A stretch of DNA of 64,000 bases from Bacteroidetes bacterium ADurb.Bin008. Its GTDB lineage: Bacteria; Bacteroidota; Bacteroidia; Bacteroidales; Tenuifilaceae. The translations under genes were made by a program, and so were the position numbers. Within the stretch, counting starts at the first letter, position 1. Each line of letters opens with the position of its first letter. Below are positions 1 to 64,000 of the stretch, in pieces. The stretch covers positions 62,001 to 126,000 of the forward strand of contig MWFE01000010.1 of the NCBI GenBank assembly GCA_002071445.1, in the 5' to 3' direction. The notes under the pieces are model-generated. The model did not search any database. It was not told where the DNA came from and saw only the letters and a program-made list of their open reading frames with translations.

Positions 1-2
1 CA

Positions 3-563
3 CGATTAGATGGAGTCATTCTGCTCATCTTTTTCGGGATATTCTTCCTTTACACGTACAAAACATCGCAATCTGACCAAAGTAGTCAGGAATCCAAAGT
101 CAGGAAGCGAAAACCTGTAATCGCTATTCTGCTTACCGTTGCCGGCATTGCGGGTCTTTACTTCGGAGGTGTTATCATTGTCGATTCGGCAACGGAAATA
201 GCCGGCAGGCTTGGAGTTTCCGATGCCATAATCGGGCTCACTGTGGTGGCCATTGGCACATCGTTACCCGAACTGGTAACCTCGTCAGTGGCAGCCTATA
301 AGGGAAACTCCGATATTGCCATAGGCAACGTGGTGGGGTCGAACATTTTCAATATTTTTTTAGTGTTGGGAGTATCGTGCGCCATTCGTCCTCTTCCTTT
401 CTATCCCGGTGCTTTGATTGATATTTTGGTAACCTGCGCTGCAAGCATACTGCTGTTTTTGTTTGTTCTGGTTAGGCCAAAACAAACCATAGAGCGCACC
501 AAGGGCACTGTTTTTTTGTTGATATACATTGCCTACCTCATATACCTTATCGCCCAGGTATGA
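3..563 (+). CDS. Na+/Ca2+ exchanger family antiporter, C-terminal part
   Basis: This is the C-terminal 186 residues of an inner-membrane calcium/sodium antiporter of the CaxA/YrbG kind; the frame is open to the left edge, so the start lies outside the window. The second alpha repeat is clear: GTSLPELVTS followed by GNVVGSNIFNI, the segment that forms half of the cation-binding site in this superfamily. Several hydrophobic helices surround it, and a short charged cytoplasmic loop rich in Ser, Lys and Arg sits near the left edge. Such proteins exchange Ca2+ for Na+ across the inner membrane. The first alpha repeat cannot be seen here. The family assignment is firm; the transported ion is inferred from the family. 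Confidence 0.9.
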   Translation, partial: RLDGVILLIFFGIFFLYTYKTSQSDQSSQESKVRKRKPVIAILLTVAGIAGLYFGGVIIVDSATEIAGRLGVSDAIIGLTVVAIGTSLPELVTSSVAAYKGNSDIAIGNVVGSNIFNIFLVLGVSCAIRPLPFYPGALIDILVTCAASILLFLFVLVRPKQTIERTKGTVFLLIYIAYLIYLIAQV

Positions 564-616
564 GGCATTCAGTTTGAATAGCTATTTTTACAGGAAAATC
601 TGATAAATTTTTCGCT

Positions 617-1066
617 TTGACCGATAAAGATAACAGGAGCAGGAACATAATTCTGTACTGGATTGACAATCTGGTGGGAACGGGTTCGCGCTTATCCTTT
701 AATCTCCTGTTCACGCTTTTCGGCGGAGTGCTGTATAGCTTCAGAATTTGGCCCTCAGTATATGTTCTTGTAATTTTTGGCGTAGTTTCTCCCTTGCTTT
801 ACACTCTCTGTCTGTATTTTATCATCAGGGTTTTGGCCGGAGACGAAATGGAGGAGCATGTGCCAAAATTTCTCCTTTCGCCCACAAGCAATATGCTGTT
901 GATGTTATTGGATATGACCATAATCATTGTCTTTGCCGTTCTGATTCACATTGGCATATTGGACTATTTCCTTTTCAGGTTCCTTCAAACCACCCTGCTC
1001 CCAATTGTTATGCTGCTGATGCTCAGAATGCTATACTTAAACATTACTTCTGAAGGGAAAGAGTAA
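617..1066 (+). CDS. Small integral membrane protein, unknown
   Basis: I do not recognise this 149-residue protein. It has about four hydrophobic helices (roughly residues 25-45, 48-72, 93-113 and 115-138) separated by short charged loops, and charged ends, so it is very probably an inner-membrane protein. The only plausible start in the frame is TTG, because an in-frame stop lies about 40 bases upstream and the next Met is deep inside the protein. It follows the antiporter gene by 53 bases on the same strand and could be cotranscribed with it. No catalytic or binding motif is visible. The reading frame is convincing by its hydrophobic pattern; the function is open. Confidence 0.6.
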   Translation: MTDKDNRSRNIILYWIDNLVGTGSRLSFNLLFTLFGGVLYSFRIWPSVYVLVIFGVVSPLLYTLCLYFIIRVLAGDEMEEHVPKFLLSPTSNMLLMLLDMTIIIVFAVLIHIGILDYFLFRFLQTTLLPIVMLLMLRMLYLNITSEGKE

Positions 1067-1130
1067 ATCGAACGGAAATTTTTTTTATCACAAAAGGGAC
1101 TTTTTCAATAACTGTTTGTAGCAAATGGCT

Positions 1131-1138
1131 TAACTTTG
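1131..1138 (+). promoter_or_regulatory. Putative -7 promoter box for the AsmA-like gene
   Basis: TAACTTTG matches the Bacteroidota -7 consensus TAnnTTTG and lies 26 bases before the ATG at 1165. No good TTG element was found at the expected spacing upstream, so only the -7 half is supported. Confidence 0.45.
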
Positions 1139-1164
1139 AACTGTTTACTAAAACTAACGCAACC

Positions 1165-3975
1165 ATGAAAAAAGTGCTTAAAATTTTTCTCATTACAATT
1201 CTTGTAATCATAGTGCTAATCCTTGGGTCGGCCATTGTTATTCCCATAGTCTTTAAACCGCAACTGCTGGAATTGGCAAAAAAGGAGATAAATAAAAACG
1301 TGAAAGCCAAGGTAGAGTTTAGCGATTTTAAAGTTTCTGTTTTAAAAGGATTTCCCGATGTTTACATCGGCCTGATGGATTTAAGTATCGTGGGAGTGGA
1401 TGAGTTTGAAGGGCAAACGCTGGTTGCTTTCGATGAGTTTAGCGTCAGGGTTGATATTAAGAGCGTAATCGGTATGGAAAATATTCAGGTTAATTCTATC
1501 CTGTTGTCAAATCCTGTTATGGCAGCCATTGTCACTCCCGAAGGGAAGGCCAACTGGGATATTTTTATTTCCGAATGGGAAGAGGAGGAAGAGGTAGTAG
1601 AAGAGGCAGAAGGAGAGCTCATGTCCATGAAGGTGGCACTTGAAAAATTCGAAATACGTAATGCCAACATAAGTTACAACGACGGACAGGCAGGGATGAA
1701 GGCTGACATTGCGAGTTTGAACTTCATGTTGACGGGAAACATGGGATTAGACTACACTGAACTACAAATTGACACCAAGATTTCAGGGTTGGATTTTATC
1801 ATGGATGGCATGCGGTACATCCGAAATGCAAACGTTGGTTTCAACGCCGGTATTGGGGCCGACTTGGTTAATAGTGTATATACATTCAATGATAATCACT
1901 TTTCCATCAATGAGATAATGTTAAATTTTGCCGGTGCGGTTAAGATGCCTGACGATAATATAGATGTTGATTTAGTGTTTTCAACGTCCCGAACCGAGTT
2001 TAAGTCGCTTCTTTCCATGGTTCCCGCTATCTACATGAAGGATTTTGAGGGGCTGCAAACATCGGGGAATTTGAGCCTGAACGGGTGGGTTAAGGGCTTG
2101 GTCACCGAAACTGCCCTGCCCAGTGTTGGCATTGATTTGGCCGTTGACAACGCACGTTTTCAATATCCCGATTTGCCCAAATCGGTTGAAAAGATTGCCA
2201 TAAAGACCAAGGTCTTTTATGATGGCACCAACGATGACAAAACTACGGTTGATATTTCGAAGTTCCACTTCGAGTTGGCCAACAACCCCTTTGATATCAC
2301 ACTCAGCGTTCGCACACCCATGAGCGATATGGAGGTAACGGGAAAATTTATGGGGGTTATCGATTTCAGCAGCTTGGCCGATGTCATACCGCTCGATGAT
2401 ATGTCTATAACGGGTAAGCTTGAGAGCAATCTGGAATTCGGAGGGTTGATGTCGTATATAGAAAAGGAGCAGTATGAGAAGTTTAAGGCCGATGGCTCGC
2501 TGAAGCTTAGAAATTTCGAGTTGGAAAGCCCCGACTTTCCCCAGGGGGTGAAAATTTTGGAAACCGACATGAATTTTAGCCCCAAATACGTACAGCTGGC
2601 TTCCTTCGATGCGCGTATGGGTGCCAGCGATATCCAGTTGGATGGACGTTTGGAAAACTTTATCCCATACGTATTCAACGACCAAACCATTAAGGGCACC
2701 CTCAACCTTCGTTCAACGCTTATAGACCTGAATGAGTTCATGGAAGGCGAAACCGAGGAGACTGAGGAAGTGCAGGATACCATCCCCATGTCCGTAATTG
2801 AGGTACCCAAAAACATCGATTTCGTTCTGTCGTCGAATATCAGAAAGGTTAAGTTTGATAAGCTGAATATCGATGATATTCAGGGGAAGATAGTTGTGCG
2901 CGATGGCAAGGTGATGATGGATAAGCTGGGAATGAACCTACTTAAGGGCAGCATGAACCTTTCGGGGGAGTACAATACTCAGAACGTGGAGGAGCCAAAG
3001 ATCGATTTTGCTATGGATATTAAAGAGTTCGACATCCCCACGGCTTTTAACTCTTTGAGCATGTTAGAGAAAATGGCACCACAGGTAAAAAATATAACCG
3101 GTAGGGTTTCTACCAAGCTAGCCCTTAACTCACTGCTTGATAAGCAGATGTCGCCCGTGCTCAACTCGCTTTATGCCAACGGCATGCTGGGTTGTAAGAG
3201 CATTGCCATTGTCAACGCACCCACATTCACCAAGATAGGTGATTTGTTGAAAAACGATGCCATCAGCAATCCGCGGCTTAAAGACTTTGCTGCGCATTTG
3301 GAGGTGAAGGAGGGGAGAATATACATTAAACCTTTCGATACCGAGTTCTCGGGTATTAAGATGAATTTTGGAGGCGATATAGGTATTGACCAAACCATTG
3401 ACTACAAGATTAAGATGGAAATGCCACGCTCTAAGTTGGGCCCGGCTTCGCAGGCGTTGGAAAGCGTCAACGCATTTGCTGCGTCAAAGGGGATAAGCAT
3501 AGGGCAAAGCGATGTGGTAAAAATCAACTTTCTGGTAACCGGTAGTGCAACGAATCCAAAGGTTAAGATGGATATGGGCGATGCTGCACAAAGCGTGAAG
3601 GAGCAGGTTAAAGAGCAGGTAAAGGAGAAAATTGAAGAAACGGTTGACAAGGCCAAGGAGGAGGCTCGCCAGAGGGCGAAAGCACAGGCCGACAAGTTGA
3701 TACAAGACGCAGAGAAACAGGCCAATGCCATACGAGCCGAGGCTCGTAAAGCCGCCGATGTCGTGAGAAAAGAGGCCGAAGCCAATGCCAAAAAGGTGGA
3801 AAAAGAAGCGAAAGGGAAAGGCGTAATAGCCGAGAGAGCCGCCAAAGCTGCTGCTGACAAGATTAGGAGCGAGGGCGAAAAATCGGCGAAGAAGATAATC
3901 AACGAAGCTGATGCCAAGGCCAAGGGTATTATAGACAAGGCTAAGGCAGAAGCAGCGAAAATTGAAAATCTGTAG
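1165..3975 (+). CDS. AsmA-like protein with a long C-terminal coiled-coil tail
   Basis: A 936-residue AsmA-family protein. One N-terminal membrane helix (about residues 5-27) anchors a long beta-rich periplasmic part with the AsmA features: an early segment on residues about 45-130, repeated short beta-strand blocks, and a conserved late block near residues 720-800 (FDTEFSGIKMNFGGDIG and what follows). AsmA/TamB-type proteins are thought to bridge inner and outer membranes and to carry phospholipid; that role is inferred here. Odd feature: residues about 811-936 form a highly charged Ala/Lys/Glu heptad-like tail resembling the stalk of ATP synthase subunit b or apolipoprotein-like helices. 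The ATG is supported by the membrane helix directly after it and by a promoter box just upstream. A strong terminator follows the gene. Confidence 0.85.
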   Translation: MKKVLKIFLITILVIIVLILGSAIVIPIVFKPQLLELAKKEINKNVKAKVEFSDFKVSVLKGFPDVYIGLMDLSIVGVDEFEGQTLVAFDEFSVRVDIKSVIGMENIQVNSILLSNPVMAAIVTPEGKANWDIFISEWEEEEEVVEEAEGELMSMKVALEKFEIRNANISYNDGQAGMKADIASLNFMLTGNMGLDYTELQIDTKISGLDFIMDGMRYIRNANVGFNAGIGADLVNSVYTFNDNHFSINEIMLNFAGAVKMPDDNIDVDLVFSTSRTEFKSLLSMVPAIYMKDFEGLQTSGNLSLNGWVKGLVTETALPSVGIDLAVDNARFQYPDLPKSVEKIAIKTKVFYDGTNDDKTTVDISKFHFELANNPFDITLSVRTPMSDMEVTGKFMGVIDFSSLADVIPLDDMSITGKLESNLEFGGLMSYIEKEQYEKFKADGSLKLRNFELESPDFPQGVKILETDMNFSPKYVQLASFDARMGASDIQLDGRLENFIPYVFNDQTIKGTLNLRSTLIDLNEFMEGETEETEEVQDTIPMSVIEVPKNIDFVLSSNIRKVKFDKLNIDDIQGKIVVRDGKVMMDKLGMNLLKGSMNLSGEYNTQNVEEPKIDFAMDIKEFDIPTAFNSLSMLEKMAPQVKNITGRVSTKLALNSLLDKQMSPVLNSLYANGMLGCKSIAIVNAPTFTKIGDLLKNDAISNPRLKDFAAHLEVKEGRIYIKPFDTEFSGIKMNFGGDIGIDQTIDYKIKMEMPRSKLGPASQALESVNAFAASKGISIGQSDVVKINFLVTGSATNPKVKMDMGDAAQSVKEQVKEQVKEKIEETVDKAKEEARQRAKAQADKLIQDAEKQANAIRAEARKAADVVRKEAEANAKKVEKEAKGKGVIAERAAKAAADKIRSEGEKSAKKIINEADAKAKGIIDKAKAEAAKIENL

Positions 3976-3997
3976 CCTTAAACGGCAATACCAAAAA

Positions 3998-4021
3998 AGC
4001 CCCCTGAAAACACAGGGGGCT
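3998..4021. terminator. Hairpin terminator between convergent genes
   Basis: A perfect 9-base-pair stem (AGCCCCCTG / CAGGGGGCT) with loop AAAACA lies between the AsmA-like gene and the convergent nrdJ. The A-run 3993-3998 before the stem gives a T-run on the minus strand, so it should work best for nrdJ, and it may also act on the plus strand. Confidence 0.8.
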
Positions 4022-4047
4022 GATTGTATGTATGGATTTAGGGGTTG

Positions 4048-6621
4048 CTATCCGCACTTAGAGTTACCGCAATTGGTGCATATCAGGCACCCCTCCTGAT
4101 AAACCAGTGCATCGGAACCACAGTCGCAACGAACACCTTTCTTTGCCTTGGTTCCATTGGGAATGTACCGACGAAGGGCTCTTTCTACTCCCGCATTCCA
4201 TGTATTAATGGTTTCGTTGTCGAGCCTGAGAGAACTAACCAGGTTCACCACATCGGGAATGGGCATTCCGTTGCGAAGGACTCCCGAAATCAACTTGGCA
4301 TAGTTCCAGAATTCCTTGTTGAACATGTGCGAAAGCCCACCCACAGTGTTGGTATATCCAAATCTGTCAACATATTGAAAATCGTAGCGACTGCCTTCTT
4401 CTTCCTTGATTTTTAATATTTTACCTTTCTTAACCGTTTTGGGGATGGGCAAAACGTCATCCTCCGAAATCCCGGTGAAGATTTCGTATGGTTTGCCGTT
4501 GTAAAGACCAACGAAAGCAATCCAGTTCTCGGAATTATTTTTAAATCGGATAACATCGCATTCAAGCTCCTGAGGTCGTATTGCAGGATGAGCGGTTTCG
4601 CTCTGATCTTCTTTTTTTGTGGCCGAAATCAGTACTCCATCGCGTGAGCCCTCGCGATAAACGGTGCATCCTTTGCACCCGCTTTCCCAAGCAGTTTGGT
4701 ACACCTTGGCTACCATCTCCTCGGTTATATCAGTGGGAAGATTCACGGTAACGCTGATGGAGTGATCAACCCATTTTTGTATCATGCCCTGCATTTTTAC
4801 CTTGCTCACCCAGTCCACATCCTTGGATGTGGATTTGTAGTATGGCGATTTTTCAACCAGCTTGCTGAGTTCTTCTTCTCCATAACTTTCGATTTCTCCG
4901 GTATCGTAACCGTTCACCTCAAGCCAGGTGAGGAACTTGTGGTGATATACATTGAACTCTTCCCACGAATCTCCAACTTCATCGGTAAAAGTAATCTTCA
5001 CGTTTTTGTCGTTGGGATTAACCTTGCGACGACGTTTGTATATGGGCATAAAAACCGGCTCAATACCCGAAGTGGTTTGGGTCATCAGGCTGGTTGTGCC
5101 CGTTGGGGCAATAGTAAGCAGCGCAATATTCCTGCGGCCGTACTTTACCATATCGCTGTAAAGTTCTGCATCTTCATTTTTTATGCGGTTGATAAATGGG
5201 TTGTTCTTCTCCCTCTGTGAATCGTACATGGGGAAAGGACCGCGCTCTTTGGCAAGGAATACCGATGATCGGTATGCTTCAATGGCCAGGGTTTTCTGCA
5301 CCTCAACGGCAAACTCAATGCCTATATCCGACCCATACTGAAGGTTTAAGGCTGCAAGCATGTCACCTTCGGCGGTGATGCCAATTCCTGTGCGACGTCC
5401 CTGAATTGCCTTTTGCCGGATTTTGCTCCAAAGGTTTCGCTCAACATTCTTGATCTCTTCGTCCTCAGGGTCATTGTCGATTTTTGCCTGAATGGCATCA
5501 ATTTTTTCCAGTTCCAGATCAATAATGTCGTCCATTATTCGCTGTGCTGCGTGGATGTGATCCTTGAAAAGTGGAAAGTTAAATTTGGCTTTTGCAGTGA
5601 ATGGGTTTTCAACGTAGCTGTACAGGTTGATGGCAATCAGCCTGCAACTGTCGTATGGGCACAGTGGAATTTCACCGCAGGGATTGGTTGAAACCGTGCG
5701 AAATCCGAGGTCGGCATAGCTATCAGCCACTGATTCCCGGGTTACTGTATCCCAGAAAAGCACTCCCGGTTCGGCCGATTTCCAGGCATTATGGATAATT
5801 TTTTTCCACAGGGCCACAGCATCAATTTCGTGTCTGTATTTGGGGTTTGAAGCGTTAATGGGGTACTGCTGTATATACGGTTTGCCCTCAAGCACCGCTT
5901 TCATAAATTCATCATCAATTTTTACCGAAACGTTAGCTCCGGTAATTTTCCCCGCTTCCATTTTGGCATCAATAAATTTCTCGGCATCGGGATGTTTAAT
6001 GGAAATGGAAAGCATCAGGGCCCCCCTTCGTCCATCCTGAGCTACTTCACGGGTTGAGTTTGAATACCTTTCCATAAAAGGCACTACACCAGTTGAGGTG
6101 AGCGCACTGTTGAGTACCGGGCTACCCTTAGGACGGATGTGCGAAAGGTCGTGGCCCACGCCACCCCTGCGCTTCATCAGCTGCACTTGCTCTTCATCTA
6201 CTTTCATTATTCCACCGTACGAATCGGCATTACCCTTAGATCCTATGACAAAGCAATTGGAAAGGCTGGCAATTTGATACGGATTACCAATTCCGGTCAT
6301 GGGACCACCCTGTGGAACAATGTATTTAAACTCCCTGAGCAGGTCGAAAATGTCCTGTGCGCTCATGGGGTTTGGATACTTTTTTTCTATTCGGGCAATC
6401 TCATTAGCCAATCGCCAATGCATATCTTCGGGAGATTTTTCGTAGATATTTCCAAAGGAATCTTTTATTGCGTACTTGCTGACCCATACTTTAGCAGCCA
6501 TTTCGTCGCCTTTGAAATATTGGGTTGTTGCCGCCATGGCCTCTTCAAAAGAATAAATTGTTCCTTTTTCTATCACTTCGTTGCTTATGGCCACATTTTC
6601 CTCCTTACTTATTTGTTGCAT
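4048..6621 (-). CDS. nrdJ: Adenosylcobalamin-dependent (class II) ribonucleotide reductase
   Basis: An 857-residue class II ribonucleotide reductase, which reduces ribonucleotides to deoxyribonucleotides using a 5'-deoxyadenosyl radical from vitamin B12 and needs no oxygen. Visible landmarks: Cys123 in SNCFVIG (redox pair), the N-P-C-G-E finger loop at 313-317 whose Cys315 is the expected radical cysteine, and a C-terminal Cys-rich zinc-ribbon-like end with several CxxC/CxC pairs in the last 26 residues, as usual for the B12-dependent type. It stands alone, convergent with the AsmA-like gene and ended by a shared hairpin. The upstream region holds a 16-base palindrome but no recognisable NrdR box or cobalamin riboswitch. 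The identity is firm. Confidence 0.96.
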   Translation of the reverse strand: MQQISKEENVAISNEVIEKGTIYSFEEAMAATTQYFKGDEMAAKVWVSKYAIKDSFGNIYEKSPEDMHWRLANEIARIEKKYPNPMSAQDIFDLLREFKYIVPQGGPMTGIGNPYQIASLSNCFVIGSKGNADSYGGIMKVDEEQVQLMKRRGGVGHDLSHIRPKGSPVLNSALTSTGVVPFMERYSNSTREVAQDGRRGALMLSISIKHPDAEKFIDAKMEAGKITGANVSVKIDDEFMKAVLEGKPYIQQYPINASNPKYRHEIDAVALWKKIIHNAWKSAEPGVLFWDTVTRESVADSYADLGFRTVSTNPCGEIPLCPYDSCRLIAINLYSYVENPFTAKAKFNFPLFKDHIHAAQRIMDDIIDLELEKIDAIQAKIDNDPEDEEIKNVERNLWSKIRQKAIQGRRTGIGITAEGDMLAALNLQYGSDIGIEFAVEVQKTLAIEAYRSSVFLAKERGPFPMYDSQREKNNPFINRIKNEDAELYSDMVKYGRRNIALLTIAPTGTTSLMTQTTSGIEPVFMPIYKRRRKVNPNDKNVKITFTDEVGDSWEEFNVYHHKFLTWLEVNGYDTGEIESYGEEELSKLVEKSPYYKSTSKDVDWVSKVKMQGMIQKWVDHSISVTVNLPTDITEEMVAKVYQTAWESGCKGCTVYREGSRDGVLISATKKEDQSETAHPAIRPQELECDVIRFKNNSENWIAFVGLYNGKPYEIFTGISEDDVLPIPKTVKKGKILKIKEEEGSRYDFQYVDRFGYTNTVGGLSHMFNKEFWNYAKLISGVLRNGMPIPDVVNLVSSLRLDNETINTWNAGVERALRRYIPNGTKAKKGVRCDCGSDALVYQEGCLICTNCGNSKCG

Positions 6622-6740
6622 GACGATTTTAAAAGTTTTGATTTTTTAGTAAAATACACTTCGCTGAATAGTAACCGCATAGGAAATTTTTCAGCAAAAG
6701 GCAAAGCGCATGCAAGATAGGAAACCATGCCTGAAAATTC

Positions 6741-6756
6741 CAACTTTTAAAAGTTG
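6741..6756. promoter_or_regulatory. Perfect 16-bp palindrome upstream of nrdJ
   Basis: CAACTTTTAAAAGTTG is a perfect palindrome about 120 bases before the nrdJ start, in the 366-base gap between nrdJ and the TonB-dependent receptor. A related half (TTTTAAAAGTT) recurs close to the nrdJ start near 6628. It could be a dimeric regulator site; nothing else in the gap except the receptor's terminator looks functional. Confidence 0.35.
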
Positions 6757-6942
6757 AAGAATTAAACAAAATTTTAAAGTTATTAACATTGTAAATATCA
6801 CTACATCAGGAAGATGTGTAATCATTTTGTGTTTCAAATGGTAAGGTTTAAATACCTTATCCATAGAGGAGAAGAACTTATTTTCAATCTGTGTAGGTTG
6901 GAATATAAACAAGCAATAGGCAGAAACCATAAAAAAAAAAAT

Positions 6943-6963
6943 CGCCCCGGGGGTACCGGGGCG
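6943..6963 (-). terminator. Rho-independent terminator of the TonB-dependent receptor gene
   Basis: An 8-base-pair GC-only stem (CGCCCCGG / CCGGGGCG, loop of 5) is followed on the minus strand by a run of ten or more T (A-run 6931-6941 on the plus strand). It lies 25 bases after the receptor's stop codon. Confidence 0.92.
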
Positions 6964-6987
6964 AAAGAAAAACTGTTTCAGGCAGAA

Positions 6988-9900
6988 TTAGAACACTAAC
7001 CTGATTCCAAGCAGCATTCCCCAAGTACTACCCGTACTAAGGGTTTTACTGAGTTCGGTACTGGCTTTAAACTGATCAATTGTATTGGCATTCAACCTAA
7101 AGGTTGGGGCGGTTGTTGCAGTGGGTAGGGCAACCCTGGTCAAAGGACGAATGTTGTCGTAGCTGGCCAAGGGATGGAAATCATATGTCCCCCACTTATC
7201 GTTGATCATGTTCCCTATGTTAAGTATGTCAAGACTTATCTGGAGCGTGTATTTACGTGCCGATCCGAAATTTGAGAACACATCCTGTAAAATCTTGGCA
7301 TCGAAACGATGTATCCAGGGACGAACATGGCCAAAACGCTCAGCGTATTCGCCCATGTGCTTACTTAGGTATTCATTGTTTTTAACATATTCAAAGAAAG
7401 CATCGGATTGCTGCTGAGCTGTCATGATAATTGGATCAGCGCCACCGCCGGGGTTATAGGTATAGTCAACAAAGGTTATCTCCGAAGCGTCCTTAGGAAT
7501 GTACATTAAGTCCGAAGCAATTCCATCGTTGTTCAGGTCGTTGGAGTATGTGTACGACCAGCGTCCCTGCTGATATCCCCTGTAGGAAATGGTAATGGTG
7601 GTTGCCAGCATCTTGGCATACTCAATTCTGTACGATCCGAAACCGGTGAGCTGATGGGGGGTTGCAAAGTTAGAATAGCTTAATCCGGGGTTGTTCAAAC
7701 TGTTCACGGCAACGTTGGAAGAGTATGCAGAGTATGCAGCCGAGCCCGGATTGGATGACACATCCTTAGCCATGGTATAGGTGTAGGCAAACATCCCCGA
7801 AAGTCCATGGCTGAAGTTTTTGGTTAGCTGTGCAGTGAATGAGTATTGATATCCCTCGTTGGTATTGGAAAGAATAGTAGCGTTAGCAATGGAGTTTTCA
7901 TACTTTCTGTCTGCTGCAGCCACCCAATAGGGTCGGTTATCGGCACCTACCATTGTACCATTGGGTTCTCTTTCGTTGATATTAATCTGTTGTACTGCAT
8001 TAATATCCTTTCCAAAGATTGCCTCACCTGTGAATACCATGCTGTATGGCAATTCAATGTCGGCAGCAAGGCTGGAACGCCATACTTGTGGCATTTTGAA
8101 GTCTTTGGAAACTTCAGCAAGTGCCGAGTTGTTTGGTAAGGTGCTTGGACTTTGCGGGAACCATTCGGGATGGTCGGCGATTAACTTTTTGTAATCGGGT
8201 TCAAAGGCCAGTCCAGCAAGGTTGGGATTGCCGATGTTCCATCCGATTTCAGGCGATTGAATAACTGCGGAGTTGGTGGGCTGGTTGGTAAACCAAACGA
8301 ATGGAAGAAGTCCTGTAAAGATTCCCGTTCCCCCACGTACCTGTAATGAGCGATCTCCTTTAACATCCCAGTTAAAACCAAGTCGGGGAGAGAAAAGAAA
8401 ACTTGCCTCAGGCCAGGAGCCAACATCAACTTTTCTTCCGCCAAAGTCGAGTGCACTAATGGCCGGGTTATTTTTCAACTCATCCAGGAAGAATGGGCGT
8501 TCGATACGGATACCATAGGTAACCTTAAACTGGCGGTTTAATTTCCACTCGTCCTGAGCATAAATGGCACCAAGTCCAAAAGTAAGCTCTGCCCCGGGAG
8601 CATCGTTTCCGGCATAGCCGTAAGTTACGCCAAAGCCGGTTGGGTCAGCACCATTAATGAAATCGTCAACCGATCCATAACGGTAGTAAGATGTACCCTC
8701 GCGAATGTATGAATTGTAGAAATAAAGACGGTCGTAAGAGATACCGGCGGTTATGGCATGATCCTTCAGGGTAATAACCGTATTGTTAACAATGCTGAGC
8801 GTTTTATTGGCTACCCTGTTGTTGTACGAGAAAAGTTCATAACCAAATGACATATACTGATCGCCTCCTTCCCATATATCAACAAATGGGAAAAATGCAG
8901 AGTTGCTGGTTCTGGTATCCTCAATAAAAGTGTAGCTGGCAAGAAATTTATTGGAGATATTCGATTTCAATGCGCTATTTACCTCACCGGTGAATGAGCG
9001 TACGGTGTTTTTAAATCCGTAAAAGGAGTTGGAGAAAGCCATAGATTGCCCGCTAATACGTCCTGATCCCCTTGGAATTCCGCTAGGACCGCTGTTTGCA
9101 TTAGTTTGCTGGTCAGATGTTCCTACCACATCGTTATAGCGCAATGTCATTTTATGGTTCTTGCTGATGTTCCAGTCAATACGTGCCAGGATTTTGGTAT
9201 TCTGGTTCTGGAAAGGATCGAAATCTTTGTATTTGCCCGGATCATAGTGATAATTGTTAATCAGGTGATTGCGAACTCTTTCCATATCGGCCTCAGTGGT
9301 TCTGGAAATCATCAAATTGGGATTGGCAACGCCGTCCGTACTGGGCCTCCACGCAATACCCGGAATGTTTTCCTTTTCAAGCTCCCCATTAAAGAAAAAG
9401 AAGAGTTTATTCTTAATAATTGGGCCACCAAGGCTTAGTCCGTAGTTATTGCTACTTCTCTCGTTGGCACCTTTTACTTCCAGTCCATTCACAGTATTGC
9501 CGGTGAACGATTTTGGACGGACATAGGTGTAGGCCGATCCTTTGAAAGTGTTATCGCCGCTTCGTGTTACGGCGTTAATACTGGCACCAGTAAACTGTGA
9601 CAGGGTAACGTTGAAAGGCGATACGTTAACCGTAACCTGATCTATAGCATCCAGCGAAATGGGCTGGGCTTCACCACCCGGAAGAGGATTACTGCTTAGC
9701 CCAAAGTTGTTGTTGAATGCAGCACCGTCGATGGTGATGGTGTTGTAACGGCCATCGCGACCGGCAAACGAGTTGCCTTGTGCCTGTGGTGTCAGCCTGG
9801 CAAGGTCGGTAATGCTACGGCTAATGGTTGGCAGGTTGTTTATGTCGCGCCTGCTGATGTTGGTCTGCGCACCGGTACGATCGGAGTTCATGATGGGATT

Positions 9901-10275
9901 CCCCAAACCAGCTGAAATAACAACTGCCTCCAACTCGGTTGCCGATTCTTTCAAAACCCCGTTAAGTACAAACGATTCACCGAGTTTGAGGTCAACATCG
10001 GTATAGTTGACGGGGGTGTAACCCAGAAACGATATGGAAACGGTGTACGGACCGCCAACCCTTAAGCCGGTAAGGACGTAGGTTCCGTTTTCGGAAGTGG
10101 TTGTCCCGTACACCGAACCGCTAGGTTCGTGCGTTGCCATTACAATGGCAAAGGCTAAGGGCTCGCCCTTGTCATCAACAACCCGTCCGTTAATGGCCGA
10201 AGTTGTTACCTGTCCCATGGTATAAAATCCCATAAAGCCAAGGAGCAGGATTAGAAGAAAAGTTTTTCTGTTCAT
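6988..10275 (-). CDS. Oar-like TonB-dependent outer-membrane receptor with carboxypeptidase-regulatory-like domain
   Basis: A 1095-residue outer-membrane receptor. A signal peptide (MNRKTFLLILLL..., cut near residue 21) precedes a CarboxypepD_reg-like beta-sandwich (about residues 27-110), a plug with NRRDINNLP-like features (here SRRDINNLPTISRSI) and GRDGRYNTITIDGA, then a long barrel ending in Phe, as outer-membrane barrels do. The Oar-type family in Bacteroidota is thought to take up or move proteins and peptides with energy from TonB; the substrate is unknown. I chose the ATG at 10275 because it starts directly at the signal peptide; 21 further in-frame codons upstream are not protein-like. 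It is monocistronic, with a strong terminator and an inverted repeat upstream. Confidence 0.93.
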   Translation of the reverse strand: MNRKTFLLILLLGFMGFYTMGQVTTSAINGRVVDDKGEPLAFAIVMATHEPSGSVYGTTTSENGTYVLTGLRVGGPYTVSISFLGYTPVNYTDVDLKLGESFVLNGVLKESATELEAVVISAGLGNPIMNSDRTGAQTNISRRDINNLPTISRSITDLARLTPQAQGNSFAGRDGRYNTITIDGAAFNNNFGLSSNPLPGGEAQPISLDAIDQVTVNVSPFNVTLSQFTGASINAVTRSGDNTFKGSAYTYVRPKSFTGNTVNGLEVKGANERSSNNYGLSLGGPIIKNKLFFFFNGELEKENIPGIAWRPSTDGVANPNLMISRTTEADMERVRNHLINNYHYDPGKYKDFDPFQNQNTKILARIDWNISKNHKMTLRYNDVVGTSDQQTNANSGPSGIPRGSGRISGQSMAFSNSFYGFKNTVRSFTGEVNSALKSNISNKFLASYTFIEDTRTSNSAFFPFVDIWEGGDQYMSFGYELFSYNNRVANKTLSIVNNTVITLKDHAITAGISYDRLYFYNSYIREGTSYYRYGSVDDFINGADPTGFGVTYGYAGNDAPGAELTFGLGAIYAQDEWKLNRQFKVTYGIRIERPFFLDELKNNPAISALDFGGRKVDVGSWPEASFLFSPRLGFNWDVKGDRSLQVRGGTGIFTGLLPFVWFTNQPTNSAVIQSPEIGWNIGNPNLAGLAFEPDYKKLIADHPEWFPQSPSTLPNNSALAEVSKDFKMPQVWRSSLAADIELPYSMVFTGEAIFGKDINAVQQININEREPNGTMVGADNRPYWVAAADRKYENSIANATILSNTNEGYQYSFTAQLTKNFSHGLSGMFAYTYTMAKDVSSNPGSAAYSAYSSNVAVNSLNNPGLSYSNFATPHQLTGFGSYRIEYAKMLATTITISYRGYQQGRWSYTYSNDLNNDGIASDLMYIPKDASEITFVDYTYNPGGGADPIIMTAQQQSDAFFEYVKNNEYLSKHMGEYAERFGHVRPWIHRFDAKILQDVFSNFGSARKYTLQISLDILNIGNMINDKWGTYDFHPLASYDNIRPLTRVALPTATTAPTFRLNANTIDQFKASTELSKTLSTGSTWGMLLGIRLVF

Positions 10276-10331
10276 AATACAAATTTTTAGGTTAAGGTGA
10301 AAATTGGGTTGATTAATGGTTTTTAATTTCA

Positions 10332-10347
10332 AGCACAAATATGTGCT
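10332..10347. promoter_or_regulatory. Inverted repeat in the receptor's promoter region
   Basis: AGCACA-AATA-TGTGCT is a 6-bp inverted repeat with a 4-base spacer, 57 bases upstream of the receptor ATG, where a promoter is expected. On the minus strand it contains CATATTTG, one base off the TAnnTTTG box. It may be an operator overlapping the promoter. The rest of the 298-base gap 10276-10573 shows nothing I can name. Confidence 0.35.
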
Positions 10348-10573
10348 AAGTTTAAAACACTTAATTACTTAATATGTTTGTCATAGGCTGTCATTATAAC
10401 AAATGATTTTTAGCCAAAGAGACTTACAAGAAAGAAATAAATAACGAATTAAACCATAACAAACGCTAACTTTTTACTAACAAAAGTTGTTGAAACGACG
10501 TTGCCTGTTTTGGTTAAAAAAGGCAGATAAAATGTTTTCTGTAGAACTATTTGCAAGTTAGTCGATTAGTTGT

Positions 10574-11812
10574 CTATGATGGTGTTGATGAAATCAACTT
10601 CAGTACCCTGTGAGTAGCCCCTATATTTTCATGAACGTATTGGGCTGCAGATTTTCCGGCACTTTTTAATAACTCAGCATTGTTGATCAGATCGTTGAGT
10701 GTTGTTGTCAGTTCATCCTCATTTTTTATCGAAAAAGCAGCTTTTCGTTCAACTAACTCTTTTGCTTCCTGGAATTTATGGTAGTTGGGGCCAAATAGTA
10801 TCGGAAGTCCAAAAGTTGCAGGCTCCAGCGTGTTGTGTATGCCCGAGCCAAATCCGCCACCCACGTAAGCAATGTGACCGTATTTGTATGCTGAAGCCAA
10901 AATGCCAATGGTGTCCATTATTAATGCTTTGGATTGTTTGAGAATTTGATGATTTGCCTTGGTAAATCGAATGGGATGCGTATTGATGGCTTCAATTAAT
11001 GATGTTATTCTACTCTCGGTGATTTCATGGGGGGCAAACACAATTTTTACCATATGACGGGTATTGTTAATAAACCGGATTAGCATTTGCTCGTCTTTGG
11101 GCCAGGTGCTGCCCGCTATGATAATTACGGCATCTTTGCAAAACTCATCCAGCAACGGGATCTCTTGAGATGAGCGAAAAGTTGCATATACTCTATCAAA
11201 TCGAGTATCCCCTGTTATTTCAACATTATTAATGTCAATGCTTTGTAAAAGCTGTTTGGAGATTTCGTTCTGAACAAAAATGTGGTTAAAACAGCTAAGC
11301 ATTTTGCGGTTCCAAGGGCCATACCAGCGAAAAAAAATTTGATCAGGGCGAAATATGGCGGATACGAGATATGTGGGAATCCCTTTCCGCTTAAGTTCAT
11401 TCAGCATGAAGAACCAGAATTCATACTTAATAAAAACGGCCATCACAGGATTGACCGATTCGACAAAACGCTTTGCATTACGCTTTGTGTCCAATGGAAG
11501 ATAAAACACATAGTCAGCCTGGGCATAATTCTTCCTAATCTCGTAGCCAGATGGAGAGAAAAAAGTAATTAAAATTTTATGTTCAGGATTCGAGGTTTTG
11601 TATTCTTCAATGAGAGGCCTGCCCTGTTCAAACTCACCCAGGGATGCACAATGAAACCATGCAATGGAAGATTTATGGTCAAGTGCGTCGTATAGACGCT
11701 TTGCCCAACGCCTTCTGCCTTTAAGCCAAAGCGAAGCTTTATGGTTAAATGGTGATACGATCCAAATTAGAAAGTAGTAAAGCCAAATTCCAAGCCGATA
11801 AAGGATGACCAT
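10574..11812 (-). CDS. waaA: 3-deoxy-D-manno-octulosonic acid (Kdo) transferase
   Basis: A 412-residue Kdo transferase that adds Kdo to the lipid A precursor, using CMP-Kdo, at the cytoplasmic face of the inner membrane. An N-terminal hydrophobic anchor (residues about 3-22) is followed by the glycotransferase N-domain with FHCASLGEFEQGRPLIE, a family signature holding the catalytic Glu, then ITFFSPSGYE, and a C-domain with GGGFGSGIHNTLEPA and FGPNYHKFQEA, which bind the nucleotide. I chose the ATG at 11812; the only other start, four codons upstream, is TTG. A well-formed promoter lies directly upstream. No other lipopolysaccharide gene is adjacent. The identity is firm. Confidence 0.95.
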   Translation of the reverse strand: MVILYRLGIWLYYFLIWIVSPFNHKASLWLKGRRRWAKRLYDALDHKSSIAWFHCASLGEFEQGRPLIEEYKTSNPEHKILITFFSPSGYEIRKNYAQADYVFYLPLDTKRNAKRFVESVNPVMAVFIKYEFWFFMLNELKRKGIPTYLVSAIFRPDQIFFRWYGPWNRKMLSCFNHIFVQNEISKQLLQSIDINNVEITGDTRFDRVYATFRSSQEIPLLDEFCKDAVIIIAGSTWPKDEQMLIRFINNTRHMVKIVFAPHEITESRITSLIEAINTHPIRFTKANHQILKQSKALIMDTIGILASAYKYGHIAYVGGGFGSGIHNTLEPATFGLPILFGPNYHKFQEAKELVERKAAFSIKNEDELTTTLNDLINNAELLKSAGKSAAQYVHENIGATHRVLKLISSTPS

Positions 11813-11833
11813 GGTGAGATACAATTATCATTG

Positions 11834-11864
11834 CAAAAGTATAGCCTAATTCTTTAATAAGCAA
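11834..11864 (-). promoter_or_regulatory. Promoter of waaA
   Basis: On the minus strand TTG (11862-11864), 20 bases, then TACTTTTG (11834-11841), fitting the Bacteroidota TTG-N19-21-TAnnTTTG promoter closely. The -7 box ends 21 bases before the ATG at 11812. Confidence 0.75.
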
Positions 11865-12294
11865 TATGCGTAGAATGAACTATTTGTGGTAGTTTTAAAA
11901 AGTACGGAAAGGGAAAATTAAACTTTGCATGTATTTTTTTGACAAAATTTAGGGGATTTTACGGATTGTAACTTGTCTAAATTTTAATTTCCTTTGCTCC
12001 GTGAGCAGCATGTATTGCCCAATGAAATTGGCAGAATTCAGAAAAAATAAATAATTAGGATCATTTTTTGTTTTTTTTTGACCAATTATTATTTTTTTTC
12101 GTATATTTATTACTTAGATTGAAAGACATTTTTTTGTTTACACAGTTATTTTTTGATGTAATTATCTTGATTTTGTTCAAAGCTATTGCGTAATTTAGCA
12201 AATTATTGAACCATTAGATTTCACATTATGTTATATGAATCCAAAGGATAACTGATTTTTTTGTAAAAAATTTAAACTTGTTAATAATACGCCC
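11865..12294. other. AT-rich intergenic region with a weak candidate promoter
   Basis: No gene is visible in this very AT-rich 430-base stretch. A weak candidate promoter for the gene at 12295 is TTG at 12167-12169, 21 bases, then TAATTTAG at 12191-12198 (one mismatch to TAnnTTTG), which would give a leader of about 90 bases. Confidence 0.3.
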
Positions 12295-14172
12295 ATGAAA
12301 AAAATTACTCTAATCCTAGGAATGGTGCTACTATCCATAGCATCATTTGGTCAGAACGACGACCTGAAAGTTGTGTCCCCGGCAGGGGGTTACTTTACAG
12401 GATCGGGGATAACTCTTAGTTGGACATTGGGAGAACCAGTCATAGCAACCTTTAGCGCAGGAGACATTCTCCTTACCCAGGGGTTCCAGCAGGGCGATTT
12501 TTGGTCTCCTCCCCAATCGCATACGCTCATCCTTCTGGCTAATCCCGATAACATTGGAGCAGAGTTAATCGGTGCAGGCGAACACGAAGAAGGTTCTTTG
12601 GTAAATATTTCGGCTGGCAATGTTTTAGGCTATTCATTCATTGGTTGGTCAGGGAATGAAGAGGATACAGAATTGCTGGAAGATGCCGATGAGCCTATTA
12701 CCTCCTTCACCATGCCAAGCAGGGATGTTACATTTACTGCTAACTATCAGGCTGTTGATTACAATGTAAGCGTAACTGTTGTGCCTGCTTCAGCAGGAAC
12801 TATCACGGGTGATGGAGTGTACCACGTAGGAGACGAGGTTACCCTAACTGCTACAGCAAGTGATGGATACGAGTTCCTGAATTGGAGAATTGATGGTTCG
12901 GTTGTGAGTTCAGATAATCCATTTACGTTTACCATGCCGGCTGCTGATGTTCAGTTAACAGCACATTTCAAAGAAGCGGGTATTGAAACCTATACCCTGA
13001 CCTTAGCAGCTCTTCCTGCCGACGGAGGTACTGTTGTCGGAGGTGGTGAATATGAAGAGGGAGATGTAGTTACCGTTGCTGCCATTGCAAACAGCGGATA
13101 TGTGTTTGTGAACTGGACCAATGAAACTAATGACGTGGTGAGCACCACGGCAAGTTTCAACTATACCATGCCCGCTGCCGACGTAACCCTCACAGCCAAC
13201 TTTGAGGCTGTAGTACCAACCTATACCCTCACCCTGGTGGCTAACCCAGTAGCCGGCGGAACCGTTACCGGTGCCGGAGTATATGAGGAAGGTGATGAGG
13301 TTGCCATAACCGCTACGGCTAATAATGGATACGAGTTCGTAAATTGGACCGATGCAAGCAACGAGGTGGTAAGCACCGCGGCAAACTTCAGCTTCACCAT
13401 GCCTGCCGCTAATGTAACCCTAACGGCTAACTTCAACCAGACGGCATCATACGTACTGACGCTTATTGCCAATCCTGCTGACGGCGGAGTTGTTTCCGGA
13501 GCAGGAGCATTTGAAGCAGGTGATGAGGTTGCCGTTTCTGCTACAGCCAATAGCGGGTACGAATTTGTGAATTGGACAAACGAAAGTGATGAGGTGATAA
13601 GCACAACGGCAAGTTTCAACTACACCATGCCTGCCGCCAACGTTACTCTCACAGCCAATTTTGAGGCGCTGCCAACCTACTATACCGTCACGTTTACTGT
13701 TACCAATATCAAGGATAACGAACCCATTGCGAATGTTGTTATCACAATCAACGACGATATAACAGCAACAACCAATGCCGAAGGTATTGCCACAGTTGAA
13801 CTGCTTGATGGTGCTTATTCGTACTCTGCCAACGCAGGGGAAACCTTTACCGTTGAAACAGGTGAATTTGTTGTAGATGGCGCAGATTTGAACATTAATG
13901 TGCGTATGAACCCTGTGGGCGTTCCAGCGAATATCCTTTCAATGCTTGAGGCTTATCCCAACCCATTCAGCAGCCATGTTACCATTAAGAATGCCGACTG
14001 GGTAACCCGCGTGGTGTTTACAAATATCATAGGGCAGAAAGTTGCCGACGTAACACTTCCTGGTGTTGATGTATTCACGATTTACACTAATCAACTTGAA
14101 AAGGGTATTTATCTGGTTATTTTCCAAGGCAATAATGGTGAGAAAGTGATAAGAAAGATGGTAAAAGAGTAG
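12295..14172 (+). CDS. Secreted protein with five InlB-type B-repeats and a type A type IX sorting domain
   Basis: A 625-residue protein predicted to be exported to the cell surface. Order: signal peptide (residues 1-19); a region with LSWTLGEPVI and LTQGFQQG, common at the start of type IX cargo (about 25-70); five InlB B-repeat-like units at about 76-151, 156-225, 233-303, 310-380 and 386-456, each with a GYEFVNW core and a closing FTMPAANVTLTANF-like strand; a carboxypeptidase-regulatory-like beta domain (462-538); and a type A C-terminal sorting domain (549-625) with AYPNPF, IIGQKV, LEKGIYLV and a final KMVKE. Repeats 3-5 are nearly identical. Such repeats are found in adhesins and surface proteins; binding partner unknown. 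It is single, with a terminator behind it. Confidence 0.88.
   Translation: MKKITLILGMVLLSIASFGQNDDLKVVSPAGGYFTGSGITLSWTLGEPVIATFSAGDILLTQGFQQGDFWSPPQSHTLILLANPDNIGAELIGAGEHEEGSLVNISAGNVLGYSFIGWSGNEEDTELLEDADEPITSFTMPSRDVTFTANYQAVDYNVSVTVVPASAGTITGDGVYHVGDEVTLTATASDGYEFLNWRIDGSVVSSDNPFTFTMPAADVQLTAHFKEAGIETYTLTLAALPADGGTVVGGGEYEEGDVVTVAAIANSGYVFVNWTNETNDVVSTTASFNYTMPAADVTLTANFEAVVPTYTLTLVANPVAGGTVTGAGVYEEGDEVAITATANNGYEFVNWTDASNEVVSTAANFSFTMPAANVTLTANFNQTASYVLTLIANPADGGVVSGAGAFEAGDEVAVSATANSGYEFVNWTNESDEVISTTASFNYTMPAANVTLTANFEALPTYYTVTFTVTNIKDNEPIANVVITINDDITATTNAEGIATVELLDGAYSYSANAGETFTVETGEFVVDGADLNINVRMNPVGVPANILSMLEAYPNPFSSHVTIKNADWVTRVVFTNIIGQKVADVTLPGVDVFTIYTNQLEKGIYLVIFQGNNGEKVIRKMVKE
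12991..13662 (+). repeat. Three near-identical tandem repeats of about 230 bp
   Basis: Repeat units start near 12991, 13222 and 13450 and encode B-repeats 3, 4 and 5 of the surface protein. They share long identical stretches at DNA level, for example around the GYEFVNW codons and the TMPAANVTLTANF codons, much more than the two earlier units, pointing to recent duplication or gene conversion. Confidence 0.8.
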
Positions 14173-14194
14173 CATTTACCATCCACAGTACAAG

Positions 14195-14227
14195 GGGTCG
14201 TCTGAACTTATGCAGACGACCCTTTTT
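14195..14227 (+). terminator. Rho-independent terminator of the InlB-repeat gene
   Basis: A 10-base-pair stem GGGTCGTCTG / CAGACGACCC with an 8-base loop, followed by TTTTT, starts 22 bases after the stop codon. Confidence 0.92.
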
Positions 14228-14377
14228 CATTTATTCCATTTTTCAATCTGGGGTGTAATGTCTCTTTCCTTCTATGCCGTATTGCTGTTATAGTATTCTC
14301 AGCTTAACTTGTTGTGTTATCCAGTACAGAGTAAGTAGAAAAAGGATGGATGGGGATAGTTATTGCCATTAAAAAAG

Positions 14378-14417
14378 AAAAGAGGCCATCCCCAATTTGC
14401 CTGAGGTGACCTCTTTT
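14378..14417 (-). terminator. Candidate terminator of the M16 peptidase gene
   Basis: AAAAGAGG (14378-14385) pairs with CCTCTTTT (14410-14417), and inner bases GGCCATCCCC / TGAGGTGACC pair imperfectly. On the minus strand the stem ends in TTTT followed by more A/T. It lies 16 bases after the peptidase stop codon. Confidence 0.6.
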
Positions 14418-14432
14418 AATTCACTTTCTTTC

Positions 14433-17336
14433 CTACTTACTATAAAGAGTATTCTCTTTAATTTCTATAACCTTTGCCATGCGTTTCAACTCGTTAAGGT
14501 CAATTTTGCTTTTATCGCCCACAATGGCTATGGCAATGGGCTTGTTCATCAGGTGTTTGGTGTAAAAATCCCAAATATTATCCCAGGTAAGCGATTGGTA
14601 TGCAGGTTGTTTAACCAGCATAGGATCATTTGTATAACCCAACCTCCTCCAGGACTCAACGGAAGAGCTGAGATTACGGAACGAGGGGCGCTTGGTTTGT
14701 GCCGATAGGAAAAGGTAATTTTTTACCAAATCAATCCTTTCGGGTTTTTGAGGCATGGTGCGGATTAAGCTATCATAGGTTTCAATGGCAGTGAGAGATT
14801 TGTCGGCCTGTGTAGCCACATATCCGAAAAAGTTGAATGGTTTCAATGGCAAAACGGGGCGTTGAAAAGTGCCCGCTGCCCCGTAGGCCAACGATCTGTA
14901 TTCGCGTATCTCCTGCAGGACTAATCCCGAGAACCCTCCTCCAAAATATTCGTTGAAAGCCTCAAGATAGGGATCTATGCTTATGTTGTAATCCTCCCCA
15001 TTGGCAAAGAAAAAGATTTTACTTTGACGTGCCTTCTTCTTATTGACAAAGAAGATGGTATTCTCATCAAACTTTTTGGCCAGCCTTTCAACCGGTGTTT
15101 GAACCGTTTTGGGTTCGGTGGCAAAGGTAACGGTGTTGAGAATGATATTCTTAATACTGTCCGGGTGAGTTTTGCCTACGTAATGCACCACTGCGGTATG
15201 CTGCGTGGCCTGCTTAAAGATAGAGGTTAGCTCTTCTGCTTTGAGCTTTTTAAGCTGATCCATGGTTGGGCGATCGAGGTAATGCGATTCTTTCCCGTAG
15301 AGTACGGTTTCAATAAGTGCCGATGCAACGTTATCGGGCTCAGATCGCTCAAATTTTCTGTTGGCTTTTTCGCCGTCAATCATCGTTTTCAACTTTGACT
15401 GTTCCAACTTGGGGGTTGTAATCAATTCGTTAATCAGAATCAGCGCAGGTTTGATATTCTCTTCGAGCCCTTCAATTCGCACCTGGGTAAAACTTTCACT
15501 ACTCCAAATGGAGTAAGAGCAGCCAATCTTTGCAAACTCATTTTTTAACTCATCAACATTTCTGTTTTCGGTGCCTGAGAGTGACATCATTTCCGCAGCC
15601 TTATCCAGAAGTTTAATATGATGGCTTCCCACACCATATTTAATAGTAAGCGTGAATATGTCATTCATGGGGTTTTTTACATAGTATAGATCTATGCCCC
15701 TGTCAATGGCGCGATATTCAACATCCTTGTTAAAATCAATGGGCGTGAATGTGGTTTCTCTTGTGTCAATCTTTTCAAAATGATTGGCATACACTGATTT
15801 AGCATTTGTGTTGGCAACCAAAGGCTTAAAGCCCGGCTTGTCGATTTTTTCCTTCTTGGGGAATCCTGTTTTGGAATAGAAAGCCAGGTAGTCATTGCCA
15901 AAGTACTTATTGGCCACGCGTATGATATCCTCCTTGGTTACTCCCATTACCTTTTCCGGGTATGCCAGTGCTTCTTCAATGGTTTCGCCCTTGGCAAATG
16001 CCTCGGCAAATAGCGTTGCCCTATTATAGATATTTTCCAGATCACGGGTAAAGCTAACATAGGTTTCATTTTTAACGGCATCAACAACCCATTCGTCAAA
16101 TTCACCATTACGCAGCTTTGCCAATTCGTCCATTATCAACTTTTCGGCAGCCTCAAGTTTTTGCCCGACTATCTTGGGGATAAAAAGTGCTATGGCAGCA
16201 CCATGATCGTGGTAAGGAAGAGTAAGCATTTGAGCACCAAGCACCTTCCCGTCAAGGCTCAACTTGTCTAACAATCCCGTTTGGTACCTATTGTTTAAAA
16301 CTTTGAGAGCCATTTCCAGGGGTACATAGTCAGGGTGATCGGAGGTAACAGTTCTGAATCCCAGCAGACCTATTTTTATAGGCGTTAGCTTGGCCTGATG
16401 GAACTCTCTGCCCGCAAACGGCTCCTCAACCATTATGTGGGTTTCAGGGATCTGGCCGGAGGGTAATGCCCCAAATTTCTCCTCGATAACAGGCGCAATC
16501 TCTTCGATATTAAAATCACCGGAAATCACAAGAGCCATGTTATTGGCCACATAGTAATTCTTGTAAAACTCAAGCATTCGCTTCAGCGAGGGGTTTTTTA
16601 AATGCTCAATGGTGCCAATCAGTGGCTGCTGTCCGTAGGGATGGTTTTTGAAGAGGTGCGATTGAAACTCCTCCAATAGTTTGCCTTGAAACTGATCAGC
16701 ATACATATTCTTCTCCTCGTAAACCACCTCAAGCTCAGCCTGAAAACTTCTAAACACAGGATCGATAAAGCGATGGGCGTAAAGATCAATCCATTTAAAA
16801 ATTTGGCTTGAAGGAAATTTGTTGTAGAATATGGTCCAATCGGGACCTGTTCCGGCATTGAGATTGGTGCCGCCAATACTGTTGATCAGGTTGCTCATCT
16901 CATTGGGTATGGCAAACTCAGCAGCCTTAAGCGACTCCTCATTAATCTCGGTCTGGATCCTTTTCCTGTCCGCTTCGAGAGTGGAGTTGCCTAACTCTTC
17001 GTATAGCTGGAAAATCCGGTCGATGTGCGGTTTTTCTTTCTCCCAATCAGTGGTGCCAAGTTGCTGAGTACCTTTAAATAGCATGTGCTCCATATAATGG
17101 GCCAAACCGGTGGCATCGGGAGGATCGTTTTTGCCTCCCGTTTTAACGATAACTACCCCAAAAGCTTCGGGCAGGGAGTTGTCGGGGTTAAGAATAACGG
17201 TCAAGCCGTTTGGCAGGGTGTACTGGGTAATTTTCAGTGTTCCTGAGGTAACTTCAAAAGCGGATACCGGTTGGGAAACTCCAAGAATAAGGATAACCCC
17301 GGCAAGCAACGATACGAAGAAATGTCTTGTTTTCAT
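14433..17336 (-). CDS. M16-family zinc metallopeptidase (insulinase/pitrilysin type), exported
   Basis: A 967-residue exported peptidase of the M16 family. A signal peptide (residues 1-26) is followed by the first M16 domain with the inverted zinc motif H80-Y-M-E83-H84 and the downstream helix VVYEEKNMY that supplies the third zinc ligand. A second pair of M16 domains follows, without a zinc motif, as expected for the structural half of a full-length two-halves enzyme. These enzymes form a clamshell that degrades peptides, here probably in the periplasm. I chose the ATG at 17336, directly at the signal peptide; ten upstream in-frame codons look non-coding. It has its own promoter box and probably its own transcript. 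The substrate is unknown. Confidence 0.93.
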   Translation of the reverse strand: MKTRHFFVSLLAGVILILGVSQPVSAFEVTSGTLKITQYTLPNGLTVILNPDNSLPEAFGVVIVKTGGKNDPPDATGLAHYMEHMLFKGTQQLGTTDWEKEKPHIDRIFQLYEELGNSTLEADRKRIQTEINEESLKAAEFAIPNEMSNLINSIGGTNLNAGTGPDWTIFYNKFPSSQIFKWIDLYAHRFIDPVFRSFQAELEVVYEEKNMYADQFQGKLLEEFQSHLFKNHPYGQQPLIGTIEHLKNPSLKRMLEFYKNYYVANNMALVISGDFNIEEIAPVIEEKFGALPSGQIPETHIMVEEPFAGREFHQAKLTPIKIGLLGFRTVTSDHPDYVPLEMALKVLNNRYQTGLLDKLSLDGKVLGAQMLTLPYHDHGAAIALFIPKIVGQKLEAAEKLIMDELAKLRNGEFDEWVVDAVKNETYVSFTRDLENIYNRATLFAEAFAKGETIEEALAYPEKVMGVTKEDIIRVANKYFGNDYLAFYSKTGFPKKEKIDKPGFKPLVANTNAKSVYANHFEKIDTRETTFTPIDFNKDVEYRAIDRGIDLYYVKNPMNDIFTLTIKYGVGSHHIKLLDKAAEMMSLSGTENRNVDELKNEFAKIGCSYSIWSSESFTQVRIEGLEENIKPALILINELITTPKLEQSKLKTMIDGEKANRKFERSEPDNVASALIETVLYGKESHYLDRPTMDQLKKLKAEELTSIFKQATQHTAVVHYVGKTHPDSIKNIILNTVTFATEPKTVQTPVERLAKKFDENTIFFVNKKKARQSKIFFFANGEDYNISIDPYLEAFNEYFGGGFSGLVLQEIREYRSLAYGAAGTFQRPVLPLKPFNFFGYVATQADKSLTAIETYDSLIRTMPQKPERIDLVKNYLFLSAQTKRPSFRNLSSSVESWRRLGYTNDPMLVKQPAYQSLTWDNIWDFYTKHLMNKPIAIAIVGDKSKIDLNELKRMAKVIEIKENTLYSK

Positions 17337-17363
17337 TATACTTTGTGTTGGTTTAAGTGAATG

Positions 17364-17371
17364 CAAAGTTA
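17364..17371 (-). promoter_or_regulatory. Putative -7 promoter box of the M16 peptidase gene
   Basis: TAACTTTG on the minus strand, 27 bases before the ATG at 17336, matches TAnnTTTG exactly. No TTG was found at the usual spacing. Confidence 0.45.
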
Positions 17372-17398
17372 AAATTTAAAAAGCTATAATCGTTTGAG

Positions 17399-17422
17399 AG
17401 CAGAGAGTATTACTTCTCTGCT
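17399..17422. other. Inverted repeat between the MscS and M16 genes
   Basis: AGCAGAGAG pairs with TTCTCTGCT (one G-T pair) around a 6-base loop, 27 bases upstream of the M16 promoter box. It has no T-run, so it is either a weak terminator for the MscS gene or an operator for the peptidase gene. Confidence 0.35.
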
Positions 17423-17566
17423 TTGCAATATGATAGTGGAGAAAGTTCATTGCTTAAGGGGTTGTTTTTATTATGGATATTGTCCTTATTAGTAATACAA
17501 AGAATCCACAAAACAATGGCAACAATACTTTGCCAAATCGCAGGAAAATAGAATTGAGGTTATTTT

Positions 17567-19195
17567 CTATTTTTTACCTTTTTTGCCATCTTCCGGCGTA
17601 TCCACAGGTGGGGTAATGGAAGGGGCGCTTTCATATTGAATTAAAAACTGTGGCGACACTATTTCGATGCCATACTCGGCGCACACATCCTGAATATTCT
17701 GATGGAGTTCATTGTAGATGGGAGCAAAAGCATTGCCTTCCGATGTGTAAACATTCAATTGATAAACAGCGTGAAATTGGTCTAATGCCGATTGTATGAC
17801 GAAATGCTTTTTATTGTGTAACAGATTCGAAGTACGGCCGGCGGCTTCGAGGAGCGCTTTCTGAACGGTGCGCCAGGGCGTTTGATAGCTGATTGTAACC
17901 TTGGTGCTCAAAATTAACCCTTCGGTGGCAGCCAGAGCTGAGTAGTTGGTGGTGTTTCCTGAAAGAATGGCAGAATTGGGAATGGTAATACTCTCGTTGT
18001 TTGATGTTCTAAGGCGGGTTACCAGCATGGTTTTTTCGACTACGTTGCCGGTTACCTCTCCAATTTTAATCCTATCGCCAATTTTGAATGGCCGCATATA
18101 GGTAATTACCAATCCGGCAACCATGTTGGCAATGGCGCTGGAAGAACCCAGCGATACCAATAATCCTAAAAATACCGAAACTCCTTGAAAAACCCTTGAC
18201 TCGGAGCCGGGCAGATAGGGAAAAATGAGGATGAACATGAAGGCATACATTAAAAACCTTACTATGCTGAAAGTGGGCTTAGCCCAATCGACATGGAAAC
18301 CGGGTATTCTGAGCTTCCCCGCTTCTATCTCAGAAAAAATGTATTTGATAAACCGAATCAGGTATTTAAAAACAATAAACAGAACTATGATTGTAAACAG
18401 GTTGGGTAAATAGTGCCAAATGGAAACAAAAATACCTTTGAATGGATTCCATATGAAGCTGAACAATTTGGCGGCCCATCCTCTGGAGAAAGGAAAAATG
18501 CTGAACACAAGAGGCAAGAACAGGTATATGAGAATGGCAATGATTGCCCATTTGAGAACTTTCAGCAGCCAAACGATTACCTTAAGCTCTTGATTTGCTG
18601 TAATGAACGTGTAACCCTTGTAGGATAAGTTTTTAAACCATTTCCCTTTATAGTTTAACAATCTCTTGGCGAAGTAGGTATGCCCCTTTGCAATAAGAAA
18701 AATCATAAGCCAAATGGCGCCCAGCACAAGCAAAACAAGCCCTATTCTGGTAAGAATGGTCAGGATGCTCCTTTCCTTCCGGTTTTTTTCAATAGAACTT
18801 TTAATTCTCTCAGCATACTCATTGGCAAGCATTTGAATGTTTTTGCCCTGTATTATGGTATCGCTTTCCTGGAGTGTCATTATAAAAATTTCGCCGCAAA
18901 CAACATCAATTGCTTTTTCATTCTGAGTCAGTGTAATCTGAATGGAATCGTATTCGTAATATATTCTCTCAATCCTTGCGGATATATTTTTAGCTCTTTC
19001 TTCCGGGGTTAAATTACCCATATAAGCATCGATATGAAAGAGGGTATCGTGGAATAGCATGACAGGAAAACTTTTGGGGCTAACCTGTTCGCGTAAAACC
19101 TGAGTTTGTCCCGGCATGGATGTTTCGCTCTGTGCATTAGTCCCGAAAATTAAGGCCAAGACAAAAAGTAGCATCAAAAAAAGTTTCCTGTTCAT
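17567..19195 (-). CDS. MscS-family mechanosensitive ion channel
   Basis: A 542-residue inner-membrane channel of the small-conductance mechanosensitive family, which releases solutes on osmotic downshock. A signal peptide (1-21) leads into a periplasmic segment of about 130 residues, then several membrane helices from about residue 150 to 380. The pore-lining helix is recognisable in GLLVSLGSSSAIANMVAGL, followed by the beta domain PFKIGDRIKIGEVTGNVVEKT and the cytoplasmic vestibule with ITIPNSAILSGNTTNYS. The N-terminal periplasmic extension makes it longer than E. coli MscS and is typical of larger members. The C-terminus ends in a Lys-rich tail. A textbook promoter lies just upstream. The family call is firm; gating properties cannot be read from sequence. 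Confidence 0.93.
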   Translation of the reverse strand: MNRKLFLMLLFVLALIFGTNAQSETSMPGQTQVLREQVSPKSFPVMLFHDTLFHIDAYMGNLTPEERAKNISARIERIYYEYDSIQITLTQNEKAIDVVCGEIFIMTLQESDTIIQGKNIQMLANEYAERIKSSIEKNRKERSILTILTRIGLVLLVLGAIWLMIFLIAKGHTYFAKRLLNYKGKWFKNLSYKGYTFITANQELKVIVWLLKVLKWAIIAILIYLFLPLVFSIFPFSRGWAAKLFSFIWNPFKGIFVSIWHYLPNLFTIIVLFIVFKYLIRFIKYIFSEIEAGKLRIPGFHVDWAKPTFSIVRFLMYAFMFILIFPYLPGSESRVFQGVSVFLGLLVSLGSSSAIANMVAGLVITYMRPFKIGDRIKIGEVTGNVVEKTMLVTRLRTSNNESITIPNSAILSGNTTNYSALAATEGLILSTKVTISYQTPWRTVQKALLEAAGRTSNLLHNKKHFVIQSALDQFHAVYQLNVYTSEGNAFAPIYNELHQNIQDVCAEYGIEIVSPQFLIQYESAPSITPPVDTPEDGKKGKK

Positions 19196-19218
19196 GGTTA
19201 AGTGGTTTTGTGTTTATA

Positions 19219-19248
19219 CAAATGTAGATATCCTCTTTGATATTTCAA
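19219..19248 (-). promoter_or_regulatory. Promoter of the MscS-family gene
   Basis: On the minus strand TTG (19246-19248), 19 bases, then TACATTTG (19219-19226): an exact match to the Bacteroidota TTG-N19-TAnnTTTG promoter, 23 bases before the ATG. Confidence 0.8.
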
Positions 19249-19892
19249 TTGAAACAGTAATAAATATCTGTTTTACAAACAATAACCCAGTAACAAGCAA
19301 CCTGTGGGATTTGTTTTCAGGTATAGCCTTTTTCGATCTCCGGCTGAACTTGGCCGGAAGTTTTTGCTCAGTTTTTGTGCTGTAAAGAGGAAACAAATTC
19401 AATGATTTTCAATTTAAACTGAACAAAACGTACAGAGAGGAAGGAGATATAAGGAATAACCGGGAAAAATCATACCAGTTATTATTGCAGTTAGAACGGT
19501 GGATAATTTCAAAAACAAAATACTGTATGATTGCTTTAGGTTTTTAATACAAGCGAAGCAAGAATCAGTGGCAATTCCACTGTATTTAAAGCCTAAATTG
19601 CTCGGAATACTTAATAATCACAATAATTCACACTGGATTTATAAATACTTTTTGAAAAGATTAAGATTTTTCAACCATGGCATATATTTTGATGAGTTTT
19701 GTTGCCTTTCGGCACTTTAAAATCCTTTACAATCATTATTTCATGGCTCCGGTTTATTCGGAGTTGTATTTCAAAAGCAATAACCTTTACACTGCTTGGT
19801 GTTGTTCTTTGACGTAGTGGTTACATTCTGCGGAAACTCCGACGGAAGGAGCCCGCAACAAGTACAATTATTGTTAACCTTAATCCTATCAA
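19249..19892. other. Intergenic stretch without a convincing gene
   Basis: About 640 bases with no gene I can support. A 73-codon frame from a GTG at 19499 exists but has no recognisable feature. The right half (about 19735-19880) contains broken coding-like sequence on the minus strand with several stops and CGGAGT/ACTCCG inverted pieces, perhaps a decayed gene or dispersed repeat. Confidence 0.3.
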
Positions 19893-20513
19893 ATGATTGA
19901 AGAAAAAGGCATAGACGAACAAGAAGAATTTTTGGAATTTAAGCAATGGGATATAGCAAATAAAACTGCCAGAGTGTACCGTTGCGGCAAAAAGGTTTGT
20001 GAAGATGGTTTTTATTTTGAAGATATTTATGATGATCAGATGAATTTACTGTATGGATTTAGCCTTTACCCCGGAAATGATGGAAATATAAAGCAGATTG
20101 TTTCAAACAATAATTTAACAGGGGAAGTCAGCATTCGGGAATTTGACGAGGAAGGGAATGTTGAAACGGAATCCTGGATTGATGACAATTATAATGAGTG
20201 TATGCATTATGCGTACCGTTATAATAGCAAAGGTAAACTGTACAGTTATGCTTTAATGAAAAGCAATAACTTCGTATGGTGTTACCTATATAGATATAAT
20301 GAGCAGGGATATCTTAGAGAAAAGTTAATGTTTGACGACAAGGTAAAACTCGACTGGATATGGAGGTACAAATACAATGAGGTGGGTCAGGAGATTGTCC
20401 GTGAACTGTACGATTCGGATGAATTCCTTGCTGAACGATGGGAATTTGCGTACTCCAACGGTAAAAAAGTATCACAAACTCGCTACTGCCCTGATTACAA
20501 AGAAGGGAAATAG
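19893..20513 (+). CDS. Cytoplasmic YD-repeat-like protein, unknown
   Basis: I do not recognise this 206-residue protein by family name. From about residue 50 onward it carries a loose repeat of the YD/RHS kind: an aromatic pair, then N-x-x-G-x (YRYNSKGKLYSYA, YRYNEQGYLREK, YKYNEVGQEIV, FAYSNGKKVSQ), each about 20 residues long and predicted to form beta strands. No signal peptide or membrane segment is present, and the protein is acidic (many Asp and Glu), so it is probably cytoplasmic unless exported by another route. It stands alone with its own terminator. A second YD-repeat protein with a signal peptide is encoded at 53433-54341. The frame is convincing; the function is open. Confidence 0.65.
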   Translation: MIEEKGIDEQEEFLEFKQWDIANKTARVYRCGKKVCEDGFYFEDIYDDQMNLLYGFSLYPGNDGNIKQIVSNNNLTGEVSIREFDEEGNVETESWIDDNYNECMHYAYRYNSKGKLYSYALMKSNNFVWCYLYRYNEQGYLREKLMFDDKVKLDWIWRYKYNEVGQEIVRELYDSDEFLAERWEFAYSNGKKVSQTRYCPDYKEGK

Positions 20514-20537
20514 GTTAAAATAGGTATATACTGCGCA

Positions 20538-20556
20538 GGGGCCTTTGGCCCCTTTT
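20538..20556 (+). terminator. Terminator of the YD-repeat-like gene
   Basis: GGGGCC / GGCCCC with a TTT loop, followed by TTTT, 24 bases after the stop codon. Confidence 0.85.
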
Positions 20557-20633
20557 CTATTTTAAGCCATCGGGTTGCTGGTTTGATTCCCTTTGTTGCT
20601 AGGTATTTACCCAAATTCGCAATCGATGTATAG

Positions 20634-21035
20634 CTATTTTTGACCACTGCGTATAATCAAACTGCCAAAAGTAACCAACAGCAAAGCAATGATGTAATAG
20701 GGGAGATGCATGGGGACGAAGAATACTTTTACCATGATAATCTGTACTGAAAGCCATGTGGCCAGTACCATTCCTTGAACAACCATGGCATAGGGGTAAT
20801 ACCTGTGTTTTGTTAAAACCAGTACAAAGGCTACAAGGTTGAGCAGACCGTTTACGATGAATAGAATTAGGCCGGGGATGAAATAGGAGATGAATGGCGA
20901 ATGCCTTAAAAATTGCAGTGACATCATCATGTAATCACCTGATGGGTCATACATCAGCCCTGCGCCGCCCCATATGGCTGTGATTGCCGTAAATACCAGC
21001 ATCACCATTGAGGCTCTGCGTACTCTTTTAACCAT
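20634..21035 (-). CDS. Four-helix inner-membrane protein, unknown
   Basis: A 133-residue protein that I cannot assign to a named family. Four hydrophobic helices are evident at about residues 9-27, 45-73, 80-103 and 110-128, joined by short loops; the N-terminus is basic (MVKRVRRAS), which puts it inside by the positive-inside rule. No catalytic motif is visible. It is flanked by genes on the other strand and appears to be single. The start codon choice is simple, as no other Met precedes the first helix. The gene is likely real by its even hydrophobic pattern and high Met/Val content; the function is unknown. Confidence 0.6.
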   Translation of the reverse strand: MVKRVRRASMVMLVFTAITAIWGGAGLMYDPSGDYMMMSLQFLRHSPFISYFIPGLILFIVNGLLNLVAFVLVLTKHRYYPYAMVVQGMVLATWLSVQIIMVKVFFVPMHLPYYIIALLLVTFGSLIIRSGQK

Positions 21036-21219
21036 GACATTATTTTTTATTAAATGAAAGAATATGATTTTATAAATTATTCCGAAAATTCAATTTCTTT
21101 TATCAATTGGAAGACATGTTTAAGCAAATTGCATACCACGAAATTCTCATAGTTTTTTGTATATTTACACTTTAGGTCAATGTTTCACGATATGGTTTAA
21201 ATATAATTTCAATTGACAG

Positions 21220-21606
21220 ATGAAAACACCCGACGAATCGGCCATCCGCACCTGCCCCGAATGTGGCGACAAAATCATTGGGCGGATTGACAAAAAGTTC
21301 TGTTCCGACCAATGTCGCAATACATATAACAACCGGCTCAACAGCGATGCCAGCAATTTGGTTAGGAACATCAATAATATTTTACGGAAAAACCGTAGAG
21401 TACTCATGGACCTTAACAAGCAATCGGGAAAGACGATGGTGAGCAAGGATACTCTGCTTACCAATGGTTTTAACTTCTCATACCACACCCACACCTATAA
21501 AACCCGCAAGGGCACGGTTTACGTTTTCTGCTATGAACAGGGATACCTGTTCCTTGAGGATAAAAATACCTACCTATTGGTAACCCAAAGGGATGAAGAG
21601 GAGTAG
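21220..21606 (+). CDS. Small zinc-ribbon protein, unknown
   Basis: A 128-residue protein with an N-terminal zinc ribbon: Cys12, Cys15, Cys28 and Cys32 in C-P-E-C and FCSDQCRNTY, a pattern shared with DUF2116-like zinc ribbons that bind nucleic acid or act as assembly modules. After it comes a basic helix (residues about 46-72) and a C-terminal beta-rich part with YKTRKGTVYVFCYEQGYLFLED. The combination of zinc ribbon and basic helix suggests nucleic-acid binding, which is inference. It starts with ATG after an AT-rich leader and ends 3 bases before the convergent sugar transferase gene ends. The reading frame is well supported by the cysteine pattern; the role is unknown. Confidence 0.72.
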   Translation: MKTPDESAIRTCPECGDKIIGRIDKKFCSDQCRNTYNNRLNSDASNLVRNINNILRKNRRVLMDLNKQSGKTMVSKDTLLTNGFNFSYHTHTYKTRKGTVYVFCYEQGYLFLEDKNTYLLVTQRDEEE

Positions 21607-21609
21607 GGC

Positions 21610-23124
21610 TTAGCGACTTCTGTACCGTTTAACCACGATGTTATAGACAGCTTTGAAGAAGTATTTAAAATCGGTGAGGAACGGATGCTTAAAGTATGCA
21701 TCGAGGTATTTATGCTCAGAGGCCATGATTCCCTCCAGCGTTTCGGGCTTATCTACATAAAAAGGCGGTATAAGGCCAGGCTTGGTTTTAATCCTTTTTT
21801 CCTGTAATTCCGTAGTGTAAAGGCTGAAGTACTGTTTGCTCAAAGGGCGTACGCCCACAATTTTCAGCTCGCCTCTAAACAGATTGATAAGCATGGGCAG
21901 CTCATCAATCCAAAGCCTGCGCATGATTCGTCCCAGTGTTGAAACCCTGAAATCGTCCTTAAATTTCCCCCCTTCGTCGAGGCTGTGCTTTTGGTAAATA
22001 TACTCCTGCAGGTATTCGGCGTAGGGATGCATGGTTCGCATTTTATAAACCTTTATTTCCTTGCCGCCTTTGCCAATTCGCCGTAATTTAACCAACGGTC
22101 CATAGGTGGCCTCCAAATCGTAGGCCGGCTGCTTAATCTTGCGGCTGATAACGTACAGATGGTTGTCGATAAATTGTTCGTCAACCACTTCGAAGCCACA
22201 CGAGTAAAGTCTGCCCAAAACTTCGGCACGGGTGATAACACGATTTTGCCCTCGTGTTAGAAAGAAGTAAATACCTTTTGTTAACGTGAATTTTGGGAGT
22301 ATCCGTTTTATGATGAAGTCGATGGAGTAAACGATGTAGTTGATAACAGGAGGATATTTTTTTAGAATCCTTGCTTTCCTAAGGTTTTTTGTTTCGGCCA
22401 TGCAGACAAAAAACCCACCTTTGGGAAGTTTTGCATTAACCGATTCGAAAAATTTGTTAATCCATCGGATATCATTGACCCGTTTGAGGTTGGCAATGGT
22501 ATGAAAAAAATTGGAAGGCTGATTATCAATATTGAATACAGTTGTTGTAGAGATGATGAGGGTCGATTCCAGCGACAGGTTTAGGTTAGTGTTAAAATAT
22601 TTATATACGTTTTCCCCTAATTCATTTATTATGGCACGCTTAACTGCCTTCCTGCGTTCATCGCTGATTGTTCTCGATGTATCAACCTCCACATGTAGCT
22701 CTTCAATGGGCTTTAACTTTTTTTTCTTGATTTTCTCTTCGGGTAGAATCTTACTCTGTTTAACCAGATACCACGTCCCCAACATCATGATTTCAAGCAG
22801 GGTGGCAATTCCAATGGTTCCAAAAACAACAACCCGCGACAGATTGTAAAAGTAGAATAGAAACATTAACCATGTGGCTATGGCCAACGCCACGAGATTG
22901 CTAACAATAATCTTCTTGAACTTGGGCTGAAAGTCTGTTCCCTCGGTACCGTACTTGCCAAAACTTAGCGAGACCGCAATCCAAATGGCTGCAAATACTA
23001 AAAAAGAGAGTTTGTAGGCTTCAATGGCACTTCCTACAGACCTCAACCTGATTAGGTTAATAATGCAGAACGCTGCGAAAAGCAGCAGAAAATCAATGAC
23101 GATAAGCGTTGCCCTCTTGCTCAT
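21610..23124 (-). CDS. Polyprenyl-phosphate sugar-1-phosphate transferase (bacterial sugar transferase family)
   Basis: A 504-residue membrane enzyme of the WcaJ/EpsL type, which starts surface-polysaccharide or glycan synthesis by moving a sugar phosphate from a nucleotide sugar to undecaprenyl phosphate. N-terminal hydrophobic helices (four between about residues 5 and 125) precede a middle region of about 200 residues that I cannot name, then the catalytic domain from about residue 345: KVYKMRTMHPYA, STLGRIMRRLWIDELPMLIN and GVRPLSKQYF, with the conserved Asp-Glu pair in WIDELP and the PGL motif (KTKPGLIPPF). The sugar is unknown. A good promoter lies upstream. No polysaccharide cluster surrounds it, so it may serve a general glycosylation route. 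The catalytic family is firm. Confidence 0.9.
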   Translation of the reverse strand: MSKRATLIVIDFLLLFAAFCIINLIRLRSVGSAIEAYKLSFLVFAAIWIAVSLSFGKYGTEGTDFQPKFKKIIVSNLVALAIATWLMFLFYFYNLSRVVVFGTIGIATLLEIMMLGTWYLVKQSKILPEEKIKKKKLKPIEELHVEVDTSRTISDERRKAVKRAIINELGENVYKYFNTNLNLSLESTLIISTTTVFNIDNQPSNFFHTIANLKRVNDIRWINKFFESVNAKLPKGGFFVCMAETKNLRKARILKKYPPVINYIVYSIDFIIKRILPKFTLTKGIYFFLTRGQNRVITRAEVLGRLYSCGFEVVDEQFIDNHLYVISRKIKQPAYDLEATYGPLVKLRRIGKGGKEIKVYKMRTMHPYAEYLQEYIYQKHSLDEGGKFKDDFRVSTLGRIMRRLWIDELPMLINLFRGELKIVGVRPLSKQYFSLYTTELQEKRIKTKPGLIPPFYVDKPETLEGIMASEHKYLDAYFKHPFLTDFKYFFKAVYNIVVKRYRSR

Positions 23125-23144
23125 TGCCCTATTGAAAAGTTACG

Positions 23145-23176
23145 CTAAGGTACAGCTTTGCCATAAAAATTTCAAA
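23145..23176 (-). promoter_or_regulatory. Promoter of the sugar transferase gene
   Basis: On the minus strand TTTG (23173-23176), 20 bases, then TACCTTAG (23145-23152), one mismatch from TAnnTTTG. It ends 20 bases before the ATG. Confidence 0.55.
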
Positions 23177-23213
23177 CAAAACGAAGCTGTAAGCGATAAT
23201 TATTGAGAGTATG

Positions 23214-24278
23214 CTAACATTTGGAGAAGAAGGAAACGACAGGTTGTAATAATTTGCCGGATTGAGAATCATTCAACTCGTTTAAGTTGATAGTGCTCAG
23301 TTTATTTTGAAGGCAGTATTGAAAAATTTTCTGCTGGCCTAAGTAATTTGCCAGATACTCTTGCTCCGTTTGTCCCGGCGTGGGCACAAGCAAGGCTTTC
23401 CTTCCCAATGCCATGAGGTCCATCAGCGTGCTGTACCCTGAACGGCAAATGATATACTTTGCCGAGAGGATTACCCCGGCCATCTCATGGTCAGGTAGGT
23501 GGGGAACAAGTGTTCCCAAGCCATCAATCTCTTTACTGTTGGATTGTGGCAATCCGCGGATGATTAGGGTCTTAAGGTTAAGGCGGTTTCCGAGGTTTAC
23601 CAGCTCGCGCTCAAAAATTGCCCTTTGGGGCGGTGGCCCCGATACGATGCCAACCAAATCCCATGGGTGCGGAGTATCCGACTTTTTATGGTTCGAGAAC
23701 CTTGAGAGTAAGCCGATGAACCGTACGTTGCCCGGTATTTTTTTTGGCATCGAAAGTTGTCCCGATAGGCGAAAGCCACCGGGGTTGTCAGGTATCCAAC
23801 ATTCATGGAATTGCAGGATATGCCTGCGAATAAACCATCGACCTAATGGCTCGGCCCATTTAAAAAATCTTGGCAAAATAACCTGCAGCTGATGGGTTAT
23901 GAGTATCGAGGGAATGCTCTGCGAGTGTAAGCCATACCTATTGTCGGATATCACAAGATTTATGCGATGTTCATCGATAATTCTTTTCAGCTCACGTTGC
24001 TCGCCAATGGTTCTACATATAAGTTTAATGGCAATTAGAATAAGGGCAAGCGTGCTTCCGCGTTTCCAAAGTTTAACATTGATGGAGGGGAAATGAATGC
24101 TTGTGCACCGCGGGAAATGCCCATGAAGAAGTGAGATGGTTTGCGCATCGCCTGCAATGGTTACGGTACATCCCTTTTGCAACAGGTACGAAATTACGGG
24201 GATTACACGGGTGGCATGGCCTAAACCCCATCCCAGTGGGCACACCAGCACCCTTTCGGTTTCCTCAATGGCAACCAT
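23214..24278 (-). CDS. MurG-like glycosyltransferase (GT28 type)
   Basis: A 354-residue glycosyltransferase with the two-domain GT-B fold of the MurG family. The N-domain opens with the glycine-rich loop PLGWGLGHATRVIPV, as in MurG, and the C-domain carries a late block CRSGYSTLMDLMALGRKALLVPTPGQTEQEYLA that binds the nucleotide sugar. No signal or membrane helix is present, so it probably acts at the cytoplasmic membrane face. The acceptor and sugar are unknown. Its ATG at 24278 overlaps the stop of the radical SAM gene as TGATG, so the two are translationally coupled; a GTG two codons earlier is the only alternative. The fold is confident; true MurG is unlikely because no cell-wall genes are adjacent and the sequence is diverged. 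Confidence 0.85.
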   Translation of the reverse strand: MVAIEETERVLVCPLGWGLGHATRVIPVISYLLQKGCTVTIAGDAQTISLLHGHFPRCTSIHFPSINVKLWKRGSTLALILIAIKLICRTIGEQRELKRIIDEHRINLVISDNRYGLHSQSIPSILITHQLQVILPRFFKWAEPLGRWFIRRHILQFHECWIPDNPGGFRLSGQLSMPKKIPGNVRFIGLLSRFSNHKKSDTPHPWDLVGIVSGPPPQRAIFERELVNLGNRLNLKTLIIRGLPQSNSKEIDGLGTLVPHLPDHEMAGVILSAKYIICRSGYSTLMDLMALGRKALLVPTPGQTEQEYLANYLGQQKIFQYCLQNKLSTINLNELNDSQSGKLLQPVVSFFSKC

Positions 24279-25051
24279 CAGCACGAGACTTGTACGGGTA
24301 TTCCCAACGCCCGTACCCTTTCTGCTATGGATTCGAGTTCTGCCTGAGGAACCTTTTTCAGGGTGTCGATGGGCGTATCGCGGGCAATGGTGTAAACCAT
24401 CACATCCTTTGGCTGTAGTTCGTCCACAATCTCAATCCAGCGCTCCAGTTCCCGGGGCGTGGCATTATCAACGGGTTTCCCGTTGTAAGTACCCCTTACA
24501 AAGAGGGTTTGCAAAGTAAAATTCCCGTCGAACTGCTTAAGGTGGTCAATTATTTGCCTTACGGTAATGGGTTTCTTGGGCTGGTTGAGGAGTTGAATAG
24601 TGGCATCGAAACCCGAATCGAGCTTCAGGATATTCTGGTCAACCCTTTTGAGGGCCTCAACCACAGGGGGCTTGTGAAGCATGGTAGAGTTCGACAGCAC
24701 CGCTATTCGTGCATGGGGGAAGTATTCATTGCGAAGCGCAATGGTATCGTCAATAATCTCGGCAAAGTGGGGATGGATGGTGGGCTCACCATTCCCTGCG
24801 AAGGTAATCACGTCCAGGGCATCGTCGTTGGCCCTCATCTGTTGGAAGCGCTTTTGCATGCTCTCCCTCACCTGGGTGCGGGCGGGTAGTTTGCTGCTGG
24901 TGGCACCCGTTGTCCATCCGCATTCGCAGTAGATACAGTCGAAATTGCAAATCTTGGCATCGTTGGGTAACAAGTTCACCCCCAGCGAAACGCCCAGCCT
25001 GCGGCTGCGTACGGGGCCAAATATAATTTTATCGAAAAGAAAGGTAGCCAT
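24278..25051 (-). CDS. Radical SAM protein (COG0731-type Fe-S oxidoreductase)
   Basis: A 257-residue radical SAM enzyme. It begins with IFGPVRSRRLGVSLGVNLLP, diagnostic for the COG0731 group, followed by the cluster motif C-N-F-D-C-I-Y-C (CX3CX2C), which binds the 4Fe-4S cluster that cleaves S-adenosylmethionine. TFAGNGEPTIHP is the glycine-rich SAM-binding segment. A short beta-rich C-terminal part follows with no auxiliary cluster motif. The substrate is unknown; related proteins are annotated mainly as Fe-S oxidoreductases. It is coupled to the glycosyltransferase gene by TGATG overlap, suggesting a joint pathway, perhaps modification of a glycan or lipid; that link is inference. A -7-like box TACATTTG lies at 25070-25077. 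Confidence 0.9.
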   Translation of the reverse strand: MATFLFDKIIFGPVRSRRLGVSLGVNLLPNDAKICNFDCIYCECGWTTGATSSKLPARTQVRESMQKRFQQMRANDDALDVITFAGNGEPTIHPHFAEIIDDTIALRNEYFPHARIAVLSNSTMLHKPPVVEALKRVDQNILKLDSGFDATIQLLNQPKKPITVRQIIDHLKQFDGNFTLQTLFVRGTYNGKPVDNATPRELERWIEIVDELQPKDVMVYTIARDTPIDTLKKVPQAELESIAERVRALGIPVQVSC

Positions 25052-25069
25052 GGAGAATTTTTATGGCTG

Positions 25070-25077
25070 CAAATGTA
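25070..25077 (-). promoter_or_regulatory. Putative -7 box for the radical SAM / glycosyltransferase pair
   Basis: TACATTTG on the minus strand, 18 bases before the ATG at 25051, matches TAnnTTTG; no TTG at the right spacing was seen. Confidence 0.4.
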
Positions 25078-25515
25078 TGAAAAGTTTGGGAGATAGGCAT
25101 TCTGCCCGTCAATGTGATGCCCAATGGAAATAGGGATAAGAATGCTGAAAAATCAAATTGAATAAAAGGAGTTAACCCCCTTTGAACTCGAAATTTCAAG
25201 AGGAATTTTAATAATCGTCGTTGAGTTTAATTTTGAGTAGTACATATCAATTAGTGCTTTAAATTTAGACAGGCCAATTTAGAATATGATTAAGCACGCA
25301 TTGTTAAAATTAACTGATAATCAAATTAGTAAAAATCGTATTGATGAATTTATGCCAATGATAAAAGTTTGACAATACTAAGTTGTTTATTTTATGTAAT
25401 ATACAAAAAAACGAAAGGAATAAAAAATTGAATGAAAATACAATAACTTTATTGGTATTTGAATTGTAACAAAAAGAAATTTTAATCGTAGTTAAAATAA
25501 TATAATCTGCTTTCA
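25078..25515. other. AT-rich intergenic region
   Basis: No gene, RNA or hairpin that I can support. The right two thirds are much richer in A and T than the genes to the left and lead into two small unknown genes of similar base composition. A 68-codon minus-strand frame here is low-complexity and unconvincing. Confidence 0.3.
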
Positions 25516-25827
25516 ATGGCGAAAAAAAAGGATAGTAAATTCCAAATAACAGAGATATTTGTAGCTAAGGCTGGTAAGGATTGGAACCGACGTTTTCATG
25601 GTACACTCAATCGAGAAAAGGACGAAAACGGCAAGGAATGTCTAGTTCGGGGTAAAATTTTTATTAAAACTGCAACTCATGACGGGTTTGTTCTTTCAAC
25701 AGCCAAAGACGAGTGGGAGTTAGGTAAAAATTTAGATGAATTAGTTTGGTTAGTTCTTGACTTTGCTTTACATGATTATGATAAGAAAGATTTAATAATT
25801 TGCGCTATACCAGTAGTTATGAGTTAA
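25516..25827 (+). CDS. Small soluble protein, unknown
   Basis: A 103-residue protein that I do not recognise. It starts with a basic stretch (MAKKKDSK), has alternating polar and hydrophobic residues, and ends with an amphipathic acidic helix (ELGKNLDELVWLVLDFALHD) followed by a short hydrophobic strand. No signal peptide, membrane helix or metal motif is present. Codon use is AT-rich compared with the genes on both sides, as is that of the next gene, 109 bases downstream on the same strand; the two may form a small accessory unit. The even amino-acid composition and ATG start after an AT-rich leader support a real gene. Confidence 0.55.
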   Translation: MAKKKDSKFQITEIFVAKAGKDWNRRFHGTLNREKDENGKECLVRGKIFIKTATHDGFVLSTAKDEWELGKNLDELVWLVLDFALHDYDKKDLIICAIPVVMS

Positions 25828-25936
25828 GGATTTATTCTGAATACCCATTGGATTTACCATTCCCGGCTTTATGTCTTAATTCTTTTTTACCAATTTATTC
25901 AAACATTGGCATTCCAGATAGTTAATGTAAATTTCT

Positions 25937-26275
25937 ATGGGTATCAAGAACACATACAAATGCAATAAATGCAATTACACAGTGCTTACCAGCGCAGGGA
26001 AGGACAGGGGTTTCATAGCTGTAGTTGATACCTTTATTTGTAAAAGATGCAATAACATTGTTGACGTTTGTGTTGGCGAAGAGGGAGAAACATATAAAAG
26101 ACGTGATGTTCTATTTAAAAGAATGAAAACTAAACATAAATTGGATTTCTTTTCCTGTCCCATATGTAGTTCAAAAACCGATTTAGTGAAATGGAAGACT
26201 AGATTACGCCCATGTCCCAAGTGCGATGGCAAAATGGAGTTTGACTCTGAAGGGGAGCAAATACTATGGGATTAA
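25937..26275 (+). CDS. Double zinc-ribbon protein, unknown
   Basis: A 112-residue protein built of two zinc-binding ribbons. Four CxxC knuckles are visible: CNKC (residues 9-12), CKRC (35-38), CPIC (74-77) and CPKC (93-96), pairing as 1 with 2 and 3 with 4. Between the pairs is an acidic-then-basic linker with KRRDVLFKRMKTKHK. The design resembles rubredoxin-like or nucleic-acid-binding zinc ribbons, but I know no family with this exact layout. There is no signal peptide. It is AT-rich like the preceding gene and lies in the gap next to tRNA-Cys. The cysteine spacing makes the gene very likely real; function unknown. Confidence 0.65.
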   Translation: MGIKNTYKCNKCNYTVLTSAGKDRGFIAVVDTFICKRCNNIVDVCVGEEGETYKRRDVLFKRMKTKHKLDFFSCPICSSKTDLVKWKTRLRPCPKCDGKMEFDSEGEQILWD

Positions 26276-26641
26276 ACAAAATTAGTGAAATATTAAAGAA
26301 AGATCCACTCCTTAATGACCATTAAAATAGTTAGGCCATTTTTATATTGATAGGTTAAGGGGAATAAACAGAATGTTGATTAAAAATCGTAACGATTTGG
26401 TTAAAAAGGTTATCAATTGAAATGAAATCATCAAGAAGCTGGGAAAGCAAAACGCTTATTTGATTGAATTCTCAAATACTGCAATAAAGTACTATATAAA
26501 ACAAAGGAAAAGTAGTAAAACAAAATAAATCATTACAAAAGTCTGAAAAACAGTAAAGTTTTACTCGTAAATGCGCTCCAAGAAAAATATAAGTAAATTT
26601 TTACTTTTCAACACTTGCCTAGATATTCACTTGAAAAAAAT
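26276..26641. other. AT-rich intergenic region, nothing identified
   Basis: About 365 bases with very low G+C and no supported gene or structure up to the tRNA terminator. I looked for a copy of the tRNA 3' end that would mark an integrated element and did not find one. Confidence 0.3.
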
Positions 26642-26662
26642 ACCCCTTGACATTCAAGGGGT
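26642..26662 (-). terminator. Terminator of tRNA-Cys
   Basis: ACCCCTTGA / TCAAGGGGT with a CAT loop, followed on the minus strand by TATTTTTTT. It begins 14 bases after the tRNA 3' end. Confidence 0.88.
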
Positions 26663-26675
26663 TGATTTGGAGTAG

Positions 26676-26746
26676 AGGTCTCGAGCGGAATCGAACCGCT
26701 GTACGAGGTTTTGCAGACCTCTGCCTAGCCACTCGGCCACGAGACC
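26676..26746 (-). tRNA. tRNA-Cys (anticodon GCA)
   Basis: Read on the minus strand this gives a 71-nucleotide cloverleaf: acceptor GGTCTCG / CGAGACC, a short D arm, anticodon loop CTGCAAA (anticodon GCA), and a T arm with GGTTCGATTCC-like sequence. The discriminator base is U73, the identity base expected for tRNA-Cys. The 3' CCA is not encoded. A candidate promoter box TATATTTG lies at 26766-26773. Confidence 0.97.
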
Positions 26747-26765
26747 AATTATTGAATTAGGAGTG

Positions 26766-26773
26766 CAAATATA
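26766..26773 (-). promoter_or_regulatory. Putative -7 box of tRNA-Cys
   Basis: TATATTTG on the minus strand, 19 bases upstream of the mature 5' end, matches TAnnTTTG exactly. Confidence 0.5.
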
Positions 26774-26870
26774 CAAATATTTTTAATTCATAGCCTTCCT
26801 TCGTTTAAATGGTCCCTTTGCTTTTTGTGTTCTGAATCTATTCCTGAAATGCAAAGAATGACCATAGGAA

Positions 26871-27239
26871 TTAGGCATCACGCCTGTTTTTTGAAAGGGT
26901 TACACTGACACAATCCATCTTGCCGCCCATGGGTGGGTTCATCTTCGACACCTTAACCCATGCCGATTCCAACAATTCAAACTCCCGAAAAAGGGCATCC
27001 AGTATCCTGCCTGCCAGATGTTCGAGAAGATGCGATGGCTTTGCCATCTCCTTCTTAACAATTTCGTATGCTTGCTGGTAGTTCAACGCATCCTTCAGGT
27101 TGTCCGTCACAACCGCATTGCACGAGTTGGTTTCAAGCCCCACGCTCACAGTAAACTGATTGCCCACGGTTTGCTCCTCCCGGTAGCACCCGTGGTAGGC
27201 GTAAAACTTCATATTCTCCAGTTCGATAGTGCTTTTCAA
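26871..27239 (-). CDS. folB: Dihydroneopterin aldolase
   Basis: A folate-pathway enzyme that splits 7,8-dihydroneopterin into 6-hydroxymethyl-dihydropterin and glycolaldehyde. The family core is clear: the opening strand IELENMKFYAYHGCYREEQ, the helix HLLEHLAGRILDALF, and the closing strand VKVSKMNPPMGGKMDCVSV with a conserved Lys. I propose a TTG start at 27239, giving 122 residues, the usual family length. An ATG frame start at 27302 would add 21 residues that look unlike FolB, and a perfect promoter box TATATTTG lies inside that extension (27283-27290), so those codons are probably not transcribed. It has no folate gene next to it. Identity firm; start less so. Confidence 0.88.
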   Translation of the reverse strand: MKSTIELENMKFYAYHGCYREEQTVGNQFTVSVGLETNSCNAVVTDNLKDALNYQQAYEIVKKEMAKPSHLLEHLAGRILDALFREFELLESAWVKVSKMNPPMGGKMDCVSVTLSKNRRDA

Positions 27240-27282
27240 TGGTGTAAGAGATTGATGAGTTAATAAATGACCGATTTCAACG

Positions 27283-27290
27283 CAAATATA
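27283..27290 (-). promoter_or_regulatory. Putative -7 box of folB
   Basis: TATATTTG on the minus strand, 43 bases before the proposed TTG start. It lies downstream of the alternative ATG at 27302 and so argues against that start. Confidence 0.45.
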
Positions 27291-27421
27291 GTGCATTCCC
27301 ATGCAGTACGAGTGATTCCAATTGCAATAAATGGGCTATGGTTTTAAATGGCGCATAACATTTTCCCGTTTCTCTTGTTTTTCGGACAAATAGGCTATTT
27401 TTGAAAAAATGAATCTGCAGC

Positions 27422-27871
27422 ATGAGTGAGAAGAACTATGACCCCCGTATGCATACCGCCGAGCATATCCTAAACCAAACCATGGTGAGGATGTTTGGCT
27501 GTCCCCGTTCGCGCAACACCCATATCGAAAGGAAAAAATCGAAATGCGATTACACGCTTGATACTCCCCCAACTGATGAGCAGATTGCAGAGGTTGAACG
27601 CAGGGTAAATGCTATTATCAGTTCCAATATTGATGTAACTGATGAAATGGTGAGCAAGGATGAGGCTGCATCGTTTCTCGACCTGTCGAAGCTTCCCGAG
27701 GATGCCCCCGAAACCATTCGCGTGGTGCGGGTTGGCGACTACGATGCATGTGCATGTATCGGGCCGCATGTGGCCAATACAAAGGAGGTGGGAGAGTTCA
27801 GGATTACCACAACAGATTATGCCAACGGAACGCTCCGGATAAGGTTTAAGCTATCCGCCACTGAGGCTTAG
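27422..27871 (+). CDS. Free-standing AlaX-like editing domain protein
   Basis: A 149-residue protein made of the second additional domain of alanyl/threonyl-tRNA synthetases, without any synthetase body. The zinc and active site is complete: His11 and His15 in HTAEHIL, and Cys112 and His116 in C-I-G-P-H followed by VANTKEVGEF, which parallels the CGGTH-V-x-N-T-x-E-I-G block of AlaRS. Proteins of this kind (AlaX) hydrolyse Ser- or Gly-mischarged tRNA-Ala in trans. It is shorter than most AlaX forms and has Pro in place of the usual Thr of GGTH, so its substrate may differ. It is convergent with nth; the two stop codons overlap by 4 bases. Confidence 0.85.
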   Translation: MSEKNYDPRMHTAEHILNQTMVRMFGCPRSRNTHIERKKSKCDYTLDTPPTDEQIAEVERRVNAIISSNIDVTDEMVSKDEAASFLDLSKLPEDAPETIRVVRVGDYDACACIGPHVANTKEVGEFRITTTDYANGTLRIRFKLSATEA

Positions 27872-28542
27872 GATTTGGTTTTTTGAGCGGCCAAAAGCTC
27901 TTTTTTCTGAAAGCGGGGATACTCCTTGCAGTAGTCCCTGATGCCGCATTGACTGCACTTGGGCTTGCGGGCCAGGCAGGTGTAGCGACCGTGGAGTATT
28001 AGCCAGTGATGGGCAATGTTCCACAAATCCTTGGGAATGAATTGCATCAGTTGCTTCTCGGTTTCTAGCGGTGTTTTGGCATTTTGGCTTAGTCCAATGC
28101 GCCGTGCCACCCTGAATACATGCGTATCCACGGCCATGGCCGGAATTTTAAAAGCCACCGAGGCCACCACATTGGCAGTCTTGCGACCGATGCCCGGGAG
28201 GGTTTGTAACGCCTTGAGGTCGGCAGGGATTTCTCCACCGAAGTTCTCCATCACCCCTTTGGCCATGCCGATAAGGTTTTTGGCCTTGTTGTTGGGGTAT
28301 GAGCACGATTTGATGATTTCGAAAACCGCCTCCTGCGAGGCAACTGCCAGTGCCTCCACGGTGGGATACCGTTCGAAAAAGTGGGGGGTGATGATATTGA
28401 CCCTTTTATCGGTGCATTGCGCCGAGAGGATGGTTGCCACAACCAGTTCGTAGGGATTGCCATGGTTTAACTCCGTCTCTGCAATGGGCATGTTCTTTTT
28501 AAAGTATTCTATCACATTCTGGTATCGTTCTTTCCGCGTCAT
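27868..28542 (-). CDS. nth: Endonuclease III (DNA glycosylase/AP lyase)
   Basis: A 224-residue base-excision repair enzyme that removes oxidised pyrimidines and nicks the abasic site. The helix-hairpin-helix LPGIGRKTANVVASVAF holds the catalytic Lys (in GRKTAN), and VDTHVFRVARRIGL holds the catalytic Asp. The C-terminal 4Fe-4S cluster loop C-x6-C-x2-C-x5-C is intact (CLARKPKC, SQC, GIRDYC). Length and motif order fit Nth and not MutY. It is separated by 49 bases from the CapA-like gene upstream on the same strand and may share its transcript. The identity is firm. Confidence 0.96.
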   Translation of the reverse strand: MTRKERYQNVIEYFKKNMPIAETELNHGNPYELVVATILSAQCTDKRVNIITPHFFERYPTVEALAVASQEAVFEIIKSCSYPNNKAKNLIGMAKGVMENFGGEIPADLKALQTLPGIGRKTANVVASVAFKIPAMAVDTHVFRVARRIGLSQNAKTPLETEKQLMQFIPKDLWNIAHHWLILHGRYTCLARKPKCSQCGIRDYCKEYPRFQKKELLAAQKTKS

Positions 28543-28591
28543 TTCCTGTTCTTTGTGCTTAAATAGTTCGACGATTAGTAGCCGTGTTGGT

Positions 28592-30010
28592 TTATATTAT
28601 GCTTGTGCCAAAGTGATTCATCATGAACTCAATCTCCGCTTTTCGCCTTAAATTTTGTTTGGTTGGCTTAAGAAGATATAGGTCTTTATACTCGTCGTAA
28701 AACATCAGGCGATGCCTCTTCCCCGGAAACGTGGGCACAAGGTTGTAAACAAATCTGGAGCCGTTGAGTACCCAGTCTGTTGCTCCCGTTTCAGCATTCT
28801 TTTCAATGGTTAATGAGCTGATAACCCCAATTTGGCACGAGGGGGTGTACATGCGAGAGACAAAGTTGCCCAACGAATAGAATATCACGGCCTTACGCGG
28901 GTTCCCATGGCGGTCATTCATGCGGGATGGTTGGTAATCATAGAAATCGGCGGCATGGTCTGCCTTGTAATTGTTAACGTAAACGACCTCGGTGGGCTGG
29001 AATATGTGTGGGTGGCTACCCACAATCAAATCGGCTCCTGCCTCAACCATGGCGTGGGCAACCCTGCGGATTATGGGGTCGGGGTAGAGTTCAAACTCGT
29101 ACCCCCAGTGGGGGATTACGATTACAAAGTCCACCCCCTCGGCCCTCATTTGCGAAATGGCATTTTCAAGGCTGCTCATATCTTTTTGAGCACTATCGGG
29201 GGGAGCAATGCCGGGTATCCGGTTTATTTCTATGCTGTTGCGATACTCGGGTTTGTCGAAATTTAACCCGAAGGTGGCTGCATATATGCCTATTTTTATG
29301 TTTTTCTGTACTATGGTTGCGTACCTTTTACCCGTTGTGTCCTTAGGAAACACTCCGGTATGCTTCACACCCATTTCATCCAGCAGCTGCATGGTATTGA
29401 GAATGCCATCCACTCCCCTGTCGAGGGCATGGTTGTTGGCAAGGGAGAGAAGGGAAAAGGGGAGCCTTCCGTTTGCGGGGTTGACAAAAGCACTCAAAAG
29501 GTTGGGGTTTGAGTTGTAGGTAAGGTAGTCGGGTAAAAGGTTGGGCACCCTTCGATGCACGTCAATTGGCGTTTCGAGGTTGCCAATAACTATGTCATGG
29601 GCATGCAGATGGTCAACCACAACTTCCGAAACGTAGTGGGGGTGGGCTTTGCCAATCCACATCAAATCGCCAAAGAGGGCAACGCTCAGGGAACTTTCAT
29701 CGGGTGTTAGGTCTTGGGTATGACTTCTTACCATTTCCGTTTGCTCCTGAAAATAATGCCTTAAGTGCTCATGAGCGTATGGCCTTTTATACAGATATTT
29801 TTTAATGTATCGGATAATTTCCGTCACAGCCCTATCCTTGGGCAATCCCTCGTACCGCGTATGGTGAAATCTTTTTTCGTGCGTGGTTGCAACATCGAAT
29901 GGCAACGCTGACCCGGCTTCATCTTCAACCTTGCATGTTCTCACTATTCCCACCAAAACCATGACAAGAATGAGAACGATAGTGAGGGTATAGGTCAGTT
30001 TTTTGCGCAT
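28592..30010 (-). CDS. CapA-family (PGA_cap) metallophosphatase-like protein
   Basis: A 472-residue protein with an N-terminal membrane anchor (residues about 5-24) and a large extracytoplasmic CapA domain. Metal-site motifs in order: VALFGDLMWIG, GNLETPID, SLANNHALDRG, VIPHWGYEFE and GSHPHIFQPTEV, matching the calcineurin-like phosphoesterase fold of CapA/PgsA proteins named for poly-gamma-glutamate capsule synthesis. No capBCE partners are near, so capsule synthesis is unlikely to be its job here; outside such clusters the role of this family is not settled. The ATG at 30010 is directly followed by the basic start of the anchor. It precedes nth on the same strand. Confidence 0.88.
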   Translation of the reverse strand: MRKKLTYTLTIVLILVMVLVGIVRTCKVEDEAGSALPFDVATTHEKRFHHTRYEGLPKDRAVTEIIRYIKKYLYKRPYAHEHLRHYFQEQTEMVRSHTQDLTPDESSLSVALFGDLMWIGKAHPHYVSEVVVDHLHAHDIVIGNLETPIDVHRRVPNLLPDYLTYNSNPNLLSAFVNPANGRLPFSLLSLANNHALDRGVDGILNTMQLLDEMGVKHTGVFPKDTTGKRYATIVQKNIKIGIYAATFGLNFDKPEYRNSIEINRIPGIAPPDSAQKDMSSLENAISQMRAEGVDFVIVIPHWGYEFELYPDPIIRRVAHAMVEAGADLIVGSHPHIFQPTEVVYVNNYKADHAADFYDYQPSRMNDRHGNPRKAVIFYSLGNFVSRMYTPSCQIGVISSLTIEKNAETGATDWVLNGSRFVYNLVPTFPGKRHRLMFYDEYKDLYLLKPTKQNLRRKAEIEFMMNHFGTSII

Positions 30011-30087
30011 TTGGGCCGGATTATTGATTATACTGCAAACGAAGAATTACTCATATTGTTCAAACCATTTCGGAGGTGTAAAAATAA

Positions 30088-30119
30088 AAAAAACCGACAG
30101 GTTTTGCTGCCGGTTTTTT
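30088..30119 (-). terminator. Terminator of the methylmalonyl-CoA decarboxylase operon
   Basis: A stem AAAAAACCGaCAG / CTGcCGGTTTTTT (one mismatch) with a 6-base loop, ending in a T-run on either strand. It lies 16 bases after the beta-subunit stop codon. Confidence 0.88.
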
Positions 30120-30134
30120 ATGATATTCAAAATT

Positions 30135-31298
30135 TTAGTACAAGAAGCTCAACAGTATCCCTGCTGCCACTGCGCTGCCAATCACTCCGGCCACGTTGGG
30201 ACCCATGGCGTGCATCAGGAGGTGGTTGGTTTTGTCGTACTCCAATCCAACCATTTGCGACAGCCTTGCGCTATCGGGCACGGCCGATACACCCGCATTC
30301 CCGATGAGCGGATTAATCTTGTTGCCCTCCTTTAGGAACAGGTTGAAGAATTTCACAAAAAGCACACCCCCGGCTGTGGCCACAATAAACGATATGGCTC
30401 CCAGTACGAAAATCCCCAATGATTTTGTGGTGAGGAATGTGGTGGCCTGTGTGGACGCACCCACGGTGAGGCCAATGAGTATGGTTACAATGTCAATCAT
30501 GGGGCCCTTGGCTGTATCGGCCAATCTCTTTGTTACGGTGCTCTCTTTCAGCAGGTTGCCAAAGAAAAGCATACCCAGAAGGGGTAGCCCCGATGGCACT
30601 ATAAATGCAGTGAGCAGCAATCCCAAGATGGGGAATAGTATTTTTTCCATTTGGGTTACCTGGCGAGGTGGTTTCATGCGGATAACGCGCTCCTTCTTGG
30701 TGGTGAGGAGTCGCATCACCGGCGGTTGAAATACCGGTACCAGGGCCATATACGAATAGGCCGAAATGGCAATGGCTCCCAGTAGTTCGGGGGCCAACCG
30801 CGATGAAAGGAAGATGGCCGTGGGGCCGTCGGCACCACCAATAATCCCGATGGCTCCTGCCTCAGATGGCGTGAAGCCCAGCTGCAATGCAGCGATATAG
30901 GCTCCAAAGATACCTAACTGGGCAGCAGCACCAATGAGCATTAATTTGGGATTGGAAATGAGAGCGCTGAAATCGGTCATGGCGCCAACTCCTAAAAAGA
31001 TTAGGGGAGGATACACCCCTTTGATTACACCAAAGTAGAGGTAGTTCATTACGCTACCCTCCTCATACACACCCAGTTGGAATCCGGGTACAAAGGGAAT
31101 ATTCCCGATGATGATCCCAAACCCAATGGGGATAAGGAGCAGTGGTTCGTACTCTTTGATAATGGCCAGGGCTATGAAACCCAGCGCCACCAAAATCATT
31201 GCGATATGACCCCATGTCGCATTGGCAAAGCCGGTGAACTCCGCAAATTGCATGAGGTTATCCCATAGAAAAGAAAAGAATCCTTGCACTTGTTCCAT
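30135..31298 (-). CDS. mmdB: Sodium-pumping decarboxylase beta subunit
   Basis: A 387-residue integral membrane subunit that couples decarboxylation of carboxybiotin to Na+ export, as in methylmalonyl-CoA, oxaloacetate and glutaconyl-CoA decarboxylases. About ten hydrophobic helices are evident. The family core GIIGGADGPTAIFLSSRLAPELLG includes the conserved Asp that binds Na+, and the later block IGNAGVSAVPDSARLSQ is the second half of the site. It is last in a five-gene operon, 2 bases after the biotin carrier gene, with a terminator behind it. The substrate, methylmalonyl-CoA, is inferred from the epimerase at the head of the operon. Confidence 0.94.
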   Translation of the reverse strand: MEQVQGFFSFLWDNLMQFAEFTGFANATWGHIAMILVALGFIALAIIKEYEPLLLIPIGFGIIIGNIPFVPGFQLGVYEEGSVMNYLYFGVIKGVYPPLIFLGVGAMTDFSALISNPKLMLIGAAAQLGIFGAYIAALQLGFTPSEAGAIGIIGGADGPTAIFLSSRLAPELLGAIAISAYSYMALVPVFQPPVMRLLTTKKERVIRMKPPRQVTQMEKILFPILGLLLTAFIVPSGLPLLGMLFFGNLLKESTVTKRLADTAKGPMIDIVTILIGLTVGASTQATTFLTTKSLGIFVLGAISFIVATAGGVLFVKFFNLFLKEGNKINPLIGNAGVSAVPDSARLSQMVGLEYDKTNHLLMHAMGPNVAGVIGSAVAAGILLSFLY

Positions 31299-31300
31299 GT

Positions 31301-31738
31301 CTATCCAATGGTTATTAATACGTCACCTTCAAGTACCGAATCACCTTGTTTGACTTTCACTTCCAACACCTTACCCTCCTTGTCGGATTCGATGTTATTC
31401 TCCATCTTCATGGCTTCCAGCACCAAGATACGTTGACCGGATTTTACCATGTCGCCGGGCTTAACGTGAACTTCTAAAATAACGCCGGGTAGCGGAGATT
31501 TAACCGCCCCTGAAATAGGACTGCCCGTACTCACGGTTTTCATCACAGTTGGGTGTGAATCGGTGGTAGGAACGCTTTCCTTGCGAACTAATTTTGGAGT
31601 CTTGGTCTGCTTCAACTCCTTTTCAAGTTCAACCCGGTAGGGCGTACCGTTCACTTCAACCTCGGCAATGTTTCCGTCCACGTTGGCTATATGCACCAGG
31701 TACTCATTGCCGCTTATTTTGAACTTAAAATCTTTCAT
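31301..31738 (-). CDS. mmdC: Biotin carrier subunit of the methylmalonyl-CoA decarboxylase
   Basis: A 145-residue biotin carrier. The C-terminal biotinyl domain (about residues 75-145) has the modification site EAMKMEN, where the Lys takes biotin, within SPLPGVILEVHVKPGD...ILVLEAMKMENNIE and a closing GDSVLEGDVLITIG hairpin. The N-terminal half has a small beta domain (FKFKISGNEYLVHIANVDG) and a Ser/Thr/Pro-rich linker, like the swinging arm of other decarboxylase carriers. It would shuttle CO2 from the carboxyltransferase MmdA to the membrane beta subunit. Position in the operon between the OadG fusion and the beta subunit fits this role. Confidence 0.93.
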   Translation of the reverse strand: MKDFKFKISGNEYLVHIANVDGNIAEVEVNGTPYRVELEKELKQTKTPKLVRKESVPTTDSHPTVMKTVSTGSPISGAVKSPLPGVILEVHVKPGDMVKSGQRILVLEAMKMENNIESDKEGKVLEVKVKQGDSVLEGDVLITIG

Positions 31739-31771
31739 CGTTATAGTGTTTTTTAGTTTTCTTAATCAATG

Positions 31772-32680
31772 CTATCTCTTTGGTTGATGCTGAATTATCC
31801 TGGGAGGCATTTCACGCAATCCGTATATCTTAGAACTCCAGGGAGAGTAGCGTTTCGATACCCTTTCGATGGTGATAATGGCCGACTCGTAGTCGTGTTT
31901 ATCGGTTTCGTATAGATATAGAGCTGTGGAGATAGCTGCAAATACTTCTCCGGCAACCTCATCTTCATGCGCTATGGGTTGTCCGGCCATCTCTTTGGCT
32001 TTTTTACGGCGCGATGCCCTTTGGTTGGCATTACCAATGGCATGGAATATCCTGTATAGGAAAATCAGAGAGATAAATACCACTGACATGGCTATGATGG
32101 CCATAATAAACCCGGATGGGTCAAATGCACCAAATGCCTCGCTGGGCGATGTTTTTTCAATTTGCCCCTCGTTGGTGGAGTTGGGGGTGGTGTATTGACT
32201 CGTACACCAAATTGGGCCACCATCAGTGGTCCTGGCATAGACCTGATTGGAGCCAAGCAAAGGAACAGTAACGCTGTCGAGAATGGTTTTCCCATTGGAG
32301 CTAACCAGTGCAATGAAGCGGTTGATACTGTCCAACGTGAAGTTGAGATGTAGCGTTCCGTGTTCAGTTTTCATGTCGGCCAAAAAGACAATGAACTGAC
32401 GGGTGGGAATGATGGATATGGGGTCACCGGAAGGAATACGATACTTTTTCAGGTCATTCAAATCATTGGTGAGGTAACAGTTCTCCATGTTAACAGAGTT
32501 GTACCCCGTATTCATGATTTCAATCCAAGCACTGCGTTGCCCGAAATTATCCACGTAGTTATCGCTGTTGAACAGCATCACCTCGTTGATACGCAAATCT
32601 TCCACATTTTGTGCATGGACCACGAACCCCACGATGGATATCCCCGCTATCAAAAATGTTATATGCAATAACTTTTTCAT
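31772..32680 (-). CDS. Lamin-tail domain fused to an OadG-like gamma subunit
   Basis: A 302-residue fusion. After a signal peptide (1-23) comes a lamin-tail-like beta domain (about 27-168) with LRINEVMLFNSDN, SAWIEIMNTGYNSVNM, and a closing WCTSQYTTPNSTNEG, the start/middle/end marks of LTD domains. Then a membrane helix (about 190-212, DPSGFIMAIIAMSVVFISLIFLYRIF) and a cytoplasmic tail of 90 residues with a charged linker and EVAGEVFAAISTALYLYE, the pattern of OadG-type small gamma subunits, which stabilise the sodium-pumping decarboxylase. The gene sits at the operon position of the gamma subunit. The lamin-tail part would be periplasmic; its role is unknown. The fusion is seen directly in one unbroken frame. 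Confidence 0.85.
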   Translation of the reverse strand: MKKLLHITFLIAGISIVGFVVHAQNVEDLRINEVMLFNSDNYVDNFGQRSAWIEIMNTGYNSVNMENCYLTNDLNDLKKYRIPSGDPISIIPTRQFIVFLADMKTEHGTLHLNFTLDSINRFIALVSSNGKTILDSVTVPLLGSNQVYARTTDGGPIWCTSQYTTPNSTNEGQIEKTSPSEAFGAFDPSGFIMAIIAMSVVFISLIFLYRIFHAIGNANQRASRRKKAKEMAGQPIAHEDEVAGEVFAAISTALYLYETDKHDYESAIITIERVSKRYSPWSSKIYGLREMPPRIIQHQPKR

Positions 32681-32698
32681 TACAATAATGTTAGGGGT

Positions 32699-34261
32699 TT
32701 ACAATGGAAGATTGGAGTGTTTTTTCGGTGGGTTCACATCCTTCTTCGTTGCCAGCGATTGTAACGCGCGGATAATTCTGAATCGGGTATTGCGAGGCTC
32801 AATAACGTCGTCAATAAACCCATATTTCGCCGCAACGTAAGGATTGGCAAACTTGTCCTTATATTCTTGTTCCTTATTCTCAAGGAACACTCCCCTTTCT
32901 TGCTCATTTTCAATGGCCTTAATTTCCTTGCTGTAGAGTACCTCAATGGCTCCTTGGGGTCCCATTACGGCAATCTCGGCACTGGGCCATGCGTAGTTAA
33001 TGTCGCCCCGCAGATGCTTGGAACTCATCACGTCGTAGGCGCCGCCATACGCTTTTCGAAGTATAACGGTTACTTTGGGTATGGTGGCCTCGCCGTATGC
33101 ATACAATAGTTTGGCACCATGAATAATGATACCGTTGTATTCCTGTCCGGTGCCGGGCAGGAAGCCGGGAACGTCAACCAGGGTAACCACCGGAATGTTG
33201 AAGGCATCGCAGAAGCGGACAAAGCGCGCTGCTTTACGCGAAGCGTTGATGTCCAGCACACCGGCTATATATTTAGGTTGGTTGGCAACAATTCCCACAG
33301 ATTGTCCATTGAAGCGTGCAAAGCCCGTGATGATGTTGGGAGCATAGTAGCGCTGTACCTCAAGGAATTCGCCATTGTCAACAATGGCTGCAATCACATC
33401 CTTCACGTCGTAGGGCTTGTTGGGGCTATCGGGAATAATTTCGTTGAGCGAATCCTCAAGCCTGTCAATGGGGTCGTTGTTGGGTTCGAGGGGAGACTCC
33501 TCGAGGTTGTTCTGTGGCAGGTAGCTCAATAGCTTACGGATAAGCATGATGCCCTCCTCCTCGGTTTCGGACACAAAATGTGCAACACCCGATTTGGAAG
33601 TATGAACTCCTGCTCCACCCAGTTCTTCAGAAGTAACGGTCTCTCCGGTAACAGTTTTTACCACCTTGGGGCCGGTAACAAACATGTAGCTGGTATCTTT
33701 CGACATGATAATAAAGTCGGTAAGCGCAGGAGAATAAACTGCGCCACCGGCGCAAGGGCCAAATATGGCTGAAATCTGTGGTATTACGCCCGATGCCATG
33801 ATATTGCGCTGGAAGATATCGGCGTAGCCGGCAAGGCTCATCACCCCTTCCTGTATGCGCGCACCTCCGCTATCGTTGATACCCACAACGGGGGCACCAA
33901 CCTTCATGGCCATGTCCATCACCTTGCATATTTTGGCTGCAAAAGTTTCCGATAGCGAACCGCCAAATACGGTGAAATCCTGCGAGAAAACATAAACTAT
34001 ACGCCCGTCAATGGTACCGTAACCGGTAACCACCCCGTCGGACAGGTAGGCCTCCTCCTCCAGTCCAAAGTCCTTGCAGCGGTGGGTAACAAACATGTCG
34101 AACTCTTCGAAACTGCCCTCATCCAACAGCATTTCAATTCGCTCACGGGCCGTGTATTTGCCCTTGCTATGTTGCGCCTCAATACGCTTTGCACCACCTC
34201 CCATTTTGGCCTTCTCGCGAAGTTCAATCAACTCCTTTATTTTTTCTCCTTGTGTACTCAT
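32699..34261 (-). CDS. mmdA: Methylmalonyl-CoA decarboxylase / acyl-CoA carboxylase carboxyltransferase subunit
   Basis: A 520-residue carboxyltransferase of the crotonase-like ACCase beta family. It moves the carboxyl group between acyl-CoA and biotin. Marks: the N-terminal [22 protein letters not shown], the acyl-CoA oxyanion block [38 protein letters not shown], and in the C-half [36 protein letters not shown]-type sequence with the second oxyanion loop [11 protein letters not shown]. Together with the biotin carrier and membrane subunits it would decarboxylate (S)-methylmalonyl-CoA to propionyl-CoA. A propionyl-CoA carboxylase role is possible for the same protein, but no biotin carboxylase subunit is encoded nearby, which favours decarboxylation. 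Confidence 0.95.
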
Positions 34262-34288
34262 AGTTGTAATGTATTTGGGTATGGGATA

Positions 34289-34699
34289 CTATTTGTTTTT
34301 ATTCTCACAGAGTTCTGTAAGAACGCCTAAGGTTGATTTGGGGTGAAGAAAGGCAATATCGAGACCCTCGGCACCCTTGCGGGGTGTTTTGTCTATAAGC
34401 GTAACGCCCTTGCCCTCCATTCTTTGGAGTTGATTCTCAATGTCAGTTACGGCAAAAGCGATGTGGTGAATTCCTTCCCCTTTTTTCTCTATGAATTTGC
34501 CAATAGGCCCTTCGGGATCGGTGGATTCGAGAAGTTCAATTTTAGTTTGACCCACCATAAAAAATGCGGTTTTTACTTTTTGGTCCTTTACCTCCTCAAT
34601 GTTGTAACATTTTAGGCCAAGAACTTCCTCGTAGAATGGAATGGCATCCTGCAAATTTTTTACTGCAATGCCAATGTGCTCAATATGCGAAATACTCAT
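34289..34699 (-). CDS. mce: Methylmalonyl-CoA epimerase
   Basis: A 136-residue vicinal-oxygen-chelate enzyme that interconverts (R)- and (S)-methylmalonyl-CoA. The two half-domains start with HIEHIGIAVKNLQDAIPFYE and GEGIHHIAFAVTDIE, giving the two His metal ligands, and the last strand VLTELCE ends with the Glu ligand; length is typical. It heads the operon mce-mmdA-(LTD/OadG)-mmdC-mmdB, which identifies the pathway: succinyl-CoA to propionyl-CoA with Na+ export. A perfect -7 promoter box and an inverted repeat lie upstream at 34737-34767, so regulation of the operon probably acts there. Confidence 0.95.
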   Translation of the reverse strand: MSISHIEHIGIAVKNLQDAIPFYEEVLGLKCYNIEEVKDQKVKTAFFMVGQTKIELLESTDPEGPIGKFIEKKGEGIHHIAFAVTDIENQLQRMEGKGVTLIDKTPRKGAEGLDIAFLHPKSTLGVLTELCENKNK

Positions 34700-34736
34700 G
34701 GTTAAATGATTTTTATTCGGTTTGTAAATATTAGCG

Positions 34737-34744
34737 CAAAGTTA
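34737..34744 (-). promoter_or_regulatory. -7 promoter box of the methylmalonyl-CoA operon
   Basis: TAACTTTG on the minus strand, an exact TAnnTTTG match, 37 bases before the mce ATG. No TTG lies at the usual spacing; an inverted repeat occupies the region just upstream instead. Confidence 0.55.
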
Positions 34745-34751
34745 GTCTCTA

Positions 34752-34767
34752 TAGTTTAGTTAAACTA
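34752..34767. promoter_or_regulatory. Inverted repeat abutting the mce promoter box
   Basis: TAGTTTA-GT-TAAACTA, a perfect 7-bp inverted repeat with a 2-base centre, ends 8 bases upstream of the -7 box. This is a typical place for a repressor or activator site of a dimeric regulator. Confidence 0.45.
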
Positions 34768-34882
34768 CAGTAAAAAACATCCATTTGCCTGTTCTTCAAC
34801 AATGTTGGATAACATATTTTAGGTTGTAAAATCTTACTAATCCGAATTATCCCCAATGGTTTTTTTTTTCTGCTATCCTTGA

Positions 34883-34890
34883 TACTTTTG
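34883..34890 (+). promoter_or_regulatory. Putative -7 box of tcdA
   Basis: TACTTTTG, an exact TAnnTTTG match, 21 bases before the ATG at 34912. It rules out the upstream TTG at 34879 as a start. Confidence 0.5.
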
Positions 34891-34911
34891 CAGAGAATCC
34901 ATTGTAATAAA

Positions 34912-35649
34912 ATGTTTTCTATGCATTGGCTTGCCAGAACCGAACTCCTCATTGGGGAGAAAAATGTGGAAAGATTGAGAAATAGCCATGTACTGGTGGC
35001 CGGGCTTGGCGGCGTGGGGGCGTATGCTGCCGAGCAGCTGTGCCGTGCCGGCATTGGCGAGTTGTCCATTGTGGATGGAGATACCATCCATATAACCAAT
35101 ATCAACCGTCAGCTGCCTGCGCTGAATAGCACTTTGGGTATGCCAAAGGCCGAAGTCCTTGGACAACGCCTCATGGATATAAATCCAAATCTTAAGCTGC
35201 ACGTTTATCAAGAGTACATTCGCGATGAGCGGATGACAGAAATTCTGGCCAATCGCTACGATTATGTGGTGGATGCCATAGATACTCTTTCTCCAAAATT
35301 TTACCTGATATACCTCAGCCTTCTCAACGGATACAGGCTGGTTAGCTCCATGGGCAGCGGGGGAAAGGTTGACCCACTGCAGGTGCAGATTGCCGATATT
35401 TCGCAATCGCACTCCTGCCCTTTGGCGCGTAACCTGCGAAAGCGCCTTCACCGGAGGGGCGTTTACGAAGGGTTTAAAGTGGTTTTCTCATCGGAGGAAG
35501 TGCCCGAACATGCCATGACTCCCATTGAAAATGAACCCAATAAAAAAACCACATTAGGCACCATTTCCTACATGCCACCCTTGTTCGGATGCCTGTTGGC
35601 ATCGGTGGTGGTAAGGGATATTATGGAGCATCTTACTGAAAAGCAATAA
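34912..35649 (+). CDS. tcdA: tRNA threonylcarbamoyladenosine dehydratase
   Basis: A 245-residue E1-like enzyme that uses ATP to cyclise t6A at tRNA position 37 to ct6A. The nucleotide-binding loop VLVAGLGGVGAYAAEQLCRAG, the acidic strand VDGD and the INRQ motif (ITNINRQLPAL) are the adenylation site, and SHSCPLARNLRKRLHRRG follows with the Cys. Length and N-terminal WLARTELLIGEKNVERLRNSHV fit TcdA/CsdL rather than ThiF or MoeB. I chose the ATG at 34912; another ATG three codons on is possible. TsaE, which helps make the t6A that this enzyme modifies, is encoded at 43801-44244. Identity firm. Confidence 0.93.
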   Translation: MFSMHWLARTELLIGEKNVERLRNSHVLVAGLGGVGAYAAEQLCRAGIGELSIVDGDTIHITNINRQLPALNSTLGMPKAEVLGQRLMDINPNLKLHVYQEYIRDERMTEILANRYDYVVDAIDTLSPKFYLIYLSLLNGYRLVSSMGSGGKVDPLQVQIADISQSHSCPLARNLRKRLHRRGVYEGFKVVFSSEEVPEHAMTPIENEPNKKTTLGTISYMPPLFGCLLASVVVRDIMEHLTEKQ

Positions 35650-35653
35650 TTGG

Positions 35654-35675
35654 AAAAGGGTGTCATAATCCTTTT
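35654..35675 (+). terminator. Weak terminator of tcdA
   Basis: AAAAGGGT / ATCCTTTT with a 6-base loop (one G-T pair), followed by one more T; 5 bases after the stop. Confidence 0.5.
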
Positions 35676-35761
35676 TCAGAAACATCCTTTTGGAAAGTAA
35701 AATCTAAATCTTTTCATTGTGGCGAAGCTACATGGAAGCGTTTCGATAACTTTTAACTTTC

Positions 35762-35843
35762 GCCTTTTACCTTTTCACTTTATTTATGGGGCTAAAGCCG
35801 ACGGCAATACATAATTACACTTTCAACTTTTGCCTTTTACCTT
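35762..35843. repeat. Short direct repeats around a small hairpin
   Basis: GCCTTTTACCTT occurs at 35762-35773 and again at 35832-35843, each inside a pyrimidine-rich stretch with CTTTTAACTTT/AACTTTT variants; between them is GGCT-AA-AGCC (35790-35799). Such CTTTTACC-type runs look like a dispersed intergenic repeat. Nothing else is visible in the gap 35676-35931. Confidence 0.4.
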
Positions 35844-35931
35844 GCAACTTTTTACTTTGAGTTCGGGTTTTGCTCACTTAAATGCTATTTTCATTTTTTA
35901 TTCGTTATTTAGTACAAATAATCCCATACCA

Positions 35932-38900
35932 TTGATAAAGCGGGTTTTAATATTGCTTTTCGTCCTGTTATCCTGTTTCTTTCGCTCGCAGGGACAGCAG
36001 TTGGATAATTTAAGGAGAAAGGAGTTGATACTCAATAGTCAGGCCATTACAATTGACTCGCTGAGTGTAATACCCGGCACCCTAAGGATTTTCTACCCTA
36101 CGGGTAGTGAGGTACCCCAAACTCTGTACAGTGTAAATTTTGGCAGTGCAACCCTTACCATTTCGGATACTCTCCTTTCTGACGACCTGCATTACAACAT
36201 TGAGTACAGGGTGTTTCCCATGCTTTTCGAGGGCGATTTCTACAGGAGGGATTACGACGAAAGCCTGTCACCCGACAGCTTAATGGGGAGGGAGATACAA
36301 CGATATGCCTATGGCGCTGCCAGGGAGCCCCTTTTGGGCGAGGGTATCCAGACCGGTGGGTCCATAACGCGGGGCATCAGTTTTGGGAATAACCAAAGCG
36401 TGACGATGAATTCGGGAATGAATATCCAGCTCTCGGGCGAGTTGGAATCGGGGCTGAAGGTGGAGGGAGCCATTTCCGACCAGTCCATACCTCTCCAGCC
36501 CGAGGGGACTACTGCCCGTATTGAGGAGTTCGACAGGATTTACCTGAAAGTTTACCGCGATAATTTTGCCATCGAAGCAGGAGATATTGATATTAAATCC
36601 AACAATTCGGGGCCGTTGATCAATATTACACGGAATGTTCAGGGTTTGGCCTACAATGGTGTTTTTGAAATAGGTAGTGGAAGAGCCGATACGCTTAGGG
36701 TTACTTCGGCATTTGCCGTTCCCGATGGGAAATTTTCGCGCAATTCGTTCAATGGACAAGAGGGAAATCAGGGGCCATACAGACTTTCCGGTGCCATGGG
36801 CGAGCAGCATATTATTATCATTGCTGGCTCCGAAAGGGTTTACGTCGATGAGGTTTTGCTACAGCGGGGCGACGATAGGGATTACACCATGGAATACAAT
36901 TTGGCTGAGTTGACTTTTACCCATAACATGCCAATAAACAGGAACACCCGGATAATCGTTGAGTTTGAGTATTCCGAAAGGAGCTATGCTCGTTTCAATA
37001 CCTATGCCAATGTGCATCGAGCTAAAGGGGGAAGGCAGTGGCATATCTCTGTTTTTTCGGAACAGGATGGAAAAAACCAGCCTTATGATCAGGAATTAAC
37101 CGAAGCCCAAAAGCGATTGCTGGCAAGCATTGGCGATAACCTCGACCTTGCATTTTATGCACAGGCAGACAGCGTTCCCTTCGACCCCGAAAAGATTCTA
37201 TATCAAAAGACCGATACCGTTGTGGCAGGTATTTCATATACAATTTACAGGCATTCCGTCAATCCTGACAATGCACACTACAGGCTTTCATTTTCATATG
37301 TTGGGCAGGGCAAGGGGAACTATAAGCCAGATTTTGGCCAGGCCAATGGCAAGGTGTACCGATGGGTAGCACCCGAGAATGGCAACCTACAAGGAAGCTA
37401 TGAGCCGATCAAACGGCTTGTGGCACCCCAGAAACGACAGGTTTTTACCGCAGGAATAGCACAGCAAATGGGGAAGGGTTCAATGATTAGGGCCGATTAC
37501 GCCCTGAGCAATACGGATTTGAATACCTTTTCAACCCTCAACTCTGACGATGATATTGGCCATTCGTTTTTGATTGCCTATAGCAACAGGATTGTTAGAG
37601 ATAGCTTAACGGCATGGGATTTTGGCACTCATGTTCATAAGACGACTGACGGATACCGGAACATTGACAGGATAAGAGAGGCTGAATTTGAAAGGGATTG
37701 GAGCATTGCACGACCTTTAGATGGGGGTGGCGAACAGCTTATCGGCCTATGGGCCGATTTTAAGAAAGATAAAAGCGTTTACTCCAGGCTGTCGTTCGAT
37801 GATTTTCGTTTGAGTAGCGGGTATCAGGGTGATAGGATTAGCGCAATGGGATGGCAGAAAGGCAAAGCCATTAGTACCTCGTGGAACGGGATGGGCTCCG
37901 AAGTACGGGATTCGGTTTTCAGAACCCGTTTCAACAAGCTAAAAATTGGAACAAGCGTTCCCGTCAGTTTCATCACGTTGAGCCTGCTGGGCGAACTTGA
38001 GCAGAATCAATCCTATTTGCTCAATGGCGACAGCCTGCTTGGGCAGAGTTACCAATGGCATCAGGCTAAAGCCATGTTAGCCACTCCCGACTCTTTCCCC
38101 ACAAAAGGAGCCATTTCATACACATTTCGGGAGGACTACAAGCCGTGGAAGAATGAAAAAACGCTGGTGGGCCGTTCGGAGGATTTGATGTTTGAGGGAA
38201 GGGCGCAGAGCGAAACGGTTGGCAACGTGGGACTAAAGGTGGGTTATCGCATCTTCAACCCCAATGACTCCATTTTTAAGGATATAGGCAAAAAGGAAAA
38301 AACGTTGCTAACACGCGTGGAATACTCACAAAAAGTTGCAAAAGGCCTTTTGTCTGTTTCAGGAGCCTTCGAGTTGGGGTCGGGATTGGAGCCCGAGAAT
38401 GAGTATTACTTTTTCGAAGTGCCTGCCGGACAAGGGGTTTACACATGGATAGATTACAATGGCAACGGCATTATGGAACTTGATGAGTTTGAGGTGGCTG
38501 CCTTCAGCGATGAGGCGCGGTTTATAAGAATAAACACTCCGGGAACTAACATGGTTAGAGTGCGCACCAATGCATTCAGCCTAAAAAGTAACCTGGCACC
38601 GATGAACTTTTTAAAGGAAAAGGGCAAATTTGCCCGATGGGTAGGCCGTTTTTCAAATCAAAATTCATTTATTGTTAGCCAAAAGAACCGATTCGATGAT
38701 TTTTGGAGTGCATCTAACCCTTTTGTGCATGACGAGAAGGACACGCTGGTCACCGGGTTATCCTCTCATTTTCGAAATTCTCTAACATACAACAGGGCAA
38801 GCCGTAAGTTTGGGATTGAATACATAATTAACCGGACTCGCAACAAATCCATACCTGCCAACGGTTTCGAGATAAAAGGGTTACTCTCGCACAGGGCATT

Positions 38901-39399
38901 TGTGTGGTTTGGGGTTGGTCAATATATTACCATCCGAACAGAGGGCGAGTTGTTTAGTAGTTCCACGGCATCGCAGCTGTTCATTTCTCGGAACCATAGC
39001 ATTCAGGGACAGGCATCTACTACCAGTATCAAATATACCGGAAGCGGTCAGGCATCATACGAAATGGGCTATAAGTGGAAACAGAGCGAGAATACCCTTG
39101 GTGCGGAGCAGGGCGTATCTCACACCCTATTCGTACAGGTTGATCTGGTTTTCCCCGGTAAGGCTTCCGTTATGGCCAAATCGTCGTATATTGCCAATTC
39201 CTTTGAAGGTGAAATCCACTCGCCTGCCGCTTACGATATGCTTGAAGGGCTTCGCCCCGGACGCAATGCAACGTGGAATATTGTGGTAAGGCGAAGGCTG
39301 TCGAAAGTGTTTGAGCTGGAGGCTGGCTATGGCGGACGGGTGCTGAGCGATGGTATAGTGGTTCACACGGGAACCATGCAGGCCAGGGCACTTTTTTAA
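35932..39399 (+). CDS. Large outer-membrane beta-barrel-like protein of unknown function, next to porW
   Basis: A 1155-residue exported protein I cannot assign to a family. It has a signal peptide if translation starts at TTG 35932 (basic IKR, then LILLFVLLSCFF, cut near SQGQQ); the upstream frame adds 34 codons unlike a leader. An N-terminal beta-rich part has ITRGISFGNNQSVTMNSGMNIQ-like strands and a repeated V-x-x-x-L pattern; the remainder is a dense alternation of aromatic and polar residues typical of a barrel, and the protein ends in Phe. At residues about 841-853 DYNGNGIMELDEF resembles a calcium-binding loop. It lies 162 bases before porW and then porX on the same strand, so a role in type IX secretion or gliding is a fair guess, not shown. 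Confidence 0.75.
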   Translation: MIKRVLILLFVLLSCFFRSQGQQLDNLRRKELILNSQAITIDSLSVIPGTLRIFYPTGSEVPQTLYSVNFGSATLTISDTLLSDDLHYNIEYRVFPMLFEGDFYRRDYDESLSPDSLMGREIQRYAYGAAREPLLGEGIQTGGSITRGISFGNNQSVTMNSGMNIQLSGELESGLKVEGAISDQSIPLQPEGTTARIEEFDRIYLKVYRDNFAIEAGDIDIKSNNSGPLINITRNVQGLAYNGVFEIGSGRADTLRVTSAFAVPDGKFSRNSFNGQEGNQGPYRLSGAMGEQHIIIIAGSERVYVDEVLLQRGDDRDYTMEYNLAELTFTHNMPINRNTRIIVEFEYSERSYARFNTYANVHRAKGGRQWHISVFSEQDGKNQPYDQELTEAQKRLLASIGDNLDLAFYAQADSVPFDPEKILYQKTDTVVAGISYTIYRHSVNPDNAHYRLSFSYVGQGKGNYKPDFGQANGKVYRWVAPENGNLQGSYEPIKRLVAPQKRQVFTAGIAQQMGKGSMIRADYALSNTDLNTFSTLNSDDDIGHSFLIAYSNRIVRDSLTAWDFGTHVHKTTDGYRNIDRIREAEFERDWSIARPLDGGGEQLIGLWADFKKDKSVYSRLSFDDFRLSSGYQGDRISAMGWQKGKAISTSWNGMGSEVRDSVFRTRFNKLKIGTSVPVSFITLSLLGELEQNQSYLLNGDSLLGQSYQWHQAKAMLATPDSFPTKGAISYTFREDYKPWKNEKTLVGRSEDLMFEGRAQSETVGNVGLKVGYRIFNPNDSIFKDIGKKEKTLLTRVEYSQKVAKGLLSVSGAFELGSGLEPENEYYFFEVPAGQGVYTWIDYNGNGIMELDEFEVAAFSDEARFIRINTPGTNMVRVRTNAFSLKSNLAPMNFLKEKGKFARWVGRFSNQNSFIVSQKNRFDDFWSASNPFVHDEKDTLVTGLSSHFRNSLTYNRASRKFGIEYIINRTRNKSIPANGFEIKGLLSHRAFVWFGVGQYITIRTEGELFSSSTASQLFISRNHSIQGQASTTSIKYTGSGQASYEMGYKWKQSENTLGAEQGVSHTLFVQVDLVFPGKASVMAKSSYIANSFEGEIHSPAAYDMLEGLRPGRNATWNIVVRRRLSKVFELEAGYGGRVLSDGIVVHTGTMQARALF

Positions 39400-39561
39400 T
39401 ATGCTGTTAGATACAATAGTTACGGTAGAGCTTCAAAATCCGAAAATGCAAAATTTATTTTGTAATATTGTAGCCCGTTTTTGAAGTCAGTGCCGTTAAA
39501 TTAGCATCTTGGAATAATAACAGGGCATCAGTTTAGTTACTATATCAACAACTTTTTTTGG

Positions 39562-42243
39562 ATGAATCGAATCGGGCGCTATAAAATACTGTTTGGAATT
39601 ACCATTGTGCTGCTTCCGTTGATATGGGGTTGTACTACCACGAAGAATACTGCCACGCACAGAGCGTACCACAATATTACAGCTAAGTATAACTACTATT
39701 TCAATGCCAGGGAGAGTTACAACAATGCGACACAGCGTGTTGCTTTGGGATACAGCTACAATTTCTCACTGCTTCTTCCCGTCTCGCTGGCAGGCGACCA
39801 GCAGGTATCCGGCTCCGTAGGCGGCGACATGGACAGAGCCATAATGAAATCAACCGATTTGATAAGCAAACATTCCATATCCGTTAAACCCGAGCGGAAA
39901 AGAGGAGTGCAGACTGCCAAAGAAAAGGAATTTTACAATCAGAACGAATTTGTACACTACGTCAGGGAGGCATGGCTTCTCATTGGCAAGGCCAGAGTAT
40001 GGAAAGCGGCCCTCGATGAGGCCGAGATGACTTTTGAGTACGTACTCATGCAATTTCCCAATACCCGTATGTGGTATGAGGCGAGTGTGTGGCTGGCTCG
40101 CATCGATATCCTGAGAAAGGACTACGTGTCGGCTGAGGATAGGTTGAGGGCCATCTCTACCAATAGAAAATATCCTAAAAATAAATATTTTACACACCTT
40201 CTCGAATCGACATGGGCCGATTACTACTTTAAGCAGGAGCGGTACGATAAGGTGCCTCAGCACCTTGAAAAGGCGTTGAAGAGCGTGCCCGACAGGGCCA
40301 CCCGATTGCGCTACACATACCTTTTGGCGCAACTCAGGCAAAGGGATGGTAAATATGCCCAATCGAACAAGCTGTTCAAAAAAATATTGCGCATGAGCCC
40401 TTCGTACGAAGTTAGCTTCAATGCAAGGGTTAATATAGCATCCAACGCCCAGAGCATGGGCAAAGGGTCCGATATGAAAAAGCAATTGCTTAAGATGTCC
40501 CGCGATGGTAAAAATCAGGAGTACCTCGACCAGATTTACTATGCTCTGGGTAACATCGAGAATAAGGAGGGGAATATTGAAAAAGCCATCGAATACTATA
40601 AACTCTCCGCCCGTTCGAGCGTAAAGAATAATCACCAAAAGGGAATATCCTACCTGGTTCTTGCCGACTATTACTTTGCCAAACCCAACTACACGGTTAG
40701 TCAGGCATACTACGATAGCGCATATCGCGCTTTGGATCAGGATTACCCGGGTTATCAGGAGTTGGAAACGAAAACGCAAAACCTCAATCGGCTTGTGGAG
40801 AATCTCAACGTAGTGCAGCACGAGGACAGCCTTCTCCGCGTAGCGGCCATGAGCCCCAAGGAAAGGGATGCGTTGATTGCCGACCTGATTAAACTTGCAC
40901 GCGAAGATGAGGAGAGGCAAAAGAGGGAAGAACAGGAGGGGCGCGACAGGTTTGCGCAATTCCAGCAGACACAGCGTGGAAGATCAGCCCAAACAGAGGG
41001 CGGTGGATGGTATTTTTACAACCAATCCTCATTGAGTTTCGGTTTGTCCGAATTCAACATGAAGTGGGGAAGGCGCAAGCTGGAGGATAACTGGCGTAGG
41101 ATAAACAAAAGGGTTGTTGCCAGCGATGCCCTGACCTCAACCGATCAGGTCACCGATTCCACAGGGGCCCCAATGAAAGTTTTGGACAACAAGAGCAGGG
41201 AGTTCTATCTGCAGGATTTGCCCCTGAACGACTCGCTGGTTAACATCTCCTACCAAAAGATTGAAGAAGCCATGTTCCGTGTGGGCGAAATATATCAAAC
41301 GCTGATTAAGGATTACCCAGAGGCCATTAAGGCATACAACCGCTTGCTGGAGAGATTTCCCAATGGTTCCAACGCTTTACAGGCGCACTATAATCTGTAC
41401 CAGATATCGAGGTTTACTGAGAATAATAGCGAGGCCGAAAGATATAAACAGCTGCTGATTAGCAAATTTCCTACCAGCCCTTACGCCTTAATGCTTAGTA
41501 ATCCCAATTATGTTGATGAGTTGCGAAAGAGAGAGAGCGAGCTGGCTTCCCATTACGAGGAAACCTACGAACAGTTCAAAAAGGGGAACTATAGGGATGC
41601 AGCCCAGCGCTCCAGGGAGGGTTTGGAGATGTATAAAGATTCCGATCATGCGCCAAAATATCAGTTTATTTTAGCTCAGAGCATTGGCAAAACGGGTGAT
41701 ATTCGGCAGTATAAGGAGGAGTTGTCCAAAGTGGTTAGTAAGTATCCCAAGGCCGATGTGGCTAAAACAGCGGCTGATATCATTGTTTATCTGGACAAAA
41801 TTGAACTGCAGCTGGCCACAGGGCAGATGGCCGACAAGGTTGATGATGGTGCAGCACAGGATTCCCTTGTTTCACTTGCAGGGTACGTTGAGCCCGATGG
41901 GAAGCATCTCTTTGTTGCCGTTATTCCTAAAAACTCACCCATAAATCAGCTCCGCTTCAATATGGTTTCATTCAATGTTGACAACTTTTTAAATCTTAAC
42001 CTGTCTGTTAACAGTAAGGAGTTAACCAAGCACATCAGTTTAATTGTTGTCGAGCCTCTTAAAAACAAGGACGAAGCCATGGAATATTACCGAAAAGCCG
42101 TGGCAGAACAGGGTTTAATGGGAACTCTTCAGGAGAAGGACTACTCGCTATTTGTAATTAGCGAAGAGAACTTTACAATTTTCATGGAGGATAAATCGGT
42201 GGTGGACTACCTTAACTTTTTTACCAATAAATATAAGCCCTAA
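39562..42243 (+). CDS. porW: PorW/SprE lipoprotein of the type IX secretion system
   Basis: An 893-residue lipoprotein of the PorW/SprE family, needed for type IX secretion and gliding. The lipobox is LIWGC with Cys24. A family-typical segment HNITAKYNYYFNARESYNNA follows. The rest is tetratricopeptide-like helical repeats: residues about 130-400 (for example AEMTFEYVLMQFPNTRMWYEASVWLARI), a charged, Gln/Arg-rich linker near 440-490, a domain around 490-520, and more repeats at 570-750. The C-terminal 130 residues form a separate alpha/beta part. PorW links the PorKLMN rings to the outer-membrane translocon in the current picture. The gene is 8 bases upstream of porX, so both are probably in one transcript. 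Confidence 0.9.
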   Translation: MNRIGRYKILFGITIVLLPLIWGCTTTKNTATHRAYHNITAKYNYYFNARESYNNATQRVALGYSYNFSLLLPVSLAGDQQVSGSVGGDMDRAIMKSTDLISKHSISVKPERKRGVQTAKEKEFYNQNEFVHYVREAWLLIGKARVWKAALDEAEMTFEYVLMQFPNTRMWYEASVWLARIDILRKDYVSAEDRLRAISTNRKYPKNKYFTHLLESTWADYYFKQERYDKVPQHLEKALKSVPDRATRLRYTYLLAQLRQRDGKYAQSNKLFKKILRMSPSYEVSFNARVNIASNAQSMGKGSDMKKQLLKMSRDGKNQEYLDQIYYALGNIENKEGNIEKAIEYYKLSARSSVKNNHQKGISYLVLADYYFAKPNYTVSQAYYDSAYRALDQDYPGYQELETKTQNLNRLVENLNVVQHEDSLLRVAAMSPKERDALIADLIKLAREDEERQKREEQEGRDRFAQFQQTQRGRSAQTEGGGWYFYNQSSLSFGLSEFNMKWGRRKLEDNWRRINKRVVASDALTSTDQVTDSTGAPMKVLDNKSREFYLQDLPLNDSLVNISYQKIEEAMFRVGEIYQTLIKDYPEAIKAYNRLLERFPNGSNALQAHYNLYQISRFTENNSEAERYKQLLISKFPTSPYALMLSNPNYVDELRKRESELASHYEETYEQFKKGNYRDAAQRSREGLEMYKDSDHAPKYQFILAQSIGKTGDIRQYKEELSKVVSKYPKADVAKTAADIIVYLDKIELQLATGQMADKVDDGAAQDSLVSLAGYVEPDGKHLFVAVIPKNSPINQLRFNMVSFNVDNFLNLNLSVNSKELTKHISLIVVEPLKNKDEAMEYYRKAVAEQGLMGTLQEKDYSLFVISEENFTIFMEDKSVVDYLNFFTNKYKP

Positions 42244-42251
42244 CGTTGACA

Positions 42252-43799
42252 ATGAACGTATCCATACTTTGGGTTGATGATGAAATCGATCTGCTACGCT
42301 CGCATATTCTGTTCCTCGAACAGAAAAACTATCGGGTGCTTACGGCCACCAATGGCGAAGATGCGCTTGAACTGGTAGAGCAGAACGATTTTGATCTGGT
42401 CTTCCTGGATGAGAATATGCCCGGCCTGAGCGGCCTTCAAACTCTGGCCCTCATTAAGGAAACGCACCCCATGCTTCCGGTCGTTATGATTACCAAAAGC
42501 GAAGAGGAAAACATTATGGATCAGGCGGTTGGGGCTAAAATTGATGATTACCTGATAAAACCTGTCAACCCCAATCAGGTTCTGCTCTCCATCAAAAAGC
42601 ATGTGCACAACCGGGTTTTGGTGAACGAAAAAACCACTACCGATTACCGTCAGGCATTTGGCGTACTTGGTCAACAAATCGGCATGGCCAGAACTTTTAA
42701 GGAGTGGGCTGATATTTACAAAAAATTGATCCAGTGGGGGATACAAATTTCTGAATCGTCCGATTCCAATATCGGACAGGTTTTTCAGATGCAGATGTCG
42801 GAGGCGAACAACGAGTTTGGAAAGTTCATTAAAAATCATTACTACAGTTGGTTTGACCCTAAGAATGAGGAAAGGCCATTGATGTCGCATAACGTGTTGA
42901 GGAATATGGTTTTCCCAATCATCGACTCGGGGCAGAATGTGCTTCTGATTCTTATCGATAACTTTAGGTTCGACCAGTGGAAGGCCATTCAGGGGCTCAT
43001 AGCCCCATACTGGAGAGTGGAAAAGGAGGTGATCTACTCGTCAATACTCCCCACGGCCACACAGTATGCCCGCAACGCCTTCTTTTCCGGTTTGATGCCA
43101 TTGGAAATTCAGCGTATGCACCCTGAATTGTGGGTTTTCGACGAGGAGGAGAGCGGAAAGAACCTATACGAGGAGGAACTGCTCAAGCGCCAGCTGCAAC
43201 GATTGGGGAAGAGTTACAGGATGCATTACGAGAAGGCCGGCAATCTGGCCGGAGCACCGGTGAAATTGAATCTGAAAGAAATGCTGAAAAATCAGTTAAC
43301 GGTACTGGTTTACAATTTTATCGATGTCATCTCGCATGCCCGAACGGAAATGGAGATGATGCGTCATCTTGCCTCCGATGAGGCAGCATACGTTTCGCTC
43401 ACCCGCAGTTGGTTCAAGCATTCCGACCTTTTCATGCTTCTAAAGGAGGCAGCTGAAGCCAATGTTAAGCTGGTAATCACCACCGACCACGGCACAATAC
43501 GGGTAAAAAACCCCGTTAAAGTGGTGGGCGACAAGGCTACTTCGACAAACCTACGGTATAAGCTGGGGAAAAGCCTCAACTATAATCCAAAGGAGGTATT
43601 CGAAATCAGAAAACCCGAAGACATACACCTGCCCAAACCCAATGTCAGCTCCTCATACATTTTTGCCCTCGGATACGATTACTTTGTATATCCCAATAAC
43701 TATAACTATTACGTGAAGTATTACCGCGATACTTTTCAACATGGCGGGATATCCGTTGAGGAAATGCTTGTGCCATACCTCGAATTTAAAGCCGTTTAG
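42252..43799 (+). CDS. porX: PorX response regulator with PglZ-type phosphatase domain
   Basis: A 515-residue PorX. The receiver domain (about 1-120) has the acidic pair Asp9-Asp10 in WVDDE, the phospho-acceptor Asp53 in VFLDENMPGLSG and the Lys in YLIKPVNPNQ. A helical linker leads to a C-terminal alkaline-phosphatase-like PglZ domain (about 210-515): ILIDNFRFDQWKAI, PTATQYARNAFFSG with the Thr nucleophile, VITTDHGTIRVKNP and GDKATSTNLRYKLGK. In Porphyromonas PorX is phosphorylated by PorY and controls type IX genes through a sigma factor, and has phosphodiesterase activity; the same is likely here. ATG 42252 is the start; an earlier in-frame TTG adds two codons. It is followed 1 base later by tsaE. 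Confidence 0.95.
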   Translation: MNVSILWVDDEIDLLRSHILFLEQKNYRVLTATNGEDALELVEQNDFDLVFLDENMPGLSGLQTLALIKETHPMLPVVMITKSEEENIMDQAVGAKIDDYLIKPVNPNQVLLSIKKHVHNRVLVNEKTTTDYRQAFGVLGQQIGMARTFKEWADIYKKLIQWGIQISESSDSNIGQVFQMQMSEANNEFGKFIKNHYYSWFDPKNEERPLMSHNVLRNMVFPIIDSGQNVLLILIDNFRFDQWKAIQGLIAPYWRVEKEVIYSSILPTATQYARNAFFSGLMPLEIQRMHPELWVFDEEESGKNLYEEELLKRQLQRLGKSYRMHYEKAGNLAGAPVKLNLKEMLKNQLTVLVYNFIDVISHARTEMEMMRHLASDEAAYVSLTRSWFKHSDLFMLLKEAAEANVKLVITTDHGTIRVKNPVKVVGDKATSTNLRYKLGKSLNYNPKEVFEIRKPEDIHLPKPNVSSSYIFALGYDYFVYPNNYNYYVKYYRDTFQHGGISVEEMLVPYLEFKAV

Positions 43800-43800
43800 C

Positions 43801-44244
43801 ATGGAGCCTATCGTTGTTGAAAATATCAGCGGGTTACCTAAGGCTGCAGGGGATGTGCTGAAAGAAATGGGTGGCAGTAGAGTAGCCTGCTTTTACGGCG
43901 AGTTGGGTTCAGGAAAAACCACGTTGATTCAAGCTATTTGCAGGGAGCTGGAGGTTGTCGATACCGTGGTTAGCCCCACCTTTTCCATAGTGAACGAGTA
44001 CAAAACGTCCGATGGAGTGCCCGTTTACCACTTCGATTTTTACAGGATTAAAAAGCTTGAAGAGGTGTACGATCTTGGCTATGAGGAGTATTTCTATTCC
44101 TCGAGGGGATACTGTTTTGTTGAATGGCCCGAGCTGATTGAAGAAATTTTGCCCGAGAGCAGTGTGGTGCGCTTTACCATCAGGGCTCTTAGCGATGGTA
44201 AAAGGGTGATTGAACTTTGTGACCCTTGTGAAAGAAGGGGCTGA
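43801..44244 (+). CDS. tsaE: tRNA threonylcarbamoyladenosine synthesis ATPase TsaE
   Basis: A 147-residue P-loop protein that powers the t6A complex (with TsaB and TsaD), needed for modifying tRNAs that read ANN codons. Motifs: Walker A GELGSGKTTLIQA, SPTFSIVNEYKTSDG, HFDFYRIKKLEEVYDLGYEEYFY, and VEWPELIEEILP, in standard order. The ATG at 43801 starts one base after the porX stop; a longer frame beginning inside porX does not match the family. The porX-tsaE order is close enough for translational coupling. TcdA, which cyclises the t6A product, is 8 kb upstream. Identity firm. Confidence 0.95.
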   Translation: MEPIVVENISGLPKAAGDVLKEMGGSRVACFYGELGSGKTTLIQAICRELEVVDTVVSPTFSIVNEYKTSDGVPVYHFDFYRIKKLEEVYDLGYEEYFYSSRGYCFVEWPELIEEILPESSVVRFTIRALSDGKRVIELCDPCERRG

Positions 44245-44285
44245 GGATATCGGCGTTGACAATGGTATGTCAGCAGTTCATTTCA

Positions 44286-44302
44286 TTGCCCAAAATGGGC
44301 GA
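44286..44302 (+). terminator. Hairpin after porX-tsaE
   Basis: TTGCCCA / TGGGCGA with an AAA loop (one G-T pair), then an AT-rich stretch with TTTT. It is 42 bases after the tsaE stop, a weak candidate terminator. Confidence 0.5.
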
Positions 44303-44429
44303 TTACAATTTTCTTCAACTTTTTATTTGACCTGAATGTTCCAAAACATTATATTTATCCATTCAATTGAACGCAACAGGTTCCATCTCGTTAAATGAAC
44401 TATTTCATACATTTTAATTGCGTATAGCC

Positions 44430-45647
44430 ATGGGTCGTTTATCCTCGTCAACTAAATTCCCTTATGCCAAGGGGCTTTTGCCTCAGGAAGAAAAATTGGA
44501 AATAGGTAAGCAAACCCAGAGGCTGGTAATTGGCATACCGGCCGAAGCCGACAAAACTGAAAGTAGGATTCCTCTCACCCCCGAGGCTGTTGAGATTCTT
44601 GTGAATCAGGGGCATCAAATCATCATTGAGAAGGATGCCGGAAAGAAGGCAAACTATACCGATCATCAGTATAGCGAGAAGGGGGGAGAGATTGTTCAAA
44701 CCGCCGGAGAGGTGTATAAAAGCCAGATTGTACTTAAAATTGCACCGCTACTTCCCGGTGAAATAGAGATGCTTACCGATAATCAGGTGGTTATCTCGTC
44801 GCTGCATTTAACCGATTCGGTGGGCAAAAATCTTCGAGACATGATGAAGAAAAAGGCAACTGCACTCGCTTTCGAAAGCATTCGCGACCAGGACGGAGCC
44901 TATCCTGTGGTTAGAGCCATGAGTTCAATTGCCGGGAGTACATCCATTCTGGTGGCCGCCGAGTATCTTAGCAACGTGAATAAGGGCAAGGGCGTGATGC
45001 TTGGCGGGATTTCGGGGATAACCCCCACCGAAGTGGTAATACTGGGAGCCAGTACAGCAGGCGAGTTTGCCGCACGTGCAGCGCTTGGACTGGGGGCCAG
45101 CGTTAAAATCTTCGATGATTCCATTAAAAGGTTAATGGAACTTCAGGATATTTTAGGTCAACGGTTATACACATCAATCTTTCACCAACAAGTGCTCGAA
45201 AGGGTGCTGAAAACTGCCGATGTGGTGATAGGCACCATTCTGCCTGAGGAGACAAAGGGCCCCATTGTGATCTCCGAAGATCAGGTAAAGCTGATGAAAC
45301 GTGGTTCGGTTATCGTTGATTTGAGCATTGATAGGGGAGGATGTTTCGAAACATCGGAAGTGCGCAATCATGATGACCCCGCATTTGAAAAACACGGAGT
45401 TATCCATTACTGCGTTCCCAATATAACGGCACGGGTTGCACGCACTTCTTCCATTGCCATCAGCAATGTTTTTGCTCCTCTGCTTTCCGAAATAGGCGAT
45501 GCCGGAGGCATAAAACAGTACCTGAAAGAGGATGCAGGCCTGCGACATGGGGTATATATTTACAATGGGATACTGACCAACAGCTATTTGGGAAGCCTTT
45601 ACGGAATTCCTTCAAGGGACATTAACCTGTTGATGGCAGCATTTTAA
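44430..45647 (+). CDS. ald: Alanine dehydrogenase
   Basis: A 405-residue NAD-dependent alanine dehydrogenase of the AlaDh/PNT family, converting L-alanine to pyruvate and ammonia or the reverse. The N-domain has IGIPAEADKTESRIPLTPEAV with the conserved Arg and Pro, then HLTDSVGKNLRDMMKKKATALAFESI. The NAD-binding fold reads VVILGASTAGEFAARAALGLGASVKIFDD, and SSIAGSTSILVAAEYL and RVARTSSIAISNVFAPLL complete it. It is about 35 residues longer than Bacillus Ald, with a short Lys-rich N-terminal extension. ATG 44430 is the start; a TTG four codons earlier is less likely. It lies behind porX-tsaE and may have its own promoter. Confidence 0.88.
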   Translation: MGRLSSSTKFPYAKGLLPQEEKLEIGKQTQRLVIGIPAEADKTESRIPLTPEAVEILVNQGHQIIIEKDAGKKANYTDHQYSEKGGEIVQTAGEVYKSQIVLKIAPLLPGEIEMLTDNQVVISSLHLTDSVGKNLRDMMKKKATALAFESIRDQDGAYPVVRAMSSIAGSTSILVAAEYLSNVNKGKGVMLGGISGITPTEVVILGASTAGEFAARAALGLGASVKIFDDSIKRLMELQDILGQRLYTSIFHQQVLERVLKTADVVIGTILPEETKGPIVISEDQVKLMKRGSVIVDLSIDRGGCFETSEVRNHDDPAFEKHGVIHYCVPNITARVARTSSIAISNVFAPLLSEIGDAGGIKQYLKEDAGLRHGVYIYNGILTNSYLGSLYGIPSRDINLLMAAF

Positions 45648-45648
45648 C

Positions 45649-46446
45649 CTACTGTGGTACAAAAAGGTAGGTGATACTTCCCTTTTGTCGGGAACCGCTT
45701 TTATTGCTTTTGTAAAAATAGCTGGCAAGCGCAGCTTCAATGGCTGCAGAATTCATACATTGATCCTGTACAGAATTGGCCATGTCGATGGTGGCCTTGT
45801 CCACTTTACCGTTGTCAAGCACCTCAATGTCCACAACTACCCTGCCGCCCAGTTCGCACTTGTACGATGGCACGGGAAGATATCTGGCCTTGCGCCCTTC
45901 AAGGTAGTAGCTTATTACCGTAGGCCCTTTTATTTGCCCCTCGTCAATGGGCTCTATGGTTTTATCCTCAACATTGGGGATGTCAGGTTCATCAATCCCT
46001 TGCGATTCATCCCACAGCTCACGGTTACGTTGCATCTGTTCACGAATCCTTTGTGCCTCCTGATAGAGTTTATCCGCATCGATACGTTTTTCATCAGACA
46101 ATCCGGGATTAAGGTCTTCTTTGGTTGCGTCCTGAGCAATATTCTGAATGGCCTCGTATTCGTACTGCGGAACCAAGGCATCCCTTGGCAGAAGTGGCTC
46201 GGGCTCCGGCTCTTCTTTTTCGGGGTGTATTTCATATTCCCTGTCAAAATCGATAAGAGCTACGGATTCGTACAGGTACGATTTATTCCTCATTTCGAAG
46301 GAGAGAAGAGCGGTTAGGGCAACCATATTCAGCAGAATGGTACCAAGAATACCCACTTTATGCTTTCCCCACAGGGTGAAAAAGGCATTCGCTATCCTTT
46401 CGAGCCATCGCTCAAAGCGGGTTGAAGTATAGTGGGTTTCGTCCAT
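45649..46446 (-). CDS. TonB-family energy transducer protein
   Basis: A 265-residue protein of the TonB type. One membrane helix (about residues 31-50) follows a basic-acidic cytoplasmic start, then an acidic, Glu/Pro-rich periplasmic stretch (EIHPEKEEPEPEPLLPRDAL) and a long charged helix, and a C-terminal TonB domain (about residues 190-265) with RYLPVPSYKCELGGRVVVDIEVLDNGKVDKATI and an ending GSITYLFVPQ. It would carry proton-motive energy from ExbB/ExbD to outer-membrane receptors such as the one at 6988-10275; exbB and exbD are not in the window. Gene ends are 1 base apart from ald (convergent). A -7 box TATTTTTG is at 46470-46477. Confidence 0.9.
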   Translation of the reverse strand: MDETHYTSTRFERWLERIANAFFTLWGKHKVGILGTILLNMVALTALLSFEMRNKSYLYESVALIDFDREYEIHPEKEEPEPEPLLPRDALVPQYEYEAIQNIAQDATKEDLNPGLSDEKRIDADKLYQEAQRIREQMQRNRELWDESQGIDEPDIPNVEDKTIEPIDEGQIKGPTVISYYLEGRKARYLPVPSYKCELGGRVVVDIEVLDNGKVDKATIDMANSVQDQCMNSAAIEAALASYFYKSNKSGSRQKGSITYLFVPQ

Positions 46447-46469
46447 ACAATGCTTGCAGCAAACAATAA

Positions 46470-46477
46470 CAAAAATA
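46470..46477 (-). promoter_or_regulatory. Putative -7 box of the TonB-family gene
   Basis: TATTTTTG on the minus strand matches TAnnTTTG and lies 23 bases before the ATG at 46446. Confidence 0.45.
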
Positions 46478-46598
46478 CAAACTTTCGCTTCAAATCGCTG
46501 CCATTTTTTTGAACGGCTGAAAGGCTTTGCGAATAAGAGTTTGCTGGCTTTTGGTAAATATTTTAAATCCGCTAACGATATTTTTCCCTAAAATCACC

Positions 46599-46606
46599 TA
46601 TCTTTG
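46599..46606 (+). promoter_or_regulatory. -7 promoter box of metK
   Basis: TATCTTTG, an exact TAnnTTTG match. A transcript from it would begin near 46613, right at the 5' stem of the candidate riboswitch. Confidence 0.55.
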
Positions 46607-46611
46607 CCGTG

Positions 46612-46668
46612 TCAAGAGTGGAAAAATTTGATTGATTGCAACCACGATAAAAAATGCTAAAACAGTAT
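46612..46668 (+). promoter_or_regulatory. Candidate SAM-II riboswitch upstream of metK
   Basis: The start of the metK leader matches the SAM-II aptamer layout by eye: a 5' stem GTGG (46618-46621) pairs with CCAC (46642-46645); the loop between them ends in ATTGCAA; then GATAAA and GCTAAAA follow in the order and near-spacing of the metX-type SAM-II element, where they form the pseudoknot and bind S-adenosylmethionine. The aptamer begins within a few bases of the predicted transcript start. SAM-II elements are known from Bacteroidota and alphaproteobacteria in front of methionine and SAM genes. The 3' expression part is unclear: about 60 bases separate it from the ATG. Covariance was not tested. 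Confidence 0.6.
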
Positions 46669-46729
46669 TTTATCTTACCAATCTTCAATACTTCCCCGAC
46701 TTTTTTAAAAACTTTAAAAAAATAAAGTA

Positions 46730-47986
46730 ATGGGATATTTATTTACTTCCGAGAGCGTTTCCGAGGGGCATCCCGATAAGGTGGCTGACCAGATTGCCGA
46801 TGCTCTTCTCGATGAGTTTCTCCGTCAAGACCCCGAGTCGAAGGTGGCTTGCGAAATTTTGGTAACCACGGGCTTAGCCGTTCTTAGCGGCGAAGTGCGA
46901 ACCACGGCTTACGTTGATGTGCAGCAGGTGGCCCGCGAAGTGGTTAAACGCATAGGTTACACCAAGTCGGAGTATATGTTCGATGGCGATAGCTGTGGCG
47001 TGATTTCATCCATTCACGAGCAATCGCCTGATATTAACCGTGGGGTAGTACGCCAGAGCGAGGAGGAGCAAGGTGCCGGCGATCAGGGAATGATGTTTGG
47101 CTATGCCTGCCGCGAAACCGACGACTACATGCCTTTGGCAATCGTGCTATCGCACATTCTGCTCATGGAGCTGGCCAAAATTCGCCGCGAGGGGAAGCAG
47201 ATGACCTATCTGCGCCCCGATTCCAAGAGCCAGGTTACCATTGAATACGATGACAACGGGCAACCCCTTCGCATACACACTATTGTCATTTCTACTCAGC
47301 ATGATGAGTTTGATACCGATGAGCGCATGCAGCAAATCATAAGGGATGATATTGAGAAAATTCTCATCCCCCGAGTAAAGAATCGCTTGCCCGAGCGGGT
47401 TCAGAAATTGTGTAAAGGCGATCATAATTTACTGGTTAACCCCACCGGAAAGTTTGTGATTGGCGGCCCTCACGGCGATACGGGGTTGACGGGGCGGAAA
47501 TTGATAGTTGATACCTACGGCGGCAAAGGGGCCCATGGGGGCGGCTCTTTCTCAGGGAAAGACCCCTCAAAGGTTGACCGTTCAGCCTCGTATGCAGCAA
47601 GGCACATTGCCAAAAATTTAGTGGCAGCAGGGGTTGCCGACGAGGTGCTTGTGCAGCTGGCATACGCCATTGGGGTGCCCAATCCGGTTAGTATTTTTGT
47701 AAATACATATGGAACTTCCAGGGTTAAACAATCCGATGCTGAGATAGCGCGGATGGTGGGTAAGATTTTTGATTTGCGCCCTGGAATGATTATTAAAAGG
47801 CTGGGATTGAAAAACCCAATTTACTCTGTAACTGCTGCCTATGGCCATTTCGGTCGCGATTACTTTAAAGCCACCGTTAAAATGGGAGGAGGGAATGGCG
47901 GTAACACCTACGAAAAGGAGGTTGAGTTTTTCACATGGGAAAAGCTTGATTACGTTGAAAAAATAAAGGCAGAATTTAACCTTTAA
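46730..47986 (+). CDS. metK: S-adenosylmethionine synthetase
   Basis: A 418-residue methionine adenosyltransferase that makes S-adenosylmethionine from methionine and ATP. Motifs: [21 protein letters not shown] (methionine and Mg2+ site), [12 protein letters not shown] (ATP site), and [20 protein letters not shown] (P-loop-like), all intact; the central insertion is about 20 residues longer than in E. coli, as in other Bacteroidota. It feeds the radical SAM and other SAM enzymes. The gene follows a candidate SAM-II riboswitch and is closed by a strong terminator, so it is probably monocistronic and under feedback by its own product. Identity firm. Confidence 0.97.
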
Positions 47987-48071
47987 CAAGCACTCCCTAC
48001 ATTTCAACTCAGCTGCAAAATCCATAGCAGCCACCTTTTGCTTGCGTCTGGTTGAGGCTGAAAACAAATAT

Positions 48072-48105
48072 AAAAACCGATTGGGGACTCCCATTCGGTT
48101 TTTTA
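48072..48105 (+). terminator. Terminator of metK
   Basis: AAAAACCGA-TTGGG pairs with CCCA-TTCGGTTTTT (one mismatch, loop GACT), with a T-run; 85 bases after the stop. Confidence 0.85.
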
Positions 48106-48121
48106 TTTTTGCATATTCTGC

Positions 48122-48129
48122 TAACTTTG
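48122..48129 (+). promoter_or_regulatory. -7 promoter box of the propeller-like protein gene
   Basis: TAACTTTG, an exact TAnnTTTG match, 41 bases before the ATG at 48171 and directly behind the metK terminator. Confidence 0.5.
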
Positions 48130-48170
48130 CCACCGTCCCGTTCAGGGTAAAAATTGAAAACATTGCACCA

Positions 48171-50948
48171 ATGTTTCGAAAAAAGGCAACCATCTCTCTA
48201 ATTGCGCTGCTAATCGTTGCGGGAATCGTTATCCTGTTTTTTCGGCCATTTCGCAGCGGGAAAAACAGCTCCGAGGCAATTTATGCCATTCCAATCGATG
48301 CAGCATTTGTGGTAAAAATCGACCCTTTTGAGCAGTTGCATACGCAGCTACACCAGGGCAATGATTTTTGGAAAACCATGAAAGATCTTAAGGTGATGGG
48401 TGGCGTTTCCCGTTTTTTTACCATGGTTGACTCCCTTAGTGGCAGGTCGGCACTATTTAACCGAATGGTAGCGGAAAATCAGGTGTTTGTATCGGCTCAC
48501 ACCGTAGGCAATGGCAGGGGCGAACTGTTTTTTGCAACCAATTTACCCGAAAGGGTGCGCCCCTCAGACATTTGGAGTATGATTTCCGATATCTACGGGA
48601 CCATGCGAACTGTTGACGAAAAGGAGTACAATGGCGTTTCAATTTTCACATTTTCAAAGGGAGAAAAACAGGCTGACAGCAACCTCTCCATTACTGTACA
48701 TCGGGGGGTTATTATGGCAAGCCGTTCAATGCTGCTGGTTGAATCGGCCATTGGGCAGCTGGAAAGCGGGATATCCCTGCTTAACGATCCCTCTTTTACC
48801 GATGTTTTAAAAACGGCAGGTACACGGGTTGTGGCAAATGTGCTGGTAAACCATAATCGGTTGCCCTTATTCTTCAATCGTTATATCCACCCTAACAACA
48901 GTAAGAGTTTCAAAAGGTTATCGAGACTTGGCCGATGGAGCGAGTTGGATTTGACCATCAGGAACGATTTCTTTTTTCTGAATGGCTTCGGGCAGGTTAG
49001 CGATACACTCAATACCTACTACAACCTGCTGTCAAAGCAAAAGCCGGTTACCATGACTGTTGCCGATGTATTGCCTGCACAAACCGCGGCATTTGTTTAC
49101 TTAGGCATATCGGATATCAATGCTTACCTCTCGTCATATTGTAATTACCTCGATGGGTATGGGCTATTGCGGGAGTACAATCAGACGCTGTCGCGGGAGT
49201 CGAAGAGTGCTGAAGTGGACCTGACCGGCTTGTATAAGGCATTTTATGGGAAAGAATTGGCACTGGCCTTTATTCCCTTCGAGGGGTTGTCCATTTCCGA
49301 TTGCTGGTTTGTAGTGGTTAATACCAAGGGGCAAAGTCTGGCCAATCAGGAGTTGCAGGGAGCTCTTGCAAATTATGCCCGAAGACACGGGCAGAATCTT
49401 TCCGCTTTCACCAAGGTCTTTGCCATCGACAGGGAAAAATCGGTGAACATATACCGATTCCCCATAAGTGGAATGCACAAAGCCCTTTTTGGAAACCTTT
49501 TTGCTCCGGCAAATGATCAGTACTACACCTTTATCGACTCCTACGCCATTTTTGGTTCTTCTGTCGAGTCGCTCTCACGTTTTATCCTTGCCAATATTCA
49601 CAACAAGCAGCTTTCGAACGAGGGCAGTTTTAAAAAGTTCTCCGAAGGCTTGGCCAAAGAGTCCAATTTCACCGCTTTTATCAATCCGGGTAAGGCCGAA
49701 ACCCTTTATGAGCAATTGCTGTCATCGCAAGCCGTTTCCGGCATACTGTCGCAAATGGAGGTGCTCCGTAAAGTTCAGGGGATGGGAATTCAGCTGACCG
49801 GAGGGCGCGGAATGATTTTCAACAATATCTATGCAAGCTATTCCCCCGTTTCTACTGATGCCCCTCAGACAGTTTGGGAAACCAAACTCGACACCGCTTT
49901 TACCATGAAGCCGCAGCTGGTTATCAATCACAATACCCAACAACGCGAAATATTTGTTCAGGATGGGCGGAACAATATCTACTTGATTAACAACGTGGGA
50001 AGAGTGCTTTGGAAACGCCCTTTGCAAGAAATGATCAACGGCGAGGTGCATCAGGTTGATATTTTCAGGAACGGTAAGTTGCAGTTCCTTTTCAGCTCTA
50101 AAAATTTCTTATACCTTGTGGATAGAAACGGGAACAACGTGGAGGGTTTCCCGGTTAAGTTGCTGTCGCCAGCCACCAATCCCGTTGCAGTTTTCGATTA
50201 CGAAGGTAACCGCGATTACCGGTTTTTCATTGCCGGAGAGGATAGGAAGATTTATGCCTACGATCGCAACGGCAATGTTGTAACAGGTTGGGATTTCGAC
50301 AGATCCGAAAAAATTGTAAAAAAGCCGCTCCAGCATTTCAGAGTAGCCGGGCGCGACTATATCGTTTTTGCCGATGAGAACAGGCCCTATATTTTAGACA
50401 GGAGAGGGAGCGAGAGGGTTAAGCCCGGTCGGTTCTTCTCGCAGGCTCCCAATAGCACATTTACTTTAGACGACAGTTCGCCGGGAGCATCGCCTCGACT
50501 TGTGACCACCGATAGTCTTGGTATTGTACGATTCGTTTACCTCAATGGCAAGGTGGAAGATCTGACTTTGAAAAAGGTATCCTCTAATCACGTTTTCGAT
50601 TACCTGGATATCAATGGCGATGGACGGAAAGATTTTACTTTTCTCGATGGCAATCATCTGTACGTTTACCAAAATAATCGGAAGGAACTCTTTTCATACA
50701 AATTCCCATGCTCGCCAAATTCTCAGATTATTTACTTCCATTTTGGGGCCAAAGATCGAAAGTTAGGAATTATGTGCCCCGAGAGTTCGGAAATTTTCCT
50801 TATTAACGGCAATGGAAGTTTATACAGGGGATTCCCCCTGAAAGGCTCAACGCCATTCAGCATTGGCCAATTCCCCAACACCCGCACAACCTTTAACCTT
50901 ATCGTGGGATCGCAGTCGGGATTCGTGTTAAACTATGCTGTTCAGTAG
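48171..50948 (+). CDS. Membrane-anchored periplasmic protein with beta-propeller-like C-terminal half
   Basis: A 925-residue protein without a family name I can give with certainty; the N-terminal half recalls DUF3352-type proteins (PIDAAFVVKIDPFEQL, SRSMLLVESAIGQLESG, repeated after about 210 residues as FVYLGISDIN and FGSSVESLSRFIL). One membrane helix (about residues 6-24) anchors it. From about residue 570 the sequence turns into propeller-like repeats with NNIYLINNVGRVLWKRPL, FLYLVDRNGNNVEGFPVKL, KIYAYDRNGNVVTGWDFD, DYLDINGDGRKDFTFLDGN (calcium-type NGDG loop) and FLINGNGSLYRGFPLKG, as in FG-GAP or PQQ-like propellers. It is likely periplasmic. The ATG at 48171 precedes the helix; an in-frame extension from 48042 runs through the metK terminator and is not used. 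Confidence 0.75.
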   Translation: MFRKKATISLIALLIVAGIVILFFRPFRSGKNSSEAIYAIPIDAAFVVKIDPFEQLHTQLHQGNDFWKTMKDLKVMGGVSRFFTMVDSLSGRSALFNRMVAENQVFVSAHTVGNGRGELFFATNLPERVRPSDIWSMISDIYGTMRTVDEKEYNGVSIFTFSKGEKQADSNLSITVHRGVIMASRSMLLVESAIGQLESGISLLNDPSFTDVLKTAGTRVVANVLVNHNRLPLFFNRYIHPNNSKSFKRLSRLGRWSELDLTIRNDFFFLNGFGQVSDTLNTYYNLLSKQKPVTMTVADVLPAQTAAFVYLGISDINAYLSSYCNYLDGYGLLREYNQTLSRESKSAEVDLTGLYKAFYGKELALAFIPFEGLSISDCWFVVVNTKGQSLANQELQGALANYARRHGQNLSAFTKVFAIDREKSVNIYRFPISGMHKALFGNLFAPANDQYYTFIDSYAIFGSSVESLSRFILANIHNKQLSNEGSFKKFSEGLAKESNFTAFINPGKAETLYEQLLSSQAVSGILSQMEVLRKVQGMGIQLTGGRGMIFNNIYASYSPVSTDAPQTVWETKLDTAFTMKPQLVINHNTQQREIFVQDGRNNIYLINNVGRVLWKRPLQEMINGEVHQVDIFRNGKLQFLFSSKNFLYLVDRNGNNVEGFPVKLLSPATNPVAVFDYEGNRDYRFFIAGEDRKIYAYDRNGNVVTGWDFDRSEKIVKKPLQHFRVAGRDYIVFADENRPYILDRRGSERVKPGRFFSQAPNSTFTLDDSSPGASPRLVTTDSLGIVRFVYLNGKVEDLTLKKVSSNHVFDYLDINGDGRKDFTFLDGNHLYVYQNNRKELFSYKFPCSPNSQIIYFHFGAKDRKLGIMCPESSEIFLINGNGSLYRGFPLKGSTPFSIGQFPNTRTTFNLIVGSQSGFVLNYAVQ

Positions 50949-50973
50949 ATTTTAAACTAATTTAGCTGGCGGA

Positions 50974-51006
50974 TTGAAAAGCATTTCAACGGTTGAACTA
51001 TATTTG
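50974..51006 (+). promoter_or_regulatory. Promoter of the DUF4834-gldA pair
   Basis: TTG (50974-50976), 22 bases, then TATATTTG (50999-51006): an exact -7 box with a slightly long but acceptable spacer, 72 bases before the ATG at 51079. Confidence 0.55.
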
Positions 51007-51078
51007 AAATTCGTTGCCATTTTTTAATTGCAGATAGTTGAATAGTAATAATCAGTTATGCCTTTAAAGTCCCTGTAG

Positions 51079-51318
51079 ATGTTGTCTTTCTTTCGATTTA
51101 TACTGATCTTCTTCCTGGTAGTTTATGCCCTTGGGTTGCTCTTCAGGCTGATCCTTCGCTATACCTTTCATCGTATGGGGAAAAAGTTTGGAGGATATGG
51201 AGAGTCCAGGCGAGGGAAGAGCGAAGGTGAAGTGCATATGAGCAGACCACCGGAAAAGGAGAAGATTGTTGACAAGGATGTTGGCGAGTATGTCGATTAC
51301 GAAGAGGTAAAGGAGTAG
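51079..51318 (+). CDS. DUF4834-family small membrane protein
   Basis: A 79-residue protein matching the DUF4834 pattern: an N-terminal membrane helix (residues about 3-26, FFRFILIFFLVVYALGLLFRL), a basic stretch (RYTFHRMGKKFGG), and an acidic tail ending EYVDYEEVKE. Such proteins are common and small in Bacteroidota and have no known function. It lies 75 bases before gldA on the same strand and is probably cotranscribed with it. Reading frame well supported by helix and charge pattern. Confidence 0.8.
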   Translation: MLSFFRFILIFFLVVYALGLLFRLILRYTFHRMGKKFGGYGESRRGKSEGEVHMSRPPEKEKIVDKDVGEYVDYEEVKE

Positions 51319-51393
51319 CCGCACATCAATGGGTTTATGGCAGAACGATGGGGCATTGGATTATATTTAAAAACCGGCAAATAGTTATTTATC

Positions 51394-52323
51394 ATGTCGA
51401 TTGAAGTTAAGAACGTTACAAAACTTTATGGAGAGCAAAAGGCTCTCAACGATGTTTCTTTTTCTATCCCTTCGGGTCAGGTGGTGGGATTTCTTGGCCC
51501 CAACGGGGCAGGGAAGACAACCATGATGAAGGTCATTACGGGTTTCTTAAAGCCCACTTCAGGCGATGTGATGGTAAACGGTATTTCGGTGAGTAACCCC
51601 AATGTGGATTTTCGCAGATCGGTTGGGTACCTTCCTGAGAATAATCCGCTGTATCCTGAAATGTTTGTTAAGGAGTACCTGAATTTTGTGGCCAAGGTGT
51701 ATGGATTGGGGAAAATGGGACCAAAACGGGTGAGAGAACTCGTTGATATTACCGGAATAGGGTATGAGCAGAATAAAAAGATTGGACAACTATCAAAGGG
51801 ATACAGGCAAAGGGTGGGATTGGCTCAGGCATTGCTAAACGAGCCGTCTGTACTTATTCTCGATGAGCCCACCAGCGGTTTAGACCCAAACCAGATTACG
51901 GAAATCCGACGGGTCATTTCCGATGTCGGCAGGGAAAAAACCGTGATGCTTTCAACCCATATCATGCAGGAGGTGGAGGCAGTTTGTAGCAGGGTAATCA
52001 TAATCAACAGGGGTGTTATTGTTGCCGATGATGATACCTCGAAGATTGTGTTGCAGAGTACCGATAGCAGGCAGGATGTGCTTATTGAACTGCTGGAGGA
52101 GGTGAGCGACCCCGAATTCGGTGCCATTCCTAACATATCGCAAGTAACGCGTATTGATGACAAATGGTGGATGTTGAGCTCGCAAGGCGATGAGGATATA
52201 CGACCTGCCATATTCCATCACTGTGCGGAAAAAGGGATTACGATGGTTACATTGAAGCAAAAATCGAGGCAAATGGAGGAGGTGTTTCAATCCCTAACAC
52301 AATCTGAATCAAACTTCAGCTAA
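51394..52323 (+). CDS. gldA: GldA-type ABC transporter ATP-binding protein
   Basis: A 309-residue ABC ATPase. Walker A GPNGAGKTTMMK, the Q-loop region, the signature LSKGYRQRVGLAQAL, Walker B VLILDEPTSGLDP and the His-loop STHIMQEVE are all intact. The C-terminal 90 residues form the extra region of the GldA/DrrA kind, longer than in simple import ATPases. In Flavobacterium GldA works with GldF and GldG and is required for gliding; in non-gliding Bacteroidota the same trio is of unclear role. No permease gene is adjacent, so gldF and gldG must be elsewhere. Assignment to the GldA group rests on length and Bacteroidota context and is likely but not proven. Confidence 0.85.
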   Translation: MSIEVKNVTKLYGEQKALNDVSFSIPSGQVVGFLGPNGAGKTTMMKVITGFLKPTSGDVMVNGISVSNPNVDFRRSVGYLPENNPLYPEMFVKEYLNFVAKVYGLGKMGPKRVRELVDITGIGYEQNKKIGQLSKGYRQRVGLAQALLNEPSVLILDEPTSGLDPNQITEIRRVISDVGREKTVMLSTHIMQEVEAVCSRVIIINRGVIVADDDTSKIVLQSTDSRQDVLIELLEEVSDPEFGAIPNISQVTRIDDKWWMLSSQGDEDIRPAIFHHCAEKGITMVTLKQKSRQMEEVFQSLTQSESNFS

Positions 52324-52450
52324 AAAATTGCCATTATAGCTATTCGGGTTCTACTTTTATGGTAACTTCGCACCTACTTTCTTAAACACACAGGATTTAT
52401 TGAAAACTGCCCATGCAAGGGGCTTGACTACTTAAGCAAAACTTCGTACG

Positions 52451-53413
52451 ATGAAAAGGATAGCAGCCGGTATTGATATGGGTGGTACCAACACCACGGT
52501 TGGACTGGTTACGGAGGGAGGCGAATGTCTCTGCGAGCAATCCTTCCGAACGCATGACAGCGCCAGTTTCAACGACTTTATCTCCAGAGTAGTCACTGTG
52601 GTGAATAATCTGCGTAACGGGTTAGACGGAAGCTTTAGCTTGGTGGGGGCAGGTATCGGTGCACCCAATGGCTCATACATGACGGGCGAGATAGTCAATG
52701 CTCCAAATTTGCGATGGAAGGGTAAACTACCCCTGGGAGCCGGTTTGGCATCGGCATTGGGAGTGCCGGCAATCGTTACCAACGATGCCAACGCAGCCAC
52801 GATGGGCGAATGGTATTTCGGCTCAGCGCAAGGGATGAAAAATTTTGTTTACATCACACTTGGCACCGGATTGGGAAGCGGATTTGTGGTTGACGGCCAG
52901 TTAATGCTTGGGAATGATGGGTTTGCCGGCGAACTGGGACATGTTACAGTTGTCTCTTCTGGGAGGCAGTGTGGATGCGGGAAGCGTGGTTGCTTAGAAA
53001 CCTACGTGTCGGCCCCGGGGCTTCGCCGAACGGCATTCGAACTGCTCGCCAACAGTCTAACCTCCAGTGCTCTGCGATCATATGCCTACGACAGCATTTC
53101 GGCTAAAATAATTGCCGAATACGCAGCCAAAGGCGATCAGGTTGCCATAAAGGCTTTTGAACTTACCGGAGAAATGCTTGGAATGGCATTGGCCAATGTG
53201 GTTGCACTGTTCAACCCCGAAGCCATATTCCTTTTCGGCGGATTGAGTAAGGCTGGTAATTTGCTTTTCGAGCCCACCAAACGTCATATGGAGGAAAATC
53301 TACTATTTGTTTTTCGCAATAGGGTAAAACTATTACCCTCGGGACTGGGTAACAAAAACGCAGCCGTGTTTGGTGCAGCAGCACTGATTTGGAAAGAATT
53401 GGACAAAAAGTGA
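52451..53413 (+). CDS. ROK-family glucokinase-like sugar kinase
   Basis: A 320-residue cytoplasmic sugar kinase of the ROK family, which phosphorylates glucose or a related hexose with ATP. The phosphate loop is GIDMGGTNTTVGLV at the N-terminus, the sugar site lies around NDANAATMGEW with the catalytic Asp, and the ROK zinc motif is GELGHVTVV...CGCGKRGCLE (a CxCGxxGCxE pattern). No helix-turn-helix precedes it, so it is an enzyme and not a repressor. Length and motifs suit ROK glucokinases. It is convergent with the YD-repeat gene (19 bases between stops). Substrate sugar not proven. Confidence 0.93.
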   Translation: MKRIAAGIDMGGTNTTVGLVTEGGECLCEQSFRTHDSASFNDFISRVVTVVNNLRNGLDGSFSLVGAGIGAPNGSYMTGEIVNAPNLRWKGKLPLGAGLASALGVPAIVTNDANAATMGEWYFGSAQGMKNFVYITLGTGLGSGFVVDGQLMLGNDGFAGELGHVTVVSSGRQCGCGKRGCLETYVSAPGLRRTAFELLANSLTSSALRSYAYDSISAKIIAEYAAKGDQVAIKAFELTGEMLGMALANVVALFNPEAIFLFGGLSKAGNLLFEPTKRHMEENLLFVFRNRVKLLPSGLGNKNAAVFGAAALIWKELDKK

Positions 53414-53432
53414 TTAAAGGGGGAGCATCATC

Positions 53433-54341
53433 CTATTCGTACATCCTTTGCCTTCGATCGTTGGTCTTGTAAAGTTCGTACCTCCACGCAATACAGTCAA
53501 TCTGTTCGTTGTCGGCATTGTAAATATTAAGTAGTTTAATCCTGTTGTCGTTCCGGTATTGGTATTCATTTCTTTGCAATGTGGCGCCATGCTCATCCTT
53601 CAAAATCATCTCAGTGATATTCCCGTTTTTATCGTAGGTATAGCCCATGTTTTGAATACTACGCCCCTTGCCCACTTTTTCCAGAATAAGTTTCTCGGTT
53701 GCAATTCTTCCCAGCGAATCGTACGAAACGGTTCTATTAAGGAATAGTATTGAATCGGGCGGAGTGCATTTTTTAGCCTTCACTTTTCTCTCAATCTCAG
53801 TGCCATTGGCATCGTATATATACTTGGCTTTAAAGCATCTCTTCCCTTTTTCGTTAAAACCATCAGTCTGAATAATTTTGCCATCGGTGTTGTAACTGTA
53901 AGTCACTTTTCCCTGATAATCAACTTTACCATCCGTAACCTTTTTTACAATCAGCTGATTTAACAGGCTGTCCTTTGTATAGGCATACTCTTCAATACGG
54001 ACAAGTTTTTCGTTTTCAAAAAAATCAGTTTTGTACTTCACCTGCCCGTCGAAATAATGCCAGCGATATTTATCGGGGTTGTGCGTTGCCCAATCGAAAA
54101 AGATTTCGGTATGCAGCCTGTCGAGCGAATCCCTGAGCTGTTGCTCTATGGCAAAAAATTTAGAGGTTCTTTTACCATCCTCGAAAATGTAGCGGGAGGC
54201 TACTCTTACCCGATAAATATTTTGCGGTTCACGCGACTGTGCTTTGAGCGATAAGGGAGTACCCATGAACCAGTATGCCAGCATCGAAAAACAAATAAAA
54301 CTGAGGCCGATTTTCAGGTTTGGCGTTTTAGCAGTATTCAT
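53433..54341 (-). CDS. Exported YD-repeat-like protein, unknown
   Basis: A 302-residue protein with a signal peptide (residues about 10-35, cut after LKAQS) and then loose YD/RHS-type repeats: VTYSYNTDGKIIQTDGFN, AKYIYDANGTEIERKV, RTVSYDSLGRIATEK, MGYTYDKNGNITEMILK and YQYRNDNRIKLLNIYN. Each unit has an aromatic-x-x-D/N-x-x-G-x-I pattern and forms a beta hairpin. It is probably periplasmic or surface-exposed. The function is unknown. It lies in the same orientation as the DUF4296 lipoprotein, PorP/SprF and SprB-type genes upstream. The reading frame is well supported. Confidence 0.75.
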   Translation of the reverse strand: MNTAKTPNLKIGLSFICFSMLAYWFMGTPLSLKAQSREPQNIYRVRVASRYIFEDGKRTSKFFAIEQQLRDSLDRLHTEIFFDWATHNPDKYRWHYFDGQVKYKTDFFENEKLVRIEEYAYTKDSLLNQLIVKKVTDGKVDYQGKVTYSYNTDGKIIQTDGFNEKGKRCFKAKYIYDANGTEIERKVKAKKCTPPDSILFLNRTVSYDSLGRIATEKLILEKVGKGRSIQNMGYTYDKNGNITEMILKDEHGATLQRNEYQYRNDNRIKLLNIYNADNEQIDCIAWRYELYKTNDRRQRMYE

Positions 54342-54386
54342 TGTTGTAAGGGTTAGAAAATGAATGTTTTAAACCAAATTATATGT

Positions 54387-55265
54387 TTACTTTCCCTTAA
54401 GTCCTTTTTCTTTAGCCGATAGAGGCAAGCTATGCTTAAGCTTATTGAAAATGGAATCGTTAATCGGAGAAGATCGTTCTATGTGATAGGTGTGAGGCAA
54501 AGGGTAGTAGTTTACCACGATATTTCTTACTTCGGCATGCTTCTCCCGGATTCCCTTTTTTGGATAGTGATACATCAGCGATCCGGCTAAATAAGTGGCT
54601 GATGTGTCAACGCAGGCAATGCTGAGAGAGTAGTTTGTGAAAACGCTGTCCTGTGTATAAAAAACATGTTTCTCCGCTGTCCTTGCCGGATGCCCGGAAG
54701 GGTTGTCATATTCAAACCAGGCCGACATGCCGCATGTATTTGAACCATCATCGGGCCAAACCTTTACATCGGCACTCACTACGTATTCGCCAAAACCCTT
54801 AAGTTTAATTCTAAAATCAATGGTTTCTTGTTTTCCATCCCTGGGTAAGAACCAAAATTTTTTGCCATTCCACAGATTATTATCCTTTTCTTCAGACTGT
54901 CGCCTTCTGTAGTCAGTCAACTCGGCATTAAGTTTAGTTTCGTTGAGCAGCAATTCGTTGATTACTTTATCCAGCAGTTGATCTAACAAATCGAGGTTGT
55001 TGACGTAGTAGTCGATTGTCCTCTCAAACTGCTGTGTTGTATATCCCATGGGCTTGTAGATACTTTGGTAAAACTCAATGCTATCCCTTCTCTGGTACAA
55101 ACTGCTGATACTCACCGTGCTTTCCGTGGCATCGGCCGTAAATACTTTCGACATAATGGTAACCATATCCTTTTCCGGGATTAGCTTGTTCTTACAGCCG
55201 ATCAATGCCAATGCCAGTAGAATTAAAAGTAATTTTAGTGTGATATGTCTGTTAATCAAAAGCAT
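54387..55265 (-). CDS. DUF4296-domain lipoprotein
   Basis: A 292-residue lipoprotein. The signal ends in the lipobox LALIGC; the following DUF4296 domain (about residues 28-115) has the family pattern IPEKDMVTIMSKVFTADAT, then SLYQRRDSIEFYQSIYKPMGYTTQQFERTIDYYVN, mostly helical. The C-terminal half (about 130-270) is a beta-rich part without a name I can give; it contains WFEYDNPSGHPARTAEKHVFYTQD. DUF4296 lipoproteins are common beside surface and T9SS-related genes; the role is unknown. It is downstream of the porP/sprF-like gene, with a strong hairpin between them, and upstream of the YD-repeat gene on the same strand. Confidence 0.85.
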   Translation of the reverse strand: MLLINRHITLKLLLILLALALIGCKNKLIPEKDMVTIMSKVFTADATESTVSISSLYQRRDSIEFYQSIYKPMGYTTQQFERTIDYYVNNLDLLDQLLDKVINELLLNETKLNAELTDYRRRQSEEKDNNLWNGKKFWFLPRDGKQETIDFRIKLKGFGEYVVSADVKVWPDDGSNTCGMSAWFEYDNPSGHPARTAEKHVFYTQDSVFTNYSLSIACVDTSATYLAGSLMYHYPKKGIREKHAEVRNIVVNYYPLPHTYHIERSSPINDSIFNKLKHSLPLSAKEKGLKGK

Positions 55266-55277
55266 ATATTAAACAGC

Positions 55278-55309
55278 AACAAGCAAGTAGAATGTTCTAC
55301 TTGCTTGTT
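55278..55309 (-). other. Perfect 15-bp hairpin between the PorP/SprF and DUF4296 genes
   Basis: AACAAGCAAGTAGAA and its exact reverse complement are separated by only TG. On the minus strand it lies 46 bases after the PorP/SprF stop and 12 bases before the DUF4296 start. There is no long T-run, so it may be a weak terminator, an mRNA-stabilising hairpin or a regulator site. Confidence 0.6.
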
Positions 55310-55355
55310 CATCATTTTAAGGTGTCATTAATAGCCAAGTAGTACTTTATACTAA

Positions 55356-56294
55356 TCATTTTAGCTTGTCAAACAGAACGCCAATCATAATCTCGTGAGA
55401 GCCCGCATTGTGTTTGCGAATTTCGGTAAGCGAAAAGTCGAAGGAATACCCAAACATGTACTTTTGATCGTAGTTATAGCCCAAAAGTACCGAAATCCCG
55501 TCCTGCCACCTGAGCGATAGTCCTCCCCAGAATTGTTTCCTGTAGGTTACTTTAGCGTTCAGATCGATTTGCACCGGCGCATTGATCATGTACTTGAAGA
55601 GGACGGATGGCTCGATATCGTAGTCTCTGTTAAGCATTAAGAAAACTCCTCCGCTTAGCATGTAATGCTGTCTCAGCTTATTGATACCGTAAATCGTGTC
55701 CTGATAGGCTTCTCGCGGCAATATGGTTCTGTATAGTCTTTGTCCAAATAGCTGATGAACCGAAGCCCCAAAGAAATACTGGGTAGTATAGCATAGCACC
55801 CCAATTGATGCATCGGGTGTGAACTTAGTCTTTGTTCCCGTAAAAAGGGCCGGATCGTTCATGTCGAAGTTTTCAGCGTAATCAAACTTGGAGGCATCTG
55901 CCCGAAACATCAATCCACCAAGCGAAATCCCCCCTGACAAACGCATGCCATTATCGTGAATTTGCAGGTTGTAGGCGTAGGTAAACAGAGCCCCCATGCG
56001 GCTTGTCGGTCCGGTAATATCGCTAAAAAGGTAGCCGCCAAACCCCATATCCTTGGATCCGTGTGGTCCATAAACGCTCAGGGTATTGGTAAGCGGTGCG
56101 TCCGGAACTCCTACCCATTGATATCGGTTGTTCATGCGTATTTGATAGTAGTTATGAGTACCGGCAACTGCAGGGTTGATCATGTAATCGTTGAACATGT
56201 ATTGGGTGAATTGTGGTAATTGCTGCCCGAACAATTCACTAATGCCCATAGATAGCGCGGCTATCGTAAGGGTTGCTATAAGTACCTTTTTCAT
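55356..56294 (-). CDS. PorP/SprF-family type IX secretion protein
   Basis: A 312-residue outer-membrane protein of the PorP/SprF family. A signal peptide (residues 1-23) is followed by LPQFTQYMFNDYMINPAVAGTH, the family hallmark, then a barrel of about fourteen short strands with NNRYQWVGVPDAP and a closing GSHEIMIGVLF. SprF is required to deliver SprB to the cell surface in Flavobacterium, and PorP-type proteins pair with type IX cargo carrying type B sorting domains. Here the gene lies 61 bases after the giant SprB-repeat gene, which ends in such a domain, so the two are likely partners. Identity of family firm. Confidence 0.94.
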   Translation of the reverse strand: MKKVLIATLTIAALSMGISELFGQQLPQFTQYMFNDYMINPAVAGTHNYYQIRMNNRYQWVGVPDAPLTNTLSVYGPHGSKDMGFGGYLFSDITGPTSRMGALFTYAYNLQIHDNGMRLSGGISLGGLMFRADASKFDYAENFDMNDPALFTGTKTKFTPDASIGVLCYTTQYFFGASVHQLFGQRLYRTILPREAYQDTIYGINKLRQHYMLSGGVFLMLNRDYDIEPSVLFKYMINAPVQIDLNAKVTYRKQFWGGLSLRWQDGISVLLGYNYDQKYMFGYSFDFSLTEIRKHNAGSHEIMIGVLFDKLK

Positions 56295-56355
56295 GGTTTA
56301 AAGGTTTTTATTTCGTTCATCATATTATTATTCACAGTGCTATGGCAAAGGTCTT

Positions 56356-59300
56356 CTATTTTACAATAGTAACCGAACCTTTTATGGGCTTCCACTTGCT
56401 TGTACCCTCTACGTTGAAGTTGATTACGTAGTAGTAGGTGCCCACCGGCAGATCTTTACCATTCTTACTCTTGCCATCCCAACCTTTTGCCGCTTCAGTT
56501 CCTTTGGCTGTCCAAACCAGGGCACCCCAGCGATTGAAAATCTTTATCTCTAAATTCTCGAAGAGATCGGCATACGGAATGGTCCACCTATCGTTAATTC
56601 CGTCATCGTTAGGAGTGAATACGTTGGAAGACACAATCCTGTTCAGTATTCTAGCTTTCAGCCTGATATCCTCTCTACATCCATATTCAGACCTCACTAT
56701 GCCGGTTATGGGAATATACTTCTCGTCCTTGTTGGTATTGGGATTGTGTATGGTTGGCCCATCCTGCAGGTACGATTCGTAAACCCCGGTAGCAAATAGC
56801 ATGACAGGGACACTGGAATTGGAAGGCTCAAAGAAAATGGCCGGATCCCACGAGTAGGTTAAGCCAATTCCGGAGCTGAGGGTGTAAACCTCAACCGGAT
56901 AATCGGTATCGGCAAGTACAGAGATTACTGTGGAATCGCCAAAGTTGATTAGATCAGCCTCCGAGAAGAAGTTATGCAATTCGCGCGGCAGGTATGGCCC
57001 GATCTGCGGATAGGTAAACAGGGTATCCCGTCTGTTTTCCCTACAACCAAGGGTGCTTAGAACCACGAGATCAATAATTTTATCCTCATCAAGGGGGTCG
57101 GTAATGTAAGTATCGGATGTGCTTACATAGTTATTTGGATCATCGGTTACATTGTACCACCTGTAAGTAGGATTAGTTCCAATATTCCCCTCAATGACGG
57201 TGGCGCTCAGGTGAGCGCTCTCGCCCCAGCAGAATATGTCCTTCTCCTTTTCAATGCCAAGGGTGAAGCTGTTGGCCTCGTTGAAGGGAACAATTATCTC
57301 TGTGGTATCCCAGCACGATGCATTGGGATTAGTGAACGTTGGATACGATATCCTTGCAATATATTTTCCCGACTTCAGGTCGTTTATTGTCCAGTGTCCA
57401 TTAAGGTTGGGCAGGGGTTCATTGAAAGCTTGATAGTACCATCTCACATCATAATCGGCACTGAATACACCATTGCCGCCCACAACATCGTATATCTGGA
57501 TGGCACCTACATCACCACCCGGAGCAACCCTACAGTTGGCCTCGGTAATGTTCTTTAAATAGTCAGGTTTGCGGGGACCCGGTATATCAATTAGCAAGCT
57601 TGCAACGCAGCCGTTGGCATCCATAACGGTAATCGTGTATTCGTCAGGTGTTGCATTGATCAGGTTCAGCGTTTGTTGCCCATTGCTCCACAGGTAAGTG
57701 TAGTTAGGCGTTCCGCCTTCTACCTGAAGTGCCACCTCTGGAATGGTATTGTAATGGCATTCAAGGGCATCAACCGGTTGAACAGTGCTAATAATAAGGG
57801 GTTCGGGTTCTTTAATCACCACCTTATTCCCTTCGGGGAAGCTAAAGCTACAGCCCATGGCATCGGTGATGAACAGATCGTAAGAACCTGCTGCAAGATT
57901 TGAGAAAATCCCGTTGTTGTTTGTTAAGATAAGGCCATCAGGCCCATGGATGGTATAGCTGATAGGCTCGGTACCGCCCTCGGCCCACATGGTAATCTCA
58001 CCCTTGCCATCGTTGTAGCAGAGTAAGTCGTAAACGAACAGTGAAGCCAGGCTCATTCCCTCTGGATCGGTAATAACTACCTCTTGCTCCATGGTGTATG
58101 AACACCCGTTGGCATCGGTAATGGTGAAAAGATGCGAACCTGCTCCGATGTTAAACAGAGTGTCTGCCACTGCCGTTCCAGCGGGATTGCCGTCCCAACT
58201 AACCAGGAAGTAGGGTTTGTCGGCATCGGTAAATGGTGTACCGCCGGTGAAACCGAGCACCACATAGCCTGTATTCTCGCCGTTGCACATTGGGTCGGTT
58301 ACGCTAATCACATCAACGCTGATGGCATCGGGTTGTGTTATCACAACGGTTTGGCTTATGGAATTCCCTTCGGCGTCGATAACGGTTACGTTATAATTGC
58401 CGGCACTTAGGTTGGCATAATCCTCATGGATACCCCATCCCTCCTCAATAAACTCATCACCCTCTACCCAGTACAGGTCGATATCGTAGGGTAATAAACC
58501 ACCGTAGAACATGAGCGACATGTAACCCGTAGTATCGCCATAGCATGCCACCGGATGAGGTGTAAATTTCCTGAACCTCATGGTTTCCTTAGTGCAACCA
58601 TTCTGGTCGGTAACTTGGATATAGTAATACCAGCCATCCTCCAATTCGTTCAGATTGGAGAAAATACCCGAAGTGCTATTTTCAACGAACTGGGTATCAG
58701 CACCTCTTTCTAGGTAAAGGTCATAGCTAAAGGTTGAACTTACAGGAGTTACATTTATCTCAATCTCATTAACCGTAGAGTAGGAGAAGTTAAGATTATA
58801 GCTTATGGGTTCAGGATTGATAAGGGTAATTACATCTTCATACTGACATCCGTTGGCATCCTCAATCAACAGGTAGTATATACCGGAATCAAGCCCTTCG
58901 TAGAGCCCGAAACCAGATTCGATAACAGCATTCCCGTTGACGGTTAACGTGATGGTGTAGGGGGGAGTACCTCCCTGTGGCTCAACGTAGATTTCCCCAT
59001 CGGTTCCGTTGTTGCAGTTGGGCGAATGGTAGTATGAGCCGGAGGAGATGGTCAACAGGCTGGGTTCTCCAATCGTTACGGAAGCCGTAGCCACATTGCC
59101 ATCCGTATCGGTAGCCAATGCCTCGTAAACTCCTGCGCACAGGTTGATATAGATATCATTAACAGCATCGTAATGAACATCTGCCATTTCATCGGTATAG
59201 TCGTCACCATTCAGCGTCCAGGTTATGGAGGCTATCGTTCCACCGAATGAATTAACTGTAATTGTTCCATCGCAACTTCCGTAGCAGAGGGCATCCGAAC

Positions 59301-62300
59301 CCGTGAGGCTTATGTTAAACATGGTTAGCAATATATCCTCACTGGTAGAGCAATTGTTGTTGTCGGTAATTGTCACTCTGTACAGACCAACGCCCAAATC
59401 ACTAAAAGTATGATTGGTCGATGATGTATCGTCTAGATTGGCTATTGGCAACCAATTGCCTGTCCCGTCATCCCAAATGTAGAGCGCATACCAGTAGTTG
59501 GGAGTACCCCCGGCTACAGTCACATCTATGTAGCCATCGGTATCAAGCGCTGTTGAAGGTGGAGTACCGGAAACAGTTAGGGTAAGCATAGCGGGCTCGT
59601 TAATCGTAACATCCTGTGCGATTATACAGTTGTTGTCATCCTTAGCTCTAACGGTATATATGCCTGCCAATAAGCCGGTAAATACATTGTCCGTTTGCCA
59701 TGTTTCGTATCCGGGGATAAGCGAGAACATCGGCGTGCCAAGGGCATTGGTAACAGTAACCTCAATTGCACCGGAGTTGTCGCCGTGGCAGTCCACATGG
59801 GTTAGGTTGAATGAAACGAATTCTATATCTGTGGGATTGTCGAGTGTAATTATTCCCGAAGTCGTTGGCCCACAGCCATTGCTGTCGTACACCTCAACGT
59901 AGTATTCACCCGAGGACAAACCGTTAAATACACCGGTAGTATTCTCGTCAAAGTACAGAGTATTCCTAAATAGGACGAAATTAAATGATCCTGTTCCGCC
60001 AATGGCCTCAACGGTAATATGGCCAAATGCCGAACTGCCGTCCGGATCGCAGGATGGGCTATCGAAGTTGATACTGCTTATTACGATTGGATCAGGATCT
60101 TCCAGTTCCACGCTATTTGTGGCAGTACAACCGGCACCATCGAGAACGACAACCGAATGCGTACCGGCCATCAACCCTTCAAATGTCCCTGTGGTAATCC
60201 AGGGTCCTGCTCCGTCAATTTGATAAATATAGGGTAGTACACCTCCCGAAGCCGATGCGAAAATTATCCCGTTATCGTCACCTATACAGAGTGGATTCTG
60301 AACTATACTTAAGTTGAGGTTCAACTCAGCGGGGATGCTAATGGTTTCTGTATGAGAGACTTCGCAAAGGTTATCGTCTCTTACAATTATCTCAATGTCA
60401 ATGCTGACTCCACCGTCGGTTGGTGTAAAGGTATAAACATTACTGCTTGTGAACGGGTTGCCATCAAATGAGTATTCGTAACTACCCACTCCACCAGTAA
60501 CGTTGGTAACTGTTATAGTCACATCGCCAAAACAGGTCAGCCCTGAAACCCCAACATCGAACTGTATGGCATCGGGTTCAGTCAGATCGAAAGGCCCTGC
60601 CGTTGGCCCGGGGCAAAGGTTGCCATCGGTAATGTCAACGGTGTAAATACCCGAGGGTAGGTTGGTGAATATACCATCGATATTGCTGTCGACGTAGCCG
60701 GCCACGCTTTCGTAGAGCGTGTAGGTGATCACACCGGTGCCGCCCACAGCCTCAACGGTAATACTTCCTTCATTATCTCCGTTACACTGTATGGTTGTGA
60801 AGCTTTGGTTGATAATGGTAATGGGTGCGGGTTCGGTAAACGTGATATCGTATGAGTTTACGGTACAGCCTCTGGAATCGGTAACCACAACAACGTACAC
60901 GTATGCCGGTACTCCCACATCCAGGTTGTCGAACTCAACCGCTACATTGGCATTGATTCCTGCATAGGAGCCAATCCCAACGCCATCCTGTTGAAGTGCA
61001 ATGGTATAGGGCGCCGTTCCCTCATCGGCTGAAACGGCAATGTATCCCTTGTCGCCGGGGCAGGCTAAATCGACCACGTTGAGCGATAGTTCAATGGGCT
61101 CAGGCTCTTCCACTTCCAAATCTCCTGACAGAACGGGTCCGCAGCCCTCGTCATCGGTAACGGAAACCTCGTATATACCCGGAGTTAGCGGAGCAAAGGT
61201 TCCGTTGTTGGTTTGTGGCCCGGCAACGGGTACGCCACCCTGCAGCAGCGTGTAGTACAGGTTACCCGTACCGCCCGTGGCGGTGAGTGAAATAGCTCCA
61301 TCATCATAACCGTTACAGGTAATATGGGTGATGGTTATGGATAGCGGGTCAATCACAATGGCAGCAGGTTCGATTACATCGAACGGTGCAGTAGCCACAG
61401 GTCCGCAAAGGTGGTCATCGTCAACGGTAATATAGTAATTGTCGCCTGCGGCAACGTTGGTAAATAAGACGCCCGCATTGCTCGTGAGGACCTCAACTAC
61501 TGCATTAAGCTCATCGTAAAGTGTATAAGTGTAGGGAGGTGTTCCTCCATTGGCAGTTACGCTGACATCCCCATCGGGCACTCCGTTACAAACAGGATGA
61601 GTAATTACGGGGGCATCGATGGTTAGCGGATCGGGTACATTTACTTCAAGCATTCCCGAGGCAACCGGACCGCAGAAGTTGGCATCATCAACCTCAACCT
61701 CATAGTCGTTTCCTACAGCTAACCCGGTGAAATCGCGCCATTCGTTTTCATTCACTCCGGTGAATTGCGCTTCCTGGATTCCTCCCTTGTAAAGAGTAAT
61801 GGTGTAGGGAGCAGTTCCTCCGATCCCGCGAGCTCTGATTACCCCTGCATCTCCTGAATGTGAACAAAGAATATCGATAACCTGGGTTTCTACTTCCAGT
61901 TCATCCGGGCTTTCAATGGTTACCGTAGTGTCAAGCACGCAGTTATTGCTATCGAATATTTCAATCAAATAATCACCCTGGGTTAACCCTGTCCAACTGC
62001 CGGTTACATTTGGCATGCCCCCGTTAATGTAGTAGGTAAGGCTACCCGTTCCGCCCGAGGCGGTAACATGAATTTCAGCATTGCTATCACCATAACACAA
62101 TAGAGGGTTGTTGATTAAACTGATATCCGATATTACAATGGGTGGTGGCCCTGTAATGTCCACTTGTTTCGTAACAATACAATCATTCTCATCCTTAGCA
62201 TACACAGTATAAGTGCCAACTCCCAGGTTGGTGAAAGTATGCGGGAAGGAATACCATATAGACCCATCTATTGAAACTTGTTTTGTGCCATATCCACCCG

Positions 62301-64000
62301 ATGGGGTTCTGGCGCGGAATCTACCATTGGTGTTATACCAGCAACCTGTAACATGAACAATGTTGTCGATTGTAAAGTCAATTATCTGAGGTTGTCCGAT
62401 TTCAACTGAGGTGCCCACATACTCAGCAATACAGCCTGTTGCCTTGTGGCGTACTTTGGGGTAGTAGATCCCAGCTGCCAATCCTTCAAAACGATGCTCT
62501 TCAACCCAATCGCTTTCGTCGGGGAACTGAGTGATGGTAAACTGGTAATCATCGTATGGCAAAGGATGTGGTTTGATGTCAATCACCCCATTGGTGTTCC
62601 CGTGGCATCCGGTAACCGGAAGAACTTCGTTGAAGCCGACAAAAATCTCGTCGGGTTCACCAACGTACACTGAGTTGCCGGCATAGCTGGCAAGGCATCC
62701 ATGATCATCCATAACCCAGATTTCGTAGCTGCCTTCACCAACCATGAACACATTGTTGGGAGCGAATGGTCCTCCATCGCCATCAATGGAATAGCTATAG
62801 GGCGGGGTTCCTCCCGATGCGGTAATGGTTATGGTTCCATTATCCTCCCCGTAACAAATGGCATCGGTAATGGCTACATTATCAACAACTAATTGATCGG
62901 GCTGTATAAGGGCAATATCACTTTCAACGGCCGGTGTACAGCCATGGGCATCTGTTATTTCAATGCGGTAGTTATTATCGGCAATCAATCCGGAGAATAT
63001 GGCCGGAGACGGATGAACAGGAGTCAACGTTCCAACAAGAATTGCTCCCCTGTAAAGTGAATACACGTAATTAGGAGTTCCCCCGTTGGCCAGTACCTCA
63101 ATGCTGCCAATGGCATCGCCATGGCATCCTCCGGCATCGATAATGCTGGTAACTGTATAGTAATCAATATCAATTGGGTCGGGAGCGGTGAGTGTAATCG
63201 TATTAACACCCGATGCCGGACATCCGATGTTATCGGTAACCGTTACGGCGTATTCGATTCCTGCTGAAAGACCTACAGCGCGTTTGGTGGTCTGTCCCGA
63301 GGGCGACCAACTGTAGAAATAGGGTGCGGTTCCTCCGCTGTGGTTCACCTCGGCTTCGCCATCGCTGCTATCGCTACAAGTGGGATTAATGGTGCTAAAC
63401 CCGGTGATGGTTAGTTCGGGGCTAACGGCTATAAGAACCGGAGCACTTTCATTATCGCCGCATGGAGGTGAAGAGACTACCCTGCGGAACCAGGTGTCCT
63501 GCGTCAAGTCGCCGGGCTGATAGTTTTGGCTCTCGGCACCAGCTATATTGGCATAGGGTCCACCGGCTCCGGCGGTACTATACTGCCATTGGTATGCGTA
63601 AGAGCCTCCACCGTTGGTAGGCATCGAACCGACTAACTCATCGGGTGCGGTATTGTAGCAAATTGATTGATTGTCAGCAATGGTATTGTTCCCAATGGGC
63701 TGGTTAACAGTAATCTCAATAGTATTGCTCAACGATGAGCATGGGCCTGAAATCACCTCCCTCTGGTACCAGGTGGTCTGGTTAAGTGCAGGTGGATCGT
63801 AGTTTTGACCCGTGGCTCCTGCTATGATGTTGAAAGTGGTGCCATTGGTACTGTTATACCACTGGTAAGAATACGTGCCTGCACCATTGCCCCCTGTGGG
63901 AATTTGTCCGGTTAGGCCGGCAGGAATAGAGCCCGAGCAGATGGTTTGATCATCGTCAATGATGTTGTCATCAATGGTGGGTATTTCAGTAACATCTACA
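56356..64000 (-). CDS. Giant SprB-repeat surface adhesin with type B type IX sorting domain, N-terminus outside window
   Basis: The C-terminal 2,548 residues of a very large surface protein; the frame stays open to the right edge, so the start is missing. At the edge are two or more Ig-like units of about 90 residues (GxYxYQW ... IAGAxxQNYxP ... TWxxR). Then come about 23 SprB-type repeats (about residues 180-2145 of the visible part), each with a C-x-G-D/N-x-x-G-x-I, then GGTPPYTYT, and a closing T-D-x-x-G/N-C motif, 75 to 100 residues each. A linker follows, and the type B sorting domain (SSNVFTPNDDGINDRW, IFNRWGALVWTA, GWDGKSKNGKDLPVGTYYYVI, ending GSVTIVK). SprB is a mobile gliding adhesin; this protein probably acts in surface adhesion or gliding. 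Confidence 0.93.
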   Translation of the reverse strand, partial: VDVTEIPTIDDNIIDDDQTICSGSIPAGLTGQIPTGGNGAGTYSYQWYNSTNGTTFNIIAGATGQNYDPPALNQTTWYQREVISGPCSSLSNTIEITVNQPIGNNTIADNQSICYNTAPDELVGSMPTNGGGSYAYQWQYSTAGAGGPYANIAGAESQNYQPGDLTQDTWFRRVVSSPPCGDNESAPVLIAVSPELTITGFSTINPTCSDSSDGEAEVNHSGGTAPYFYSWSPSGQTTKRAVGLSAGIEYAVTVTDNIGCPASGVNTITLTAPDPIDIDYYTVTSIIDAGGCHGDAIGSIEVLANGGTPNYVYSLYRGAILVGTLTPVHPSPAIFSGLIADNNYRIEITDAHGCTPAVESDIALIQPDQLVVDNVAITDAICYGEDNGTITITASGGTPPYSYSIDGDGGPFAPNNVFMVGEGSYEIWVMDDHGCLASYAGNSVYVGEPDEIFVGFNEVLPVTGCHGNTNGVIDIKPHPLPYDDYQFTITQFPDESDWVEEHRFEGLAAGIYYPKVRHKATGCIAEYVGTSVEIGQPQIIDFTIDNIVHVTGCWYNTNGRFRARTPSGGYGTKQVSIDGSIWYSFPHTFTNLGVGTYTVYAKDENDCIVTKQVDITGPPPIVISDISLINNPLLCYGDSNAEIHVTASGGTGSLTYYINGGMPNVTGSWTGLTQGDYLIEIFDSNNCVLDTTVTIESPDELEVETQVIDILCSHSGDAGVIRARGIGGTAPYTITLYKGGIQEAQFTGVNENEWRDFTGLAVGNDYEVEVDDANFCGPVASGMLEVNVPDPLTIDAPVITHPVCNGVPDGDVSVTANGGTPPYTYTLYDELNAVVEVLTSNAGVLFTNVAAGDNYYITVDDDHLCGPVATAPFDVIEPAAIVIDPLSITITHITCNGYDDGAISLTATGGTGNLYYTLLQGGVPVAGPQTNNGTFAPLTPGIYEVSVTDDEGCGPVLSGDLEVEEPEPIELSLNVVDLACPGDKGYIAVSADEGTAPYTIALQQDGVGIGSYAGINANVAVEFDNLDVGVPAYVYVVVVTDSRGCTVNSYDITFTEPAPITIINQSFTTIQCNGDNEGSITVEAVGGTGVITYTLYESVAGYVDSNIDGIFTNLPSGIYTVDITDGNLCPGPTAGPFDLTEPDAIQFDVGVSGLTCFGDVTITVTNVTGGVGSYEYSFDGNPFTSSNVYTFTPTDGGVSIDIEIIVRDDNLCEVSHTETISIPAELNLNLSIVQNPLCIGDDNGIIFASASGGVLPYIYQIDGAGPWITTGTFEGLMAGTHSVVVLDGAGCTATNSVELEDPDPIVISSINFDSPSCDPDGSSAFGHITVEAIGGTGSFNFVLFRNTLYFDENTTGVFNGLSSGEYYVEVYDSNGCGPTTSGIITLDNPTDIEFVSFNLTHVDCHGDNSGAIEVTVTNALGTPMFSLIPGYETWQTDNVFTGLLAGIYTVRAKDDNNCIIAQDVTINEPAMLTLTVSGTPPSTALDTDGYIDVTVAGGTPNYWYALYIWDDGTGNWLPIANLDDTSSTNHTFSDLGVGLYRVTITDNNNCSTSEDILLTMFNISLTGSDALCYGSCDGTITVNSFGGTIASITWTLNGDDYTDEMADVHYDAVNDIYINLCAGVYEALATDTDGNVATASVTIGEPSLLTISSGSYYHSPNCNNGTDGEIYVEPQGGTPPYTITLTVNGNAVIESGFGLYEGLDSGIYYLLIEDANGCQYEDVITLINPEPISYNLNFSYSTVNEIEINVTPVSSTFSYDLYLERGADTQFVENSTSGIFSNLNELEDGWYYYIQVTDQNGCTKETMRFRKFTPHPVACYGDTTGYMSLMFYGGLLPYDIDLYWVEGDEFIEEGWGIHEDYANLSAGNYNVTVIDAEGNSISQTVVITQPDAISVDVISVTDPMCNGENTGYVVLGFTGGTPFTDADKPYFLVSWDGNPAGTAVADTLFNIGAGSHLFTITDANGCSYTMEQEVVITDPEGMSLASLFVYDLLCYNDGKGEITMWAEGGTEPISYTIHGPDGLILTNNNGIFSNLAAGSYDLFITDAMGCSFSFPEGNKVVIKEPEPLIISTVQPVDALECHYNTIPEVALQVEGGTPNYTYLWSNGQQTLNLINATPDEYTITVMDANGCVASLLIDIPGPRKPDYLKNITEANCRVAPGGDVGAIQIYDVVGGNGVFSADYDVRWYYQAFNEPLPNLNGHWTINDLKSGKYIARISYPTFTNPNASCWDTTEIIVPFNEANSFTLGIEKEKDIFCWGESAHLSATVIEGNIGTNPTYRWYNVTDDPNNYVSTSDTYITDPLDEDKIIDLVVLSTLGCRENRRDTLFTYPQIGPYLPRELHNFFSEADLINFGDSTVISVLADTDYPVEVYTLSSGIGLTYSWDPAIFFEPSNSSVPVMLFATGVYESYLQDGPTIHNPNTNKDEKYIPITGIVRSEYGCREDIRLKARILNRIVSSNVFTPNDDGINDRWTIPYADLFENLEIKIFNRWGALVWTAKGTEAAKGWDGKSKNGKDLPVGTYYYVINFNVEGTSKWKPIKGSVTIVK
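57556..63411 (-). repeat. Array of about 23 diverged SprB repeats at protein level
   Basis: Units of about 225-300 bp in tandem encode the SprB-like repeats of the giant adhesin. At DNA level they are diverged from each other, apart from short common parts around the GGTPPY and TDxxGC codons, which indicates an old array not kept uniform by gene conversion. Confidence 0.75.

Follow-up and report, generated by a model that had tools for sequence, protein, structure and literature searches.

A SAM-II riboswitch aptamer upstream of metK in a Bacteroidales genome and a candidate anti-aptamer strand in its leader

The leader of metK in the window (the whole 64,000-nt stretch of contig MWFE01000010.1 analyzed here; features lie on its + strand unless marked (-)) almost certainly carries a SAM-II aptamer, and judging from its sequence this is an ordinary, well-supported member of the known riboswitch family RF01726. 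Comparisons of sequences support the identity of the aptamer, its site before metK, covariation in its P1 stem and P2a pseudoknot and, among relatives, covariation of a downstream strand complementary to the aptamer. The stretch at 46678–46697 (CCAATCTTCAATACTTCCCC) is probably such an anti-aptamer strand and would take part in a strand-exchange step. The strand is replicated in relatives and possibly undescribed; in the part of the literature that we searched we found no description of it in these leaders.

An Rfam scan of the window gave a full-length match to the SAM-II (long loop) riboswitch RF01726 at 46612–46670 (cmscan, model positions 1–60 of 60). The match scored 69.5 bits vs. a gathering score of 44, with an E-value of 2.4e-11 for the 64 kb window and 4227 families. 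The gene that follows, with its ATG at 46730, extends over 46730–47986 and encodes a methionine adenosyltransferase (SAM synthetase) of 418 aa, which matched TIGR01034 with 530.8 bits (cut-off 309.4). Both matches agree with the sequence-only reading, which had placed a SAM-II aptamer in front of metK. That reading had named RF00521 as the covariance model to be run; a significant SAM-II match was obtained, but to RF01726, while RF00521 scored 12.2 bits, below its gathering score of 36, and was rejected as the right model. The individual elements it had listed were all found in the same order in 46599–46730, including ATTGCAA (46635–46641), GATAAA (46646–46651) and GCTAAAA (46656–46662) as read from the sequence. 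The TAnnTTTG box, TATCTTTG at 46599–46606, indeed lies close to the aptamer, whose match starts at 46612, and the gap to the start codon, estimated at about 60 bases, is 59 nt from the end of the match to the metK ATG.

The aptamer can be drawn as a P1 stem and an H-type pseudoknot. In P1, GTGG (46618–46621) pairs with CCAC (46642–46645). Compensatory changes, which had been suggested as a check for this stem and the pseudoknot, were seen among relatives in both. In a larger set the P1 forms were GTGG/CCAC (117), GAGG/CCTC (6), ATGG/CCAT (4), GCGG/CCGC (2) and GTGC/GCAC (1). In an alignment of 24 aptamers, 100% of the P1 cells were paired and three of the four pairs were changed on both sides (G-C to A-U, U-A to A-U or C-G, G-C to C-G). 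The P2a strands, AUUG (46631–46634) and CAGU (46663–46666), pair with each other and take the compensatory forms ATTG/CAAT, ATTG/CAGT and GCTG/CAGC; in the same alignment three of the four P2a pairs were doubly changed and 75% of the cells were paired. Some lineages pair poorly in P2a, and an order-wide comparison of the P2a 3′ strand with its own vs. swapped loops was not significant (z 0.5). P2b consists of UUGC (46636–46639), part of the SAM-binding core, pairing around a U-U with GCUA (46656–46659) of the GCUAAA core block (46656–46661), and it is invariant in the 24 aptamers. The core blocks AUUUG, UUGC and GCUAA are present in the window and equally invariant in this alignment. The covariation score of the alignment was 0.205 vs. 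0.086 in shuffles, with none of 500 shuffles as high, and sliding the pairing partner abolished it. Some SAM-II aptamers are longer: in L224 and in phylum-sample matches of about 103–117 nt, a long insertion separates P1 from GCTAAA, and the insertion in L224 could fold into an A/T hairpin (AATAATTTCTTT...AAAGAAATTATT).

The SAM-II aptamer is present as a single copy in the genome, and a search of the genome for SAM-I as a second SAM-responsive element found none. The aptamer occurs in all 27 genomes of the same family, in 129 of 198 genomes of the same order and in 38 of 247 genomes of a phylum sample. When named genomes were searched independently with a pattern, the matches were nearly all from Bacteroidota, mainly Bacteroidales, and in 75 of 80 independently fetched loci the aptamer was followed within 600 nt by a metK homologue. 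A genome labeled Alphaproteobacteria (L197, SACF01000002.1) combines a Bacteroidota-type SAM-II with metK and is probably a mislabeled or contaminated MAG.

A chance resemblance, with no riboswitch at this site, is hardly conceivable given an E-value of this size across the whole window and library and the retention of the aptamer, with compensatory changes, throughout the family. It is also highly improbable that the SAM-II fold serves a different ligand or works with the opposite sign, responding to some other compound or letting SAM activate metK: AUUUG, UUGC and GCUAAA do not vary in the 24 aligned aptamers, and the product of the downstream gene makes SAM. As the metK leader carries a genuine SAM-II family member, SAM probably switches off its own production.

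The box at 46599–46606 is of the Bacteroidota −7 promoter type, as indicated by its sequence and by relatives. Of 105 relatives, 89 have a TAnnTTTG box in the 40 nt preceding P1, vs. 3.0 expected by shuffling, at a median of 12 nt before P1. Since the box stands so close upstream in relatives, the aptamer probably starts at or near the 5′ end of the mRNA. On the other side of the intergenic region, which it has in common with the metK promoter, a gene for a TonB-like protein (45649–46446 (-); TIGR01352, 27.5 bits, barely above the cut-off) is divergent from metK. Elsewhere in the window, the ORF at 42246–43799 (+) encodes a response regulator whose translation looks, by eye, like that of PorX from the type IX secretion system, and the Rfam scan placed a tRNA gene at 26676–26746 (-) (60.6 bits), whose anticodon loop CUGCAAA suggests tRNA-Cys (GCA).

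When the leaders of relatives were set side by side, a recurring stretch like GCAATCnnCCAAACCTTCCC was seen, a near-complement of the aptamer sequence GGAAAGATTTGnnTGATTGC. In the window, three pairings of the candidate strand with the 5′ half of the aptamer can be drawn: CAAUC (46679–46683) with GAUUG (46634–46638), UCAA (46685–46688) with UUGA (46628–46631), and UUCC (46692–46695) with GGAA (46620–46623). Because these pairs use nucleotides of P1, P2a and P2b, pairing of the strand and the SAM-bound fold would be mutually exclusive. In an alignment-free, own-versus-swapped test, we paired the 5′ half of each aptamer with the leader of its own genome and with those of other genomes and compared the duplex energies. 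The aptamer 5′ half paired better with its own leader (z −10.8; GC-corrected z −9.0), and the effect persisted after removal of similar leaders (z −7.1, 0 of 10000 permutations). It came from the upstream portion only; for the final 20 nt of the leader, z was +0.9. The result was replicated in a held-out set of 31 leaders dissimilar to those of the discovery set (z −4.7, 0/10000). Particular loops also accompany particular leader motifs: CAATCA is associated with TTTGATTG (odds ratio 14.7), CATCC with TTTGGATG (3 of 3) and CAGTC with TTTGACTG (odds ratio 4.5), all three counted with kinship ignored. In the family of the window the strand is present in 25 of 27 genomes and absent from the other two, and it ends 27–38 nt before the ATG. 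Taken by itself, the window leader does not stand out in folding energy (z −0.93) and favors its own aptamer only modestly over others (own-versus-other z −0.5). With so weak a signal in the window alone, the case for the strand there is one by homology.

With the aptamer forced to fold, as in a SAM-bound state, a possible start-codon hairpin was predicted at 46693–46735, in which UCCC (46693–46696) pairs with GGGA (46732–46735) around an inner A/U hairpin; the pairing of the start region itself amounts to only 4 base pairs in the window. In a test of 79 short-leader relatives, the segment from −46 to −20 paired better with its own start region (−3 to +14) than with those of other genomes (GC-corrected z −5.3, 0/5000), with control windows in the coding sequence giving z near 0. 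After de-duplication to 53 leaders of the discovery set, the value was z −4.6 (0/10000). The identical test in the 31 held-out leaders gave no support (z +0.2); a variant pairing the first 40 nt of the leader with the start gave z −2.9 in that set and was chosen after the fact. No start-codon signal was seen in long leaders, and the two control groups, 24 metK leaders without the aptamer (z −1.2) and 33 long ORFs of the window (z 0.3), were not significant. The competing strands overlapped barely above chance (34 of 53 vs. 0.50 expected). Matching the leaders against exact k-mer complements of the individual start-codon classes was mostly uninformative. TCCC occurred in 29 of 47 leaders with ATGGG starts vs. 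18 of 58 others (p 0.003, kinship ignored). Given support in the discovery set and the failure of the identical test in held-out leaders, we keep the start-codon helix only as the preferred hypothesis.

From these observations we infer the transcription start, the binding of SAM, the direction of control and the masking of the start codon as parts of one scheme, in which the metK mRNA would begin with a cis-acting riboswitch that represses SAM synthesis when SAM is plentiful. Transcription would begin just past the TATCTTTG box. At low SAM, the CCAAUC-UCAA-UUCCCC strand (46678–46697) would pair with the aptamer 5′ half (46620–46638) and thereby break up P1, the pseudoknot and the SAM pocket; metK would then be expressed. 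At high SAM, P1 and the pseudoknot (P2a/P2b) would be stabilized and the anti-aptamer strand left free. Feedback repression would call for an inhibitory effect of the freed strand, which would act against metK, in our preferred route through pairing of its UCCC end with GGGA of the AUG-GGA start region, which would hide the start codon. The complete chain, from a cis-acting SAM-II switch through strand exchange and inhibition by the freed strand to start-codon masking as the favored route, stands in our judgment at even chances. The mechanism across the gap, left open by the sequence-only reading, would be partly filled by the covarying strand that lies in this 60-base interval.

In the relatives L064, L069, L058 and L108, metK leaders with a hairpin and a T-run were observed, possible intrinsic terminators. 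The main rival to start-codon masking, which we prefer for the window, employs the same anti-aptamer strand and lets the freed, C/U-rich strand load Rho or serve as the 5′ arm of an intrinsic terminator; SAM would then cause premature termination. The L064 and L069 leaders, which belong to the long ones, have the layout of a classical antiterminator: their hairpins (AAATCTCTCC...GGAAGAGATTT-TTTTTTT, −11.0 kcal/mol; TCTGATAAACAATTATCAGA-TTTTTTT, −6.5) have a 5′ arm complementary to sequence on the 5′ side of the aptamer. Moreover, the freed strand is C-rich and G-poor, and putative terminators were reported for many proteobacterial SAM-II leaders (PMC1273637). Against this, no intrinsic terminator (stable hairpin with T-run) was found between the aptamer and metK in the window, indeed no terminator-like hairpin in the leader, and such hairpins are not clearly above shuffles (15 of 105 relatives vs. 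46 of 525). We consider termination possible but rather unlikely. Direct occlusion, in which the pseudoknot covers the ribosome-binding site within P2 and the leader strand plays no switching role, is the textbook mechanism of classical SAM-II riboswitches such as that of metX (PMC10907184). It misfits here because the metK aptamer ends 59 nt from the ATG, which does not agree with a ribosome-binding site embedded in P2; the distance from GCTAAA to the ATG is at least 51 nt in the compared relatives, and the covariation of the anti-aptamer strand would go unexplained. We regard direct occlusion as quite improbable.

SAM-II in the Bacteroides group was noted already in 2005 (Corbino et al., 2005, PMC1273637), and Weinberg et al. 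(2010, PMC2864571) described the long-loop family RF01726 from sequences of Bacteroidetes and of marine origin. The metK aptamer shares with RF01726 the full-length match, the Bacteroidota host, P1 and the H-type pseudoknot, the SAM-binding core blocks and the location in the leader of a methionine/SAM gene, here metK. It differs in that the 60-position Rfam model stops at the aptamer, so that the strand at 46678–46697 lies outside it. With the alphaproteobacterial sister RF00521 (SAM_alpha, classical SAM-II) it has in common the core blocks AUUUG, UUGCA and GCUAAA and the type of fold, but it differs in P1 and in loop spacing. The SAM-II riboswitch of Sinorhizobium meliloti metA (PMC9373788) also has its effective start codon far downstream, at 74 nt; yet it masks a Shine-Dalgarno sequence inside the riboswitch, whereas the candidate platform described here would rely on exchange with a downstream strand.

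As such the riboswitch is unexceptional, one further metK in the known SAM-II long-loop set, and the anti-aptamer strand matters more. Bacteroidetes mRNAs are without classical Shine-Dalgarno sequences (PMC7366714), and it is not obvious how riboswitches of a phylum that does not rely on them control translation; start-codon masking, which we prefer, would suit such a phylum. We suggest, tentatively and with more doubt than confidence, that the SAM-II riboswitches of Bacteroidota metK use an undescribed expression platform, in which a leader strand that covaries with the aptamer core would alternate with the SAM-bound fold and, once released, mask the start codon of mRNAs lacking a Shine-Dalgarno sequence, some lineages having a terminator variant. 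The covarying strand, some 30 nt ahead of the start codon, provides a concrete, mutable element in the leader.
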